In this document: positions 1 through 64,000 of the stretch, one piece after another | Numbering within the stretch: position 1 is the first letter of the stretch | Layout: each line of letters begins with the position of its first letter | Notes under the pieces: model-generated | Seen by the model: the letters and a program-made list of their open reading frames with translations, nothing else | What the model was told of the DNA's origin: nothing | Database searches by the model: none | Position numbers and translations under genes: made by a program | Source of the DNA: Malachius bipustulatus | Lineage: Eukaryota; Arthropoda; Insecta; Coleoptera; Melyridae | Assembly (NCBI GenBank): GCA_910589415.1 | Contig: OU342637.1 | Span: forward strand, 33,820,162-33,884,161 | Direction: 5' to 3' | Length of the DNA: 64,000 nucleotides

Positions 1-81
1 GTTTACGTTTATGATGTGGGGTCAAATAAAATTTATTTTAATTCCAGTCTCATATATGAACATTCTCCACATTTGGACAGT
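1..81 (-). pseudogene. Decayed zinc-finger unit beyond the stop of the zinc-finger gene
   Basis: The 90-bp finger repeat continues past the stop codon of the gene at 82-1968 and runs off the window edge. It is recognisable by the conserved stretch around the two cysteines, but it carries a two-base insertion (catatatgaac where other units read catatgaac) and lies after an in-frame stop. The array was therefore once longer. How far it extends cannot be seen here. Confidence 0.6.
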
Positions 82-1968
82 TTAGTATGTTTGGTGTTTG
101 GAATGTTTAAGTTTATGATGTCGTGCCAAATTATGTTTAACTCCGGTCTCATATGAACATTCTCCACATTTGTACATTTTAGCACCTTTGGAATGTTTAC
201 GTACATTATGTTGGGCGAGATTATTTTTAATTCCGGTCTCATATGAACATTCTCCACATTTGTACATTTTAGCATGTTCGGAATGTATATGTTCATAATG
301 TCCAGTGAAATCATATTTAATTCCGGTCTCATATGAACATTCTCCACATTTGTACATTTTAGTACGTTCGGAATGTTTACGTTTATAATGTTCAGTTAAA
401 TTATGTTTAATTCTGGTCTCATATGAACATTCTCCACATTTATACATTTTAGCATCTTCAGAATGTTTACGTTTATAATGTGTAGTCAAATAATGTTCAA
501 CTCTGGTCTCATATGAACATTCTCCACATTTGTACATTTTAGTATCTTCGAAATGTTTACATTTATTATGTTGGGCCAAATTATGTTTAATTCTGGTCTC
601 ATATGAACATTCTCCACATTTGTATATTTTAGTATGTTTGGAATGTTTAAGTTTATGATGTCGGGGCAAATAATATTTAATTCCGGTCTCATATGAACAT
701 TCTCCACATTTGTACATTTTAGTATGTTCAGAATGTTTATGTTTATGATGTCGGGGCAAATAATATTTAATTCCGGTCTCATATGAACATTCTCCACATT
801 TGTACATTTTAGTATGTTCAGAATGTTTATGTTTATGATGTCGGGGCAAATCATATTTAATTCTGGTCTCATATGAACATTCTCCACATTTGTACATTTT
901 AGCATCTTGGGAATGTTTACGTTTATAATGTCCAGTCAAATTATTTTTAATTCCAGTCTCATATGAACATTCTCCACATTTGTACATTTTGGGATCTTTG
1001 GAATGTTTACCTTTATAATGTGTAGTCAAATTATGTTTAACTCTGGTCTCATATGAACATTCTCCACATTTGTACATTTTAGCATCTTGGGAATGTATAC
1101 GTTTATAATGTTCAGTCAAATAATATTTAATTCTGGTCTCATATGAACATTCTCCACATTTGTACATTTTGGGATCTTTGGAATGTTTACCTTTATAATG
1201 TGTAGTCAAATTATGTTTAACTCTGGTCTCATATGAACATTCTCCACATTTGTATATTTTAGCATCTTGGGAATGTATACGTTTATAATGTTCAGTCAAA
1301 TTATATTTAATTCTGGTCTCATATGAACATTCTCCACATTTGTACATTTTGGCATTTTTGGAATGTTCACATTTATGATGTTGGGCCAAATCATATTTAA
1401 TTCCGGTCTCATATGAACATTCTCCACATTTGTACATTTCGGGATCTTTGGAATGTTTACGTTTATAATGTTTGATAAAATGACATCTATTATTTGTTTT
1501 ATACGCGCAATGGGCACAGTTATACTTCAACTCTCCTCCGCTGTTACTTTCAGTAGATCGTGCCTGAAGTGCCTCACTTTCTTGAACAGACTCACACGGA
1601 TTGAGTTCACCCTTAACAATTCCACGGCTGTCATGACTCCCGGTCAGCTGCTCCCAGCTCGGTTTGTGGTCCTCGATGTAGATCTCTTCTTTCAAGGCCG
1701 ATATCGATGAGTCTTCCAGTTCTTGTTTTATTGAAAGAGGTGCCTCAAAAGTGTGCTCAAAATTGTTTAAATTAGAAGACGGCTCGCAACCAGCATCGTT
1801 CTTTGGTTTATCTTCACATTTCAACTTCGCCGAGTTGAGTAACAAGAAGTCCTCCTCGGACTCCATAAACTGATCATCCTCATCTGAGGCTTCCGTTTTG
1901 ATGATCATTTTCTCCACCTGCTGATGTTGAAGGGGACGATAATCATTACTGCTCTCATTTAGGCTCAT
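82..1968 (-). CDS. C2H2 zinc-finger protein with 16 fingers (copy A of a tandem pair)
   Basis: A single open exon of 628 residues. Residues 1 to about 145 form an acidic, Ser/Glu-rich region without a recognised domain; it holds five matches to the SUMO consensus (hydrophobic-K-x-E): IKTE, LKCE, IKQE, LKEE and VKGE. The rest is one divergent finger (CAHCAYKT) followed by 15 nearly identical 30-residue fingers of the form YKCGECSYET then H-x4-H. The fingers differ mainly at the residues just after the second cysteine, where DNA contacts would lie, as expected for an expanding DNA-binding array. It is probably a nuclear DNA-binding protein; its target is unknown. The start is the first Met, and the upstream flank is shared with copy B. 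The stop may be secondary, because a decayed finger follows it. Confidence 0.85.
   Translation of the reverse strand: MSLNESSNDYRPLQHQQVEKMIIKTEASDEDDQFMESEEDFLLLNSAKLKCEDKPKNDAGCEPSSNLNNFEHTFEAPLSIKQELEDSSISALKEEIYIEDHKPSWEQLTGSHDSRGIVKGELNPCESVQESEALQARSTESNSGGELKYNCAHCAYKTNNRCHFIKHYKRKHSKDPEMYKCGECSYETGIKYDLAQHHKCEHSKNAKMYKCGECSYETRIKYNLTEHYKRIHSQDAKIYKCGECSYETRVKHNLTTHYKGKHSKDPKMYKCGECSYETRIKYYLTEHYKRIHSQDAKMYKCGECSYETRVKHNLTTHYKGKHSKDPKMYKCGECSYETGIKNNLTGHYKRKHSQDAKMYKCGECSYETRIKYDLPRHHKHKHSEHTKMYKCGECSYETGIKYYLPRHHKHKHSEHTKMYKCGECSYETGIKYYLPRHHKLKHSKHTKIYKCGECSYETRIKHNLAQHNKCKHFEDTKMYKCGECSYETRVEHYLTTHYKRKHSEDAKMYKCGECSYETRIKHNLTEHYKRKHSERTKMYKCGECSYETGIKYDFTGHYEHIHSEHAKMYKCGECSYETGIKNNLAQHNVRKHSKGAKMYKCGECSYETGVKHNLARHHKLKHSKHQTY
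85..1440 (-). repeat. 90-bp tandem repeat encoding the zinc fingers
   Basis: About 15 head-to-tail units of 90 bp, each encoding one finger plus its linker. The block around the two cysteines is almost invariant at nucleotide level between units, while bases encoding the helix vary. Neighbouring pairs share variants (for example the units around 960-1140 and 1140-1320), which suggests recent multi-unit duplication or gene conversion. Confidence 0.85.
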
Positions 1969-2450
1969 GGTGGTTAAATTTTCTTTGAAATTGAGGATGA
2001 AGCTAATACCTCTATTAATTACGTTCTATTATTATTTTATTACTTATTTATTGGTATCAACAAACTATCAATATCAATCATAGATTGTTAATAGAATATA
2101 AAAAAAAATTATAAAATAAAAATATAAAAAAGTATAAGTATGGTTATGGTGAAAGAGAGGGGCTGGGCAATGGGAACGACGTGAAACGTGCGTAATGTCA
2201 AGCGTCAAACCACTCACAGTATGACCGTCAAGTCTCCACCTGGGGTGCGTTCACATAACACGCCGTATGGGTGAATAACAAAATTACAACATGCCTCCTG
2301 CAAGTGCAATGTTGTTTTGTTTCAAAATCCCTCTCAGGAATTTAAGACAAGAGGGTACAGCATTGACGGTCACGGATATTCCCGTAATGCGTTTGCGTAA
2401 AAGCGGCGTGACCATCATTGCGCGGCAATCTCTTGAAATATCAAAATATT
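1969..2450 (-). repeat. 5' flank of zinc-finger copy A, shared with copy B
   Basis: The sequence upstream of the copy A start matches that upstream of copy B (8918-9386) with small gaps, including the GGTGCGTTCACATAACACGC block. Homology stops at the shared ATCAAAATATT. In copy A, LINE sequence begins exactly there. The block probably holds the promoter and 5' UTR of both genes. Short ORFs in it are not conserved as protein and look accidental. Confidence 0.7.
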
Positions 2451-4200
2451 TTACCCAAATTTGTAAAAAACTTATTAAATGTGTCAGCTTTTACGTTATT
2501 ATCACTGATATGTATATTGTTTTCTGCCCTTATAGATATATAGGGTGTACCAGCTCGATTTAGACAACGGTAAAGGCCGTGTAGGTCTCGTCAAGATGGA
2601 ACGTTTTTTTATTTGAAGTTTTTGGATTTGGACCTTCGTTACGGAAATATGGCCGACTTCCGGTTTTTAGTTTTTTGGCTCCAGTTTCGGCATTTTTAGG
2701 TTCTCGTCCAAACTGAAACTAGTTTTGGAAACTCCTTAGCTTCAGTTACAACTTTCATATTGAAGTCAAGGTTCTATCTCTGTTGGATTCAAAATCTTAA
2801 TTTTTCAATTTGATTCAATTTGAATTGATTCAAAGACTTAAAATTTAAAGTCTTGGGCATGTCGCCATTTTGAATCCAACAGAGATAGAACCTTGATTTC
2901 AATATGAAAGTTGTAACTGAAGCTAAGGAGTTTCCAAAACCAGTTTTCAGTTTGGGCGAGAACCTAAAAATGCCGAAACTGGAGCCAAAAAAATAAAAAC
3001 CGGAAGTCGGCCATATTTCCGCAACGAAGGTCCAAATCCAAAAACTTCAAATAAAAAAACGTTTCGTCTTGACGAGACCTAATAAACGACCCTTACCGTT
3101 GTCTAAATGGAGCTGGTACACCCTGTATTTTCAATTTTTTTAGCCTTTTTTGTACTACCTGTGTTATTGTTTATAACCATCCATATTTTCCTATAATTAT
3201 CGTTTCCTGATTGTGAGATTTTATCCCGATAATATTCATTTTTTGTTTTTCTTATTTCGGTACGAAGCTCGTTTCTGTAACGTTTATACTGAATTTCAAG
3301 TTCTGGAGTATAATGTTTTATTAATTTCCTTTTTAGAGAATCTCTCTCTTTTATCGATCGTATTAATCCTGTTGTTATCCATGGTTTCAGCTTAGTTTCA
3401 TTATTTTTTTTATTTTTGACTTTAGTGCAGTTTTGTACTCATATAAGTTTAGTTATCTTATTAAAAATATATGGTATGCTTGTAATGAGTCGGCAGTGTT
3501 TTATACCTCAATCCAATTTTCTGAACCTAATAATTGCCTTATTAGACTATCAAAATTTATCACGGTCAATTTGTTTTCTGATACCGAGTTTAGCACTTCT
3601 TTGTGTGTTAAAGGACAAGAATAATAATGGGGAACAGTGATCTGTCATGTCTGTGTGAAATATTATAATTGGTTCGATTTCAATGTTTTCCATGAAGCTT
3701 TTATGAGCCCTAATAAAAATATGATCAATAGCGGTTTTTGACTCGTTATTTACCCTGGTCGGCTTGTTAATATATGAATTAAAACCATTAGAATTCATTA
3801 TGTTTAAATAGTGATTTGTTTCATTAGATTCTTTTTTAGTAGTTCGTATTTATATCACCTACATATTATATCTCTAGTTTTTGATACTCTATAGTGCATT
3901 ACTTAAATATGCGCTTAATTCGGTTGCTGGAAGTCTGTAGAAAGCGGTAATTCCTATTTTACAATTTTTGGGAAGATTAGTAGTAGTCAAGACAGCTCTT
4001 AGAAATTGAGTTTCATTCACAGGTTCGACACTGATAGCAGCCGACATGTTATCTCTCAAATATATTACACTGCCATCGCATTTGTTAAATATTGCCTCGT
4101 TATAGTGGATTGAGAATTTAGGAATAGAAAAATCTTGCGTATTTCTTATCTTACCTGTTTCTGATGGTATAATAACGTCAAGCCATTTCAACATATACTA
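2441..4200 (-). mobile_element. Non-LTR retrotransposon remnant (endonuclease, linker, start of RT)
   Basis: Minus-strand reading gives, in order, endonuclease-like pieces (4194 to 3889), the end of an endonuclease with PTRVNNESKTAIDHIF (about 3730), a linker typical of LINE ORF2 (KPWITTGLIRS style, 3400 to 3130) and then, on the far side of a fold-back insertion, DTFNKFFTNLG (about 2470). This is the usual order of a jockey/CR1-like ORF2 upstream of the reverse transcriptase. Frameshifts and stops break it. The element is cut at about 2450, where the zinc-finger flank begins. Confidence 0.7.
2541..3125. mobile_element. Long fold-back (palindromic) element, TA target, inserted in the LINE
   Basis: Two arms of about 270 bp are near-perfect inverted copies around a loop of about 55 bp centred near 2835. 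The ends read (c/t)AGGGTGTACCAGCTC and its complement, and both are flanked by TA. LINE ORF2 sequence continues on both sides, so the insertion point is clear. There is no coding capacity. A transcript would fold into a long hairpin. Confidence 0.8.
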
Positions 4201-4640
4201 GCAACTCATCAAAATGTTTTTGTAAGCTTCTTATATTAAAACGAACAACTCCCAGTCCACTCCGCTTGCCCCCGCCTGCCCCTCCTAGTAGATAGTCCGC
4301 GAAATTATCAATGCATTTTGTCTCTATCTCCCCGTCATCCAAAAATGTTCAAAAACTCTATCATAACACAGCTGTGAGAACCCTGAAATCCTTACAAAAG
4401 AAAATTACATAATTGTTTGATTATCCAAATTTTAAGTACCTATAACATAACAATCAAAATCAAGGAAGAGTATTAAAACCAAAACTAGATTTTGAACTGA
4501 AAATCCGAAAAACTGAAAGAAAGTTTTGTCCTGTAATCGTTTTTTCTTTTTTAACTCGCCAGAGTTATAACTTGTCTGAAAATATTTCGTTAAATTCACT
4601 TCTATTCCTGATAATATGTTGCTGTCCTTGTTTACGTATA

Positions 4641-6179
4641 CAGACTGTCCGTTTTTCGCGTGCCACTATGGGGATCTCGCTTATCTTAAGAGATACGAAG
4701 TTGGTTAAATTAGGGCAAAGTAGCGTATTTTTGCGCTGATTGATAATCTGAAAAGAAATTTTAGCTGTCATTATTAGTTGTCAAAATATTAAAAAAAACT
4801 GAAATTTTCAATTTTTGTTTTTATTTTTTTATTCAAAAACCAATCAAGCTAGCCATTTTTAACTGAAACATTGTTAAGACACTTTTCAACAAGGAACCCA
4901 AAAATAATTTTACAATAGCTCTAGCATTTGAGATAGAAGAAAATCGATGGTCAGCTTTGTTTTTTCTTATGGGCGCCATATTGGATTTTTCCATTTTTAG
5001 ATTACTTTAATTTTTCCCTTTACAACGATGTAGCACACAATACATGTTCTTTCATTATTGAATGTTTGACGAAAATAAAATTTCTCATCTTGTGTCCAGA
5101 GTGCTTTGAAGAAATGTCAAAAGGGTCTTTTGTTTTCAACAAAACTTTGACGATTCGACCAGTCGTCTGCGTCGACATGCATTGAATTATTAATCGAGAA
5201 AAAAGCCACTTTGCAAATAAAATTATTAATTAAACAATGGTTAACAAAGACGAATAAATTAACAACAGGCAATATCACAGCATGTGTTCAAAAATCCCCG
5301 CTTGTAATTGCAAGCATAATTGCACCCTTTTCCTAAGATTCAATACAGCTGTCAACACGTCTCTCCTTCTAATGCCGTGCCTGAGTGTGGTAACAATTCG
5401 TTGTCGAAGTTCATCGACGTCGGCTGGCAATGTTATATAAATCTTATTTTTCATTGGCCCCCACAAAAAATAGTCCAATGGGGACAAGTCAGGTGACCGT
5501 GCTGGCCAGCGTTCGTCGCCATTATTTACAATTACATACTTTGTTGGGAAACATTTCTGACAAGAATTCTCTCACCCTACCAGCATTATGAGGCGGCGCC
5601 CCATCCTGCTTAATTTGAAAAGTGGCTTTTTCCTCGATTAATAATTCAATGTCGACGCAGACGACTGGTCGAATCGTCAAAGTTTTGTTGAAAACAAAAG
5701 ACCCTTGACATTTCTTCAAATCACTCTGGACACAAGATAAGAAATTTTATTTTCGCCAAACATTCAATAATGAAATAACATGTGTGATACATCGTTGTAA
5801 AGAGAAAAATTAAAGTAATCTAAAAATGGAAAAATCCAATATAGCGCCCATAAGAAAAAACAAAGCTGACCATCGATTTTCTTCTATCTCAAGTGCTAGA
5901 GCTATTGTAAAATTATTTTTGGGTTCCTTGTTGAAAAGTGCCTTAACAATGTTTCAGTTAAAAATGGCTTGCTTGATTGGTTTTTGAATAAAAAAATAAA
6001 AACAAAAAATGAAAATTTCAGTTTTTTTAAAATATTTTGACAACTAATAGTGACAGTTAAAATTTTTTTCAGATTATCAATCAGCACAAAAATACGCTAC
6101 TTTGCCCTAATTTAACCAACTTCGTATCTCTTAAGATAAGCGAGATCCCCATAGTGGCACGCGAAAAACGAACAGTCTG
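4641..6179. mobile_element. mariner-like DNA transposon with about 575-bp inverted arms
   Basis: Inverted arms lie at about 4641-5220 and 5608-6179, beginning CAGACTGT and continuing to GCGTGCCACTATGGGG, with TA directly outside both ends (4639-4640, 6180-6181). The centre holds transposase remnants on the minus strand. TA target and transposase type both fit the Tc1/mariner superfamily. The arms extend into transposase-coding sequence, so the left arm carries an inverted duplicate of part of the gene. Confidence 0.75.
5275..5719 (-). pseudogene. mariner-type transposase fragment
   Basis: Two out-of-frame pieces lie in the centre of the fold-back element. The upstream one includes QDGAPPHNAGRVREFL, the second catalytic region of mariner-like DDE transposases. 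The downstream one starts SPLDYFLWGPMKNKIY, the third catalytic region. The pieces are separated by a frameshift near 5520, and most of the N-terminal part is missing. It cannot make a working transposase. Confidence 0.75.
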
Positions 6180-6337
6180 TATAATAATAATAATAATAAT
6201 AACGTATTTATTTCCAACAGATGCATAAAGGCACCCAATTACAGGAAACAATTTAATATATACATCCAAAAAAAAACTATATCTTGCCATGTTCCGTCCA
6301 AACGTTTTTCAAGCCTCGCTTAACAAATTCACTCTTA

Positions 6338-7450
6338 ATAATAATAATAATAATAATAATAACCATTTATTTGCCCAACAGAATTATTCCACTTACAGGC
6401 AAAATAATCATAAATAATTGAATACAAAGAGCAAAAGACAGAATTATCATAATATTGTATAGATATACAGATTACTTTCACTTTAAAAAACCAACATTAC
6501 AACATTATAAGGTAAGGAGCCATAATAATTTCACAAAGTTCATCCCCTCTCCAAAAACAATAATAAAAACCAAACACTAACGTTTTCGGCGACAATAGTT
6601 GTCAACTCAAAGTGAAAACAAATAAATAAAGAAATGAATAAACAAATCAGCTCCCGGTCCTTAAAACATTATTCAAAATTACCTTTAACTTGTCTCCAAA
6701 AATATCACACCCCGAGCACATCTCGTTATAAAGGGCACACATACGATAGATAGGCGCACCCTGCAGGATATTAGTGTTTGCTTTCGTATTGTAAAACGTG
6801 AGACAGCTACGAGCAGTCTGTCGGGGAACCAAGAAATTTAAACGCTCAAGTAAAAAAGAACAATCAACTCTATAAGATATGATATTAATAATTAGCCGTC
6901 TATCAGAAAGAAGCGCACACTCAAAATCACACACTAAGTTTGAATTATCGCAACCCCTTATCGGATAGACTCCATAACTCCTATAATGCAAATATTTAAG
7001 GAAACGTCTATGGACATTCTCTATCATATCAATATAGATTATCCGATTAAGCTGGTTAAGTCCTCTCTTATGACAATTCCAGTGCCCTTCCCTTTAGTAG
7101 TTTTTTCTTTGTATAAATCAATTCTTTCTTCTCGGGATCTCGTAGTTTCAAGAAGCTAGATACCTCTGCTTTTATTTTTATTTTCTTCTTTCTTTCCGAT
7201 CCTGCAGCACAGTAGAATATCATCCTGATTGAGATTTACTGACATTTTTTTATTTAAAGCATCCAATAAGACATCTCTTGTATTTTCTTTGGAGGTCTCC
7301 TTCAAATTGAAAATTCTTAGGTTAGAATATCTAGTAGCTTGGTCCATTTGGTCAATGTTTAATTCCATTTTGTTACTTTTACTCGTTGAAAATATCTTGT
7401 TTTCTCCTCATATTTATCGATAAGTTTCGCATAATTCTTCTTTATTTTTG
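6338..7450 (-). mobile_element. LINE remnant: ORF1-like piece and C-terminal RT piece with an (ATT)n-type tail
   Basis: On the minus strand, 7368-7156 encodes an ORF1-like segment (NLRIFNLKE, then DILLCCRIGKK), and 7027-6647 encodes the C-terminal thumb-like end of a LINE ORF2 (VHRRFLKYL, LLSDRRL). The 3' end is a trinucleotide run at 6338-6362, as in CR1/L2-type elements. A similar short tail sits at 6181-6201. The order and orientation would fit one internally deleted element, but two independent fragments are equally possible. Confidence 0.6.
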
Positions 7451-7649
7451 TCATCGATGTTTCAATGTTTATTTGAAAAAAAATTCAATTTCTTCCCTGA
7501 TTTCTCTCGTAATAACCATGATCAAGTTGATCTCTGTGCACTAACGTATTACGAAACAACACCTCAAGCACTGTATAACGTTTTCACTCTTTTCTTAGAC
7601 ATAATATCTTATAAATTAAACTTTATTTCGGGAGCTCAAATCTCGATAC

Positions 7650-8917
7650 CTATTCAATCGACTTCGGCTGTTGAATATGTTCGGAATGTTTACGTTTATA
7701 ATGTCTAGTTAAATCATATTTAATTCCAGTCTGATATGAACATTCTCCACATTTGTACATTTTAGCATCTTCAGAATGTTTACGTTTATAATGTGTAGTC
7801 AAATAATGTTCAACTCTGGTCTCATATGAACATTCTCCACATTTGTACATTTTAGTATCTTCGGAATGTTTACATTTATTATGTTGGGCCAAATTATGTT
7901 TAATTCCAGTCTGATATGAACATTCTCCACATTTGTACATTTTAGCATCTTCGGAATGTTTATGTTTAAAATGAACAGTGAAATTATGTTCAACTCTGGT
8001 CTCATATGAACATTCTCCACATAGTTATTTGTAGAGCTGAAATTATATGTAACTCAGCAGTTATTCACACCCTTTGTATGGCGTAGATAAATGAATTTGT
8101 ACATTTTAGTATGTTTGGAATGTTTACGTTTATAATGTCTAGTTAAATCATATATAATTCCAGTCTGATATGAACATTCTCCACATTTGTACATTTTAGC
8201 ATCTTCGGAATGTTTACGTTTAAAATGTATAGTGAAATTATGTTCAACTCTGGTCTCATATGAACATTCTCCACATTTGTACATTTTGGCATTTTTGGAA
8301 TGTTTACGTTCATGATGTTGGGCCAAATCATATTTAATTCCGGTCTCATATGAACATTCTCCACATTTGTACATTTTAGTATGTTCGGAATGTTTACGTT
8401 TATAATGAATGATAAAATGACATCTATTATTTGTTTTATACGCGCAATGGGCACAGTTATACTTCAACTCTCCTCCGCTGTTACTTCCCGAAAATCGTGC
8501 CTGAAGTGCCTCACTTTCTTGAATAGAATCACACAGATCGAGTCCACCCTTAACAATTCCACGGCTATCACGACTCCCGGTCGGCTGCTCCCAGCCCGGT
8601 TTGTGATCCTCGATATCGATCTCCTCTTTCAAGGCCGACATCGATGAGTCTTCCTCTTCCAGTTCTTGTTTTATTGAAATAGGTGCCTCAAAAGTGTTCC
8701 CAAAATTATTTAAAATAGAAGACGGCTCGCAACCAGCATCCTTCTTTGGTTTATCTTCACATTTCAACTTCGCCGAGTTGAGTAACAAGAAGTCGTCCTC
8801 GGACTCCATAAACTGATCATCCTCATCTGAGGCTTCCGCTTCCGTTTTGATGATCATTTTCTCCACCTGCTGATGTTGAAGGGGACGATAATCATTACTG
8901 CCCTCATTTAGGCTCAT
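7650..8917 (-). pseudogene. C2H2 zinc-finger gene copy B, broken by a 74-bp insertion
   Basis: The N-terminal region is very similar to copy A (start MSLNEGSNDYRP) and is followed by one divergent and three standard fingers. The insertion at 8023-8096 then disrupts the next finger and brings a stop, giving a 287-residue product (8917 to 8054) with four complete fingers. Downstream, 8022-7650 encodes four more finger units, the first lacking its opening residues, ending at a stop after EHIQQPKSIE. Of the five SUMO-type motifs in copy A, the last (VKGE) reads VKGG here. The short ORF could still be expressed, so a truncated gene is an alternative to pseudogene. Confidence 0.75.
8023..8096. mobile_element. 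74-bp insertion in a finger of copy B
   Basis: Comparison with the invariant finger repeat shows exactly 74 extra bases between the codon for Lys and the Cys of the finger. The length is not a multiple of three and the insertion contains a stop. Splice-like bases exist within it (GTGTGAAT and TTTCAG), but the interval between them is about 34 bases, too short for a normal intron. It is most likely a small transposon fragment. Confidence 0.6.
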
Positions 8918-9386
8918 GGCGGTTAACTTTTCTTTGAAATTGATGATGAAGCTAATACCTCTATTAATTACGCTCTATTATTATTTTATTACTTATTTAT
9001 TGGTATCAACTATCAATATCAATCATAGATTGTTAATAGAATATAAAAAAAATATATAAAATAAAAATAATATAATTAAGTATAAGTATGGTTATGGTAT
9101 ATAGGCTTTAGACAGTGCGTAATGTCAAACGTCAAACTACTCAAAGTGTGAACGTCAAGTCTCCACGTGGGGTGCGTTCACATAACACGCCGTATGGGTG
9201 AATTGGGTGAATAACAAAATTACAAAACATGCCTACTGCACACTGTGTGTTGTTTTGTTTCAAAATCCCTCTCAGGAATTTAAGACAAGAGGCTACAGCA
9301 TGGACGGTCACGGATATTCCCAGAATGCGTTTGCGTAAAAGTGACGTGACCATTGCGCGGCAATCTCTTGAAATATCAAAATATTC
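8918..9386 (-). repeat. 5' flank of zinc-finger copy B, shared with copy A
   Basis: This matches 1969-2450 with small indels and ends at the same ATCAAAATATT. It marks one boundary of the tandem duplication unit. Confidence 0.7.
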
Positions 9387-10562
9387 AGTGATAGAGGTAG
9401 GGTTGATCAGCCATATAATAATAATAATAAATAATAAACATGATATGTTTGATTTATTGAAAATAATTCTTGTTTCCGAATCAACATTAATTTATTATTA
9501 GACAAAATTATAAAATTTTATATTTTTATGCGCTTATTCAATGAAAAATACCAATTACATAACAGGAAAAATAGTTCAAGACCAATATGGAAAAACTTTG
9601 GGACTAGAAGTGCATGTCCTTATTAAAAAAATATTTTTTTCTTCAAACGTCAGTAAATCAGACATTACTCGACTCAGTAGGTAGCCGGTCTCAAAGTTTC
9701 ACTTTTCCTCCGCCGGAGCTAAAGTGTTGCCAAGCAACACTTTACCTCCGCCGGAGCTAAAGTGGTGCCATAGCAACATCAACATACAAACACATAGCTA
9801 GGTACCTGTATTAAGAATCAACTATTGAAATTTTATTAATGTAGGCCCGTATATTCATCAATAAAATTCAACCTAAGATATGAAAACTCTCTAGTTTATT
9901 ATTAACTAATAAGGTTAAAAGGAATTCGGTATTAATCAAACATAATCTTTGGAAAATCTACACCGAAACTAAGCAATTCTGTGAAACGTCATATTGTACC
10001 CGAAGCCGGACGGTTAACAGTCGCAACTTCAGTCGAGTCGAGCTCGTGCTCGGTTCAGTCGGCTCAAACGTCAGAAAAAAGTTGGGTTATTGCGAGGTAA
10101 ACAACAATAATTATTATTTCGTATTGAAATTTGAATATTGAAAACAAGGATAATAATTATAACCAGAGGTACATAAAGGAATCCAACATCTTATATTTTT
10201 ATTATTAGGTAGGTATTAGTGCACAGTTATATGTACCTACCTACAATGACCTACATTAACATTCAACTTCTGACTGACTGGCATACAGAAAATGAAAAAA
10301 TTGACCAAGCAGGGTCTAGCAAGAGGTAGGTAGATGTTATCATTAATTATTTTATAACTTACTTACAAACTTTTATAACGTTTTTAATTTTGATTTTGCG
10401 ATAATTAGTAGTTTAGTTACATAATTATTATTTTATTATTTTAATAATAATTTCTCGATGTTCACTGACGTTGATGACAGTGTCAATTTGACAGCGCCGC
10501 GTTTCTATAGAAGCAGCCCATACTCCATACTCACCTATACCAAATACCTTAAAATATTAATA
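9387..10562. other. Intergenic, no gene seen
   Basis: AT-rich sequence with a short ATA run near 9418. At about 9704-9775 there are two imperfect copies of a 35-bp unit (CCTCCGCCGGAGCTAAAGTG, then TTGCCAAGCAAC-like). No ORF or RNA gene is recognisable. Confidence 0.5.
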
Positions 10563-10594
10563 CCGGACACTTCCTGTCAAAACCTCGTCCTATA

Positions 10595-11042
10595 GGGAAC
10601 CTGCATTACCGCTTTACTAGGGTAGCGCATTCTCATTCTCACAAAAAGTAGGGAAAAAAGTTGGGAATGTCAAATTTGACTTCATAAACGTCAGATTTTC
10701 CATGAACGTACAACTGTCTAAAAATTCACATAATTTGTTATTAAATCCGCGTATTAAAACGTATTTTTCTCAGTAACTTACGTGTTAGATACTAAAGTCT
10801 ACAGCTTCGTAGATCCTATAAACCCGTAATATGTTTTTAATACCCACTGAAAGAGCATTAATCGATTCCTATTCGTGTTATTATTTTGTTTCATTATTCA
10901 AAATTCGCTTTTTTCCACTTGCTACCGACGCCTGTGACCAAATGTGCCAAAAATATGACATCCAGCAGTTCAAACATAACCGTGTTTAGTAAACGTCAAC
11001 GAGTGAATGCGCTACCCTAGTAAAGCGGTAATGCAGGTTCCC
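10595..11042. mobile_element. Nested MITE with about 38-bp TIRs, TA target
   Basis: Inverted ends GGGAACCTGCATTACCGC, continuing to GGGTAGCGCATTC, are flanked by TA on both sides. It sits inside the left terminal repeat of the P-like element, splitting it. No ORF. Confidence 0.75.
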
Positions 11043-11314
11043 TACTCCGTCCATTTTTACAGCGCCCTCGTGCAGGAACTGGGGACACTAAAGCTGTTTT
11101 TAAATTCAAAGTTAGGTAACTTTTCACGGTTTTTGACAGCTGCAGTCAATCATAATTAATTAATAATTTGTCATTAGTAATTGAACGTTTTAGTTTCAAG
11201 TATAATTTCAATTTAAAGTTACTCTCAAAGCATTATATCAGCGGATAATTTTGTTGGGTACCAGTTAAATAGGCATTTATAATGTACCGCTGTATTAAAG
11301 TGAACCTAGGTATT

Positions 11315-11700
11315 ATGTCTGGAAAATATGTGCTGTGTGCTGTGTGCGGTTGCTCCGACTATGGATTGTTAAGCATGTCCAGATCTTTCCACGGTGTTCC
11401 AAGCAGGAATAAAGAATTATGTATAAAGTTAACTTTAGAAGACGCGTAAATAAACTTATTAATATTTTATAACTATGCTGATGGAAATAGGAACAAGCAA
11501 TAGGTTATAATAACATCGATGAGTGACGAAATTTTGAAAAAGTGTGGAGTGTCGAAGCCGATTTCTCACCATATTATTTTGTACTGATCATTTCAAAGAG
11601 GAAAATTTTGTTAATCCAGCAAATAATAGACCTTTAAAACTGCAAGGAAGCACATTATTGGAATTGCGGCAAATAAAAGGCTCACACTTAGGTATATAGC
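11315..11700 (+). pseudogene. THAP zinc-finger remnant
   Basis: The first piece reads MSGKYVLCAVCGCSDYG, then FHGVPSRNKE, the start of a C2CH THAP domain. After a stop and frameshifts, a second piece reads FCTDHFKEENFVNP, then NRPLKL, the C-x2-H-F part and C-terminal end of the domain. The pieces lie within the inverted repeats of the P-like element and are probably its transposase N-terminus. Confidence 0.65.
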
Positions 11701-12127
11701 GATTCAATCTTTTTGAAATATACCTACCTAAAGATATTAATAATATTGTGTGTAATAGTAGTGATTATTGTTAATGTAATAAACATATATTGAAAACTTT
11801 GTTGTTTATTGTTGTATTATAATTCTTCGTCCCAATTTCCTCCGTCTATTCCGTCTAATTAATTTTAAGAGCTTTTCTATTCAGCGTTGATATTTTAAAA
11901 CTCCCGCTATGTTTCACCAAATTTAATTTTTAGTGTCCCCAGTTCATGCTTGGCGGCGCTGCGAAAATGGACGCAACCTGTTGCAATGCTATAGGTATAG
12001 GAGTGTCCGGTATTATTATTTTAGCGTATTTGCCTATACTTATACCAGTCCAAACCTTTTGAAAATTCGCTTTCCTTCAATTAAAAATGATGTTCTTGCT
12101 TAAATTTGCCCACGTTTGAAGAAAAAA

Positions 12128-12262
12128 TAGTATATTTTATTTGGAGGAAAAGTGACTTTTCATGGCTTGCTCTCTATTATCAGCCTCACTTCGTTCGGCT
12201 GATAAACACGAGCGCGCCATGAAAAGTGTCACTTTCCCTCCGTATAAAATAATATACTATTT
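12128..12262. repeat. Perfect-type hairpin of about 130 bp
   Basis: AGTATATTTTATTTGGAGG, continuing to GTGACTTTTCATGGC, is matched by its inverted copy at 12217-12259. The loop holds a further small palindrome, ATCAGCC to GGCTGAT, around cacttcgttc. Its design resembles the hairpins in the tandem repeat at 35477-37140. Confidence 0.65.
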
Positions 12263-12292
12263 TATTATAAAAGAATTGGGTTATGGTGTAGG

Positions 12293-12662
12293 GTGATAGG
12301 AGTCACTGGGTACATTGAACTCTAACCTACTGGAAAGGACTCGCAATGATTAAGATTAAATAATGTACCACGCGATATTTTTAAGCAACACTCACTAGTG
12401 CAGTATACCCTTCTTTTTCTATCGCATGATAGCTTTAGGCTAAGAGAGTGAGAAAGAATGACAGAGAATCGCATGAGAGAATAAACACTTGAGAAACTTG
12501 ACGACCTTGATTGAGCGTGAAATACAAAAGCCGGACTGCGACCGAAATACTGCAGTATAGTTCCTGCCCCTTACACGTTTTTGGTGCCTTAGAGTAATGC
12601 ACGAGTCCTTTCCAGTTCCGTAGGTTAGAGTTCGATGACTGGGTATAACCGCTGTCAATCAT
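12293..12662. mobile_element. MITE of about 370 bp
   Basis: Imperfect terminal inverted repeats of about 50 bp share the core GAACTCTAACCTAC and TGGAAAGGACTCG. Short ORFs inside are not supported by any family. Confidence 0.6.
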
Positions 12663-12714
12663 TGGCTGGAGTTTGGTTATGTCTATTTTTTATGAGGTTG
12701 AAGTTTTCTGCTGA

Positions 12715-12902
12715 TATAGCGTTTTACTGGATCTGACCAAACAAAAGTGTTTGTGCCCCAGCGGGGATTCGAACCCCGGACCTCCTGATTACGCGTCAGG
12801 TGTGCTTACCACTACACTACCCAGGTCACTTGCAATTGTCGTGGTCAGATCGGCTATATGTGTTGTTGTTTCTCTCTCTTGTGGGAGCGAGTGGTCGCCA
12901 CA
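12715..12902 (-). repeat. 3' LTR of the TRIM
   Basis: 188 bp, same sequence as the 5' LTR where compared. It starts TGTGGCGACC on the minus strand, immediately after the polypurine tract. Confidence 0.85.
12755..12826 (-). other. tRNA-like cloverleaf inside the 3' LTR
   Basis: The D arm pairs (GTGT with GCAC), the anticodon arm pairs (CCTGA with TCAGG) and the T arm pairs (CGGGG with CCCCG around TTCGAAT). The A box TAGTGTAGTGG fits TRGYNNARNNG, and the B box GGTTCGAATCC fits the consensus. The anticodon loop CGCGTAA has G instead of U at position 33, and the acceptor strands ACCTGGG and CTGGGGC pair only in part. It is therefore tRNA-derived with an intact internal pol III promoter, not a normal tRNA gene. 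Confidence 0.75.
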
Positions 12903-13141
12903 GTACTCCCCTTCCAGAAACGGAGTTGCGTTTCGATTGAACCTTGAACGTGCTCTACACTGTGCTTGAACCATTCTTACGCACCGTTGTTCGGTACCCT
13001 TGTTTGCTGCCAGACCGTGATGTGGGCGATAGCTCAAACGAGTGTGTGTTTGTTTCTGAAAGGGAGGAGAGTTGAGTTAGAATGTGTGAATGTATGAAAG
13101 AATTCGTCAGAAGAATTATGTTCTTTATCGGGGTCACCAAT

Positions 13142-13329
13142 TATAGCGTTTTACTGGATCTGACCAAACAAAAGTGTTTGTGCCCCAGCGGGGATTCGAA
13201 CCCCGGACCTCCTGATTACGCGTCAGGTGTGCTTACCACTACACTACCCAGGTCACTTGCAATTGTCGTGGTCAGATCGGCTATATGTGTTGTTGTTTCT
13301 CTCTCTTGTGGGAGCGAGTGGTCGCCACA
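13142..13329 (-). repeat. 5' LTR of the TRIM
   Basis: 188 bp, matching the other LTR at an offset of 427 wherever compared, which suggests a young insertion. It contains the tRNA-like segment 13182-13253 in the sense orientation of the element. Confidence 0.85.
13182..13253 (-). other. tRNA-like cloverleaf inside the 5' LTR
   Basis: Same sequence as the copy at 12755-12826, with the same intact A and B boxes and the same flaws in the acceptor stem and at position 33. Confidence 0.75.
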
Positions 13330-13333
13330 CTGA

Positions 13334-14456
13334 CAAGGAACAGGACATAGTTGCCAGATGGATTTTTGGTATTCTTTTAATTATATTTATATTTACATCT
13401 TTGGGGCCTTTTTATTTTGAAACATTTAGTCACATATTGTAATCTTTAACTAGAACGCAATATCGCTGAATCTAATATAAGCTTTTCAGTTTTCATAAGA
13501 GCTTGAGAAAAAGGGTTATCATGATCATGATAATTTTGCCAAGTTAGGAAAATACACAAATACATAATGTACTTTTTGAATATAAAATAAAAAACTTGAA
13601 CCAATTATATCAATTTATTTTTAATAAATACATGGTATAGGTATATAGTTAGTTAAAGTAATACTTAGAAAAATATTAATAACCGAGCCGTATGTATGAA
13701 AACAAAAATGTAAAATAATGGGCTTGGCTCTTATTATCGAGTTCTCTGGCAGTCTACAAAACAGAGCGTTCCAAATAATATCCCTCTAAATCACAGACGG
13801 ACCGTTTCGCTCTTATTATGAGCTCATCAGTGTGATATATCGAAAAGATACATCTAGTAACTGAATAAAATATCATAATTCTTGAAAATGCTTAGAAACG
13901 ATGCGTTTTCCTCGAAAACGATACATTTTCTCGACATGAAATAAGTTTTTCTGTAAAAATAACGTACGCTCCATAAAGTTTACCAATAATAACGAAAATT
14001 ATTGATAATAAAAAAATATGATAAAAGACGCACGGAAAAAATCTGCCGACAGCGCCCTCTGCATTATGCTACAAGACTTTGACGCTAATATCGTTTGACT
14101 GCCTCTGAAAGTGACGTATAGGTATACCAAATTTCGACTTGATCGCTACTTTGATTACAGAAATATACACAATTTTAAATTTCAAATTTTTTTCTTCGAG
14201 GTGCCATCTTCTTGAGGAATCACTTTTGTACTAAGATAAATGTTTCGTTTAATGGCTTTTCCTTGAAGTCGCAAAGCTGTAGCTGAGCTATATTATGTCC
14301 TATGTCCCATTAATTTACGGACATATTTAATTAATTTAAGTTAATTTACATTAATTTATAGCTTGTGATTAAAATTGAAAAGAAGTAAAGAAATAATAAT
14401 AGATCCCAATAATTATTATTATGAAATCTTGAATTCTTCTGTTACTTTATTATATC
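13334..14456. other. Intergenic, no gene seen
   Basis: AT-rich sequence with short ORFs that resemble nothing. A segment near 14041-14075 (cagcgccctctgcattatgc) looks like the end of some dispersed element, but no partner end was found. Confidence 0.4.
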
Positions 14457-15488
14457 ACGTCTGTGGTGTGCAGGAAAAAGGGGATAAGTCTACATATCCT
14501 CGCATTGGCTTTATTGATGATTTAAGCTCAGAAATCATCTGTGCATATACTGGCAAAAGGGAATAACTCTGTTGTTATTCTAAAGTACATAAATAAGCTG
14601 ATGTTAAATGGGGTTATGTTAACTTATATCCAGTTCACGACTAAAAACCCACCAACTTCATAGGTTTAGAAACCAGCAGAATGCGTTAAGTATACTTATC
14701 CAAAAACGTTTGTAAAAAAAATTTCTATTTCGCTTGTCAAATAGTGATATGTAGACTTATCCCCTTTTTCATTTCCTTGATACATCATAATGTTACCTCG
14801 CGTTATTGAATTATGTAGACTTACACCTTTTTTGGCGATCTATTTATTTTAAAGTATAACAGTGTTCTTGTTCAACACACGTGTTGTGGTTCTGTTCTAA
14901 TCGGGCCATCTGTATTATTGTGATACCTATTCTACCTTACCTATTATATTGTTTTTTTATCATCAGAATTTGTGTTATGTTTTATTACAATACAATGCAT
15001 TTATTGTGGGAAATTATATTTTTGTTTAAATAAATCAGTTCTGCAGATAACTTTGTGATTATAATTTTTGTTTCTTCAAACAGGTAAAATAACACAGCTA
15101 TATGTATACATTGTACATAGCCTTTTGATAAAAATTTGTTTTAGAGTAAGTAGACATATCTCATTTACGTGTACAAGAATAATCTAAGTAATATGTTAAT
15201 TTCTTAAATGTAAAAAGGGTTAAGTATACATATGCCATTTTGCTCCGCCATGCTTGTTCATTGATGGTATGTAAAAGGGGATAAGTTTCTAATTATTTCA
15301 CTTTTATAGGTTTTTATGTAATATAGCTTTTTTTCTTGATAATTGCAACATAATAAAATACCCAGTCTTTATTTCTATCATAAAATTATTATTCTTAGCT
15401 TTTCTAATAAGCTCAAAAGTAGTTTTTTGTTTCTACTGTAAAACTGACATTTTTTACTTATCCCCTTTTGCCTTCACACCACAGACGT
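14457..15488. mobile_element. DNA transposon without ORF, AAAAGGGGATAAGT motif array
   Basis: The terminal inverted repeats read ACGTCTGTGGTGTG, then AAAAGGGGATAAGT. Related copies of the last motif occur in both orientations inside (near 14755, 14815, 15220 and 15285). Target duplication is unclear. The right end lies 180 bp upstream of the WDR46 start codon, so it is part of that promoter region. Confidence 0.7.
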
Positions 15489-15519
15489 ATCATCGTGTAT
15501 CTCTATAATACCACTTTGG

Positions 15520-15667
15520 CATTTGGCAACGCCGCGCGTAGTAGCTGTGTCGTTCGTTCGGTCGTCTCCGGATCCTGGCGTGCCACGCCACGTGCCATCT
15601 CCTCTCCAACGAGTGCTGTCTTCTGTCTTCATCTTCACACCGCAAAGTACCGGTAAAAAACCCAGAT
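15520..15667 (+). promoter_or_regulatory. Likely WDR46 promoter/5' UTR
   Basis: A short GC- and CpG-rich island (aacgccgcgcgtagtagc, then cgttcgttcggtcgtctcc) directly before the WDR46 first exon contrasts with the AT-rich surroundings. No TATA box is seen. The assignment rests on position and composition. Confidence 0.4.
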
Positions 15668-15786
15668 ATGGATGTTAACATCAAAACAGTAGTAGGACGC
15701 AAAAGGTTCGAGGATAAAGAGAATTTGCACCAATATGCATCTGAACAAGCTGCTAAAAACCAAATTCTTCTAACTGAAGAGAGCGG
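15668..15786 (+). CDS. WDR46: WDR46/UTP7, exon 1
   Basis: The exon encodes MDVNIKTVVGRKRFEDKENL and on to NQILLTEESG, ending with two bases (GG) before a GTGAGT donor. The next coding exon (39499) begins with one base plus TATTTG, so joining restores the codon and gives EESGYLEAD, which lines up with the conserved EEPG(F/Y)L segment that precedes the propeller in WDR46 proteins. All later exons keep phase, for a total of 492 residues. The intron between exons 1 and 2 is about 23.7 kb and holds the env-bearing LTR element. The start codon is the only Met seen in the short N-terminal extension; the frame stays open a little upstream, so an earlier start is possible. Confidence 0.75.
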
Positions 15787-16047
15787 GTGAGTTCTGTGTT
15801 CTTACTTTTATTGGTATTTTCTTACCCACTTCTTGTTCTTGTATACTTTTGCGGGTTAGGTACTTATGTGCTTATTGGTGCGCCCACAGAAACAGAATAG
15901 ACTAATTATTCTGTGGTGCGCCTATGCGATGATAATTCCTCTTCACAAGCCCCCCTCCACTAAGTCAGGTCTTTGGTCAGGTTAGGTTTTTCCCCTGAAA
16001 TTTCAAGGAAATGAAAGAAGAAATAAAAGTAAAATAAGATTAGGTTA

Positions 16048-18256
16048 TGTAACCGGCGGGGGATGAGATGATGTGAAAATCTCTTTTCCTTAACGTTCAC
16101 TCTTCCGATAGATCGAACACACAACTTGCGTTGTTTGCTCTCACTATCGTTATTATGAAGTTAAAGTCTCCCTGTCACATTAGTCCTTTGGCTGGCCGAG
16201 CGGTTTGTCAGAAAAAGGCTTTCGAAAAGAATGGTAGGTAGGGGCTACACCATCTCAATTAATATGAGTGGCAGCTCTTTTTGGGGATTATTCGAGGTAA
16301 CTCATGGCTCTATTCTATACTTATCTTTCGCTGATGTTTCCTGAAATCTGGACTTCTGCCCTGTTGGTCATCTTAATAATTATTGTAGGTAGCTTTATAT
16401 CACTGACTTGATCTTGTCACTTACTCACTGGGAAGTTTATTGTTGAACAAATAAAATTTAGAAAATAATAAAAATCAATTAAATTCTACTGACTTCCTCT
16501 GCCTTGTTGTAACTCAAGTTATTCGATTATTAATTTGATGCTTTAATTAAATTTCATGGGTGGAAAAGAAAGGCCACATTGCAAATAAATTTACAATTTA
16601 TTAAAATTTAAATTAATTGGAAAACGACTACATTTATTTGAAATAAGAAATATCACGATTGTCAATCGATTGATTAATTATTGGTCAATGACTTAATCCT
16701 AGGTAAACCTGTATCTGGAGCAATAAAACATTTCGGTCGCGTTCATTGCGGGTTAATTTCCCTTGAGTGAATTTCGTACCAAAAGTCGCGATTTCTGGCC
16801 AGTCATCCTTCTAAGGGGATGGACCAAAAATTTAGATAGTGATCACTCCGATATTTTTTATTACTCCCCCATCCAATTTAGAAATACAACTAGATGCTCC
16901 AAGCACCCACAAAAATAATAAATTCGTTAACCGACCATTATAGAATTTTAAGGTGAACCAGCCTTTGCTGGCTTACGAACAATAAACTAAAATTATGCCA
17001 ATTTTAGGACTCGAAGACATAAGTAGGTATGTTATTCTTAATTACAAAATATTTTAATCAGACTGACACCGTCTGTCCATTATTGATGAACTAATTCCTG
17101 AATTTTAACTCATCGAGTCGTAAAATTGGAGGTGGCATAAAAAAAAATAAATGAAAGGTTAATCTTACAGACTACATTCTACCTTAACATCCGTTGGCAG
17201 CAGGCTCTTGTTTACTATTGATCCTTACATTATTTGTCCACAAACAACACTTGTACACTTCCGAACCTAACGGACCCTTATGACCCTAATAGTTAATCAC
17301 CGTGGCGCGATCACTCCCTCGCCTATGCGATTCGTCTCTCTTAATTTGCTCTCCTAGCACTATTACCCGCCTATTTTTCCGGCCTATACGATTCCCTTTA
17401 TCTATGGATTAACTTTCCCTTAAAATTTGCCGCGCTCCCAGAGCATTCTGCGACCGACGATTAAGTACCACTACCCTCGTCTTCCTATTTTAATTAATCC
17501 GCGCACCCCGTGCGATTAATTTCTCCCGGTACCCCGTACCGCATTATTTAATTATTTTCCTATATCTCCATAAATTCTCTCGCGCCCCCAGAGCACTTAC
17601 GGTCAACGATTCACTCCTGTGTTGAGTCCCCACGTAACCGAGTTCCTATCCTATCACACTCCCTCGCGACCAACGCTTACTCTATTATTGTCTCGATTTA
17701 TTTATTTCCGCGTACCTACTCCGCGAGTACCTATACAATCAACTCTCTATCTTCTCCGCGGATTCTATGCTACCATCTTCCCCGACACCCGGTGTCGTCT
17801 TTTTCCGATTTTCAACCCCCTAGGTCTAAGCGTCACTGCCTAAGCTTTTCACGTTACCGACTCGCGTCTTTACACCCAACTTCTGTGTGTTCACTCTCGT
17901 GTCTACCTACTTAATCCTCTCCGTGACCTGATTAAATTCATTATCCCGTGTCTAGACGTAATGGAATTTTCTATTCGCTAGTTTTGCCGCCTGTTACAAA
18001 CGGACCCTTGTTCATGTCGTCCGTTTCTCATGGATTTCAGTTACGCGAGCCTTCTGCCAAGGCCAACCTCCAGACTATAACTAACTATTATACATGCATC
18101 ATTAAGATTATAATATTCTTAACAGAGAAAAGACCTGAGCTCTATGTTCAAATGTAAATCACGTTTTACTTCTGGATATTTTTCTTTTACCCAGCTGAAT
18201 TCTTAATTCCCCTGATATTTCAAAATACGGACTGTCGATGTTCTCGACATGTCACA
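16048..18256 (-). repeat. 3' LTR (2209 bp) of the env-bearing element
   Basis: Same length and, where compared, same sequence as 26974-29182. Between 17434 and 17797 it contains a series of short perfect hairpins with three-base loops. The ORFs of 74 and 69 codons inside are identical in both LTRs only because the LTRs are identical. Confidence 0.9.
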
Positions 18257-18272
18257 TAGCTTCCCCCTTTAT
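18257..18272 (-). promoter_or_regulatory. Polypurine tract
   Basis: The minus strand reads AAAGGGGGAAGCTA directly before the 3' LTR start TGTGACA. A purine run at this position is the normal plus-strand primer of LTR elements. Confidence 0.75.
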
Positions 18273-18483
18273 AAAAAGTAACTACGTATTCCAGCGTATT
18301 ACTTTTTTCCAAACTAGAGCTGAGGTTGTCCAAAACTAAAGTACATACAATATAATAAGGGATCCTGGTCCCTTCTCAACAAGTTATATTAATCCTAAGA
18401 TTACTGTTTCCTTTACATATTCTGATGTTCTAGGGACTATCAACACTATGATGTCGAACAACACTTCATGACCTGTCCGTTAC
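18273..18483. other. Non-coding 3' region of the LTR element
   Basis: Short stretch between the env stop and the polypurine tract. No further ORF. Confidence 0.5.
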
Positions 18484-20517
18484 TCACTCGCTCGTGGTAG
18501 GTGTAACATGATCTGTCCAGTGTGACTCCGGCTGGGTCAATGTCAAGGTCGGATATAGTTTCGGGGCCCGACCTTCTTCTACGCGAGAACATTTCGCGGC
18601 GGTTGTATGTTCCAATTCGGCTTCCGTAGCGATTCCTACCTCGGACGCCACTGTGTGCTGCCCATTTTTGTTTCTTAAATGTCTCTGCACTAATATCATT
18701 GCAAGCGAGTTCCACACACAAGCAATTAATTGTAGTCCACACCCAAGTGTTTGGTAAAGATGTAAACCGTTTATGATCACACCGATCGCGTACTTGCAAA
18801 GTTTGAAGATGAAGTAAAATCCCATGATCCCACTGATGAAGGTTCCTAGATCTACGAACCATCCCCACATTTGTTTCATGGATGAATGTGCGAGTTCCTT
18901 TATTTCGTCCGTATTGAAAATACGAAGGACCGAATAGCCTTGACCGCTAGTGTCTAATCCCGCTACACGACGCGTTATTATGTTTTCCACTGCCTTCCGC
19001 TCGATACCAAATGTTAGTATGCGCTGCACCTGTCCCACTTCTTCTTGGGTGTAGAGTCCTGCTTGTCCGACTGGGAGGATGGGTTGAAATTGTAACGTTG
19101 GATATGGTTGGACCTGTAGTTTCTTAGGTTCTCTCTTTACGGTGGGGAATGGAGTGAGTCCTATCCATTCGTTGTCTATTTCATATAATGGCGGTGCTGC
19201 AGCGTTACAATCTATTTGCTCAGCTGTCTCCTGCAATACGTGAGTTATTGGGGCCATAAACAAGTTTCTTTCGTCTAACTGCACTGGTAGCTCGTGAAAA
19301 CATTCTGATGTTCTCCTGATTGTAACAATCTTGGGTATACATCTCATTATATATAGGACTTCGCCCAGCACTCTGCCTACGTAACCAGGTTCATTCTGCA
19401 GTAGTTGACTTACAGTATTAGGTGAGAACGGTGCCATCAGTAAGCGATTTCTCAAGATTTCCCGCTGTAGCAAACACCGACGGTGAATTACGTCTAAGTA
19501 AATCTTCTCTAGTTCCCTCTTGTATGCTTGTTCGATGTACATGAATTTACTATTCACGTACATCATTAAATCAGTGTTTTCAGGAATCAAACTCATTTTA
19601 GAGGTGGTGGAAAAGTCATTATCTCCTATCAGTACCATCAATCTGGGATGTTCTGTCTGCCACACTTCTTCTCCGCAAACCAACTTTGTTTTGACAAGAT
19701 TTACCGCAAATATCTTCTCAGCGTTCTCGACAACTAGTGTTTCTTCCTTCGTGGATCGGCTTGTAACTTTCCTGGCTGCTCCGTTGTACAACAGCGTATA
19801 ACTGGGCTGGCAATCATTCTTATTCTCCTCGTCCCATACTGTCTCTCCCAACACCGAGTCGAAACAATAACCTGACATAAACGGACAGGTTACTCCTCCT
19901 AGCAAACTTATCTCATTGTCGTTGATCCTAACCTTGGTGAAGTAATCTCGTACGTTTAAGGTTATGGCGGCTACCACAACAACATCTTGCCAAGTGTTTA
20001 CGCCTTCTTGATAGGTAACCCCATTACAGTCTCCATTTGCATCTACCTCTCCGGCGATCGTCACGGAAGCTGAAGTGCTCCCATTCATAGTTATCTGGCC
20101 AATTTGATGGTGAAATAATTGAAGCGATCTGTACCGATGGACGTTGCGGCATTCCTCAGCTCCTAACTGGTGGATGTAACTGGACATGCTCTGGCTGACT
20201 AATGAACTGTGGGACCAATGTCCACAATGCATTTTCATCTGTACTACTTCTACTAGACAAGTCATTACGTGATGTAATCTGATCTCATTCCGCTGTATAA
20301 CCTTGATCCGTATCTTCTCAACAAGGTACTCCGATTCAGGTTCCGGGCACTTTGCAACGTCCTTTATGGAAATCATTGTGAGGTTGACCCTCTGGTCTTC
20401 ACAGTCGTATGCTACAAGTCCTTCCGCTTTGATAATGTTCATTACACAGAGACTTAACAACACGAAGAACTTCATCTTGACCGTTCTCGATTTTTCCCGT
20501 TTAATAGTTTGGTGCAC
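18484..20517 (-). CDS. env: Env-like glycoprotein, chuvirus-type
   Basis: 677 residues, uninterrupted. A hydrophobic signal peptide is seen at about 15-32 (MKFFVLLSLCVMNI). The ectodomain is Cys-rich. A long hydrophobic region at about 548-610 (WFVDLGTFISGIMGF and on to LAMILV) would anchor it, followed by a tail of about 60 residues. The segment GEVLYIMRC, then SECFHELPV, resembles the glycoproteins of chuviruses and their relatives (Monjiviricetes), which insect LTR elements are known to have captured. I see no furin-type RxxR plus fusion-peptide pattern of the baculovirus-F-like env of errantiviruses. Family assignment is from memory of motifs and not checked by search. Confidence 0.75.
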   Translation of the reverse strand: MHQTIKREKSRTVKMKFFVLLSLCVMNIIKAEGLVAYDCEDQRVNLTMISIKDVAKCPEPESEYLVEKIRIKVIQRNEIRLHHVMTCLVEVVQMKMHCGHWSHSSLVSQSMSSYIHQLGAEECRNVHRYRSLQLFHHQIGQITMNGSTSASVTIAGEVDANGDCNGVTYQEGVNTWQDVVVVAAITLNVRDYFTKVRINDNEISLLGGVTCPFMSGYCFDSVLGETVWDEENKNDCQPSYTLLYNGAARKVTSRSTKEETLVVENAEKIFAVNLVKTKLVCGEEVWQTEHPRLMVLIGDNDFSTTSKMSLIPENTDLMMYVNSKFMYIEQAYKRELEKIYLDVIHRRCLLQREILRNRLLMAPFSPNTVSQLLQNEPGYVGRVLGEVLYIMRCIPKIVTIRRTSECFHELPVQLDERNLFMAPITHVLQETAEQIDCNAAAPPLYEIDNEWIGLTPFPTVKREPKKLQVQPYPTLQFQPILPVGQAGLYTQEEVGQVQRILTFGIERKAVENIITRRVAGLDTSGQGYSVLRIFNTDEIKELAHSSMKQMWGWFVDLGTFISGIMGFYFIFKLCKYAIGVIINGLHLYQTLGCGLQLIACVWNSLAMILVQRHLRNKNGQHTVASEVGIATEAELEHTTAAKCSRVEEGRAPKLYPTLTLTQPESHWTDHVTPTTSE

Positions 20518-21379
20518 CGAGTTTGATCACTTTCACTTCCTAACCATATGGATTGTCTTCGCGTACACTTTACCTTTCCGAAGCACAGTTTTCAGCAGTC
20601 TATCACTCGGCTACCACTTGCGAGTTTATTCCGCTAGAACATGAACTCAATTAACATGGTCGTCTTTTCTACAAGTTACCTACATCTGATTGAAAATTCT
20701 TCAACCTCATCCCTATGCTACACATACTCATACATGATTACCGAGTAACAGAGTTTAATCCATCCCAAGAAGGAGTCACGATCTGCCCGATAGGAAGGAA
20801 AAAACATACTCATAAAGAGTAAAGAACGCGTCTTCACTAGATGCTGGCATTGACCTTCCTCCTGTCCTGAGATAGAGCAAAACCACTACTCAGTTAATGA
20901 TTATTTAACAACTTTACACACACAGAGTTACCTATGCTAAGATACATGGTAGTGCTGATGACCCCTTTCTACTTTCTAATCACCTTAGTATCTACATAGT
21001 ACCTACTCTAATCTTAACTACTTTTGTTCATTAGCATTTAGCCGTAACGAACAGACCAGGTGCCTACTACAATGAGTAGCCAACTCGTCTTCAACAAGGT
21101 TACAATCAAAATTTAATATTGAGCATCAGATACTTCATTACTTTTTGACAAGGGTACAACCAAAATTTAATATCGGGTTTCAATTATTACTTCTTTATTT
21201 ATTAATTACTGAATGATTAAATAATTTACAACAATAAATTTATACAGATAGTTTCTGTCTCCCAGCTGACTCGATTTCATGGCTTGCTTGCCGAACAGTC
21301 ACCCTATCTTTCGGTTTCTTCCTTCGTCCGACTCTTCCAAGTGACAGGAACTGTTTTTATCTTCAGGTTGTTACTGGTT
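20518..21379. other. Non-coding spacer between pol and env
   Basis: About 860 bp with no sizeable sense ORF. It includes two similar short segments (tacaatcaaaatttaatatt near 21107 and tacaaccaaaatttaatatc near 21155). An env splice acceptor is expected in or near it, but I cannot pick one. Confidence 0.5.
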
Positions 21380-24300
21380 TTACAAATCTAGGCGGACCGG
21401 TGGCCGTCTCGCTCTGGTAGATCTTCTAGGAATTCTGTCAGGAGGATACCTAGCTGGTACTCTGACTCTTACCTCAGGCTGTTGAGCTATCATGGCAGGT
21501 GCCGGATAATACAGAACTTGCGGGCAGTAGGGCAAGTAGGTCTGGGTATATTCTCGTACTCGTCGCTCCTCCTTTCGTACATCCTTATCCTTTGGTTCTG
21601 AGTCGTCATTTAAGTCATATTCACTGCTCTCCGAACTACTTTCGTCTGTCGAGTAAGTATCAAGGTCGACTTCTCTTCTCGTTTTTCTGACAGTTTTTGA
21701 ATTCTTATTCTTCCTACCGTGTCGTGTCTCTTGTTCCAGGACATATTCGTCTTCGTCAAATTCTTCGTCTTCTTCTTCTGTCTCCTCTTCGTTCTCGTCT
21801 TCTTCTTCTTCAATATCGTCCTCATGGTGGTCCACATACTTATCGATGTTGGCTTTACGTTTGGTAACCGGTCTGGTTATTTCTTTCAGTCGGGGGATGT
21901 CCTGAGGAGAAAGTCTCTCTACATACGGTTTCATTCTATCAATCATGACCGTGTATTCCTTCTGTTTGGTTTGGTGCTTTACAACGAATGTTTTCTCTCC
22001 TAATTTCTTGACTATTTCCATGGGTCCGAGCCAAGCGGCGCTCAATTTTCTTGAATGTCCCAACTTTGCAGCCATGTTTTTGATGTATACAAAATCTCCT
22101 TCGCTAAAATGTTTCTCTTTAGTCTTCTTGTCGTACTGAACCTTCCTCTTGACACCGGCTTTCTCCAAACTTTCACTAACCGTTTGATACACATTCTTAA
22201 ATCTTTCTGAAAGTTCTGCTGAGAAGTTTTCGTCGTAATTATATCTTCTTCTAGATGATGCTATAAAATCGTCCACGGGTAATTTCTGCTCTCGTCCGTG
22301 CATGAGATAGAACGGACTATGTCCTGTCGACGAGTGCACTCTTCCTCTTATGGCCATCAATATGTATGGTATATAGTCATCCCAGTCTCGTTGATTCTTT
22401 TCTATATAATGTGATAACATAATCTTCATATCCCGATGCATCCGTTCGATACTGCCATTTTCTTGTGGTGAATAACTTGCGGTGTGTATTTGGCGAATCC
22501 CCAATAACTTGCAAACTTCTTTCATTAGCTTTGAGGTAAATTCTGTTCCAAGATCACTTAGTAATTTACTTGGTGTTCCGTGCCTTGTTATTACATGCTC
22601 TACAAACGCTCTCGCCACTGTGTCGGCTTTGTGATCGGGCAGAGGTATTGCTTCCGGATATTTGGTGAACAGATCTAGTACGGTGAGTATGTATCGATTT
22701 CCTTTATATGTGCTTACCAATGGACCTACTATATCAACGGATATTGTTTCGAATGGTCTTGACGAATTGCGGAAAGTTTTTAGGGGTGCCTTTCCTAAGT
22801 GTGGGGATGTTTTCCTTTCTTGACACTTCTCGCAACTTCTACAATATTCGATAACATCCTTTCTCATGGTTAACCAATAAAATCTTCTCTGGATGATGCT
22901 AAGCGTCTTCTCTTGTCCAGGGTGTCCGACTAATGGTGAATCATGGAATTCCTGAAATACTTCTTTCCTCATTGATTTGGGTAACAGTAACAAATCTTCA
23001 TGATCTTGATTTCGTGTTAGGTATAGTATACCATCCTTGTCTATGTAGTATTTTTCTAAGGTCTCTGGATCTTCATTATGATATTGTTGTAGCACTATTC
23101 TGCAGTAGTCATCTCGTTCCTGTAATGTCTTTATCCTTTCCTTATCCCACATGGGTTCCCATGCTAAGTCCGGTTGGACTACGTTCACTGTTGCTTTGTT
23201 TTCTAAACCTTGTTCCTGTATTCCTTTATTATTCCTGGAACCCTGTTCCTGTATTTCTGTATTATTCCTGGAGCCCTGCTCCTGTAATCCTGTATTAGCC
23301 CTGGAGCCCTGCTCCTGTAATCCTTCATTATTCCTGGAACCCAGTTCCTGTAAATTTATATTATTCCCGGAGCCCTGCTCCTGTAAACCTTCATTATTCT
23401 TGGAACCCAGTTCCTGCAAATCTTCATTATTCCTGGAGCCCTGCTCCTGTAAACCTTCATTATTTCTGGAACCCAGTTCCTGTAAACCTTTATTATTCCT
23501 GGAGCCCTGCTCCTGTAAACCTTCATTATTCCTGGAACCCAGTTCCTGTAAACCTTTATTATTTCTGGAGCCCTGCTCCTGTAAACCTTCATTATTCCTG
23601 GAACCCAGTTCCTGTAAACTTTTATTATTCCGGGAGCCCTGCTCCTGTAATCCTGTATTATTTCTGGAACCCTGTTCCTGTAAACTTTTATTATTCCTGG
23701 AGCCCTGCTCCTGTAAACCTTCATTATTCCTGGAACCCAGTTCCTGTAAATCTTCATTATTTCTGGAGCCCTGCTCCTGTAAACCTTCATTATTCCTGGA
23801 ACCCAGTTCCTGTAAACCTTTATTATTCCTGGAGCCCTGCTCCTGTAAACCTTCATTATTCCTGGAACTCAGTTCCTGTAAACTTTTATTATTCCGGGAG
23901 CCCTGCTCCTGTAATCCTGTATTATTTCTGGAACCCTGTTCCTGTAAACTTTTATTATTCCTGGAGCCCTGCTCCTGTAAACCTTCATTATTCCTGGAAC
24001 CCAGTTCCTGTAAATCTTCATTATTTCTGGAGCCCTGCTCCTGTAAACCTTCATTATTCCTGGAACCCAGTTCCTGTAAACCTTTATTATTCCTGGAGCC
24101 CTGCTCCTGTAAACCTTCATTATTCCTGGAACCCAGTTCCTGTAAATTTATATTATTCCCGGAGCCCTGCTCCTGTAATCCTGTATTATTCTTGGAACCC
24201 AGTTCCTGTAAATCTTCATTATTTCTGGAGCCCTGCTCCTGTAAACCTTCATTATTCCTGGAATCGTGTTTCTCGGGTCCATATGCTCCAATCGCTCCTC

Positions 24301-25192
24301 TTCCTTTCCTCAGGGAAGTTCCAATAGGTGAAGTTATTCCTTGCAGGTCCCTTCCCAAGCCTTTTCCCGGTTGGAATCCCATCTGCAGCATTATCTTCAT
24401 CCCAGCTCCGTACGTAGAGCCATAACTTTCATTTATTGTTGTCTTCAGCTCATCGTGGCATTCCCTTGCTCCTGCTTGTTCTGTAATGTTGTTTACTTTC
24501 GTATTATCCTGTTGAATTCCTCCTGAGACAAATCTAATAAAAGGTTGGGGCAATGTGCGGTTTTGTCTGCTACCTAGATTTCTTCCATGTCCATATCCTG
24601 AACTACTCTTCGTGACCTTGGTTCCGGCATTCCCGGCCTTGCCGATGTCCTTGTGGTAATTTCTTCCTGAAATACTCTCGTAACTTCTGTTTCTGTTGTC
24701 GGCTGGTTTAGAGCGGTTTCTATTGGTCTCCCTATTCACCATATACACTCGTATTCCTCGGAGTTCATGTTCGGCTTCTTCGTTTGTCAACACTACTAAC
24801 GTCACGCCCCACAAGTGCAATTTTGGCGCTGCTGTTGGATTGTACTGGAAGGTGCAAGCCTGTTGACTAAGAAAATCTCTGCCCAGTAATATGTCTGCTT
24901 CCTGAAACAATCTGTCGTCTACGATAATAAGGGACGCTTTTGCTTCTCCTCTTTTCTTAGGCTTAACATCAATAGTCACATTGATGACTCCATGTAATTG
25001 TAAGGCATGTCCTGTCACTCCTACCAATTTTACCAGATCTTCAGTGGAACGACGATTGGCGTAGGTTGGTACTATGCTTTTTCTAATGAGCGAGGCTGAA
25101 GCTCCGGTGTCTAATAAGCATTTTCTTGGAATTCCCTCTACGTTTAATATTACTAAATATGGTACGGCCTCTGTTGAATAATTAATTACCAT
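21380..25192 (-). CDS. pol: Pol-like protein: protease, G-patch, repeat array, integrase; no RT
   Basis: 1270 residues from the first Met; the frame is open further upstream to the gag stop, so translation by frameshift is likely. Domains in order: retropepsin (LLDTGAS at about 26-32, ILLGRDF near 96), G-patch (about 255-305, GFQPGKGLGRDLQG), 32 repeats of 11 residues (about 310-663), integrase HHCC zinc finger (about 745-790, GHPGQEKT, then CRSCEKCQ), and an integrase core with D (SVDIVGP, about 818), D (LSDLGTEF, about 882) and E (ENGSIERM, about 918). A GPY/F-like region and a long acidic tract follow. Reverse transcriptase and RNase H, expected between protease and integrase, are absent. 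Confidence 0.9.
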   Translation of the reverse strand: MVINYSTEAVPYLVILNVEGIPRKCLLDTGASASLIRKSIVPTYANRRSTEDLVKLVGVTGHALQLHGVINVTIDVKPKKRGEAKASLIIVDDRLFQEADILLGRDFLSQQACTFQYNPTAAPKLHLWGVTLVVLTNEEAEHELRGIRVYMVNRETNRNRSKPADNRNRSYESISGRNYHKDIGKAGNAGTKVTKSSSGYGHGRNLGSRQNRTLPQPFIRFVSGGIQQDNTKVNNITEQAGARECHDELKTTINESYGSTYGAGMKIMLQMGFQPGKGLGRDLQGITSPIGTSLRKGRGAIGAYGPEKHDSRNNEGLQEQGSRNNEDLQELGSKNNTGLQEQGSGNNINLQELGSRNNEGLQEQGSRNNKGLQELGSRNNEGLQEQGSRNNEDLQELGSRNNEGLQEQGSRNNKSLQEQGSRNNTGLQEQGSRNNKSLQELSSRNNEGLQEQGSRNNKGLQELGSRNNEGLQEQGSRNNEDLQELGSRNNEGLQEQGSRNNKSLQEQGSRNNTGLQEQGSRNNKSLQELGSRNNEGLQEQGSRNNKGLQELGSRNNEGLQEQGSRNNKGLQELGSRNNEGLQEQGSRNNEDLQELGSKNNEGLQEQGSGNNINLQELGSRNNEGLQEQGSRANTGLQEQGSRNNTEIQEQGSRNNKGIQEQGLENKATVNVVQPDLAWEPMWDKERIKTLQERDDYCRIVLQQYHNEDPETLEKYYIDKDGILYLTRNQDHEDLLLLPKSMRKEVFQEFHDSPLVGHPGQEKTLSIIQRRFYWLTMRKDVIEYCRSCEKCQERKTSPHLGKAPLKTFRNSSRPFETISVDIVGPLVSTYKGNRYILTVLDLFTKYPEAIPLPDHKADTVARAFVEHVITRHGTPSKLLSDLGTEFTSKLMKEVCKLLGIRQIHTASYSPQENGSIERMHRDMKIMLSHYIEKNQRDWDDYIPYILMAIRGRVHSSTGHSPFYLMHGREQKLPVDDFIASSRRRYNYDENFSAELSERFKNVYQTVSESLEKAGVKRKVQYDKKTKEKHFSEGDFVYIKNMAAKLGHSRKLSAAWLGPMEIVKKLGEKTFVVKHQTKQKEYTVMIDRMKPYVERLSPQDIPRLKEITRPVTKRKANIDKYVDHHEDDIEEEEDENEEETEEEDEEFDEDEYVLEQETRHGRKNKNSKTVRKTRREVDLDTYSTDESSSESSEYDLNDDSEPKDKDVRKEERRVREYTQTYLPYCPQVLYYPAPAMIAQQPEVRVRVPARYPPDRIPRRSTRARRPPVRLDL
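23205..24262 (-). repeat. 33-bp tandem array (32 units) inside pol
   Basis: Each unit encodes LQE(Q/L)GSRNN plus two variable residues. Units ending the motif in Q or L mostly alternate. Blocks of eight units recur almost unchanged (about units 5-12 and 13-20), so a 264-bp higher-order repeat is present. All units keep the frame. The array sits where the reverse transcriptase should be. Confidence 0.9.
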
Positions 25193-25290
25193 CGGAATAC
25201 AGCCTTGATGTTCTAGTTTAACGTCTCTTTCGGACGAATTTCCCCCTCTATCACTACGGCTCGCTGGTTGGGGAAGGGCAGGTCGCCGTC

Positions 25291-26310
25291 CTAGTTTAAC
25301 GTCTCTCTCGGACGAGTTTCTTCTTGGGTGGTGTTCTCACTCCTTCCCTCCTCTTCTAGGATGATCGTGCAGTCTTTCGCCCAATGCCCTTCATTCCCAC
25401 ATCGATAACAACCTTGATTACGAGGACGTCCTTGACCTCCGTTTCGATTATTCCAGGGTCTGTAGTTCCGGTTATAATCATAACCTATGTTTGTCCCTTG
25501 TCTATTGTCTGTCTGCGTCTGGTTTCTAGGACAGTCCCTTTTGAAGTGCCCTTCCTGATCACATCCGAAGCATTTTCTGGGAGATTGGTTGGCTCTGTCT
25601 TCTCTAACCGGTTGCCTTACTCTAGAGTTACGAATTCCCCTCACTGTGCCTCCCTGAGTTCTCTGTTTCAGCATGGCCTGTGTCATTTCCTGTACCTTTA
25701 CTATCTGTTCTGCCTTATCAATGGTTAACGCTGGTTCTGATAGCAGAGTGGTTCCTACTTTTTCCAGTAGATCTCTTCTCAGGCCTGTCTTAAATTGATT
25801 TAAGACCAACTGTTCCAATTGCAATTTTACTCCGGCCTTCTGATTGTCATTTGCTCCTTTTAAGCTTTCTGCCAAAGCACACGCTCCTAGGTACTTCAGT
25901 CTCGTGCTAAATGACGCTACTCCCTCATCTGACCTTTGGTAGCATCTCCCCAATTTTAGCAACGCTTCTCCTGGCATGCGCGTCTGTGTGAATTTTTTAA
26001 TGAACTTCTCCTTCAGTTCTTCGTATGTTAAATTATTTAACTCCTCTTCGGACTTGAAATATTGTGCTGCCTCACCAGTTAGTTTAAATTTAAAAATTTT
26101 CAAGGTATCTTCCCTAGACAAATCGTCTAATCTTGCTCTGGCTTCTAGCCTTGTAAAATATTCTGCCACAGAACTTTTTCCGTTATAAAACTCGAACGTG
26201 CCTGCCAGCACTCCTAAACTAATTTTCTGTTGGGTTGTTATATTAAAATTTTGGACGGGAGGTCCTGCTGGTCCCGCCGCTGCTAGTTCTTCAGGATCTT
26301 CTAAAGGCAT
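25291..26310 (-). CDS. gag: Gag polyprotein of the LTR element
   Basis: 339 residues. The N-terminal two thirds is a gypsy-type capsid (FEFYNGKSSVAEYFTRLE, LKIFKFKLTGEAAQYF, YEELKEKFIKKF, SFSTRLKYLG). Two CCHC zinc knuckles follow near the C-terminus: CFGCDQEGHFKRDC and CYRCGNEGHWAKDC. It would form the particle and bind the RNA. The ORF ends in GTTAAAC TAG, a likely -1 frameshift site leading into the pol-like frame. The leader between primer site and start (26311-26954) is non-coding and contains a T-run at about 26605-26625. Confidence 0.92.
   Translation of the reverse strand: MPLEDPEELAAAGPAGPPVQNFNITTQQKISLGVLAGTFEFYNGKSSVAEYFTRLEARARLDDLSREDTLKIFKFKLTGEAAQYFKSEEELNNLTYEELKEKFIKKFTQTRMPGEALLKLGRCYQRSDEGVASFSTRLKYLGACALAESLKGANDNQKAGVKLQLEQLVLNQFKTGLRRDLLEKVGTTLLSEPALTIDKAEQIVKVQEMTQAMLKQRTQGGTVRGIRNSRVRQPVREDRANQSPRKCFGCDQEGHFKRDCPRNQTQTDNRQGTNIGYDYNRNYRPWNNRNGGQGRPRNQGCYRCGNEGHWAKDCTIILEEEGRSENTTQEETRPRETLN
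25294..25300 (-). promoter_or_regulatory. Putative -1 ribosomal frameshift heptamer GTTAAAC
   Basis: In the gag frame the last codons read G TTA AAC TAG. The pol frame is -1 relative to gag and is open through this point and on to the integrase. A slip on this heptamer would therefore make Gag-Pol. GUUAAAC before UAG is, to my knowledge, the equine arteritis virus slippery site. A second GTTAAAC, within a repeat of about 27 bases, lies at 25216-25222 in the pol frame. Confidence 0.65.
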
Positions 26311-26954
26311 TTTGACCTATTTATTGTCACGCGATTATAGGTAGATAAATTAAAAAAAAATTGCCAAAATATATTTTTCACACTTCTGCAAGTCTAAATC
26401 ACACTATTTTTATTATTTCAATAGCTCAACCGATTCACTGACACAACACTCCTTCATAATTTTCACTTCACGATGTCACCATACACGATTACGCAATTCT
26501 TGTTTACCACGCGACATATCTCCCACCAAATATATCAACAAAAAAAATAAAAATAGTTTAAATAAATAACCATATTCATGCCCCCATGCAAGTTAGTAAT
26601 TATTTTTTTTTTTTTTTTTTTTTAATTGCCACCTTTTAAATAACAACTACCTATATGAAATATTTATTCACCATGTGAACACCGCTTCAGAATTCAGTAT
26701 TACTTAATAAGTCACGTGAATTATTTAGGTATCTACCTATTCACCGTGTGAACACCGCTTTAGCGACGGCATCTCATGCCGGCGTCACGTACGTGCTTTT
26801 GGCTGAAATTCCTGCACCTACCTACTTATAATGATATCTGTTACCTACAAGGCTCGCTCACCTACTTAATTCATGTAAAATTATTAATTTCGATATTCAG
26901 CGAATGATTTTTGATAAAACAGAGCCACGCGCCCCTCAAAACACCCCAAAACTA

Positions 26955-26971
26955 CCCCACACCTGACACCA
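26955..26971 (-). promoter_or_regulatory. Primer binding site, tRNA-Leu-like
   Basis: Two bases after the 5' LTR the minus strand reads TGGTGTCAGGTGTGGGG. TGGTGTCAG is complementary to the 3' end of tRNA-Leu genes (CTGACA plus CCA). The rest of the match could not be checked against this species' tRNAs. Confidence 0.7.
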
Positions 26972-26973
26972 GA

Positions 26974-29182
26974 TGTAACCGGCGGGGGATGAGATGATGT
27001 GAAAATCTCTTTTCCTTAACGTTCACTCTTCCGATAGATCGAACACACAACTTGCGTTGTTTGCTCTCACTATCGTTATTATGAAGTTAAAGTCTCCCTG
27101 TCACATTAGTCCTTTGGCTGGCCGAGCGGTTTGTCAGAAAAAGGCTTTCGAAAAGAATGGTAGGTAGGGGCTACACCATCTCAATTAATATGAGTGGCAG
27201 CTCTTTTTGGGGATTATTCGAGGTAACTCATGGCTCTATTCTATACTTATCTTTCGCTGATGTTTCCTGAAATCTGGACTTCTGCCCTGTTGGTCATCTT
27301 AATAATTATTGTAGGTAGCTTTATATCACTGACTTGATCTTGTCACTTACTCACTGGGAAGTTTATTGTTGAACAAATAAAATTTAGAAAATAATAAAAA
27401 TCAATTAAATTCTACTGACTTCCTCTGCCTTGTTGTAACTCAAGTTATTCGATTATTAATTTGATGCTTTAATTAAATTTCATGGGTGGAAAAGAAAGGC
27501 CACATTGCAAATAAATTTACAATTTATTAAAATTTAAATTAATTGGAAAACGACTACATTTATTTGAAATAAGAAATATCACGATTGTCAATCGATTGAT
27601 TAATTATTGGTCAATGACTTAATCCTAGGTAAACCTGTATCTGGAGCAATAAAACATTTCGGTCGCGTTCATTGCGGGTTAATTTCCCTTGAGTGAATTT
27701 CGTACCAAAAGTCGCGATTTCTGGCCAGTCATCCTTCTAAGGGGATGGACCAAAAATTTAGATAGTGATCACTCCGATATTTTTTATTACTCCCCCATCC
27801 AATTTAGAAATACAACTAGATGCTCCAAGCACCCACAAAAATAATAAATTCGTTAACCGACCATTATAGAATTTTAAGGTGAACCAGCCTTTGCTGGCTT
27901 ACGAACAATAAACTAAAATTATGCCAATTTTAGGACTCGAAGACATAAGTAGGTATGTTATTCTTAATTACAAAATATTTTAATCAGACTGACACCGTCT
28001 GTCCATTATTGATGAACTAATTCCTGAATTTTAACTCATCGAGTCGTAAAATTGGAGGTGGCATAAAAAAAAATAAATGAAAGGTTAATCTTACAGACTA
28101 CATTCTACCTTAACATCCGTTGGCAGCAGGCTCTTGTTTACTATTGATCCTTACATTATTTGTCCACAAACAACACTTGTACACTTCCGAACCTAACGGA
28201 CCCTTATGACCCTAATAGTTAATCACCGTGGCGCGATCACTCCCTCGCCTATGCGATTCGTCTCTCTTAATTTGCTCTCCTAGCACTATTACCCGCCTAT
28301 TTTTCCGGCCTATACGATTCCCTTTATCTATGGATTAACTTTCCCTTAAAATTTGCCGCGCTCCCAGAGCATTCTGCGACCGACGATTAAGTACCACTAC
28401 CCTCGTCTTCCTATTTTAATTAATCCGCGCACCCCGTGCGATTAATTTCTCCCGGTACCCCGTACCGCATTATTTAATTATTTTCCTATATCTCCATAAA
28501 TTCTCTCGCGCCCCCAGAGCACTTACGGTCAACGATTCACTCCTGTGTTGAGTCCCCACGTAACCGAGTTCCTATCCTATCACACTCCCTCGCGACCAAC
28601 GCTTACTCTATTATTGTCTCGATTTATTTATTTCCGCGTACCTACTCCGCGAGTACCTATACAATCAACTCTCTATCTTCTCCGCGGATTCTATGCTACC
28701 ATCTTCCCCGACACCCGGTGTCGTCTTTTTCCGATTTTCAACCCCCTAGGTCTAAGCGTCACTGCCTAAGCTTTTCACGTTACCGACTCGCGTCTTTACA
28801 CCCAACTTCTGTGTGTTCACTCTCGTGTCTACCTACTTAATCCTCTCCGTGACCTGATTAAATTCATTATCCCGTGTCTAGACGTAATGGAATTTTCTAT
28901 TCGCTAGTTTTGCCGCCTGTTACAAACGGACCCTTGTTCATGTCGTCCGTTTCTCATGGATTTCAGTTACGCGAGCCTTCTGCCAAGGCCAACCTCCAGA
29001 CTATAACTAACTATTATACATGCATCATTAAGATTATAATATTCTTAACAGAGAAAAGACCTGAGCTCTATGTTCAAATGTAAATCACGTTTTACTTCTG
29101 GATATTTTTCTTTTACCCAGCTGAATTCTTAATTCCCCTGATATTTCAAAATACGGACTGTCGATGTTCTCGACATGTCACA
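26974..29182 (-). repeat. 5' LTR (2209 bp) of the env-bearing element
   Basis: On the minus strand it begins TGTGACATGTCGAG and ends CCGCCGGTTACA. It has the same length as the other LTR, and all segments compared by eye were identical, including small ORFs within it. Unusually long for a gypsy-like LTR. It contains the cluster of three-base-loop hairpins described for the other copy. Confidence 0.9.
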
Positions 29183-29186
29183 GTTA

Positions 29187-31914
29187 TCTTGAAGTATAAT
29201 AGGGACCTGGCGGCGTGTTGGCTGACCATTGCTGATGCTGATTGATTGCCCTGCTATAGTAATGGCCATAGATAATATGCAGTGTGGGTAGCATAGGGCA
29301 ATGCATTTTAAATGGGCAAAAAACTGACAGCGTTGTCAGTTCAATGCAAGCAGTGCCACAGGTTCATATAAAAATATTAAAATCGAAAGATAATTGACAT
29401 TTCTATTCTCAGGATTTCTAGACAAAAATAATTGAGGTTCTGTTGAAATGTCAAAAAGTAATAATTTTTGATGTTTGTATAACGTATAGACTGCATATTG
29501 CAATGCTTGCGGCTATTGCTTTTACATTATAAAAATATTATTTGAACACATTCCTTATTTAAAGAGGTAGGTAAAATGAAAATCGTAGTGCTTGTTGATA
29601 AAATTTTATTTCTTGCTACTTTATTGATGACTTTATTTATCAAGGCTTCCCTATTTGGGAAGTGACGATTATTTGATAGATAGGGCAGGTATACTGCCTT
29701 TGCATTTTATGTATAGTCCTGTTAATATAGGAAGGCGAGTAAATTCTTACTGCGCAAAAAGGGTGGGTACCGTCTCCGACTCCATAAATATTTGTTGTCC
29801 AATATCAACAATGTTATAGTCGGCGTCCACCTTAAAAAAACAACCAACCAGATAAGGCTGATAAGAGTATCTCCGCCGTTCATCGAACGTGTAAATTATT
29901 AGTGGCGGTGAGCAAAGCTCGCAAGATGCGTAGTTCACGCCCAGCCTTCGCCTTCATATAAAAATCAAGCAGTATTCATTAACACTTTTAGAAAAAACAA
30001 CTTCGAGTAGATGTCTCAGTATTTTTGCCAGTTATGTATAAGATTCTCCTTTGGCCGTATACGGCAATGTAATCATATAATCATCTTCTATCTTCACGTA
30101 GTGCCTATCACTTGCAAATTACTTCTTTTCATCAGGGGACTTAGGTCAAGTACTTACTTTATTCTTCTTCTCAGTGGGATGTTACCAATGAGTCTGTTAA
30201 CATGTGCTTTTTCAGTCTTAATTCAATTTGATTCAAACTGATTCAAATTAAATATTTCAAAATATTAAATTAAATATACATCAACACTCGTATTAGCTTG
30301 GAGCCTAGGTATTTGCTGTTGAACTGAGAACTTGTTGTTGCGGTCCAAGAATATTTCGTTTTGTTTAAAAAAACAAAACAACATACGCACTGTCTCCGAG
30401 AAAGAAGGAATAGTGTATTGGTTTTTAGCTTAAGTGCAGAAAAATAATATTGAGACTCAAAATCGCTGTCCGTTATTCAAGTATTCAAGAAATAATACAA
30501 AAATAAATATAACTTCGTGAATTATTTTATGACCTCTGTAATTAACGTGACAGTTTTATTATTTACTTAATTATCAATGTTTGGTTACCAACGCAACGTC
30601 AATTATTGCCACTAAACAGAGTATCTGTCAGTTGAAAATTCAAATTCCCCATCTACCTAATTATTCTGTGGAGTAAGCGTAAATGTAGATTTTTAGGAAA
30701 TGTGTTCTGGCAAGAAATTGTAGAAGGAATGACAAATACCGCGCCATAGCATTTACATTCATTTAGTATAAATAATAATATAAGGCATATACTTATACTA
30801 CATTATTATTATCAATATAAGTATGTATTATACCTACACCTACGAATATGTTCTGACTTACTAAATAATCGAAACAATTTTGTTCATAAAATGGATATTA
30901 ATTTGAAAAAGAAGAATATAATAAACTTTGACGGATTCAAAAGAATATAATAATTAATATCTGAATATTGTAATATTATAATGTATGAAGTTATAAACTC
31001 TACTGTGCTGTTCCATTTTGTGCAATCCTCACTTATGAACGAGATCAATGTTAAAAGAGCAATCTGCGGAGGTACAAAATGTTACAGAAGTGCAACGAAT
31101 TAAATCGTTTTCAAAATGAAGAGCGTACGCTCGTGGACGCCTGCTTCCCAGAAGTACGACAAAAGCGGCAACTATGAGCGCCATAAGAGCACTGCTGCAT
31201 TATAATAACTATGGCACTTACTATAGAACTATAGAGGTACGACAACGTGGAACGTGCGAACGTGCCGGGAATTTCCAGATTCGCGATTCGCGGCCGCGGC
31301 ACTACACAGTAGGTCATCAAAGGGTTCGTGTTACGTCACGAGGTTTAGTGCCGCAAATTCCTATGCAAGAGGTACTTTTGAGATACGATATGGTACAACG
31401 CCAACGCATGGTACAACCGTTGATTGAAAGAATAGGGAAGATACGCAACGTAATGTAAAATTGTGTGCTCGGTCGCTCGAGCTACCCTCTTTCCCCTTTA
31501 TCCACATATCGGTTCATTTGAAGGTGCTGCCAGCCCCGCAGAGTGTGTTGAAATTATAGAACTATAGTGGAAGAGGGTGTTTATAGCCCCAACCGGTTTA
31601 ACTTTTAACTTTTTATAGTAGGTCAGAGCTCCGGAGCGGTTCTTATTATTTTTATTTCCTGGATTTCATATTCATCTCCATCTCAATTCTCAATTTTCAA
31701 GCTTTTCTCAGCAACAAACAAATAATCACCATAAATCTTGCATTTACTATTATGGTATATGATATACCTAAGTACCTGTTTACTAAATTAACGATATGAA
31801 TTTATGAAAATTTCGATAATTAATTAATAATAGGTACTTCTAATGAGTTATTTTTTCGAAAACAAAAGGTATCTTTTAACCGAACGCCATAAAAACAATA
31901 ACAGCGGGTATTTT
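29187..31914. other. WDR46 intron 1 sequence, no gene seen
   Basis: AT-rich intronic sequence. An imperfect palindrome of TATACTTATA type lies near 30785-30830. The ORF of about 94 codons at 31174-31458 has no family resemblance and is judged accidental. Motif ATAGAACTATAG recurs near 31212 and 31556. Confidence 0.4.
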
Positions 31915-32106
31915 AAAGGCTCTTTAAGTTAACGGGCAGATTTCTGTGGTCATTTCTGAAGAAGGTATCGAGCCTAAGTGAAAATTTTTAAAATTTATCT
32001 ATACTCGACATGAAAGTAATTACAAAAACGTTAATGAAAGTCATTCGACGTCGATAGTAGCTTCAAAAACGAGCACAGAAATCTGCCCGTTAGCCTAATG
32101 AGCCTT
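31915..32106. mobile_element. Small MITE-like inverted repeat
   Basis: AAAGGCTCTTTAAGTTAACG, then GGCAGATTTCTGTG, is matched by an inverted imperfect copy at 32072-32106. Total about 190 bp. No target duplication identified. Confidence 0.45.
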
Positions 32107-32807
32107 TATAAAATTGGCTGTAAGGCTAGCAATATGAAGGAAATTGACTTCATATTGACTTCAATTGAAAAAATTACCTTTAAACTCGGATGAGGGAAAC
32201 TCTGTAATTTGAAAATCAACCGTTGGATTCAAGTTTTTTTGTAGAATATCCTCAATTTTAATGGGCTCTAGATCGCCCTGTATTCGGAGTGCGCGAGTTA
32301 CTGATCAGCCTGTACCTATAGGCACAGCAGGGTCTTCAAAGTTAAGTCGGCACTATTGCTGACTTCATTATTTTTGGATCTGCAAAATCGGTTAAATTAG
32401 CAAACTAGTAGGTATGTATAGTATTTTTTCCGCTGAATAAAGCAACAATGACAACAGAAAAACAATTGAACATCGTGTTTTCGAGTTATGTCAAAAAGTT
32501 CTATTTTTTAAATGAGACACCCGGTATATTTTTGTGTTTTCATCTCCGGATAAAATCCAATAATGATAAATTAGTTAGTTTTTGAGTTATAAACAAATAA
32601 AAATTGCAAGTTTTCGTTTTGAAAGCAGTGTAGAGGTTACATCGGAAACGATTCAAGATCATCACCCTAAACAAAAAATTCATCCACATCATAGCAGTAC
32701 ATAAAAAGTTAAAATAGGGCCACGTAAGCAATTTTTCGATATAATGAGTCGTTTACGATCTACGCTGTTTTGAAAATGAAAAATTCCGATTTTCATTTGT
32801 TTATAAC

Positions 32808-34511
32808 TAGAGCTCTGATTATATGCAAAATGCATATTTTTGCATATTTTGCATTTTTTATCCATTTTTCGCACGAAATGCATTTTTTTAGGAAACTTGC
32901 ATATTGCTGCATATTTTGTTATTTTTGTCACATAAAATACTTATTTTGACAATTATTATTGGCGGATATACTAGAAAAAATATTATATAAAAACCAAAAA
33001 TAAGCTTAAAGTGAATCTTGTTGTGATGGATTTTTCAATTTTTTTTTATTTAACTGTACCCTTTTGAAAGTGTTATTTACCTCCTAGGCCTATAATTACA
33101 CGATATGGGGCACCTGGCTCGAGGCTGCTTTATTTTATTTCGACCATTTAAATGAAATTCAGGAATTAATGTCGAAATTTGATGAAGATAGTTCCTCAGC
33201 AATTAGGAAAGCGAAAAAGATTTTAAGCAATAAGAAACTAGGCTAACATCTTAGTTTTATTAACAACTAAATATAAAATAATTGCGAACACAATTTCTAA
33301 GCTTGAAAAACAGGGTATACTTCGCTAAACGAGAATCTGTAAAACTAATAGAGAATTTAAAATTGGTAGTACAGGGTGTTCTACAAGCTCTATGACAAAC
33401 TTTGACAGATGGTAGGTTTCTTGATTTTAAACATATTTTTTTCAATAAACATGGGTCCGATTCGTTTTTGTTTAGAAGTTACAAGCATTTAAAAAATCGT
33501 AATTTTTTCAAGTTCAAGGCCCTGCAAAAGAAAAACGGTTCAAGATAGAGAAAAACGGCTTACATGTCCCTATTTTAACTTTTTATGGACTATCCTATGG
33601 TATAGAAACATTTGTACTTTCTTTTATTTTTGTAAATGTGGAGAAATCTCAGATTTTTTCAAATTTTTTATCACCCTGTATAAACATTTCATCTACATCA
33701 TTGGATAGTACATGAAAAGTTAAAATAGGGACATGTAAGCCATTTTTCTCTATCTTAAGCCGTTTTCCTTGTACAGGGCCTTGAACTTGAAAAATTACGA
33801 TTTTTTAAATGCTTGTAACTTCTAAACAAAAACGAATCGGACCCATGTTTATTAAAAAAAATATGTTTAAAATCAAGCAACCTACCATCTGTCAAAGTTT
33901 GTCATAGAGCTTGTAGAACACCCTGTATAGATAGTGTACATGGACCTACTGCTCAATCAATAATAAAAAAAAAACTCAGTGAAACATTAAGTAAAAATAG
34001 TGGGTTTAGTACTTTGACAGTGATTTTGAAAGTTTTAAATGGAGATTTTTCAAACGAGTTGACAATAATTGATCCTTTAATAATTTTATTATTAAAATAT
34101 GCTCCTATTAGGTACATCTGTTGATGTAGAATGCAGTTTTTCTGCATATAAACACATGGCAAGTGATAGAGATAGAAGACAATCATTTTAAGTGGAAAAC
34201 TTGGAAAAACATTTAATTGTAAAGGTAAATAGTAATGTTTTTAGTATTAATTGAATAATAATAATTGTAAACCAAATCTTTTATATGATTTTATATAAAT
34301 AAAAATACAGTGATATGTATGTACCTACTTTATACTTAAAAAACTTATTGAAAACAATAATTTATTGCATTTTTACTATTTTCCGTTAAATAAACATTTT
34401 GCATATGTTTTGCGTAGTTTGCATATTTTGTTGCATATTTGGTTGAAAAACCTTGCATATAGGTATATGCGCATATTTTTGTAATTTTTCTTGCATATAA
34501 TCAGAGCTCTA
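32808..34511. mobile_element. hAT-superfamily transposon remnant
   Basis: Terminal inverted repeats TAGAGCTCTGATTATATGC are flanked by a perfect 8-bp duplication TTTATAAC (32800-32807, 34512-34519). Copies of TGCATATTTTGCAT-like sequence crowd both ends. The interior has transposase remnants on the plus strand, including near 34120-34215 TSVDVECSFSAYKHM, then ENLEKHLIV, the hAT C-terminal dimerisation region. TIR, duplication length and dimerisation motif agree. Confidence 0.85.
33372..33925. mobile_element. Fold-back element nested in the hAT element
   Basis: Near-perfect inverted arms start CAGGGTGTTCTACAAGCTC and have TA outside both ends. The inner part, with TAAAATAGGGACATGTAAGC, is shared with the fold-back element at 37839-38723. 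No ORF. Confidence 0.8.
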
Positions 34512-34801
34512 TTTATAACTCAAAAAATTAATTAATTTAAATCGTAACTGTAAAAACTATGCTTATTGGATTTCCACAGGAAATATGAAAACACAAAAAT
34601 ATATCGGATGTCTCATGTTAAAAAAATAGATTTTTTGACATAACTCGAAAACGCGATGTTCATTTGTTTTTCAGTTGTCATTGTTGTTTTATTCAGCGGA
34701 AAAAATACTATATAGGTACCTACTTATAGTTTGCTAATTTCATTTCACCGATTTTGTAGATCCAAAAATAACGAAGTTAGCAATAGAGTGCTGACTTAAC
34801 T

Positions 34802-35476
34802 AAATTTTATCCAACATATTATACCTACCTAGTTTATTAAAATATTTAAATCAGCTAGTATTCTTAAGAATAATAAGAACGGTAGCTGATTTGTTGATGA
34901 TGCTGAATAATTTGTTTCACAACGAATTGTACCTATTGAAAATTAATATTTTTGTTGGAATATAAATCATCATCTTGGTCTTGAAATATCTAATGCCTTA
35001 ATTATAACATAAAAGTCGGTAGGTAATATTTTTTTCCAAATGAAACAACTATTCAAATCTATAATTCACGAGTGCAGGCCCATAAAACTGAACTAAATGG
35101 TTTTATTGCCCCGTCATAAACCCTTAGCTCCCTGTCCATCGCTAAACTGCCGCATGATTTCAATAGATATTCATATAAGCGTACGAAGTTACTACCCAGA
35201 TATCCTGAAGTCGACTGAGCGCTTGGAACGATATCCACTTTCACGAGTTTCGGTATATTTCGACGCTGTCGCCATCTATTTGTCGGTATATCGTCCTGTG
35301 CACAGTTTCTCCCATAAGGTTGCGTATCTTCCTGACTCCTTCAATCAACGGTACAACGTATAACCACAGAATAGACTTACCCGCTGACTTCTCTCAGCGT
35401 TGCCACATGCTATTCGTTTTACTACGTTCTGCAGACAATCTCAGGCAAACATCTGCTGCTCTGGTCAAGCAAAAAA
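34802..35476. other. Intronic sequence, no gene seen
   Basis: Short random-looking ORFs only, some overlapping on both strands at 35059-35363. No family match. Confidence 0.4.
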
Positions 35477-37140
35477 TTTTCACATGTAATACCACTAGAG
35501 GTCAAATTATTTCCGGAAATTTTTTCGAGCTCACGAATATTTTGAAAATTATCGCGAGCCGAAGGCGAGGGATAATTTTCTTAAAATACTCGTGAGCGAG
35601 AACAAAATTTCCTGGTATAATTTGATTTCGAGTGGTATTTGGAAAGAAAATTTCACAACAAAATTAGTTTTGAATAGAAAAATTACAATTATAATTGTTA
35701 AATCAAACTATGACATGGCGGTGTAACCACGTGACAACGCCAAACTGACGTTTAATAACTGCGCCGCCATTATTAGCGCTGTCAAACACAAATTTTAGTT
35801 TCCAAACTTCACCAGCCGAGTGTGGTTTTTGATAATGATAAGTCGACAATTGCGGTATAATAATAGTAATTATGATTAGTATTGATTAGATGCCAGGGGA
35901 TGGTGGAGTATAACTCACTCCGAATTTTGGGAAAATTTTTGGCAACGTTTATACATAAATTAGGTTCCTTCAGATCATTTTTTCGATAGTGAATCCGTGA
36001 TATCATACGTGGTAATACGCGAAAACATCACTTTAATATTAAATTATAATAGAAACTTTAACAAAACGCTTTGGTTGATTAATAACACTTTTAAACGTCA
36101 GAAAAATTTCCACTATAAAATACTCTCCAGCTTACCCCAGCAGGAGAAAATTTCCGATATAATACACAAATAACCATGGCAACGGTAAGCAATGCTCGTA
36201 CTTTATTGGCTGAAAATTGATGGCGTGAAATTTTCACATGTAATACCACTAGAGGTCAAATTATTTCCGGAAATTTTTTCGAGCTCACGAATATTTTGAA
36301 AATTATCGCGAGCCGAAGGCGAGGGATAATTTTCTTAAAATATTCGTAAGCGAGAACAAAATTTCCTGGTATAATTTGATTTCGAGTGGTATTTGGAAAG
36401 AAAATTTCACAACAAAATTAGTTTTGAATAGAAAAATTACAATTTTATTGTGAAATAAAAATATGACATGGAGGCGTAACATAATCACTTGACAACGCCA
36501 AACTGACGTTTAATAACTGCGCCGCCATTATTAGCGCTGTCAAACACAAATTTTAGTTTATAAACTTCACCAGCCGAATGTGTTTTTTGATAATGATAAG
36601 TCGACAATTGCGGTATAATAGTAATTATGATTAGTATTGATTAGATGCTATTCTTTCCAAAGCGCAAGGATTTGCCCAGCAGATGGATTCTACCAACAAA
36701 AAGTGCCATATAATTAATTATAAAGATAAAGTGGTCGAACCCCCATGAATTCGCCGTGTGTTAATCCGAAAAATTATGTAAGTACCTACCTATTTCAAAT
36801 AGAATTACTAAATTAGGTAAATTAGGTTTCTTCAGATAATTTTTTCGATAGTGAATCCGTGATTTCATACGTGGTAATACGCGAAAACATCACTTTAATA
36901 TTAAATTATAATAGAAACTTTAACAAAACGCATTGGTTGATTAATATTAATAACAGCAACAGTTAACAGGTTGACGTTTATAAAGTTCCTAGTTGTCACT
37001 TTTAAACGTCAAAAAATTTCCACTATAATACTCTCCAGCTTAGCCCTGGAGGAGAAAATTTCCGATATAATACACAAATAACCATGGCAACGGTAAGCAA
37101 TGCTCGTACTTTATTGGCTGAAAATTGATGGCGTGAAATT
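35477..37140. repeat. Two tandem copies of a 0.75-0.9 kb repeat with internal hairpins
   Basis: Unit 1 is 35477-36230 and unit 2 is 36231-37140; both start TTTTCACATGTAATACCAC and end near TTGATGGCGTGAAA. Unit 2 has an extra segment of about 150 bp near 36650-36800. Each unit has a long palindrome built from GGAAATTTTTTCGAGCTCAC and its inverted partner, with a tip GCGAGCCGAAGGCGAG between GAAAATTATC and GGATAATTTTC. No coding sequence. Confidence 0.75.
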
Positions 37141-37838
37141 TTCGTTACAATTAATATTATTGTGACGATAATAGGTACCTATAAGAAACGATCGAAAAAT
37201 GATATAGGTAGGGGTAATGTTGCACTTTAACGTCACCGGTCACCTAAGTCAGGTCTTTGGTCAGGGTAGGTTTTTTCTCATTTAAGGCCATTTGAAGGAA
37301 AAAAAAAACTGGTAATTATATACATCCGCGGCTCCTAAGTTTCATCAATTTTTTCGGGACCGAGGAGCGAAATAGGGGTGCTGGGTGGGTAAGATAAGCT
37401 AAAAACAGCCATTTCAAACTAATATTAAGGTCACAACTAAGGCCTCTTTGGCACCATATGGTCGATTTGCTATTTTTTCTTCACTTTCAGGGCAAGGAAT
37501 ATCTTCGAGATTTACAGTAGCACGTTTTTTATTTTCAAATTTGCATTTATTTTGCATTTATATTCCAAAAATCCATCAATCCCTGTGGTCTGGACACGAT
37601 ATGAGTAAGCGGATATAGTGCCGGTCCGTCCCTGCAGGCTTCGAAGCGCTTGGCATTATCGTCAAGTGGTTACTTCCGAGACTCGAGGTTTTTAATCGGG
37701 CGCTTCTTGCCAGGTCCGCACTCTCAACGTACTCTGAAAAACTATTTTTAGTGCCTTTTTGTTGGCTGCTAACCATGCATTTACAAAGAAAATGAATACC
37801 TTCCTGGTGCTACTATAGGTATGTCCTCCACCCCTATA
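37141..37838. other. Intronic sequence with transposon-end similarity
   Basis: The segment TAAGTCAGGTCTTTGGTCAG (37235-37254) is also present near 15963 in the same intron. ATATACATCCGCGGCTCCTA (37319-37338) is repeated in inverted form near 38745-38763 on the far side of the fold-back element, so an older element probably encloses it. No gene seen. Confidence 0.45.
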
Positions 37839-38723
37839 CAGGGTGTTCCAGCTTATTCGAAGCGGTCTCTGTAGGCCAAACGATGGATTTTTTCCAAAAA
37901 TTTTTGCATATTCAAGTACAGGATCACAATGGCCAAAATTTAAAATTATTTTAGGGTATACAGGAGTGTCCCATATGACAGTGGCATATCAAAGTTATGT
38001 TTTTTTAAATGGAATGCTCCTATGTTATTGCATTTTTAGATTGTCTGAGAAGAGAAAATAAGATTGGCTTTTACAGTTGGTGTTTAAATTCAGAAGTTTT
38101 TGAGTTATAAACAAGTGAAAATCGTCATTTTTCAAGTTCAAGACCCTGTACAACAAAAACGGTTCAAGATAGAGAAAAACGGCTTACATGTCCCTATTTT
38201 AACTTTTCATGTACTAACCTATGATGTGGATGAAATGTTTATACAGGGTGATAAAAAATTTGAAAAATTCTGAGATTTCTCCACGCGTCGCCAAATAAAA
38301 AAATCAAAGAAAGTACACATGTTTCTATACCATATGATAGTATATGAAAAGTTAAAATAGGGACATGTAAGCCGTTTTTCTCTATCTTTAGCCGTTTTCG
38401 TTGTACAGGGCCTTGAACTTGAAAAATGACGTTTTTCACTTGTTTATAACTCAAAAACTTCTGAATTTAAACACCAACGTAAAAGCCAATCTTATTTTCT
38501 CTTCTCAGACAATCTAAAAATGCAATAACATAAATAGGAGCATTCCATTTAAAAAAACATAACTTTGATATGCCACTGTTATATATGGGACACTCTGTAT
38601 ACTCCAAAATAATTTTAAATTATGGCAATTGTGATTCTGTACTTGAATTTTCAAAATTTTTTTTGAAAAAGTCCATTCTTGTTTGGCCTACAGAGACCGC
38701 TTCGAATAAGCTGGGACACCCTG
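37839..38723. mobile_element. Fold-back element of 885 bp, TA target
   Basis: Inverted arms start CAGGGTGTTCCAGCTTATTC, with TA on both sides. The centre (about 38110-38440) again shows AAAACGGTTCAAGATAGAG, then TAAAATAGGGACATGTAAGC, as in the element at 33372-33925. No ORF of interest. Confidence 0.8.
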
Positions 38724-39498
38724 TATAAGTGCCATAGTCAAACTGTAGGAGACGCGGATGTATATAATAACCTATAAATTTATTTTATACACCCGTCCCA
38801 GCACTGCCTCTACTACAAAGGGTATGCCTTTCGGACTTAACGGCATATCCCGTTCCATTGTCCCTAAAAATTTTACTGGAAGTGAAAGTCAGATGACTAG
38901 GAAGGAGTGCAACTTGATATAAAGATAAAGTTGCGTTAAATCCACCAGTCCACCTCATATTGGGGCCCCCTACACGCCTCGCCTGCTCTGTGTCGGTTAC
39001 CGAAGGAAGATAATGAAAAATCCGTAAGGGCCCTACATTTTATTAAGGGAAAAAAACTGTGCTGACTTAGTAGAGGGGAATTATCGTCACGAAGGCGTGA
39101 CACTACCCTTTTTCAGAACGTATGCAGTATAATGATATGATCTGGTTGAAACTATTAAAACCAAGTACAGCTCGTCCGAAATGTCAAGAGACAGAATTCC
39201 TGGAAGTGTGCTACGTCACTATCTCGGAAATTCTCGCTTGCTGCAAGTGCCTCGGGCCGGAAAGACAGTAGCGGCGTGTTGTTCACCAGTTCACGCTTAT
39301 AGTTCTTGCAGTTAGTTAGCATTTGCATACCCTCAATCTATGTTTCAAGGTTCACCCGCTACTACTTACACATATCAAGCCATGGCAGACCCTTGCGTCT
39401 CTAGGAGAGAACGTTATCGGCGTATTCCTTTCTGAGAGTTTTTAGAAAGAGTCTTTATAATTATATATGTACTTTACCTGTTTTTTTTTTATTTGTAG
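38724..39498. other. Intron 1 of WDR46 just before exon 2
   Basis: No coding exon found here. The end of the intron has a good acceptor: a long T-run followed by ATTTGTAG at 39481-39498. Confidence 0.5.
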
Positions 39499-41255
39499 CT
39501 ATTTGGAAGCAGATTCTGGAGAGACGACAACTGAATTCACCCAGTCACGTCTAGTTAATAGTCTTGACATTACGACGGCCACGAAGCATTTTGATCTTAA
39601 ATTAAAGGAATTTGGACCTTACCGGATAAAGTACACCAGAAATGGAAGACATTTACTTGGAGGTGGTAAACGGGGGCACGTTTTTGCCATGGATTGGATT
39701 ACAAAGAAGTTACACTGTGAGACTAATGTTATGGAGTCTGTCCACGATGTGTGTTGGTTACACCTCGAAACAATGTTCGCGGTGGCTCAAAAAGACTGGG
39801 TCTACATTTACGACAATCAAGGAATCGAACTTCATTGTGTCAAACGGTTGAATAAAGTCTCTAGGATGGAGTTTCTGCCATATCATTTCTTACTTGGTTG
39901 CTGTGTAAGTGTCCATTTATTGAGCTGCTGGTTTTAGTTAAAGTAACAAAATTGTTGTTATTTTATTTCAGAGCGAAGAAGGTTATCTGAGTTGGCTTGA
40001 TATCTCCAGAGGCGAGATAGTGAATCAGTTTAATAGTCGATTGGGTCGATTGAGTATGATGACACAAAACCCGTATAACGCTATGCTCTGCGTTGGACAT
40101 GCTAAGGGGGTTGTCTCTATGTGGGCTCCCAGCAGTAGGGATCCTTTAGCGAAAATGCTATGTCATAAAGCACCGCTTTCTGCTTTGCACATAGATCCCA
40201 GAGGACTGTAAGTCAATAATTTAGTTTATCGAACTATTTTTTGAGATTAATTTTTTTAATTATAAGGTACATGGCAACAGCAGCTACTAATCGAGAAGTT
40301 AAAATTTGGGATATACGAAAGTTAAACGGTCCGTTACAAGAGTACAAGCTGAGAAGCGCTGCCACCAACATAGAGCTCTCCCAAAAAAATGTAATGGCTT
40401 TAGGGATGGGAAACGTTGTAGAGTTGTACAGGTAAGATTATTGATTTTCACAGTTTGTTAAAAGGGGTAATCAACAGTTTAAACTTTATAATTATTACTA
40501 TTTAAATATCTGAATATTTTTGCAGGGATTGCTGTACTCAACCAGCTCGTAGAACCTACATGCGCCACAGATTCAATTGGCCGATTAGTAATTTCAGTTT
40601 TTGTCCCTATGAAGATGTTCTGGGTGTCGCTACAGATAAAGGATTCACCAGTATTATTATTCCCGGATCTGGAGAACCCAACTTTGATGCTTTGGAAACG
40701 AATCCGTTCCAGAGTAAGAAACAAAGAAGAGAGCGTGAAGTGAAGTCTCTTCTTGAGAAGGTAAGCTTGAAAACAGTTAATTTATGACTTTTTTATTGTT
40801 ACTTATTTTTCATTATTTCAGATTCAACCAGAATTAATATCTTTAAATCCTTTCGATATCAATGAAGTAAATGTTCCTCGTCTGTTGGATATTATTGAAG
40901 AAAAGAAGAAATTATTGGTGAGAAATTTACCATTTTGTTAAGGTGATTGTATTAATTGAGTTTTTCTGTTTAAGTTTGTAAAACCCAAGAAGATTGACTT
41001 TAAACCAAGGAATAAAGGACTGGGTTCTGCTAAACTGTTCAAGAGAAAGAAGATAGCGAAAGAAGAAGCAAGAAAGGTAAAAGTGTCCTTTAATTTATTG
41101 TTTCAATTTATAAAGAGCGATTTTTAATTTTTCAGGAATTTGTAAAAAATGCTGCCAGGAAAGATCCAGATGAGCAGTCTACTTTGAATATTAAAAGTTC
41201 GAAAACTTCAAAACAGAAGCCCGAAGAGTTAGGCTTGAGTACTTTTTTCAAGTGA
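39499..41255 (+). CDS. WDR46: WDR46/UTP7, exons 2-8
   Basis: Exons at 39499-39904, 39972-40207, 40267-40431, 40526-40760, 40822-40917, 40975-41076 and 41136-41255 all have GT/AG borders and consistent phases. The product is a nucleolar WD-repeat protein of the small-subunit processome needed for 18S rRNA maturation (yeast Utp7, human WDR46/BING4). Diagnostic segments are [44 protein letters not shown]-like [13 protein letters not shown] and, in the C-terminal BING4 domain, [14 protein letters not shown] and [15 protein letters not shown]. The C-terminus is Lys-rich. Exon 1 lies far upstream at 15668-15786. Confidence 0.93.
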
Positions 41256-43573
41256 TTTTTTTATACTGTACATAATTTAATTGTTCGATTATCTTGTTTA
41301 AAAAATTTATACACTATTAATTGTTATTTTTAAATTTCCTAAATTAAGAGTGATTTTCACATCTTCAAAGTTAACTTCCTGTTGTTTCTCCATAGCACTA
41401 TTCAATAATACAGGATGGTCCGTATTTTAATATCCATTTTTAGATGTTTTGAAATGGTAAAAGACAGAAGAGGTCGGTTATATTATACAGGGAGATTCAT
41501 TAAAAATGGACCAAACGAAACAGAGTAATAGAGAACCTCAATAAGCATCGATCTAACCCCAATATATGTGTGTCATCAGAAAATTGATGGTTTGGGAGTT
41601 ATCATCATTTAAGTATAAATTTCCAGAAGAACCTGATTTTTCAAGGACATCAGCTCCGACTGGCTTGATGAAACTTTCCAGAGGTGCAGTCAAATAATGA
41701 GCCTATCACAACGTGTGTAAGCTTCATCAATGCAACGAACACAATCAGAAAAAAATTATTTCATAAAAATTTTATTGAAGCAGAAAAAATTCTCTTTTAC
41801 TTAACAACGATCCTGCTGAAAATTCTTAAGGGGAATTTATTTTTGGTAGATGTTTCAAAAACTTCTCTGTTCAACTGGCAATCTACCCTACAAATTTCAT
41901 TGAGTTAGTCCTATTGGTTCTCATCAACGAAATTATGCAAAATGAAAAAGGCGATATTTTCTGCTCAGATTCAATTACATGTCGCAACATCATAAACGGT
42001 TTTTAATGTAAAATACTATAATGAAGGAACAGTTGCGAAATATTCTGGATTTGTTTTGTTTATCTTTACAATTATTATTATGATGACACAGCTGTTTTCG
42101 AGACATTTCTCGCTGACATGACAGGAATACATTGCCAAAATAACTCACATTCTAGTAAATACGAGAATGACTCTGCGTTCTATGCATGTTCCAGAACGCA
42201 TGATTGTATCTAGAGATACACCAGAGACTTTAATGGTACCTCAGGGAACTTTATAAGAACCGCAGTGGCTGTAGTCAGTCAGTTGTAGTTTGGAAGTTAC
42301 TGAAAGATGAAGTACCGGTACCGCAGAGTGTAATAAAGAGAGAAATCTAGTTAGTGTCATGGGGAAAGTAATAATTTAACACTACTGTTCAATTATTACT
42401 TTCCATTGCACTGTAATTACCAAGTTAGAAAATATAATTTTAAAAAATTTCTTGTGAGACCAAAATAATGGAAAATTGAAAATGCAAATTTTGCCATTAA
42501 ACTCAGTATCCGAGGCTAGAAAACAATTTAGAACAACTTTTTCGAGTCACTTTTTTCAATATCTCTAACGTGAATAAAAATATCGACAATTGGCTCTCTT
42601 TGCAAAAACGTAGTAGGCGGGGTTTAAAGATCAAATTTCAGTTAGATATCGTAAAAAGTGTGGCTCATCGGTCTGCATGACTGTACAAAATTTCGAACCT
42701 CGACTCCTTGAAATAGCGAAAATACAGGGGTGTATTCATCTTAAATGCGACACACTGTATATAGTGACGAATACTGCTGAATACAAATAGTGTAACTGAA
42801 TTAAATAAATAAACTAAGAAAAACTGCCTTTTTACTTTCTTACTCAACCTTATATAACATTAATTTCAGTCCAGACAATCACAATAAAATTCAAAATAAA
42901 TAGGTAACCTAAAATGTAAGTTTACCAATAATAATATTAATACCTACTCATTCAATCAATAAAAAAGGAGGCATACATTATTTATTATTATTTAGTACCT
43001 AATAATTCGATACATAAACTATTATTAACTACATAAGCAATAATAAGCATAAATTTGCATTGTTTATTGTTTGCTTACATTCTTTACGTTCTTTACCTTA
43101 AAAAAGTCAAAGTAAAGAATGAATTGTTTACCCGTAAAGAATCGCGTAAAGAATAGAGGTAAAGAATACGGCACATCACTACACAGTCACATCACTTATC
43201 ATTATTTTAATATTAATGAACATCTACAAACATCGAAATAAGGTACTAAATCGCGACTTAAAGTCATTATTACTGCCAAGCCGCATGTAGCTATCACCGG
43301 ACTGACGTCACAGGCTGCGCGCTGACATACCTTGACCTTGATATAGATATAAGAGATGTCGGCACTGTAAAAGTGTCTAATCTAATGAGTCAGTTGTCAG
43401 TTGGTGTAGCTGTCTAAAGTCTAACTCATTGGTGGTTGTGGCGGGGGGGGGCGAGGGGTGAGGTAATAGTGATAATACGTCATCACGACGGCCCGTGACA
43501 CCGTGACAGTAAAACGGAATTGACAGCGTATTTGGTAAATTGTAAATTTGGTTCTTCTTTACTGGTTGAAAAA
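41256..43573. other. Intergenic region between WDR46 and the THAP gene
   Basis: No gene seen. Between 42638 and 42765 lies an element end (GTGTGGCTCATCGGTCTGC and on to AATGCGACACACTGTATA) whose inverted copy is at 46074-46200. A stretch at about 42190-42370 with TATAAG, TCAGTCAGTTG and AATAAAG looks like a solo LTR, but its borders could not be fixed. Just before the THAP gene there is a G-run (43440-43455). Confidence 0.4.
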
Positions 43574-45389
43574 ATGCCCGGTGCAAATATTTGTAGCGTT
43601 TTTACTTGTAAAAGCAATTCAAGAAGATTAAAAGTTTCTGGCGAAAGCGTAAAATTCTTCACGTTTCCTAAAGATGAAAAAATCCGTCAGGAATGGGAAA
43701 GTAAGTGTGGCCGATATGACAGTTGGAATTCAAAGAACAAGAGAATCTGCAGCAAACATTTCAGACATGATGACTATCAGGACTCGTTACAAAGTGAACT
43801 ATTGAATACTAACCCACGAAAACTGAAGAAAGATGGTAAGTAAGGATTTGTAAAAACGCAATGGGCGGTATGATTTCTCTTCAATTAAAAGTTAGAAACA
43901 GAAACTGTCCTTAAAGGCTTAAGGACTGTCTTTATTTTCAACTATGATTATGATTTATACAGGTGTCCCAATATGCCATGGACATAGAGAGCAACCACAG
44001 AATCCTGAAGTCAAAATAATTATGTTGATTTAACTGAAATTATCTAAGTATAGGTATCCAAAATGACACCCCTTTCAAGATACAGCCCTTATAAGGGGGC
44101 AACCAAATACACATTTTTTAGAATAAGTCAAAAATGTATTAAATGAGAAACTTTTAATACCTACTGGTAAAAGCCAGAAATCTGGAACGTGAAAGTTATG
44201 CCATGCAGCATAGTCTCTGTTGCCCAGGCGGTCATGTGAGATTCATAAATCCTGCATTACCGGGACCGCTTACTGGGCAGATTAGGAATTTTTATTTAAC
44301 AACGAACCCTAGCGGTCATATATGACCTCTGGGGCATTGCAGTTTTATACAGGAGCGGTCACAGGCCGCCCTGGCAGTTAGCCTGTCAAGATCAATAAAC
44401 TCACTAAATCACTTTTTACCCTGGATATTTTTTATCTGTACGCCACTGATTGAATCTCATTTTTTTTTGTTTTTTGTGCCCTCTTATAAAAGTATCTTGG
44501 TTTTCGCGTAAATAATTTTTATTAATGGACTTACACCAGGATAACGTATTGGTGAAAATCTCATTTTAATTAAAATAATAATTTTCATTTTACAGAAATT
44601 ATTTTATTCACATTTATTATTGACCTTGAGAATAATCGTGTAGGCAGTATTTTTTACTTATTTTGGAAAATGTTTATTCGGTCGATCCTCTTTAAAAGGT
44701 TGCATCTTGAAAGGGATTTTGGATACAGATAAATCGGCATATTTTGACCGCAGGAATCTGTGATTACTCTATGTCCATGGAAAATTGGGAAACCCTGTTG
44801 TTACATTTATTTCTCCAAAATTACATTTTTTCGATTTTAAAAACACTCCTGTAGCTTCATCTTTTAAGATTAGTGAACGACATTTTTCGACAGATTAAAA
44901 AAAAAAGTAAATTAAAAAAAAAAAACATCCATGAGGCACGGTCTCTGGTCGCAGTTTTCAATTTATAGGGAGCTGAAATTTTTGTGGGAGTAAGATATCC
45001 ACAAGGGAGCAAAATAGGTCGAGCCGTTTCAAAGTGACGGACTTTGGAATTTTTGTCACCCCTGTATAAGCAAAATAGAAACAACTTTTAAACCAAATTG
45101 ACAAGATTGGAAGAAAATTATTTGACATTTTAGTTAATGCAGTAAAATTTGCATTATTTCTATTAATAAGCCAGTGGCGTGGGTAGGAAAAAGGTAAAAA
45201 AGAAATCATACTGCCCAATGAAAAGAAAATATTTACACAATTTTTTTTACAGCAATTCCTTCTCTATATTTGTCTTCATCTGAGGATAACTCTGCATCTT
45301 CTGAAAAATCTAAAAGCATGACCCAGGAGGAAAGTAAATTGTTAGTGGAAAGTTTATTAAACAATAGTAGCCCGTCCCCATCAAGCTGA
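43574..45389 (+). CDS. Two-exon THAP-domain protein, 132 residues
   Basis: Exon 1 is 43574-43835 and exon 2 is 45253-45389; the borders are GTAAGT and a T-rich ...TTTACAG, and the phase agrees (G plus CA gives Ala). Residues 1-85 are a THAP zinc finger of the C2CH type: MPGANICSVFTC, FFTFPKDEKIRQEW, C at the next position block, and RICSKHF. Joining creates KKDAIPSLY, the usual ending of a THAP domain (DA(I/V)PS). The C-terminal 45 residues are Ser/Glu-rich and end in a natural stop. Probably a nuclear DNA-binding protein. It could be a domesticated transposase N-terminus or a short host gene; no catalytic domain is seen. The intron contains a fold-back element. Confidence 0.7.
43960..44797. 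mobile_element. Fold-back element in the THAP gene intron
   Basis: The left end CAGGTGTCCCAATATGCCAT, continuing to GGACATAGAG, pairs with an inverted copy at the right (CTATGTCCATGGAAAATTGG, then GAAACCCTG). Inner block GTATCCAAAATGACACCCC is also repeated inverted. TA precedes the left end; the right-end TA is degraded. No ORF. Confidence 0.7.
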
Positions 45390-46584
45390 AATCCACCAAT
45401 GGAAACTAGACAAAGTGTTTTCGTTTGTGATCCTTTTGATATCCTGTCTTGTGGCAATGAAACAAACTTTAATATCTTGAAGCCTTTCAAAACCCAAACA
45501 AAAATCATCACCCATGCTGGCAGATCAATAATAATTAATATTAATTATTAATTATTTTTATTAAGAAGTATTAAAATTAAAATAAATTTAAATATAATCA
45601 TGGAATGTAATGGACTTGCAATAAGTTATTCCCTCCATTGCAAGTTTTAGTTATTAAGTTTTTAACTAGGACTGTGCACAGGTTTCGATAAAAACCTCTT
45701 GCAGTTTTTACGCACTGTAACACATACATTAAATGTATAAATACACCAGGTTTTATAAAAAAAAATTGCTTTCATATTAATTGGGTGTCTAGTAGAAAAC
45801 TATTTGCAGATTTGTTTACTAAGAGATATCACCAGGAATACTGCCCTTAAATTCATTTCAAGGAACAAATGAATATCTTCATAATATTAAGGAGGACCAT
45901 TACTTTCAATACCGATTGATGCAAACCTATTCCAGACAACCATCTAATATATCAACCCTGGTTTTAAAGAACATAAAAACAAAATTTCACAGCAACTGGG
46001 ATGCAAATAAAAAAATCGCATTATATTTGTAAAGAACATTTTATTGGACATTTGTACACAAATTACAAATAAGCAGTGTGTCGCATTTAAGATGAACACA
46101 CCCCTGTATTTCCGTTATTTGAAGGAGTCACGGTTCGAAATTTTGTATTGTTGTACAGACTGATGAGCCACACTTTTTATGATATCTAACTGAAATTTTA
46201 TTTCTACTGCGTCTAGGCAAAGCCTTTATAATACCCACTGTAAAATAATGTCATCCTACTTTCTTTGTGAATAGTTGATTGGAATGAATTGTTACTCAAC
46301 AGCTGATGTAAAGAGGATAAAGGTAAGTAAATTGAGTAACTGGAAAGTAATAAATATACGATTATTAAATCAACTTATATTATTACAAAAAATATATACA
46401 CATATCGCTGAAACTTTAAAAGTAAAATCTTGAGACAGTTCAATTTTCTATTAATCATTAAGAAAACAAACCTTTTATATACATTTCATTTAATCGTTTC
46501 ACAGCTAAAAAAAAAACCTTATGAACGTCCCAAAATCTACAAACATTGTTGCTCCAAATTACTTTGCCAATACACGGTATCAGT
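45390..46584. other. Intergenic between THAP gene and PMPCA 3' end
   Basis: No gene. The inverted partner of the element end at 42638-42765 lies at 46074-46200. TAATTATTAATATTAATTATT runs near 45530-45550 are simple AT repeats. Confidence 0.4.
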
Positions 46585-47722
46585 TTATCTAAACAGTGAT
46601 AATTTCCTTCCTTTTGGCAATTTCCCTTCACTATCGATTAAACCTGCTTGAATATACTCCAACGATGGCATCTTCCTCAGATCACCCCTAGCAGCGACTG
46701 AAGGAGGAGAACTCAGTAACCTTCTTGCCACTTCCACTATATCGTCTTTGGTTACATTTTCTAAACAAAATATAATTATTGCATAAAGGAAAAACCAATC
46801 AGCCAAATGCTATATTACCTATCTGATCGATGAAATATTCTGGTCTTTTCCGATGACCGGTAGCTAAAACTTGCCTTCCGATATCTTCAAAAACAACAGA
46901 TCTCGCTTCTAGATTCATAAGTAACATCGACTGCAGTTGAGTTTTAGCTCTCTGAAATCAAAACCGACCTAAGATCATCATGACTCGAGTAAAACCGGCT
47001 CACTTACTCTCAGTTCTTGGCTGCCGACACTTCCAGCCATATTGACCAATTCTTTCACGATCACCTCCACCATCTCTCGCATGTGAGTCGGTGGGGCGCT
47101 GGCATGGATGCAAAACAAGCCACTATCAGCATACGCATGATTGTAAGCGGTCGCATTATACATCCAGTGATACCTAAACAAAAGAAAGTATTCATTACAC
47201 AATCACAGGTATAATTATTATAAAACCACACCTGTTAAGTACATTCGTATACAGTCTAGTATACATCCCCTTCCCGGGTCCTCCGGCACTGAACGAACCG
47301 CCTCCGCCCATCATCATATTCAATACGCACATTGCAATGAAGTCCTTGTCTTGATGGGAGCACCCTTCCAGACCGACCATGACGTGGGAGAGGACGGGTA
47401 GTCCGGCCGAAGCGAACTGAGGGATATCACACTCCTCCTGTACCATGCCGCCAGTGTACTGGGCAACGCTGTCGTCGACCGCCAGGTGCTTGTTCTTGAT
47501 TATGACGTCGCTTTCGACCTCCCAGATCGGCTTGACGTCGACAAAGTACTTCTGGACGGCCTCTACGAGACGAGGGTGTTCCACGCCCACACCGGCGACG
47601 ACCATCCGCTTCGGAGCGTAATGCTGACTTAGAAATGTGAACAAGAGCTCTCGGCTTATCTTGTTCAGGTTGTTCAGGGGGGCCAGCTTGGGTAGTCCTA
47701 GAGTATTATCACGGTATGCTGC
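46585..47722 (-). CDS. PMPCA: PMPCA, exons 5-8 (mitochondrial processing peptidase alpha)
   Basis: Exons (minus) at 47722-47232, 47173-47008, 46951-46819 and 46760-46585, with GT/AG borders and correct phases, encode the C-terminal half. Segment [15 protein letters not shown] follows exon 4. The glycine-rich loop [20 protein letters not shown], which in the alpha subunit binds presequences, is intact. The C-terminus ends [13 protein letters not shown]. The whole gene, joined with 53296-54647, encodes 538 residues, normal for the family. The protein works with the beta subunit in the mitochondrial matrix to remove import presequences. Confidence 0.95.
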
Positions 47723-48819
47723 CTGAAAATACATTATATAATTAAGTATTAGTAACATTAACATTTTAGGTGGCTGATTCATATTATAACGGGCTATATT
47801 CTATAGAAAAATAAAATGTATATTAACCCTAACATGGTAGAATCTCTTCATACTGATGATAAATAAAACATTGATGTTTTAAAATTCTGCTTTACATTAA
47901 TGTAACATGTGTTTCGCTACTTTCAAAGCAGCATCTTCAGACAAATGCAAATGAATATTAAAAATAATGATATAGGTACAATGGCAACAGTATGGTAACT
48001 CAGGTGGCAAGAAATCAATTTTCTTCTGAATTTTCTCAGTTGTTGATATCAAGAAGAAAATCAAGTAATGGAGAGCGAATGTGTCCAGTTGTTCATATAT
48101 GACTGTGTATTGTTGATTATGTAAATGCCTGTGGATTTCTGAAGATTCAAATGATTGTTTTCTATCAAGTGTTTTGCAAAATTTTATCTTTCTGGATATA
48201 CACTATGTCCAAGATGAGAATGAACAGCATGGGGATCTCGAAAACCATAAGGTCAGTTAAATTAGCAAAAAAGTTGAGCAATGTAGTGCTTAATAATATT
48301 CCGTTGAGAAACCCAGAAAATTCTTCTGACATCCTGCAATGTTCGGAACAAAAAAACGAAATTTTACTATTTCTTTTTCATTTTTTTCCCGAAGTTATTT
48401 GTAAAGATATAAGAGAACAAAGGATACTTTCTCATTGCTACTGTTTTAGCTGTACTAGATAGCGTTTATAAATTTTCAGTCCAACGTTTAGTTTCGAAGA
48501 AATCACCATCAACTTAATTTTTCTATATGGCCCATAATAAGAACACCCTGAATAAGACAGCATTTTCAATTACGATTTCAACAATCTATATCACAGTATT
48601 ATTTCTTTTTTTTTAGTACATTTTGGTGTAGTGTTGAACTTATTGACAATTATTATACTGAATATACTGTGATACGTAACTGATTTCTACTAAGCGATAG
48701 TAGTTCTTCAGTTGTCTTCTTTATGGGTCCCTTGATGAAGACTTTCCCATGTTGATGTTTGGTCCTTTTATTCCAATATTCTTTGTGTTTTTTCCTAACC
48801 CATGTATTAACTTGGTCCC
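47723..48819. other. PMPCA intron 4, proximal part
   Basis: No gene. Sequence near 48210-48290 (GCATGGGGATCTCGAAAACC, then TAAATTAGCAAA) is distantly similar to the end region of the mariner fold-back element at 4641, so a degraded relative probably lies here, ending near GAACACCCTGAATA (48540). Confidence 0.4.
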
Positions 48820-49901
48820 ATGCTGTACTGGGCCAACATATTTAGCCGAGGATCCATTTCTTGTCCTGGCACCCACATCAATGATGATCAGGGTCAGGTT
48901 GATGTGCTGTACATGGTTCTGTCCAGGGCTTTCGACCACATAGACCATGCAATTCTACTTCAAAAACTGGATAAGATGGGCTTTAGTGGTTCACTTGTCG
49001 GGTTTTTCAAATCCTATTTGTTTAACCGGTCTCAATATGTCACTTATAATGGCTATCGGTCTGTTGGCTATCGGATTAGCTAAGTAGCTGTATCTGGTGT
49101 CCCCCAGGGATCAAACCTTCGCCCTTTATTATTCCTATTGTATATCAATGATCTGAGTTCCTCGCTGTTTGCCAATTCTTTTTGCAGACGACTTAAAAAT
49201 CTATTCTCGAATATCCAGTGTAACTGACTGTTGCTTTTTGCAGAGTGAGCTAGCTGTTGTTGATAGGTGGTGCACCGAAAATGGTTTGCCTCTGAACCTG
49301 TCGAAGTGTAGAGTCGTATCATTTACTAGGAAAAAATCCTGTGCTGTTTTCATATGACGTAAATAGTAACATCATATAACGGGTGAACAGTTTTACAGAT
49401 CTTGGTGTGCTATTCGATAGTAAATTGTCATTTGACATGCACGTGCAAACCATAGTCAATTCAGCCACTCGTATGATGGGTTTTGTGATCAGGAATTGCA
49501 GGTCGTTTTCAAGCATCACTGATTTACTTTCCCTGTACACGAGCCTGGTGAGGTCCAAGTTTGATTATTGTTCGTTGATCTATTATCCTTTTTACAGTAA
49601 TCAAATTATTTCCATTGAAACGATACAGAGGAAGTTTCTAAAGTATCTAATGTACAAGAGAACAGGTGAGTATCCTGCATGCGGGTATGATGATCGACTG
49701 CTCTTATCTGAGTTTGGACTGACCAGTCTCTTGGATAGACGTAGGTTGCACGCTGTTGCTTTCTTACTGAAATTAACATGTAAAAAAATAGACTGTCCTT
49801 CAATCTCAGGAACACTGAACTACAGAGTACAACACATGACGTTTTATTCTATAATGTCCAAGCTCCGCGTATTTGCTGCTTGGTTCTTCTTGCAGCCTTA
49901 G
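48820..49901 (+). mobile_element. Non-LTR retrotransposon remnant, RT domain
   Basis: Broken plus-strand ORFs read through RT motifs: AFDHIDHAILLQKL, the GVPQGS motif (VSGVPQGSNLRPLLF across a stop), YINDLSS, a mutated FADD region, then NGLPLNLSKC and DLGVLFDSKLSFDMHV. They end in a C-terminal segment with IQRKFLKYLMYKRTGEYP, similar to the LINE piece at 6647-7027. Stops and frameshifts make it inactive. Confidence 0.8.
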
Positions 49902-50320
49902 GCGTACCATTCTTGCCACTCTCCCATTATCATTAAATGAAGTGGAGGGAGGTCTAGAAGAACTTTCATTGCTGCAGTTGGAGTTGTTTTCATTGCTCTC
50001 GTTATTTCAAGGCATGCAAGTCTTTGCACCTTGCTAAGCTTGTTTATCGCGGTACTTTGTCCCATCTTTGTCCACCATACCAAAGATGCATATAGCAACA
50101 TTGGTCTAATCACTCTGGTGTACACCCAGTACACCATATGTGGTTTTAATCCCCATGTTTTCCCATAAGTACGCCTGACCATCATGAATGTAGTCAGACC
50201 GCTCTTTTCTTAATTCTATCTGTTGGTTCCAGTCCAGGTGAGTTTTGAGTCCAAGATCACCCCAATATATTTTACCTAACCCGATATTTGTAAGTTCTTA
50301 TTTCGAAGTTTTAGTGGTCC
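49898..50320 (-). mobile_element. Second LINE remnant, opposite strand
   Basis: The minus strand encodes KTWGLKPHMVYWVYTRVIRP and on to LLYASLVWW, a segment found after the RT domain in several arthropod LINEs (I/R1/jockey groups). It abuts the plus-strand LINE remnant tail to tail. Confidence 0.65.
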
Positions 50321-50752
50321 TATGGCGCTTTAGGAGTAGTAGTATCTTGGATGTGAAAGTGAAAGCTGAAGTATAGTAAGGAAGACAGAGCAGTTAGTAG
50401 TGAAGTGAAGTCTGAAGTAAGGGAGCCAGTAGTGGTATATAGCGGATTGTGTAGAATAGACAAGTGGTGTATAATCTGTGAGTGGAGACAAGAGAACTGT
50501 GTTTATTGATTATTTAGATTTAGAGGTTATAAGTTTATAACTTGTATCTACCCGTGTTAGTCAATAAAGGAATTGGCAGACTTTAGTGGAGGTGATTTTA
50601 TTATTGTGAGACCCGTAACAATACATTATATTCCTAGCTAAATTTTCCAGGAATTACTAAGGCCCGGTTTTTCAATCGACGGTAAATCTTCAGGTAAGTT
50701 AACCTGAGGTCGAAGTTGACACTGGCATCCGTTTTTCAATCGTAATATAATA

Positions 50753-52044
50753 GTAGGGGAGCCCAATAGGGGATTTCGGGATTTACTCGAGCGCGTCAGA
50801 TTAATATAAGGAGGGATACCTTGCACCCTGTTGAGTACCCCCACCTTATATAAGACCTCTATGCAGGGCCGCGCGTCAAGGGCAGCTGATCAGAATAGTA
50901 AAAAAAAATTGATCATTAGAAATATTCGAGCGTGTCAGATTAAGGTATGGTGGGCTAATTACATACTGAAATGTGTACATTTTAATAATCTGACGATTTA
51001 AGCGTGACGTTAAGGAGTGGGAGGGTTACAAACTTGCAAAAAAAAAGTCACTTGGACATGCTCGAGCGCGGTTGATTTTTTTTTGATTTGAAGGAAATAA
51101 TTCTAGGGTATCGGGAAAAATATAATCTGCCGTTTTCCACAAGCCGAAGAAACGAAAATCGTTAATAACGTTGAGTGCGTGCAGACGGTGCAGACGCGCG
51201 GTAAAGTATGTATCCCCCACTCCATGCCTGTCTTTCCCTTTCTTGTTACAGATATGCAGACTGAAGATGTCATTGATGACCAAATCGAGCCAGAGGAAGA
51301 AGATGATTCGACGGATGAAGATGAAGATTTAAAAAAAAACATCAAAAAATTTGCATATTATGTAAAGATTCGAATCTCAATATAATTATATTCTAATTGA
51401 AAAATAGATTTATTTTTATTTGCATGCTATTTTTCGTACGTTTTAGGTAACAAAATGCAGAAATTACAAAAAAAATCATTCATATATTTTTTTTTTCAAG
51501 TCGTCAGATTAAGAAAACCCCTCTAGATAATCGTCAGATTATTGGTCATCAGATCTGGGACATCAAGATGAACCGTCCATATCTTAATCTGACGCGCTCG
51601 ATAAAATCAAAATGGCGATTTTTTTTGCAATTTTGAAAAGCTCCCGTAAGCTTGCGTCACCTCCAAATCGTCAGTCTTTTGAATGTGAGCATCTTTCGGG
51701 GTCACTTAACATCCCCTCTAAAAATCTGACGCGCTCGAGTGAATTTTTTTTTTTCTCATTTTGTACCCCCCCGTACGGCCACCCTCACTATGCGAACCGG
51801 CAGATTATCATACCTCCATTATCAGAGAGACGTGGGGCATACGCCCTATCATTATCTGACGCGCTCGGAGATGTCTATGTGACTGTTTTTTTTTACATCT
51901 TTGTCCCCCCGTAGACGCTCCCCCCACCGGTGAACGGGTAAACATCATATGACTTTTTTTTCTTTTTATCATGTAATCTCTCAAATCTAATAGGTCTCCA
52001 CGACGCTCGAGTAAATCCCCATTTAGCATCGTGGGCTCCCCTAC
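50753..52044. mobile_element. DNA transposon without ORF, TCTGACGCGCTCGAG motif array
   Basis: The inverted ends read GTAGGGGAGCCCA and on to GGGGATTT, with ACTCGAGCG. About ten copies of TCTGACG(CGCTCGAG) or its complement are scattered inside, for example near 50798, 50925, 50985, 51060, 51505, 51532, 51590, 51725, 51855 and 52000. Such arrays are typical of subterminal transposase sites. No transposase is present; internal ORFs are low-complexity. Target duplication is unclear. Confidence 0.7.
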
Positions 52045-52069
52045 CATAAGTGATAGGATAGGTAGTACA

Positions 52070-53109
52070 CTAATTTTACCGGCCGGCACTTTTGATAACA
52101 AGAAGTCATCTGGGACGGACGAAATACCAACTTCTTTACTGAAAACTTGCATTCAAGCTATATCTAAGCCTCTTGTTGAGGTTCTCAATTATTAACAATT
52201 ATTGTTTCTTGTAGGAGGGGGTTTTTCCCTTATCACTGAAAAATGCCGAAGTTGTCCCACTGTACAAGAAAGGTGATCCTGACGACTTTGATAATAATTA
52301 TAGACCGATTAGTGTGTTGTCTGCTTTTTCCAAATTCTTTGAAAAGATTATGTATGACAGAATTGTACATGTTTTCAGGAAAGGACAAATCTGTGGAAAG
52401 AGCAGTCTTTGGATATTTGATATTTGACAGAGATTCTGAACGCTTTTGAGAGTGGCGACTTGGCATGTGGTCCGTTTCTTGACCTCTAGAAGGCTTTCAG
52501 TTCAATTAATCATGAGCTCCTGTCGGCAAATTGTATAATTATGGTATTAGGGGACAGGCACACTTATGGCTTAGATCATAATATCTGAGTGGACGATGTC
52601 AAAGTGTAATACTGCATGATGGCAATAAAACTGCGCACTCTGGTAAGTGGGACGTGACTCTTGGTGTCCCACAGGGAAGCATTCTTATTCTTGGACCACT
52701 TCTATTAGTCATTTTCATAAATGATCTACCTAGACCTATTAAGGACACTAATAATGACCTTATAAACTATGCTGATCATACTAACGTGCTGGTTAAAGGT
52801 CCACTATTGAGCGAGATAATCAGTAATAGTGATTGTCAGCTGTCTCATATTTCTGAGTGGTTTCTTGAGAACGGGTTGGTTCTGAATCTGGGTAAAACAC
52901 AACGTGTTGTATATGTATTCAGAACTACCCACAACAGGACATATATTCCTGATGTGCTGTTGTTGCAGCGTACAACAACAAACATTTCAGATAACAGTAA
53001 AATGCTTGTAATTTACATTGACTCTAATGTTAGTTGGTTTGCTCATGTCGGTCATTTGTGCAACAGACTGTTTGTGAACAGAAATGCCCTCAAATATGAA
53101 AAATCGTAA
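52070..53109 (+). mobile_element. Non-LTR retrotransposon remnant, RT domain
   Basis: Plus-strand pieces: KSSGTDEIPTSLLK (about 52105), VVPLYKKGDPDDFDNNYRPI (about 52250) and LGVPQGSILILGPLLLVIFI, then LINYADHTN, where the catalytic YADD reads YADH. NGLVLNLGKTQ follows. It has multiple stops between 52400 and 52650. Dead, inside PMPCA intron 4. Confidence 0.8.
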
Positions 53110-53295
53110 TTTGCATATGCATTAAAAAATATATGCATTTTACATATATTCCAAGCACTAATCATCAGTATAGAATAATAAGTGGAATTAATTTATTCAC
53201 GTAAACTAGAGCCCTGGTATTTTATTATGCCTGGCAGACACTCTTATTATGTACTAATAATCTTCACATACAGATAATTAAATAAATGCACTTAC

Positions 53296-54647
53296 AGCAT
53301 GAACCATATCCATCAGTAGGGTCTCCTGTTCGGGTCTCATACCCAAAGTTTCCAGTTCGAAACTGATTGACTGTCGAGCCCCGTCAATTTCTTCAGGCGT
53401 GATCTGCGGTCTCAGGGTGGCTTCGGCGAGCAGCTGGACAACGTCGTTCAGACCGCTCGTGTACGCCGATGCGGCATATATGAAAGTGTCCCTGGACGCT
53501 TGACTGTCACAGATCCCGCCGTGTTTTTCCAGTTTACTCAGCATTTCGTCTTTGTCCGGATAATGCTCTGTTGACTGGGAGTTTGATTAGAATTAGGTAA
53601 TGAATATGCCTACGATTGGTCACTTACATTGAATGCCAGCTTCTCCAGGAAATGAGATATACCGCTGGGATAAGCCACTTCGTAACGTGAACCAGAATCT
53701 ATGACAACTGTAAAAAAAAAACAATTTGCGTTAAGTTAGTCAGTATTTACTCCAAGAGTCCTTTGTCCTAGTACTGAGTCTGATTGGACTACAGAGGGCA
53801 ACTTCCTTCCTATCCATTGAAGATCTACTCGAAGTTACTTGCATCTTTACTCATTTTGAAAACATTAGTTTATCTAAGAGATGCCAATTGTTTTTTGTCT
53901 GTGAATGTCATTATGAACTAAATACTGGAATACCTTAAATAGTTATTTTCCATAATTTAATTATCTTGTATGGAATGATTATCTTGAAGGAATGAGATTA
54001 CATCTGATCTTGGCAACATAGGAACAAGATGACAGTATTGGCCAGGGACATGGTCTCAATGTTGCCAAGTTCAGGAAAGAATTACCTTGCTCCCTTTTCT
54101 AATCGTTCAAAACAAATGACACACTGATATCCAATGGAGACCTTATTTCAAACATTGCAACAAGGCACCATTAGCAGCAATTGTATCCAATTTTACTCTG
54201 GTACTCTGGTGTCATATAAAAAAGAGAAAACATACCTCCAACGGTACAAAATTCACCGAACCGGTTCTCCGAAGCGACAGTTAACCCATTCGACATGACC
54301 GTTATTTTGGTGCTTTGATGTTCGTCTTTTAAAGAGGCATACACAGCCTTCGGTAAACCTTTAACAGGTTCGTCCATGGGGGGCATGTCTGTGACTTTCT
54401 TGTTCGACCGCTCGTTAACAAATGCCCAGTCTGAGTAGTTTGACACCAGTGCATTTTGTGGCCTCTGAAATCTAGAAATACGTCGTATTCAGAATGAATG
54501 TATAATAGCTATGAAATAAAATGTAGGACTAGGATATTTAGAGGAAAAATTATTTAAATATAAGTGAGGTTAGAAATGTTGTCGAACTTACGGATTTTTA
54601 CACTTAATGATATTTTTTGAGATGTTTTTGCAGACGTGAAGTGCCAT
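53296..54647 (-). CDS. PMPCA: PMPCA, exons 1-4
   Basis: Exons (minus) at 54647-54592, 54471-54236, 53707-53628 and 53574-53296. The N-terminus [19 protein letters not shown] is basic and poor in acidic residues, as a mitochondrial targeting signal should be. [18 protein letters not shown] and [16 protein letters not shown] follow; the latter corresponds to the HxxEH zinc site of the beta subunit but lacks the second His, as is normal in the non-catalytic alpha subunit. Two acceptors needed care: the reading frame requires the AG before ATTTCAGAGG at exon 2 and before TCAACAGAGC at exon 4. Intron 4 (47723-53295) is 5.6 kb and full of transposons. Confidence 0.93.
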
Positions 54648-57127
54648 TGTGCTCCTAGGATGTGAGGAAGATGCAGTCTTGGAGTGGTGAATGAAAGATT
54701 TTGGAAATTAATTAAAAATTTTGATCAGGAGAATTTTTTGTTGACATTTCCCCGGAATAATTAATTGAATTGACATTCGACAACGACAATCTAAAAATAT
54801 AGACTTACTTGGATTAGACAAATGCCATTGAGTGAATTGACAATTTGACAGGTCGACTTATTGACCTTTTCAAATTCAAAGGTAATCGACTGCGCTGCCA
54901 TTACTAAAAACCGCCCTACTCCCATTATTTAGTTTATTCTAATCAATAAAAATTAAGTAATACATTATTAATAAATAATATATTGATAAAAAAATTAAAT
55001 ACGAATCATCAGAGCTAAGATGGTAATGACAAAAACAATAATGCATGATATTATTATTTTTGCAGACCGTACGGTCCCGATTGTATTATAAGTTGCCTAT
55101 AGTAATGTTCGTATTATACGTATTTATCATGATACACACGTGTTTATTCATATCCCAACTAGGTTTTGCCAGGCCACACCTTCCCACTCTCCTATTGGTT
55201 GCTTTTACAAGTTTTATAAACGCGCGGGTACTTTTGAACTGGTCGAGGCATTACGTGTGTACATAAATGTAAACCACCGAAGCAACGGCTAATATAAAGA
55301 TAACAACTCACTGCATATGGTTTGTAATCTACCATACATATGGTTTAGTTCATATATATTTTCTTTCAAACTTATTCTTATATTATTGCGTGAATAAATT
55401 AAAACAAAATAAGAAGTAGGTAGGTATACCTACCTATAAAAGTTGAAAAAATTTTATAATTAAAAAGTCTAAAAAAATTACAGTGTAGGTAAGTGTACCT
55501 ACCTATAATAATTATTATTGTGACGACGACGTGTGTATGTATTGTAATACATTTTTTTACGCACTTTTCAATTACCTAATTTATTCATTATTGGCATTTA
55601 TTGGTTTGCCAAATACCTAATCATTCGATCTTTTTCTTGAAATGACCACTAAAGCTCAATAAATTAATTATCGTAATCGGAAAATTGCTTGAAAAGCTAT
55701 TTTGGTTGAAGAAGCGGCAAGCCATAAAAGTTTCCTCGAAATGTAAGTTTCTGCTTTCCGCTTCTTGGAAGCAGTTGCTTTTTTAGTAACGTCAAGTAGG
55801 TACATTTTTACTGTACACAATTCCTGTGCAGATCAGGTATAATAGATATATAGGTCATTATTGCATTATGTCCTTATTATAAACAGGACAATGAAGGAAC
55901 AATTAAAAGAGCTGATTTTTATTGGATGAATCCTTCAAATGGTCACTTAGGATGAAAAAATCGCAGAGTGCTATTAAATTAGAGGGTGGAAATTGGAGAG
56001 GGTGGGAGGGGGACAATCCTTTCTGATTTTTAATTATACGTACCTACATTTTATAACCATATTATATACAGTGTGTGTCACAGGCATGGTACACTTCCTT
56101 TTGTTTCTTAATTTTTTAGATAATTTTTTGAAATTTGGTACGTCGCATATATTCTCGACAGAGCGCACTTTTTAGCAAAAAATTTAATTTTTTCCCACAT
56201 CCGGTTTTTCCGGAAATTGTTACCAACTTTTTATTTTTAAATATAAGGACACCCTATATATTATTATATTTTTTGGATTCTATACATTTGTACGAATCCA
56301 ACAATACCAATAAGTACCATTTTAAATGTCAAATTTGTTTTTATTTAATTTTTTATTTCTTAATAATTATAGTGTAAAGTAGATTATCTTTTCTTCAAAA
56401 TGATGGGATTCAAAAGTCGATAAAAACTGACTGAGATAATGATGTAGTCACTCTCAAACTTAGCTGTAGACATTTTTTTTATCTTTATTCTTTATCGCGG
56501 TTGCCTTGATATTGTTTCAGTTCTTATTTTTACAGCAAACTGATTTTTTTACATATAAAAAAGTATTTTAAGTACGTTAATTTGTTAAAGCTAAACAATA
56601 TTTGCACGAATGTATGAAATGTGGTCGATTTTTATTAAACAAAGTCACAACATAATAATTCTATGCAGATATACCTATTATATACCTGTATATAATTCCA
56701 GTGAAAAATCGATGAGTCATCCAGTGTAGTTAACTTTTAGAAGTATTAATTTCGACAGAAGCTCGAAGCTCAATAGCTTTTTTGTTACCCCTAATTTTGT
56801 GGTGGATTTTGTATAACGAGGTATAATGTGAAAGCGCAAACCCAATCAACATTAGGTAGACTTTTATAAAACACAACATATGGGCAGAATGTAGGGTGTG
56901 TCGACAGGAAGGGAAATCAATGATCTATTGAATATATCACGGAATAATCGAGTAAAAAAAATAATCATAAAAGAGCATAAGGAATAAAAAAAATCACCGC
57001 AAAAGATTGATTTATTTTATTTTTCGTATTCAGAACAATAAGAAGTTCAATATTTGCCGAATAATTAATTGTACTTATAAGTATAATAAATAATTAAATA
57101 ACTAATAAGTAATTTATTGTACCTATA
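54648..57127. other. Intergenic upstream of PMPCA
   Basis: No gene. Short palindromes of GTAGGTATACCTAC type recur (near 55420, 55490). A possible small element lies at about 56064-56270 (ACAGTGTGTGTCAC at one end, GGACACCCTATATA at the other). Confidence 0.4.
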
Positions 57128-58814
57128 CAGGGTTACTGGTAACTGGATACATTCCTTTGGTGATCTGATAAAACAAGAGGTAAGGAGTAAATTAACCCCA
57201 ACATGCACTATACAAAACTCAATAGATTTTGAGATATTTCGATTTTCAACTTTTCTGAAAAAACTGGTTTCAAATGTCTTGAAATGTAATTTTCAAAAAA
57301 TCTACTTTAACTTTTTGATTTTTTTTTTTGCTGGAATACTTGTCCAATACTATGCTTCCTTCTGGAATAAAAAATATCCTGAGGTATTTCGATCGTGTGA
57401 AAATTTCAAAGGAAAACTTTCACAAACTATTTTTTTTAAATAAGATTTAAAAGTTTTTACAAGTTATTTTCGCAAAATTGTCAAGGCAACTTGCGTACAA
57501 ATTGTTTTAAAAACATGCTTAGTGTAGTAGCTATCTAACAAGGTACGAATCTTGTACAAGAATAACAGAATCTCCCCGCTATGTACCGTTACCGAGGAAC
57601 AAATCCTTAAGTCGGGACGTTTTAAAAAAAATACGGCCCTGAACGGGGGTCTTAAAATTCTCGGATCCGGCCCATTTTCAATAGGTCGTATTTGGGGGTC
57701 ACGAGCTTCGTCCCTACCAAGTTTCGTCCCGATCGGTAAAACTTTCAGACACTTGAGTGGCTATTACTAGGCTATTCCCGAAAAATCCCGAAATTCCCGA
57801 AAAAATTACACTTCCCGGAAACGGATCCCGCTCATTTTCAATGGGCATCGTGCCACGGTGCGCTTCTTCAATCGAGCCAAATTTCAACTTTCCCACATGA
57901 AAACTGACGGCTCTAGAGTGTTTCCTAGTAAAGTCACAGACAGAACAGACCGACAGACAGACATTTTTCGGGCACAAGAATACGTATACTTACGAAACTT
58001 CTGTGACTTTGCTAGGAAACACTCTAGAGCCGCCAGTTTTCATGTGGGAAAGTTAAAATTTGGCTCGATTGAAGAGGCGCACCGTGGCACGATGCCTATT
58101 GAAAATGAGCGGGATCCGTTCTCGGGAAGTGTCATTTTTTCGGGAATTTCGGGATTTTTCGGGAATAGCCTAGTAATAGCCACTCTAAGTGTCTGAAAGT
58201 TTTACCGATCGGGACGAAACTTGGTAGGGACGAAGCTCGTGACCCCCAAATACGACCTATTGAAAATGGGCCGGATCCGAGAATTTTAAGACCCCCGTTC
58301 AGGGCCGTATTTTTTTAAAAACGTCTCGACTTAAGGATTTGTTCCTCGGTAACGGTACCTAGCGGGGAGATTCTGTTATTCTTGTACAAGATTCGTACCT
58401 TGTTAGATAGCTACTACACTAAGAAAGTTTTTAAAACAATTTGTACGCAAGTTGCCTTGACAATTTTGCGAAAATAACTTGTAAAAACTTTTAAATCTTA
58501 TTTAAAAAAAATAGTTTGTGAAAGTTTTTCTTTGAAATTTTGACACGATCGAAATACCTCAGGATATTTTATATTCCAGAAGGAAGCATAGTATTGGACA
58601 AGTATTCCAGCAAAAAAAAAAAATCAAAAAGTTAAAGTAGATTTTTTGAAAATTACATTTCAAGACATTTGAAACCAGTTTTTTAAGAAAAGTTGAAAAT
58701 CGAAATATCTCAAAATCTATTGAGTTTTGTATAGTGCATGTTGGGGTTAATTTACTCCTTACCTCTTGTTTTATCAGATCACCAAAGGAATGTATCCAGT
58801 TACCAGTAACCCTG
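57128..58814. mobile_element. Giant fold-back element, arms of about 800 bp
   Basis: Ends CAGGGTTACTGGTAACTGG and its complement, with TA on both sides. The two arms are near-identical inverted copies over about 810 bp each, around a loop of about 60 bp centred at 57971 containing a (CAGA)n-like run. The same short ORF appears at both ends on opposite strands, which only reflects the symmetry. Confidence 0.88.
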
Positions 58815-58845
58815 TATAAGTAAATAATGAAGATGCTATAATATA

Positions 58846-59371
58846 CAGGGTGGCCCAGCGAAAACGTACCGGGCCTAATAACTTGAAAACTGAAGATGTA
58901 CGCGAAAAACGCCGAAACAGGTCGATTTTGTTGGCGAGGGAGACATATTTTCGTGACAAATTTAACTATACCCAAGTTCATCCCCTTGGCAGCAGTAGCT
59001 ACCCCTTTGCTTATCATCATAGGGAACAGATATCGGGTGATACATCATTTGAAAGCCACTCGAATTCTCTTTTACAACGATATCCAAAATTTTGGGTTTC
59101 GCTCACATACAGGGTGGCCCTACGAAAACGCAACTCGCCTTAATAACTTGGAAACTGAAGATGTACGCGAAAAACGCCGAAACAGGTCGATTTTGTTATC
59201 AAATTAGGCATATTTTCGTGACAAATTTAAGCACCCAAATTCACCCCCTTGGCAGGGGTAGCTACCCCTTTGCTTATCATCATAGGGAACAGCTATTGAG
59301 TGATACATCATTTGAAAGCTACTTGAATTCTCTTTACAACGATATCTAACATTTTGGGTTTCACTTACATA
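58846..59371 (+). repeat. Two tandem copies of a 264-bp repeat
   Basis: Units start at 58846 and 59110 with CAGGGTGGCCC; shared blocks include CGCGAAAAACGCCGAAACAG, ACATATTTTCGTGACAAATT and GCTTATCATCATAGGGAACA. Differences between units are scattered. A third unit start (59372) leads into a different sequence. Confidence 0.8.
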
Positions 59372-60024
59372 CAGGGTGTTTACAGATATTTTAGTACACA
59401 TCTTGTCATTAATATTATCTACTTTTTTTGAAGGCCAATTAATTTTTTGTATGTGGCAGAGTGAAACAAATCATAAAAAAAATGAAAAAGAAAATAATTA
59501 TGTTTTTGTTCACACCAAAACATACTTAGGTAGGTACCTACCTATATGTTGCTACTTTATGTTTTTCATCATAATAAAATGCCATTTTTCTTGAAAACAG
59601 TTCACGCAATAATACTTTTGATCAAGAGCACCTTTTTTAAGTAGAAACCATTGACAGTTTAAAATGTGCGTTCTCAATGCTAATTTTCCCAGTGTCGTAT
59701 AGAAATTAGGGGCAAAAACATTTCAAGCAACCCCAAAATCTTCTCCATGCACTGTTAGTAAATATACCTATTATGCAATAAATTTAATTGAGCTTAAAAA
59801 ATAAATAATATTAATGATAAGATGTGTACAAAAATTTAATTTTATATCTGAAACGGTTTCTGAGATATATCGTTAAAAAACTGAATTTTTTAGCATCCTG
59901 CGTATCTTGAAAATGGTATAAGTTTGCGTTGTAAAAAAGGGAACTTTTCTCACAGAACACGCCAAGGAATCACACCTTTCATTTTCAGAGACATGTTTTG
60001 AAACACCCTGTTTTGAAACACCCT
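59372..60024. mobile_element. Element with CAGGGTGTTT ends
   Basis: The left end is CAGGGTGTTTACAGATATTT; the right end has two copies of TTTTGAAACACCCT. An inner inverted pair, ACACATCTTGTCATTAATAT and ATATTAATGATAAGATGTGT, lies at about 59397 and 59808. No ORF. Confidence 0.6.
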
Positions 60025-60048
60025 ATATACCTAAAAAATAAGTAGGTA

Positions 60049-61696
60049 CACTGAGAAAACAGTTTATTGACATTAACGCAGGCTCGTTTAGTTCAAATAA
60101 AGTATTCTTTCGGATACGGCGGAAGGAACGTATATTTCAATACAAGCAGTAATTCGTTGGGGGTAGCCTGCATAAATGTAACATGTCGTTAACTTCATAT
60201 TAAGACAATATATTTGTTCATATTTAAAAAGTTTCTTACTAAAAAACTACGCTGTTTTGATTTATAGATGGCCAATCGTTAACAAAAATCTTAATACCTT
60301 TAATATTAGCGAATATGTTGTTCTGGATGATTGGAATTTTAGACCTTATACTGTCATCAGTTAATAGTTAACTGATTACTTAATATTAACTAAGGTGGAT
60401 GTTAAATCTTGTTAAATAGAAAATATATATGTTGCCATATCACTGGACAATTAAAGAATATTTGTTAAATTTTAAAGAGTTGATTTCTTCCTTTCAATAT
60501 AATGAAAATCACTGAAAATAAAATAGGAAAAGATACAAAGACATTTTTCGTCAAGATAATTTTATTGATATTTGGTATTAACCATCATAGGTAACATTAA
60601 CATCATACATAACTCGAATATAAAAATCGAAATAAATATTATCATTTGGATAACATATAAATAAATAAATAAATAAACAGTCTTCTTTGTTTCTGTACTA
60701 TAATATATAAAAATATCAGACTTACAGATAGAAAAAAAAAAAACACTTCCTTATAAGTCGCTTAAAAAGCCTCCACCACTAACAATCCATTTCTTATTTC
60801 TCTTAGGGTAGGTTTCCATTCCTTTCCCTTGAATTTTTTGGTGTAAATTTTCGCTTGTAAGGGATGAGCGATGCCAATAAATTTTGTAGGTAGGTATAGT
60901 GTCGGTATTCTGAAACATTATAATCTTTAGTAATCATAATATGTTATAAATGTAAGCAGCAAAGGATCATAGCACATTTTCGCAAAGAACAGAATAAAAA
61001 TTACTTTACCGTTATCGTAAATACAAAACATAAGTACCTATATGCATAAACGAAAGACACCCTTACCTGCAAATACAGGATATAAATGTAGCAGTTTGGC
61101 GTTCTTAAAAAAAACTTCCAAGTCACTAAACATCACTCATTTTCCTGCACAAACAAAACGAAAAGCGTCATCACTTCTCAACACGTCCGGATATGGTTGA
61201 AGACTGATGAAGAGATGGAACTGTTTTAATCCCTTGAATCGTATATAGTATTAGGTAGCAAACTAAATATAAACAAACTGCTTCTGGAACAACTCGACAT
61301 TATTGTTGTTAACGAATGATTGTAATGTAATAGAACTTGGTTAACAGTTACCGATTTGATTTTCATATTTTAAAAGACCACGTTTATATCAGTTTTAACT
61401 GACGATATTTTTTATATATAAAACAACCTCTTTCATAATTAAAGTATAAAACTATTATTAAATTCACAAAAATTAAAAATGTTACCATTAAGAAATCGTT
61501 GTTAACAGTTAACTAATGTTGCCTAACGAATCCCCCGTTGAACTTCAACGTTCCGAATCGGGATTTGCCGTTATGATTTAAAAACCTGTCCTTCAAACAA
61601 ACGAACTGAGCTTTGATTTACAAAATTTATTAACATTGATGCTGTAAAATTTTAAACAATCTCCTGCTTTATACCTAATAAACTGTTTTCTCAGTG
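60049..61696. mobile_element. DNA transposon without ORF, TA target, GTTAAC clusters
   Basis: Terminal inverted repeats CACTGAGAAAACAGTTTATT are flanked by TA (60047-60048, 61697-61698). GTTAAC or near-palindromic GTTAACAGTTAAC motifs are clustered in both halves (near 60190, 60280, 60365; 61310, 61340, 61505). No transposase. Confidence 0.75.
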
Positions 61697-61749
61697 TAGA
61701 TATTATACTTTGATAAAAGTTTTGCAACGCCTATATACGCTCGGATTCG

Positions 61750-61875
61750 GTTTTACAAAGCAAGAGATAACACGCTAATAAAGATAACACGCTGTTATAT
61801 AGGTACAGTAATTATGATGTGGTACTATCGGAGTGTTATCTTTAACACCGTGTTATCTGGCTTTATAAAACCGGG
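61750..61875. mobile_element. Small MITE of about 125 bp
   Basis: CGGTTTTACAAAGCAAGAGA, then TAACACGC, is matched by an inverted imperfect copy ending CTGGCTTTATAAAACCG. The motif GATAACAC repeats inside. Confidence 0.6.
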
Positions 61876-62985
61876 CGTTAGAAATTCATCTTAATTTGAC
61901 TTTGAATTACTTTGAAAAACTGCACAGATAAAAAAGAAATGGAAGGATGCATACCTAATATGTGGTTTCTAAATTGATGCGTGAGCATGTTATAGTCCAA
62001 TAAAGTCTAAAAAGTCATACGTATCGATTAAGAATACACATCCTTTTGATAGTTCGATTTATTTTGTTTCATATACGTGGTTTTTATAGTTACCGTCCAG
62101 TTTGTCTAAACACTCCATCCCGCATAAATAAGTATACGTCAACATTCGTTTTGAATGAGAATTAAATGCACGACACAGAGGATAGAATGTCATTACGTGA
62201 ATAAATTTTATGTAGTTGTCAGTGGCTCTCAAACTGACGTAAGCGTTTCAATTAATTGTTTGAATGATTCCTTCAATAATTACGCTCGTTCACAACTTGA
62301 CAATTAACTGTTTGACATTTTCTGGTGAAATTAAAAATATTAATTCGGACGGTTAGTGTGACGTCACATCTGACTTTTTAAAGTTAATCCTACTATATTA
62401 GTTAATAATAATGGTAACAATAATAAAATAATTAAGTATTTATAAATACTATTAAGGTACCTAATCCTAATAGGTATGTATAAGTTTTTCACTATTAAAT
62501 AGGTTACATAGGTACTTATATACCTACAATAATACAACAAAGTGGACAGTTATTCGAGCCAAATAAGTATAATAAATATAAGCCAAATAGTACCTACTTA
62601 CACCTATACACCAAATTTTTTATTTTTAATATTTAATATTACTAAATAGACTGATATTTAATCATTTTTATTTTATGTAGGTATACGTACCTAAATTTCA
62701 TTCCACAGCATCTATGTCTAATGAGAATAATCATCGATAATCCTCCTAATCCACCTTGCGGCTCCGGTGACTATGACAGAATTATTTCAGCCCGGGTCGC
62801 AATGCTTTTTTCTTATTGGGCGTCATATGGTACGAGAGTAATTGAAACGGACAAATACAGCCGGTGATCCGGTACATGTGCCCTCCTATTGGCTGAACGG
62901 CACGCGCTTCATCAAACCACTCCGGGAAGCCAAAAGGCCGCTCCGGAGGGCGAGGGATGCAAGCCGAGCAACCGTGCCGCGTTAT
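61876..62985. other. Intergenic upstream of the bHLH gene
   Basis: No gene. AT-rich, with several short TAGGTAC-type repeats (62450-62530). GC content rises from about 62745 towards the bHLH promoter; an E-box CATGTG lies at about 62875. Confidence 0.4.
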
Positions 62986-62993
62986 TATATAAA
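62986..62993 (+). promoter_or_regulatory. TATA box of the bHLH gene
   Basis: TATATAAA lies within a GC-richer stretch about 180 bp before the start codon. An E-box CATATG follows at about 63019. Position and context fit a core promoter with a 5' UTR of about 150 bases. Confidence 0.55.
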
Positions 62994-63169
62994 CCACTAC
63001 AACAGGTAGCCCGATCACATATGCTCCGAGTTCTTGGTGGTGGCCACATTAACGAGCTCTTCCTCATTATACATCGTCAAGATCATCACAAGACCAGTGT
63101 TCATTCGTGTTCCTTTTATAAGTGATATAAAAAAAAATTTAATTATTTAATAAATAATTAAATATAAAT

Positions 63170-63541
63170 ATGGAGACAGCACATGAAGCTTATAGTTACA
63201 TCTACATGTTAGGACCTCAGCAGCAGACAATCAATCAAGAGTGGAGTACAGCATCGACTTCAAGTTATGACAGTTTTGAAGAGACGTTTGGAGCAAGTCC
63301 GGACTCAGTGAACAGGAGTAAGAGCAGAGTTACTCCTGTGGTGTTACGAAAAAGGAGATTGGCGGCTAATGCGAGGGAGAGGAGGAGAATGCAGAATTTG
63401 AACCAGGCGTTTGATCGATTGAGGACGTTCCTTCCTCAGTTGGGACAGGACAGGCAGTTGTCGAAATATGAGACTTTGCAGATGGCCCAGACTTATATCA
63501 CTGCATTGTATGATTTGTTGGATCAAAGAACTCCTCAATGA
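63170..63541 (+). CDS. ato: Atonal-type bHLH transcription factor
   Basis: 123 residues in one exon. The bHLH lies at about 60-115: [20 protein letters not shown], a loop with [14 protein letters not shown], then [12 protein letters not shown]. The basic region and [10 protein letters not shown] match Atonal more closely than Amos or Cato as I remember them. Atonal proteins specify chordotonal organs and photoreceptors as heterodimers with Daughterless on E-boxes. The bHLH is at the C-terminus, as in Drosophila Atonal. The N-terminal part is only about 58 residues, much shorter than in flies. Intronless, as is usual for this family. A TATA box lies upstream. Confidence 0.87.
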
Positions 63542-64000
63542 AAGTAGGTTTTATTTATTATTATTATTTTTGATGTTATTGTTTGTTGCCATTTATAGAT
63601 ACCAAAGTTTATGTGTAGTTATTATTATTATTATTATTGTTAGTTTAATTATTAGTGTTAGATTTATATTATTGGTAGATTACCTTAGGTACATATTTCG
63701 CTCAGCTATAAAAACCAAAATAGACTAGATTTTTTGCTTGTACATCCTTACTTATTGTATCTACATTCACTTATTTTTGAACTCAAAATCAAAATTCTAG
63801 TAGCTTATTACACTCATAAACATAATTGTAGGAATATAAATTGTATTAGAGTGAAGCAATAAGTTAAGGGTAGGTTTACGTTTAAAAAGAAATAATATAT
63901 AAGAAGTGAAAGGAGAAAAATCAAAATACAGGCACCTACCCTCAGTTTTTTTTTTTTTTCAACAGTGTGTCATCATGTAAATATTCTAATATAATTAGAG
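63542..64000. other. 3' flank of the bHLH gene
   Basis: AT-rich 3' UTR-like sequence with an ATT microsatellite at 63617-63639 and no clear AATAAA signal. No gene seen. Confidence 0.4.

What the first reader, a model, noticed from the sequence alone, without database searches (positions are those of the whole stretch)
16048..29182. Env-bearing LTR element lacks reverse transcriptase yet keeps intact gag, protease, integrase and env
The LTRs are of equal length and match wherever compared, the target duplication is perfect and all ORFs are open, so the element moved recently. No RT or RNase H is encoded between the LTRs. A non-autonomous element that keeps its own particle, protease, integrase and glycoprotein but borrows RT would be unusual; most non-autonomous LTR elements lose all genes.
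Basis: partly seen in the sequence, partly recalled or inferred. Interest (0 to 1): 0.88.

Follow-up and report, generated by a model that had tools for sequence, protein, structure and literature searches.

The report
Helper-dependent beetle retrovirus lacking reverse transcriptase
Five copies of a retrovirus-like element in what is probably a beetle genome share one identical deletion that removes reverse transcriptase but leaves the shell, protease and integrase genes open as far as they were read (and an envelope gene in the three copies checked for it); they most likely spread by borrowing the enzyme from near-identical siblings, 18 of which carry it, and the family's pol protein also contains a piece of a host splicing gene that is predicted to recruit a host RNA helicase.

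Summary
Observation confirmed: a 13.1-kb minus-strand element (16048-29182) has identical 2209-bp LTRs, a GTTA duplication and open gag, pol and env, but no RT or RNase H. In its own genome, 23 copies match the first 320 pol residues at 97-100%: 18 carry RT and RNase H, 5 (this one included) do not. All 5 share one in-frame junction (763 codons gone) and a repeat tail seen in 0 of 18 RT-bearing copies. Three of the 5 were dated: LTR pairs identical, duplications GTTA, AACA, AGAT; so the RT-less form most likely moved repeatedly after one deletion. Eleven of 13 informative sites show all four combinations with the deletion, as expected if both RNAs share particles and recombine. The nearest working parallel is mouse IAP I-delta-1. 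Beyond the finding: pol carries a G-patch captured from host TFIP11 between protease and RT, the betaretroviral position, with dN/dS below 0.1 between two families. G-patches are already reported in plant Gypsy elements, so the domain itself is not new. RT-bearing siblings also carry an OARD1/TARG1-like macrodomain. Env is of Monjiviricetes type. Mobilisation in trans and helicase recruitment are inferred; spread by gene conversion is not excluded.

The parts
16044..16047 (.). target site duplication GTTA, left copy
29183..29186 (.). target site duplication GTTA, right copy
26974..29182 (-). 5' LTR, 2209 bp
   Evidence: identical to the other LTR
16048..18256 (-). 3' LTR, 2209 bp
26954..26971 (-). 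probable tRNA primer binding site, TGG-starting, 2 nt after the 5' LTR; tRNA not identified
   Evidence: sequence; role recalled
18260..18270 (-). probable polypurine tract before the 3' LTR
   Evidence: sequence; role recalled
25291..26310 (-). gag, 339 aa, two CCHC zinc knuckles
   Evidence: open in 23 of 23 copies
25294..25300 (-). GTTAAAC heptamer at the gag stop, likely -1 frameshift site into pol
   Evidence: kept in 23 of 23 copies
21380..25192 (-). pol, 1270 aa from its first ATG, RT-less
24851..25147 (-). aspartic protease (pol 16-114, DTG at 28)
   Evidence: RVP E 3.3e-06
24263..24544 (-). TFIP11-derived segment (pol 217-310) with G-patch (260-303); the part before residue 258 is weakly supported
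23207..24262 (-). 32 in-frame repeats of 33 nt / 11 aa (pol 311-662)
23194..23195 (-). deletion junction GLENK|ATVNVV; 763 codons with RT, RNase H and macrodomain absent relative to the RT-bearing copy L040
21893..23194 (-). integrase (H2C2 738-796, rve 811-909, D820 D880 E916)
18484..20475 (-). env, Monjiviricetes-type fusion glycoprotein
   Evidence: PF24664 E 1.9e-180; nearest named relatives mostly beetle

Best explanation
This is one of five copies of an RT-less subfamily of an env-bearing Ty3/gypsy-class endogenous retrovirus, which share one identical in-frame deletion of RT, RNase H and a macrodomain and most likely spread by using reverse transcriptase supplied in trans by RT-bearing siblings, 18 of which lie in the same genome. 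Shown: the same junction in 5 of 5; identical LTR pairs and different target duplications in the 3 copies whose LTRs were read; open gag and pol 1-310 in 5 of 5; near-identical RT-bearing copies. Inferred: RT-less RNA is packaged together with RT-bearing RNA or Gag-Pol; RT switches between the two templates, which would give the mosaic flanks; the subfamily's own protease-G-patch-integrase protein is also incorporated. The G-patch, captured from host TFIP11, is predicted to bind the host helicase DHX15, as the G-patch of Mason-Pfizer monkey virus does, and so to help RNA packaging or reverse transcription.
For: 18 of 23 copies RT-bearing, 5 RT-less; one junction and one repeat tail in all 5 RT-less, tail in 0 of 18 RT-bearing; LTR pairs 0/2209, 0/2211, 0/2210 with 1-5 substitutions between copies, duplications GTTA, AACA, AGAT; 11 of 13 informative sites with all four combinations with the deletion; window copy equal to 9 of 17 RT-bearing copies over 1812 nt of 3' pol; frameshift heptamer kept in 23 of 23. 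G-patch: TFIP11 hits, dN/dS 0.05-0.09 between two families; M-PMV precedent PMC11459146.
Against: No expression, particle or activity data. LTRs and most of env of RT-bearing copies were not read (LTR search did not complete; env start seen in two). Mosaic flanks could also come from gene conversion. RT-less and RT-bearing copies have no fixed difference in 1947 nt of gag and early pol, so the subfamily is defined only by its repeat tail and junction. The 382-nt leader compared without gaps gave 0-236 differences, not resolved. Only 125 of 166 candidates were scored, so copy numbers are lower bounds. DHX15 binding is untested and the stricter conservation test of the G-patch is borderline (p 0.05).
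Confidence: 0.85

Rival explanations
1. The deletion spread by gene conversion between integrated proviruses: RT-bearing copies inserted normally and were later converted in place to the RT-less form, so RT-less elements did not move themselves.
For: Mosaic flanks and near-identity to RT-bearing copies fit conversion tracts; identical LTR pairs do not exclude it.
Against: It needs four or more separate conversions, on contigs C1 (two), C7, C13 and C14, of very young insertions, each carrying the same repeat tail; the LTRs differ between copies but not within them.
Confidence: 0.1
2. The same deletion arose several times independently from RT-bearing parents, each RT-less copy being a dead-end product of its last reverse transcription.
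For: The breakpoints lie in near-matching 7-mers, AACAAAG and AACAGAG, which could be a recurrent template-switch site; flanks match different RT-bearing copies.
Against: The repeat tail shared by all 5 RT-less copies is in none of 18 RT-bearing copies.
Confidence: 0.04
3. The elements move as DNA by their integrase alone, without reverse transcription.
For: Gypsy-type integrases exist in DNA transposons such as Ginger (PMC2836005, abstract in search listing).
Against: LTRs are identical within each copy but differ between copies, the mark of reverse transcription; RT-bearing siblings are near-identical.
Confidence: 0.01

Closest known systems
Mouse IAP I-delta-1 subtype
   Same: A deletion subtype whose shortened pol frame stays open, moved by proteins in trans from full-length siblings, and in which the fusion protein acts in cis (PMC6466679, passages).
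   Different: IAP I-delta-1 loses part of gag and pol and comes from env-less proviruses; here gag, protease and integrase are kept whole with an env gene, and the RT-RNase H-macrodomain block is what is lost.
Mason-Pfizer monkey virus (betaretrovirus) protease-G-patch-RT
   Same: G-patch after the protease and before RT; the M-PMV G-patch brings DHX15 into particles and supports RNA packaging and reverse transcription (PMC11459146; abstract, passages, sections 6 and 10). The aromatic and two glycines tested there have counterparts at pol F273, G276 and G280.
   Different: Here the G-patch is recognisably from TFIP11, in a Ty3/gypsy-class insect element, and DHX15 recruitment is untested.
G-patch-bearing plant Gypsy elements
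   Same: PF01585 reported in LTR retrotransposon consensus sequences of seven dicot species (16 without the copy filter) (PMC9289625, passages).
   Different: Plant elements; the passages seen do not give the donor gene or an env gene for them.
Anakin (BEL/Pao with chuvirus-type glycoprotein, mosquitoes)
   Same: LTR element with an envelope captured from Jingchuvirales (PMC7642597, passages).
   Different: Anakin pol is BEL/Pao; here pol is Ty3/gypsy class. A 2023 survey found no clear capture by Gypsy elements, but reported one glycoprotein within an unclassified complete element of Bemisia tabaci (PMC10084718, passages).
Maize Bs1
   Same: LTR element with captured host gene pieces in its coding region (PMC13317346, passages).
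   Different: A plant element; here the captured G-patch is conserved within two retroelement families and sits with an env gene.

Membership tests
Ty3/gypsy (Metaviridae) LTR elements | integrase groups with Ty3/gypsy-class pols, RT before integrase in relatives | tested here: met
   IQ-TREE of 60 of 120 integrase relatives: sister to P0004, P0005, P0008 (98/90), all RT before integrase
Ty3/gypsy (Metaviridae) LTR elements | own RT and RNase H | tested here: not met
   absent in the window copy and 4 other copies; present in 18 siblings
Endogenous retrovirus (env-bearing) | intact env between pol and 3' LTR | tested here: met
   PF24664 E 1.9e-180 over nearly the whole profile; env open to the end of held DNA (634 and 501 residues) in two other RT-less copies
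Helper-dependent deletion subfamily (IAP I-delta-1-like) | several copies with one deletion at different target sites | tested here: met
   5 copies with one junction; 3 different target duplications read
Helper-dependent deletion subfamily (IAP I-delta-1-like) | movement shown to need proteins in trans | not testable with these tools
   inferred from RT-bearing siblings and mosaic flanks
Betaretrovirus-type G-patch arrangement | G-patch between protease and RT | tested here: met
   order protease, G-patch, repeats, RT, RNase H, integrase in 17 RT-bearing copies and as far as read in the 18th
Betaretrovirus-type G-patch arrangement | recruits DHX15 into particles | not testable with these tools
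   predicted only; key residues have counterparts (sequence against PMC11459146 section 6)
Anakin | BEL/Pao pol | tested here: not met
   nearest pols are Ty3/gypsy class with RT before integrase; BEL/Pao pols were not put in the tree

The most novel reading that the evidence does not exclude
An insect retrovirus lineage built itself from captured parts: a host TFIP11 G-patch between protease and RT that recruits the helicase DHX15 by convergence with betaretroviruses, a host OARD1/TARG1 macrodomain between RNase H and integrase, and a Monjiviricetes envelope; and it has spawned an RT-less satellite that keeps particle, protease, integrase and envelope, lives off its RT-bearing siblings and recombines with them.
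Probability: 0.6. Interest if true: 0.85.

Novelty: new variant of a known kind. Interest (0 to 1): 0.78.

Why it matters
Helper and satellite retroelements are mostly known as gutted elements or from laboratory mice. Here both forms are near-identical, young and in one assembly, and the satellite lacks only the RT-RNase H-macrodomain block, so one can ask why that block is the part that can be borrowed and how cis and trans use of Pol is balanced. A TFIP11 G-patch between protease and RT looks like an independent origin of the betaretroviral arrangement, which would make the link between DHX15 and retroviral RNA packaging testable across phyla. A macrodomain inside a retroelement pol suggests that ADP-ribosylation matters to this lineage.

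Tried and rejected
RT hidden elsewhere in the element or window: not found; a fragment matching RVT_1 at 52582-53109 lies outside the element. Assembly collapse: rejected. IMG/VR scans with pol and env found no relative. Of 120 listed integrase relatives 69 have RT before integrase, 49 after it and 2 show no RT (P0046, P0116); P0046 falls in the integrase-before-RT clade and both carry SCAN, so they are probably cut short before RT; P0116 was not placed, as the tree held 60 of the 120. Extension of the TFIP11 match over pol 145-216 is not supported; the FVSGGIQQ block alone scores 10.9 bits against a best of 6.5 in 500 shuffles and 1.0 bit in the PDB alignment, so it is weak. No unusual structure after the slip site (z 0.75). 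The integrase profile used as control came from only 3 sequences because of my pattern. Variation by codon position within repeats (0.085, 0.082, 0.136) is weak evidence of constraint. A segment between repeats and RT of RT-bearing copies is dUTPase-like only at 13.9 bits (cut-off 22) and gave no convincing PDB match. L001-L008, RT loci of the host genome, match none of the element's parts.

Not done: genome-wide LTR, env, integrase, RT and TFIP11 searches. The LTR request was made 20 times and never answered, so numbers of LTRs, solo LTRs and env copies are unknown; the other four were not sent. The host species is unknown.

Change after self-check: env lengths in two copies were first counted 4 too high by my script and are corrected; a paper on G-patches in plant Gypsy elements was opened and I lowered the interest scores slightly for it.
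Full report
What is there. The element spans 16048-29182 on the minus strand. Its two LTRs, 2209 bp each, are identical, begin TG, end CA and are flanked by GTTA. Between them lie gag (339 aa), pol (1270 aa) and env (Monjiviricetes_fusion, E 1.9e-180 over nearly the whole profile). Pol reads protease (16-114), G-patch (260-303), 32 eleven-residue repeats (311-662), then integrase (H2C2 738-796, rve 811-909), with DTG and D-59-D-35-E present. RT and RNase H are not found in the ORFs, by tblastn with 12 of 120 relatives or by an RT+RNase H profile over the six-frame window (best E 0.56, outside the element), while the integrase profile scores pol at 3e-93. The pol open frame is -1 to gag, overlaps it by 46 nt (coordinates) and has a GTTAAAC heptamer at the gag stop, kept in 23 of 23 copies and found once, about 95 nt before the pol match, in 6 of 6 loci of a second family.

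The genome holds both forms. The window lies in a 544-Mb assembly of 52 contigs. Searching it with pol residues 1-320 gave 23 copies at 97-100% identity (125 of 166 candidates scored). Pol stretches of 20 of the other 22 were fetched: 18 have RT and RNase H between repeats and integrase, 2 do not. The remaining two (L030, L031), read from the search loci, run from repeats straight into integrase. So 18 of 23 are RT-bearing and 5 of 23 RT-less, the window copy included. In 17 of 18 RT-bearing copies the pol frame is open to its end; in one it stops within integrase.

One deletion, seen at several sites. All 5 RT-less copies have the same in-frame junction, GLENK|ATVNVV; the RT-bearing copy L040 has 763 more codons there, with AACAAAG at one breakpoint and AACAGAG at the other. 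All 5 also share the repeat tail SRNNTEIQEQGSRNNKGIQEQGLENK, which none of the 18 RT-bearing copies has. Repeat number varies: 32, 38, 50, 27 and 17 in the RT-less, 12-53 by the same pattern count (13-54 by span) in the RT-bearing. LTRs of three RT-less copies were read: 0 differences within each pair (2209, 2211 and 2210 bp), 1-5 substitutions between copies, and perfect 4-bp duplications GTTA, AACA and AGAT. Each therefore most likely came from its own recent reverse transcription of an RT-less template, unless converted in place later. With 0 of 2209 the 95% upper bound on LTR divergence is 0.14%.

Contact with the helper. gag plus pol 1-310 (1947 nt) is open in 23 of 23; RT-less and RT-bearing copies differ there at 0-20 sites with no fixed difference, RT-less copies from each other at 3-13. 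Downstream, 1812 nt of pol in the window copy equal those of 9 of 17 RT-bearing copies. Of 13 informative sites in gag and early pol, 11 show all four combinations with the deletion, and 38 of 78 site pairs do so with each other. A single deletion with such mosaic flanks implies recombination between the two forms, as co-packaged RNAs would give; gene conversion could mimic it. The 382 nt of leader that are held, compared without gaps, differ by 0-236, which I did not resolve. The pol-env spacer, as far as held, is 99-100% identical to the window's in 17 of 18 RT-bearing copies (one has an insertion); the two that hold 185 and 273 nt of env are identical there, a third holds 52 nt at 92%. In two other RT-less copies env is open to the end of the held DNA, 634 and 501 residues.

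A host gene piece in pol. The homology search with pol 1-320 returned 263 proteins, 120 of them listed; the listed ones carry the G-patch and GCFC domains of TFIP11/septin-interacting protein, from insects where the organism is named, and none of the 120 is a pol. The match covers the G-patch core (39 of 53 residues to the best) and, weakly, an upstream FVSGGIQQ block in the same order. At 37 columns nearly invariant in 120 TFIP11 proteins the element keeps 30, against 6 of 16 variable columns (Fisher p 0.003); counting only residues never seen in TFIP11, 4 of 37 against 6 of 16 (p 0.05). A second family in the same genome (43-59% identical in protease; 14 loci have both a protease and a G-patch match) has the same G-patch: 40 of 48 residues identical, with Y261, A263, M265 and T292 shared and never seen in the 120 TFIP11 proteins, and dN/dS 0.05-0.09 with dS 1.4-2.1 (6 of those 14 loci, 48 codons, saturated, so approximate). 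A further 23 protease rows at 42-45% and 6 at 34-35% have no G-patch row near them. So one capture probably preceded both families, and the domain has been kept by selection. A weaker row at G000:C7:44821027 (58%) may be the host TFIP11 exon; its letters were not read. TFIP11 is the homologue of yeast Ntr1, which recruits the DHX15 homologue Prp43 (PMC2629433, abstract in listing). M-PMV uses a G-patch in the same place to bring DHX15 into particles, for RNA packaging and reverse transcription (PMC11459146; abstract, passages, sections 6 and 10). That this G-patch does likewise is a prediction.

A second host module. In the RT-bearing copy L040 the stretch between RNase H and integrase matches human OARD1/TARG1 (C6orf130) at E 3.9e-30, although Pfam's Macro model stays below its cut-off (15.1 of 22 bits). 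One conserved motif of it is in 18 of 18 RT-bearing copies and a second in 16 of 18. The lysine and aspartate that I recall as catalytic are present in the aligned sequence. The domain also matches P0005 (Leptinotarsa, 51%), P0086, P0038 and P0110 among 120 relatives. The RT-less copies lack it along with RT and RNase H.

What is known. The closest working parallel is IAP I-delta-1 (PMC6466679, passages), where the shortened fusion protein acts in cis; by analogy the retained protease-G-patch-integrase protein may do so here. G-patch domains have been reported in plant Gypsy consensus sequences of seven dicot species, 16 without the copy filter (PMC9289625, passages), so a G-patch in a Gypsy element is not new; the TFIP11 origin, the animal host and the env are what differ as far as I saw. 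Env of this type is known in BEL/Pao Anakin (PMC7642597, passages); a 2023 survey saw no clear capture by Gypsy elements, though it lists one glycoprotein inside an unclassified complete element of Bemisia tabaci (PMC10084718, passages). I found no report of a TFIP11 G-patch or an OARD1 macrodomain in an animal retroelement in searches; for these I saw listings, and opened PMC11459146, PMC9289625 and PMC4695847 of them; the library lacks most subscription journals. The host is called a beetle because the named env relatives are mostly beetle proteins (two named rows are aphid) and the nearest named pols are leaf-beetle sequences; this is inference.

Verdict. The RT-less subfamily is a new variant of a known kind; the captured G-patch and macrodomain raise its interest.

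Noticed in passing
L040:2343-3080 (minus) and the other RT-bearing copies; P0005, P0086, P0038, P0110: Macrodomain like host OARD1/TARG1 between RNase H and integrase of a Ty3/gypsy-class pol.
   Followed up: partly
25213-25242 and 25291-25320: A 30-nt stretch with the GTTAAAC heptamer is duplicated 78 nt apart at the gag-pol junction (93% identical).
   Followed up: no
23207-24262 and the same array in L039-L058, L030, L031: The 33-nt repeat array changes length greatly between otherwise near-identical copies (12 to 53 units by pattern count) without losing frame.
   Followed up: partly
G000 C7:5783829, C1:4695837, C14:42941915 and others (14 loci): A second, about 50% identical family with the same captured G-patch; whether it has RT-less members was not read.
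   Followed up: partly
82-2025 and 7680-8974, minus strand: C2H2 zinc-finger reading frames with 90-bp tandem repeats.
   Followed up: no
12753-12827 and 13180-13254, minus strand: Two tRNA-Thr(CGT) genes 427 bp apart.
   Followed up: no
52582-53109, plus strand: Reverse transcriptase fragment (RVT_1, E 1.4e-08), outside the element and not matched by the element's RT profile.
   Followed up: no
P0045, P0050, P0061 and others: 49 of 120 integrase relatives have integrase before RT (the order I recall for Gmr1-like elements); several carry a SCAN domain.
   Followed up: no
L040:4263-4820 (minus): Segment between the repeats and RT, shared with many relatives, weakly dUTPase-like (13.9 bits); function unexplained.
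   Followed up: partly
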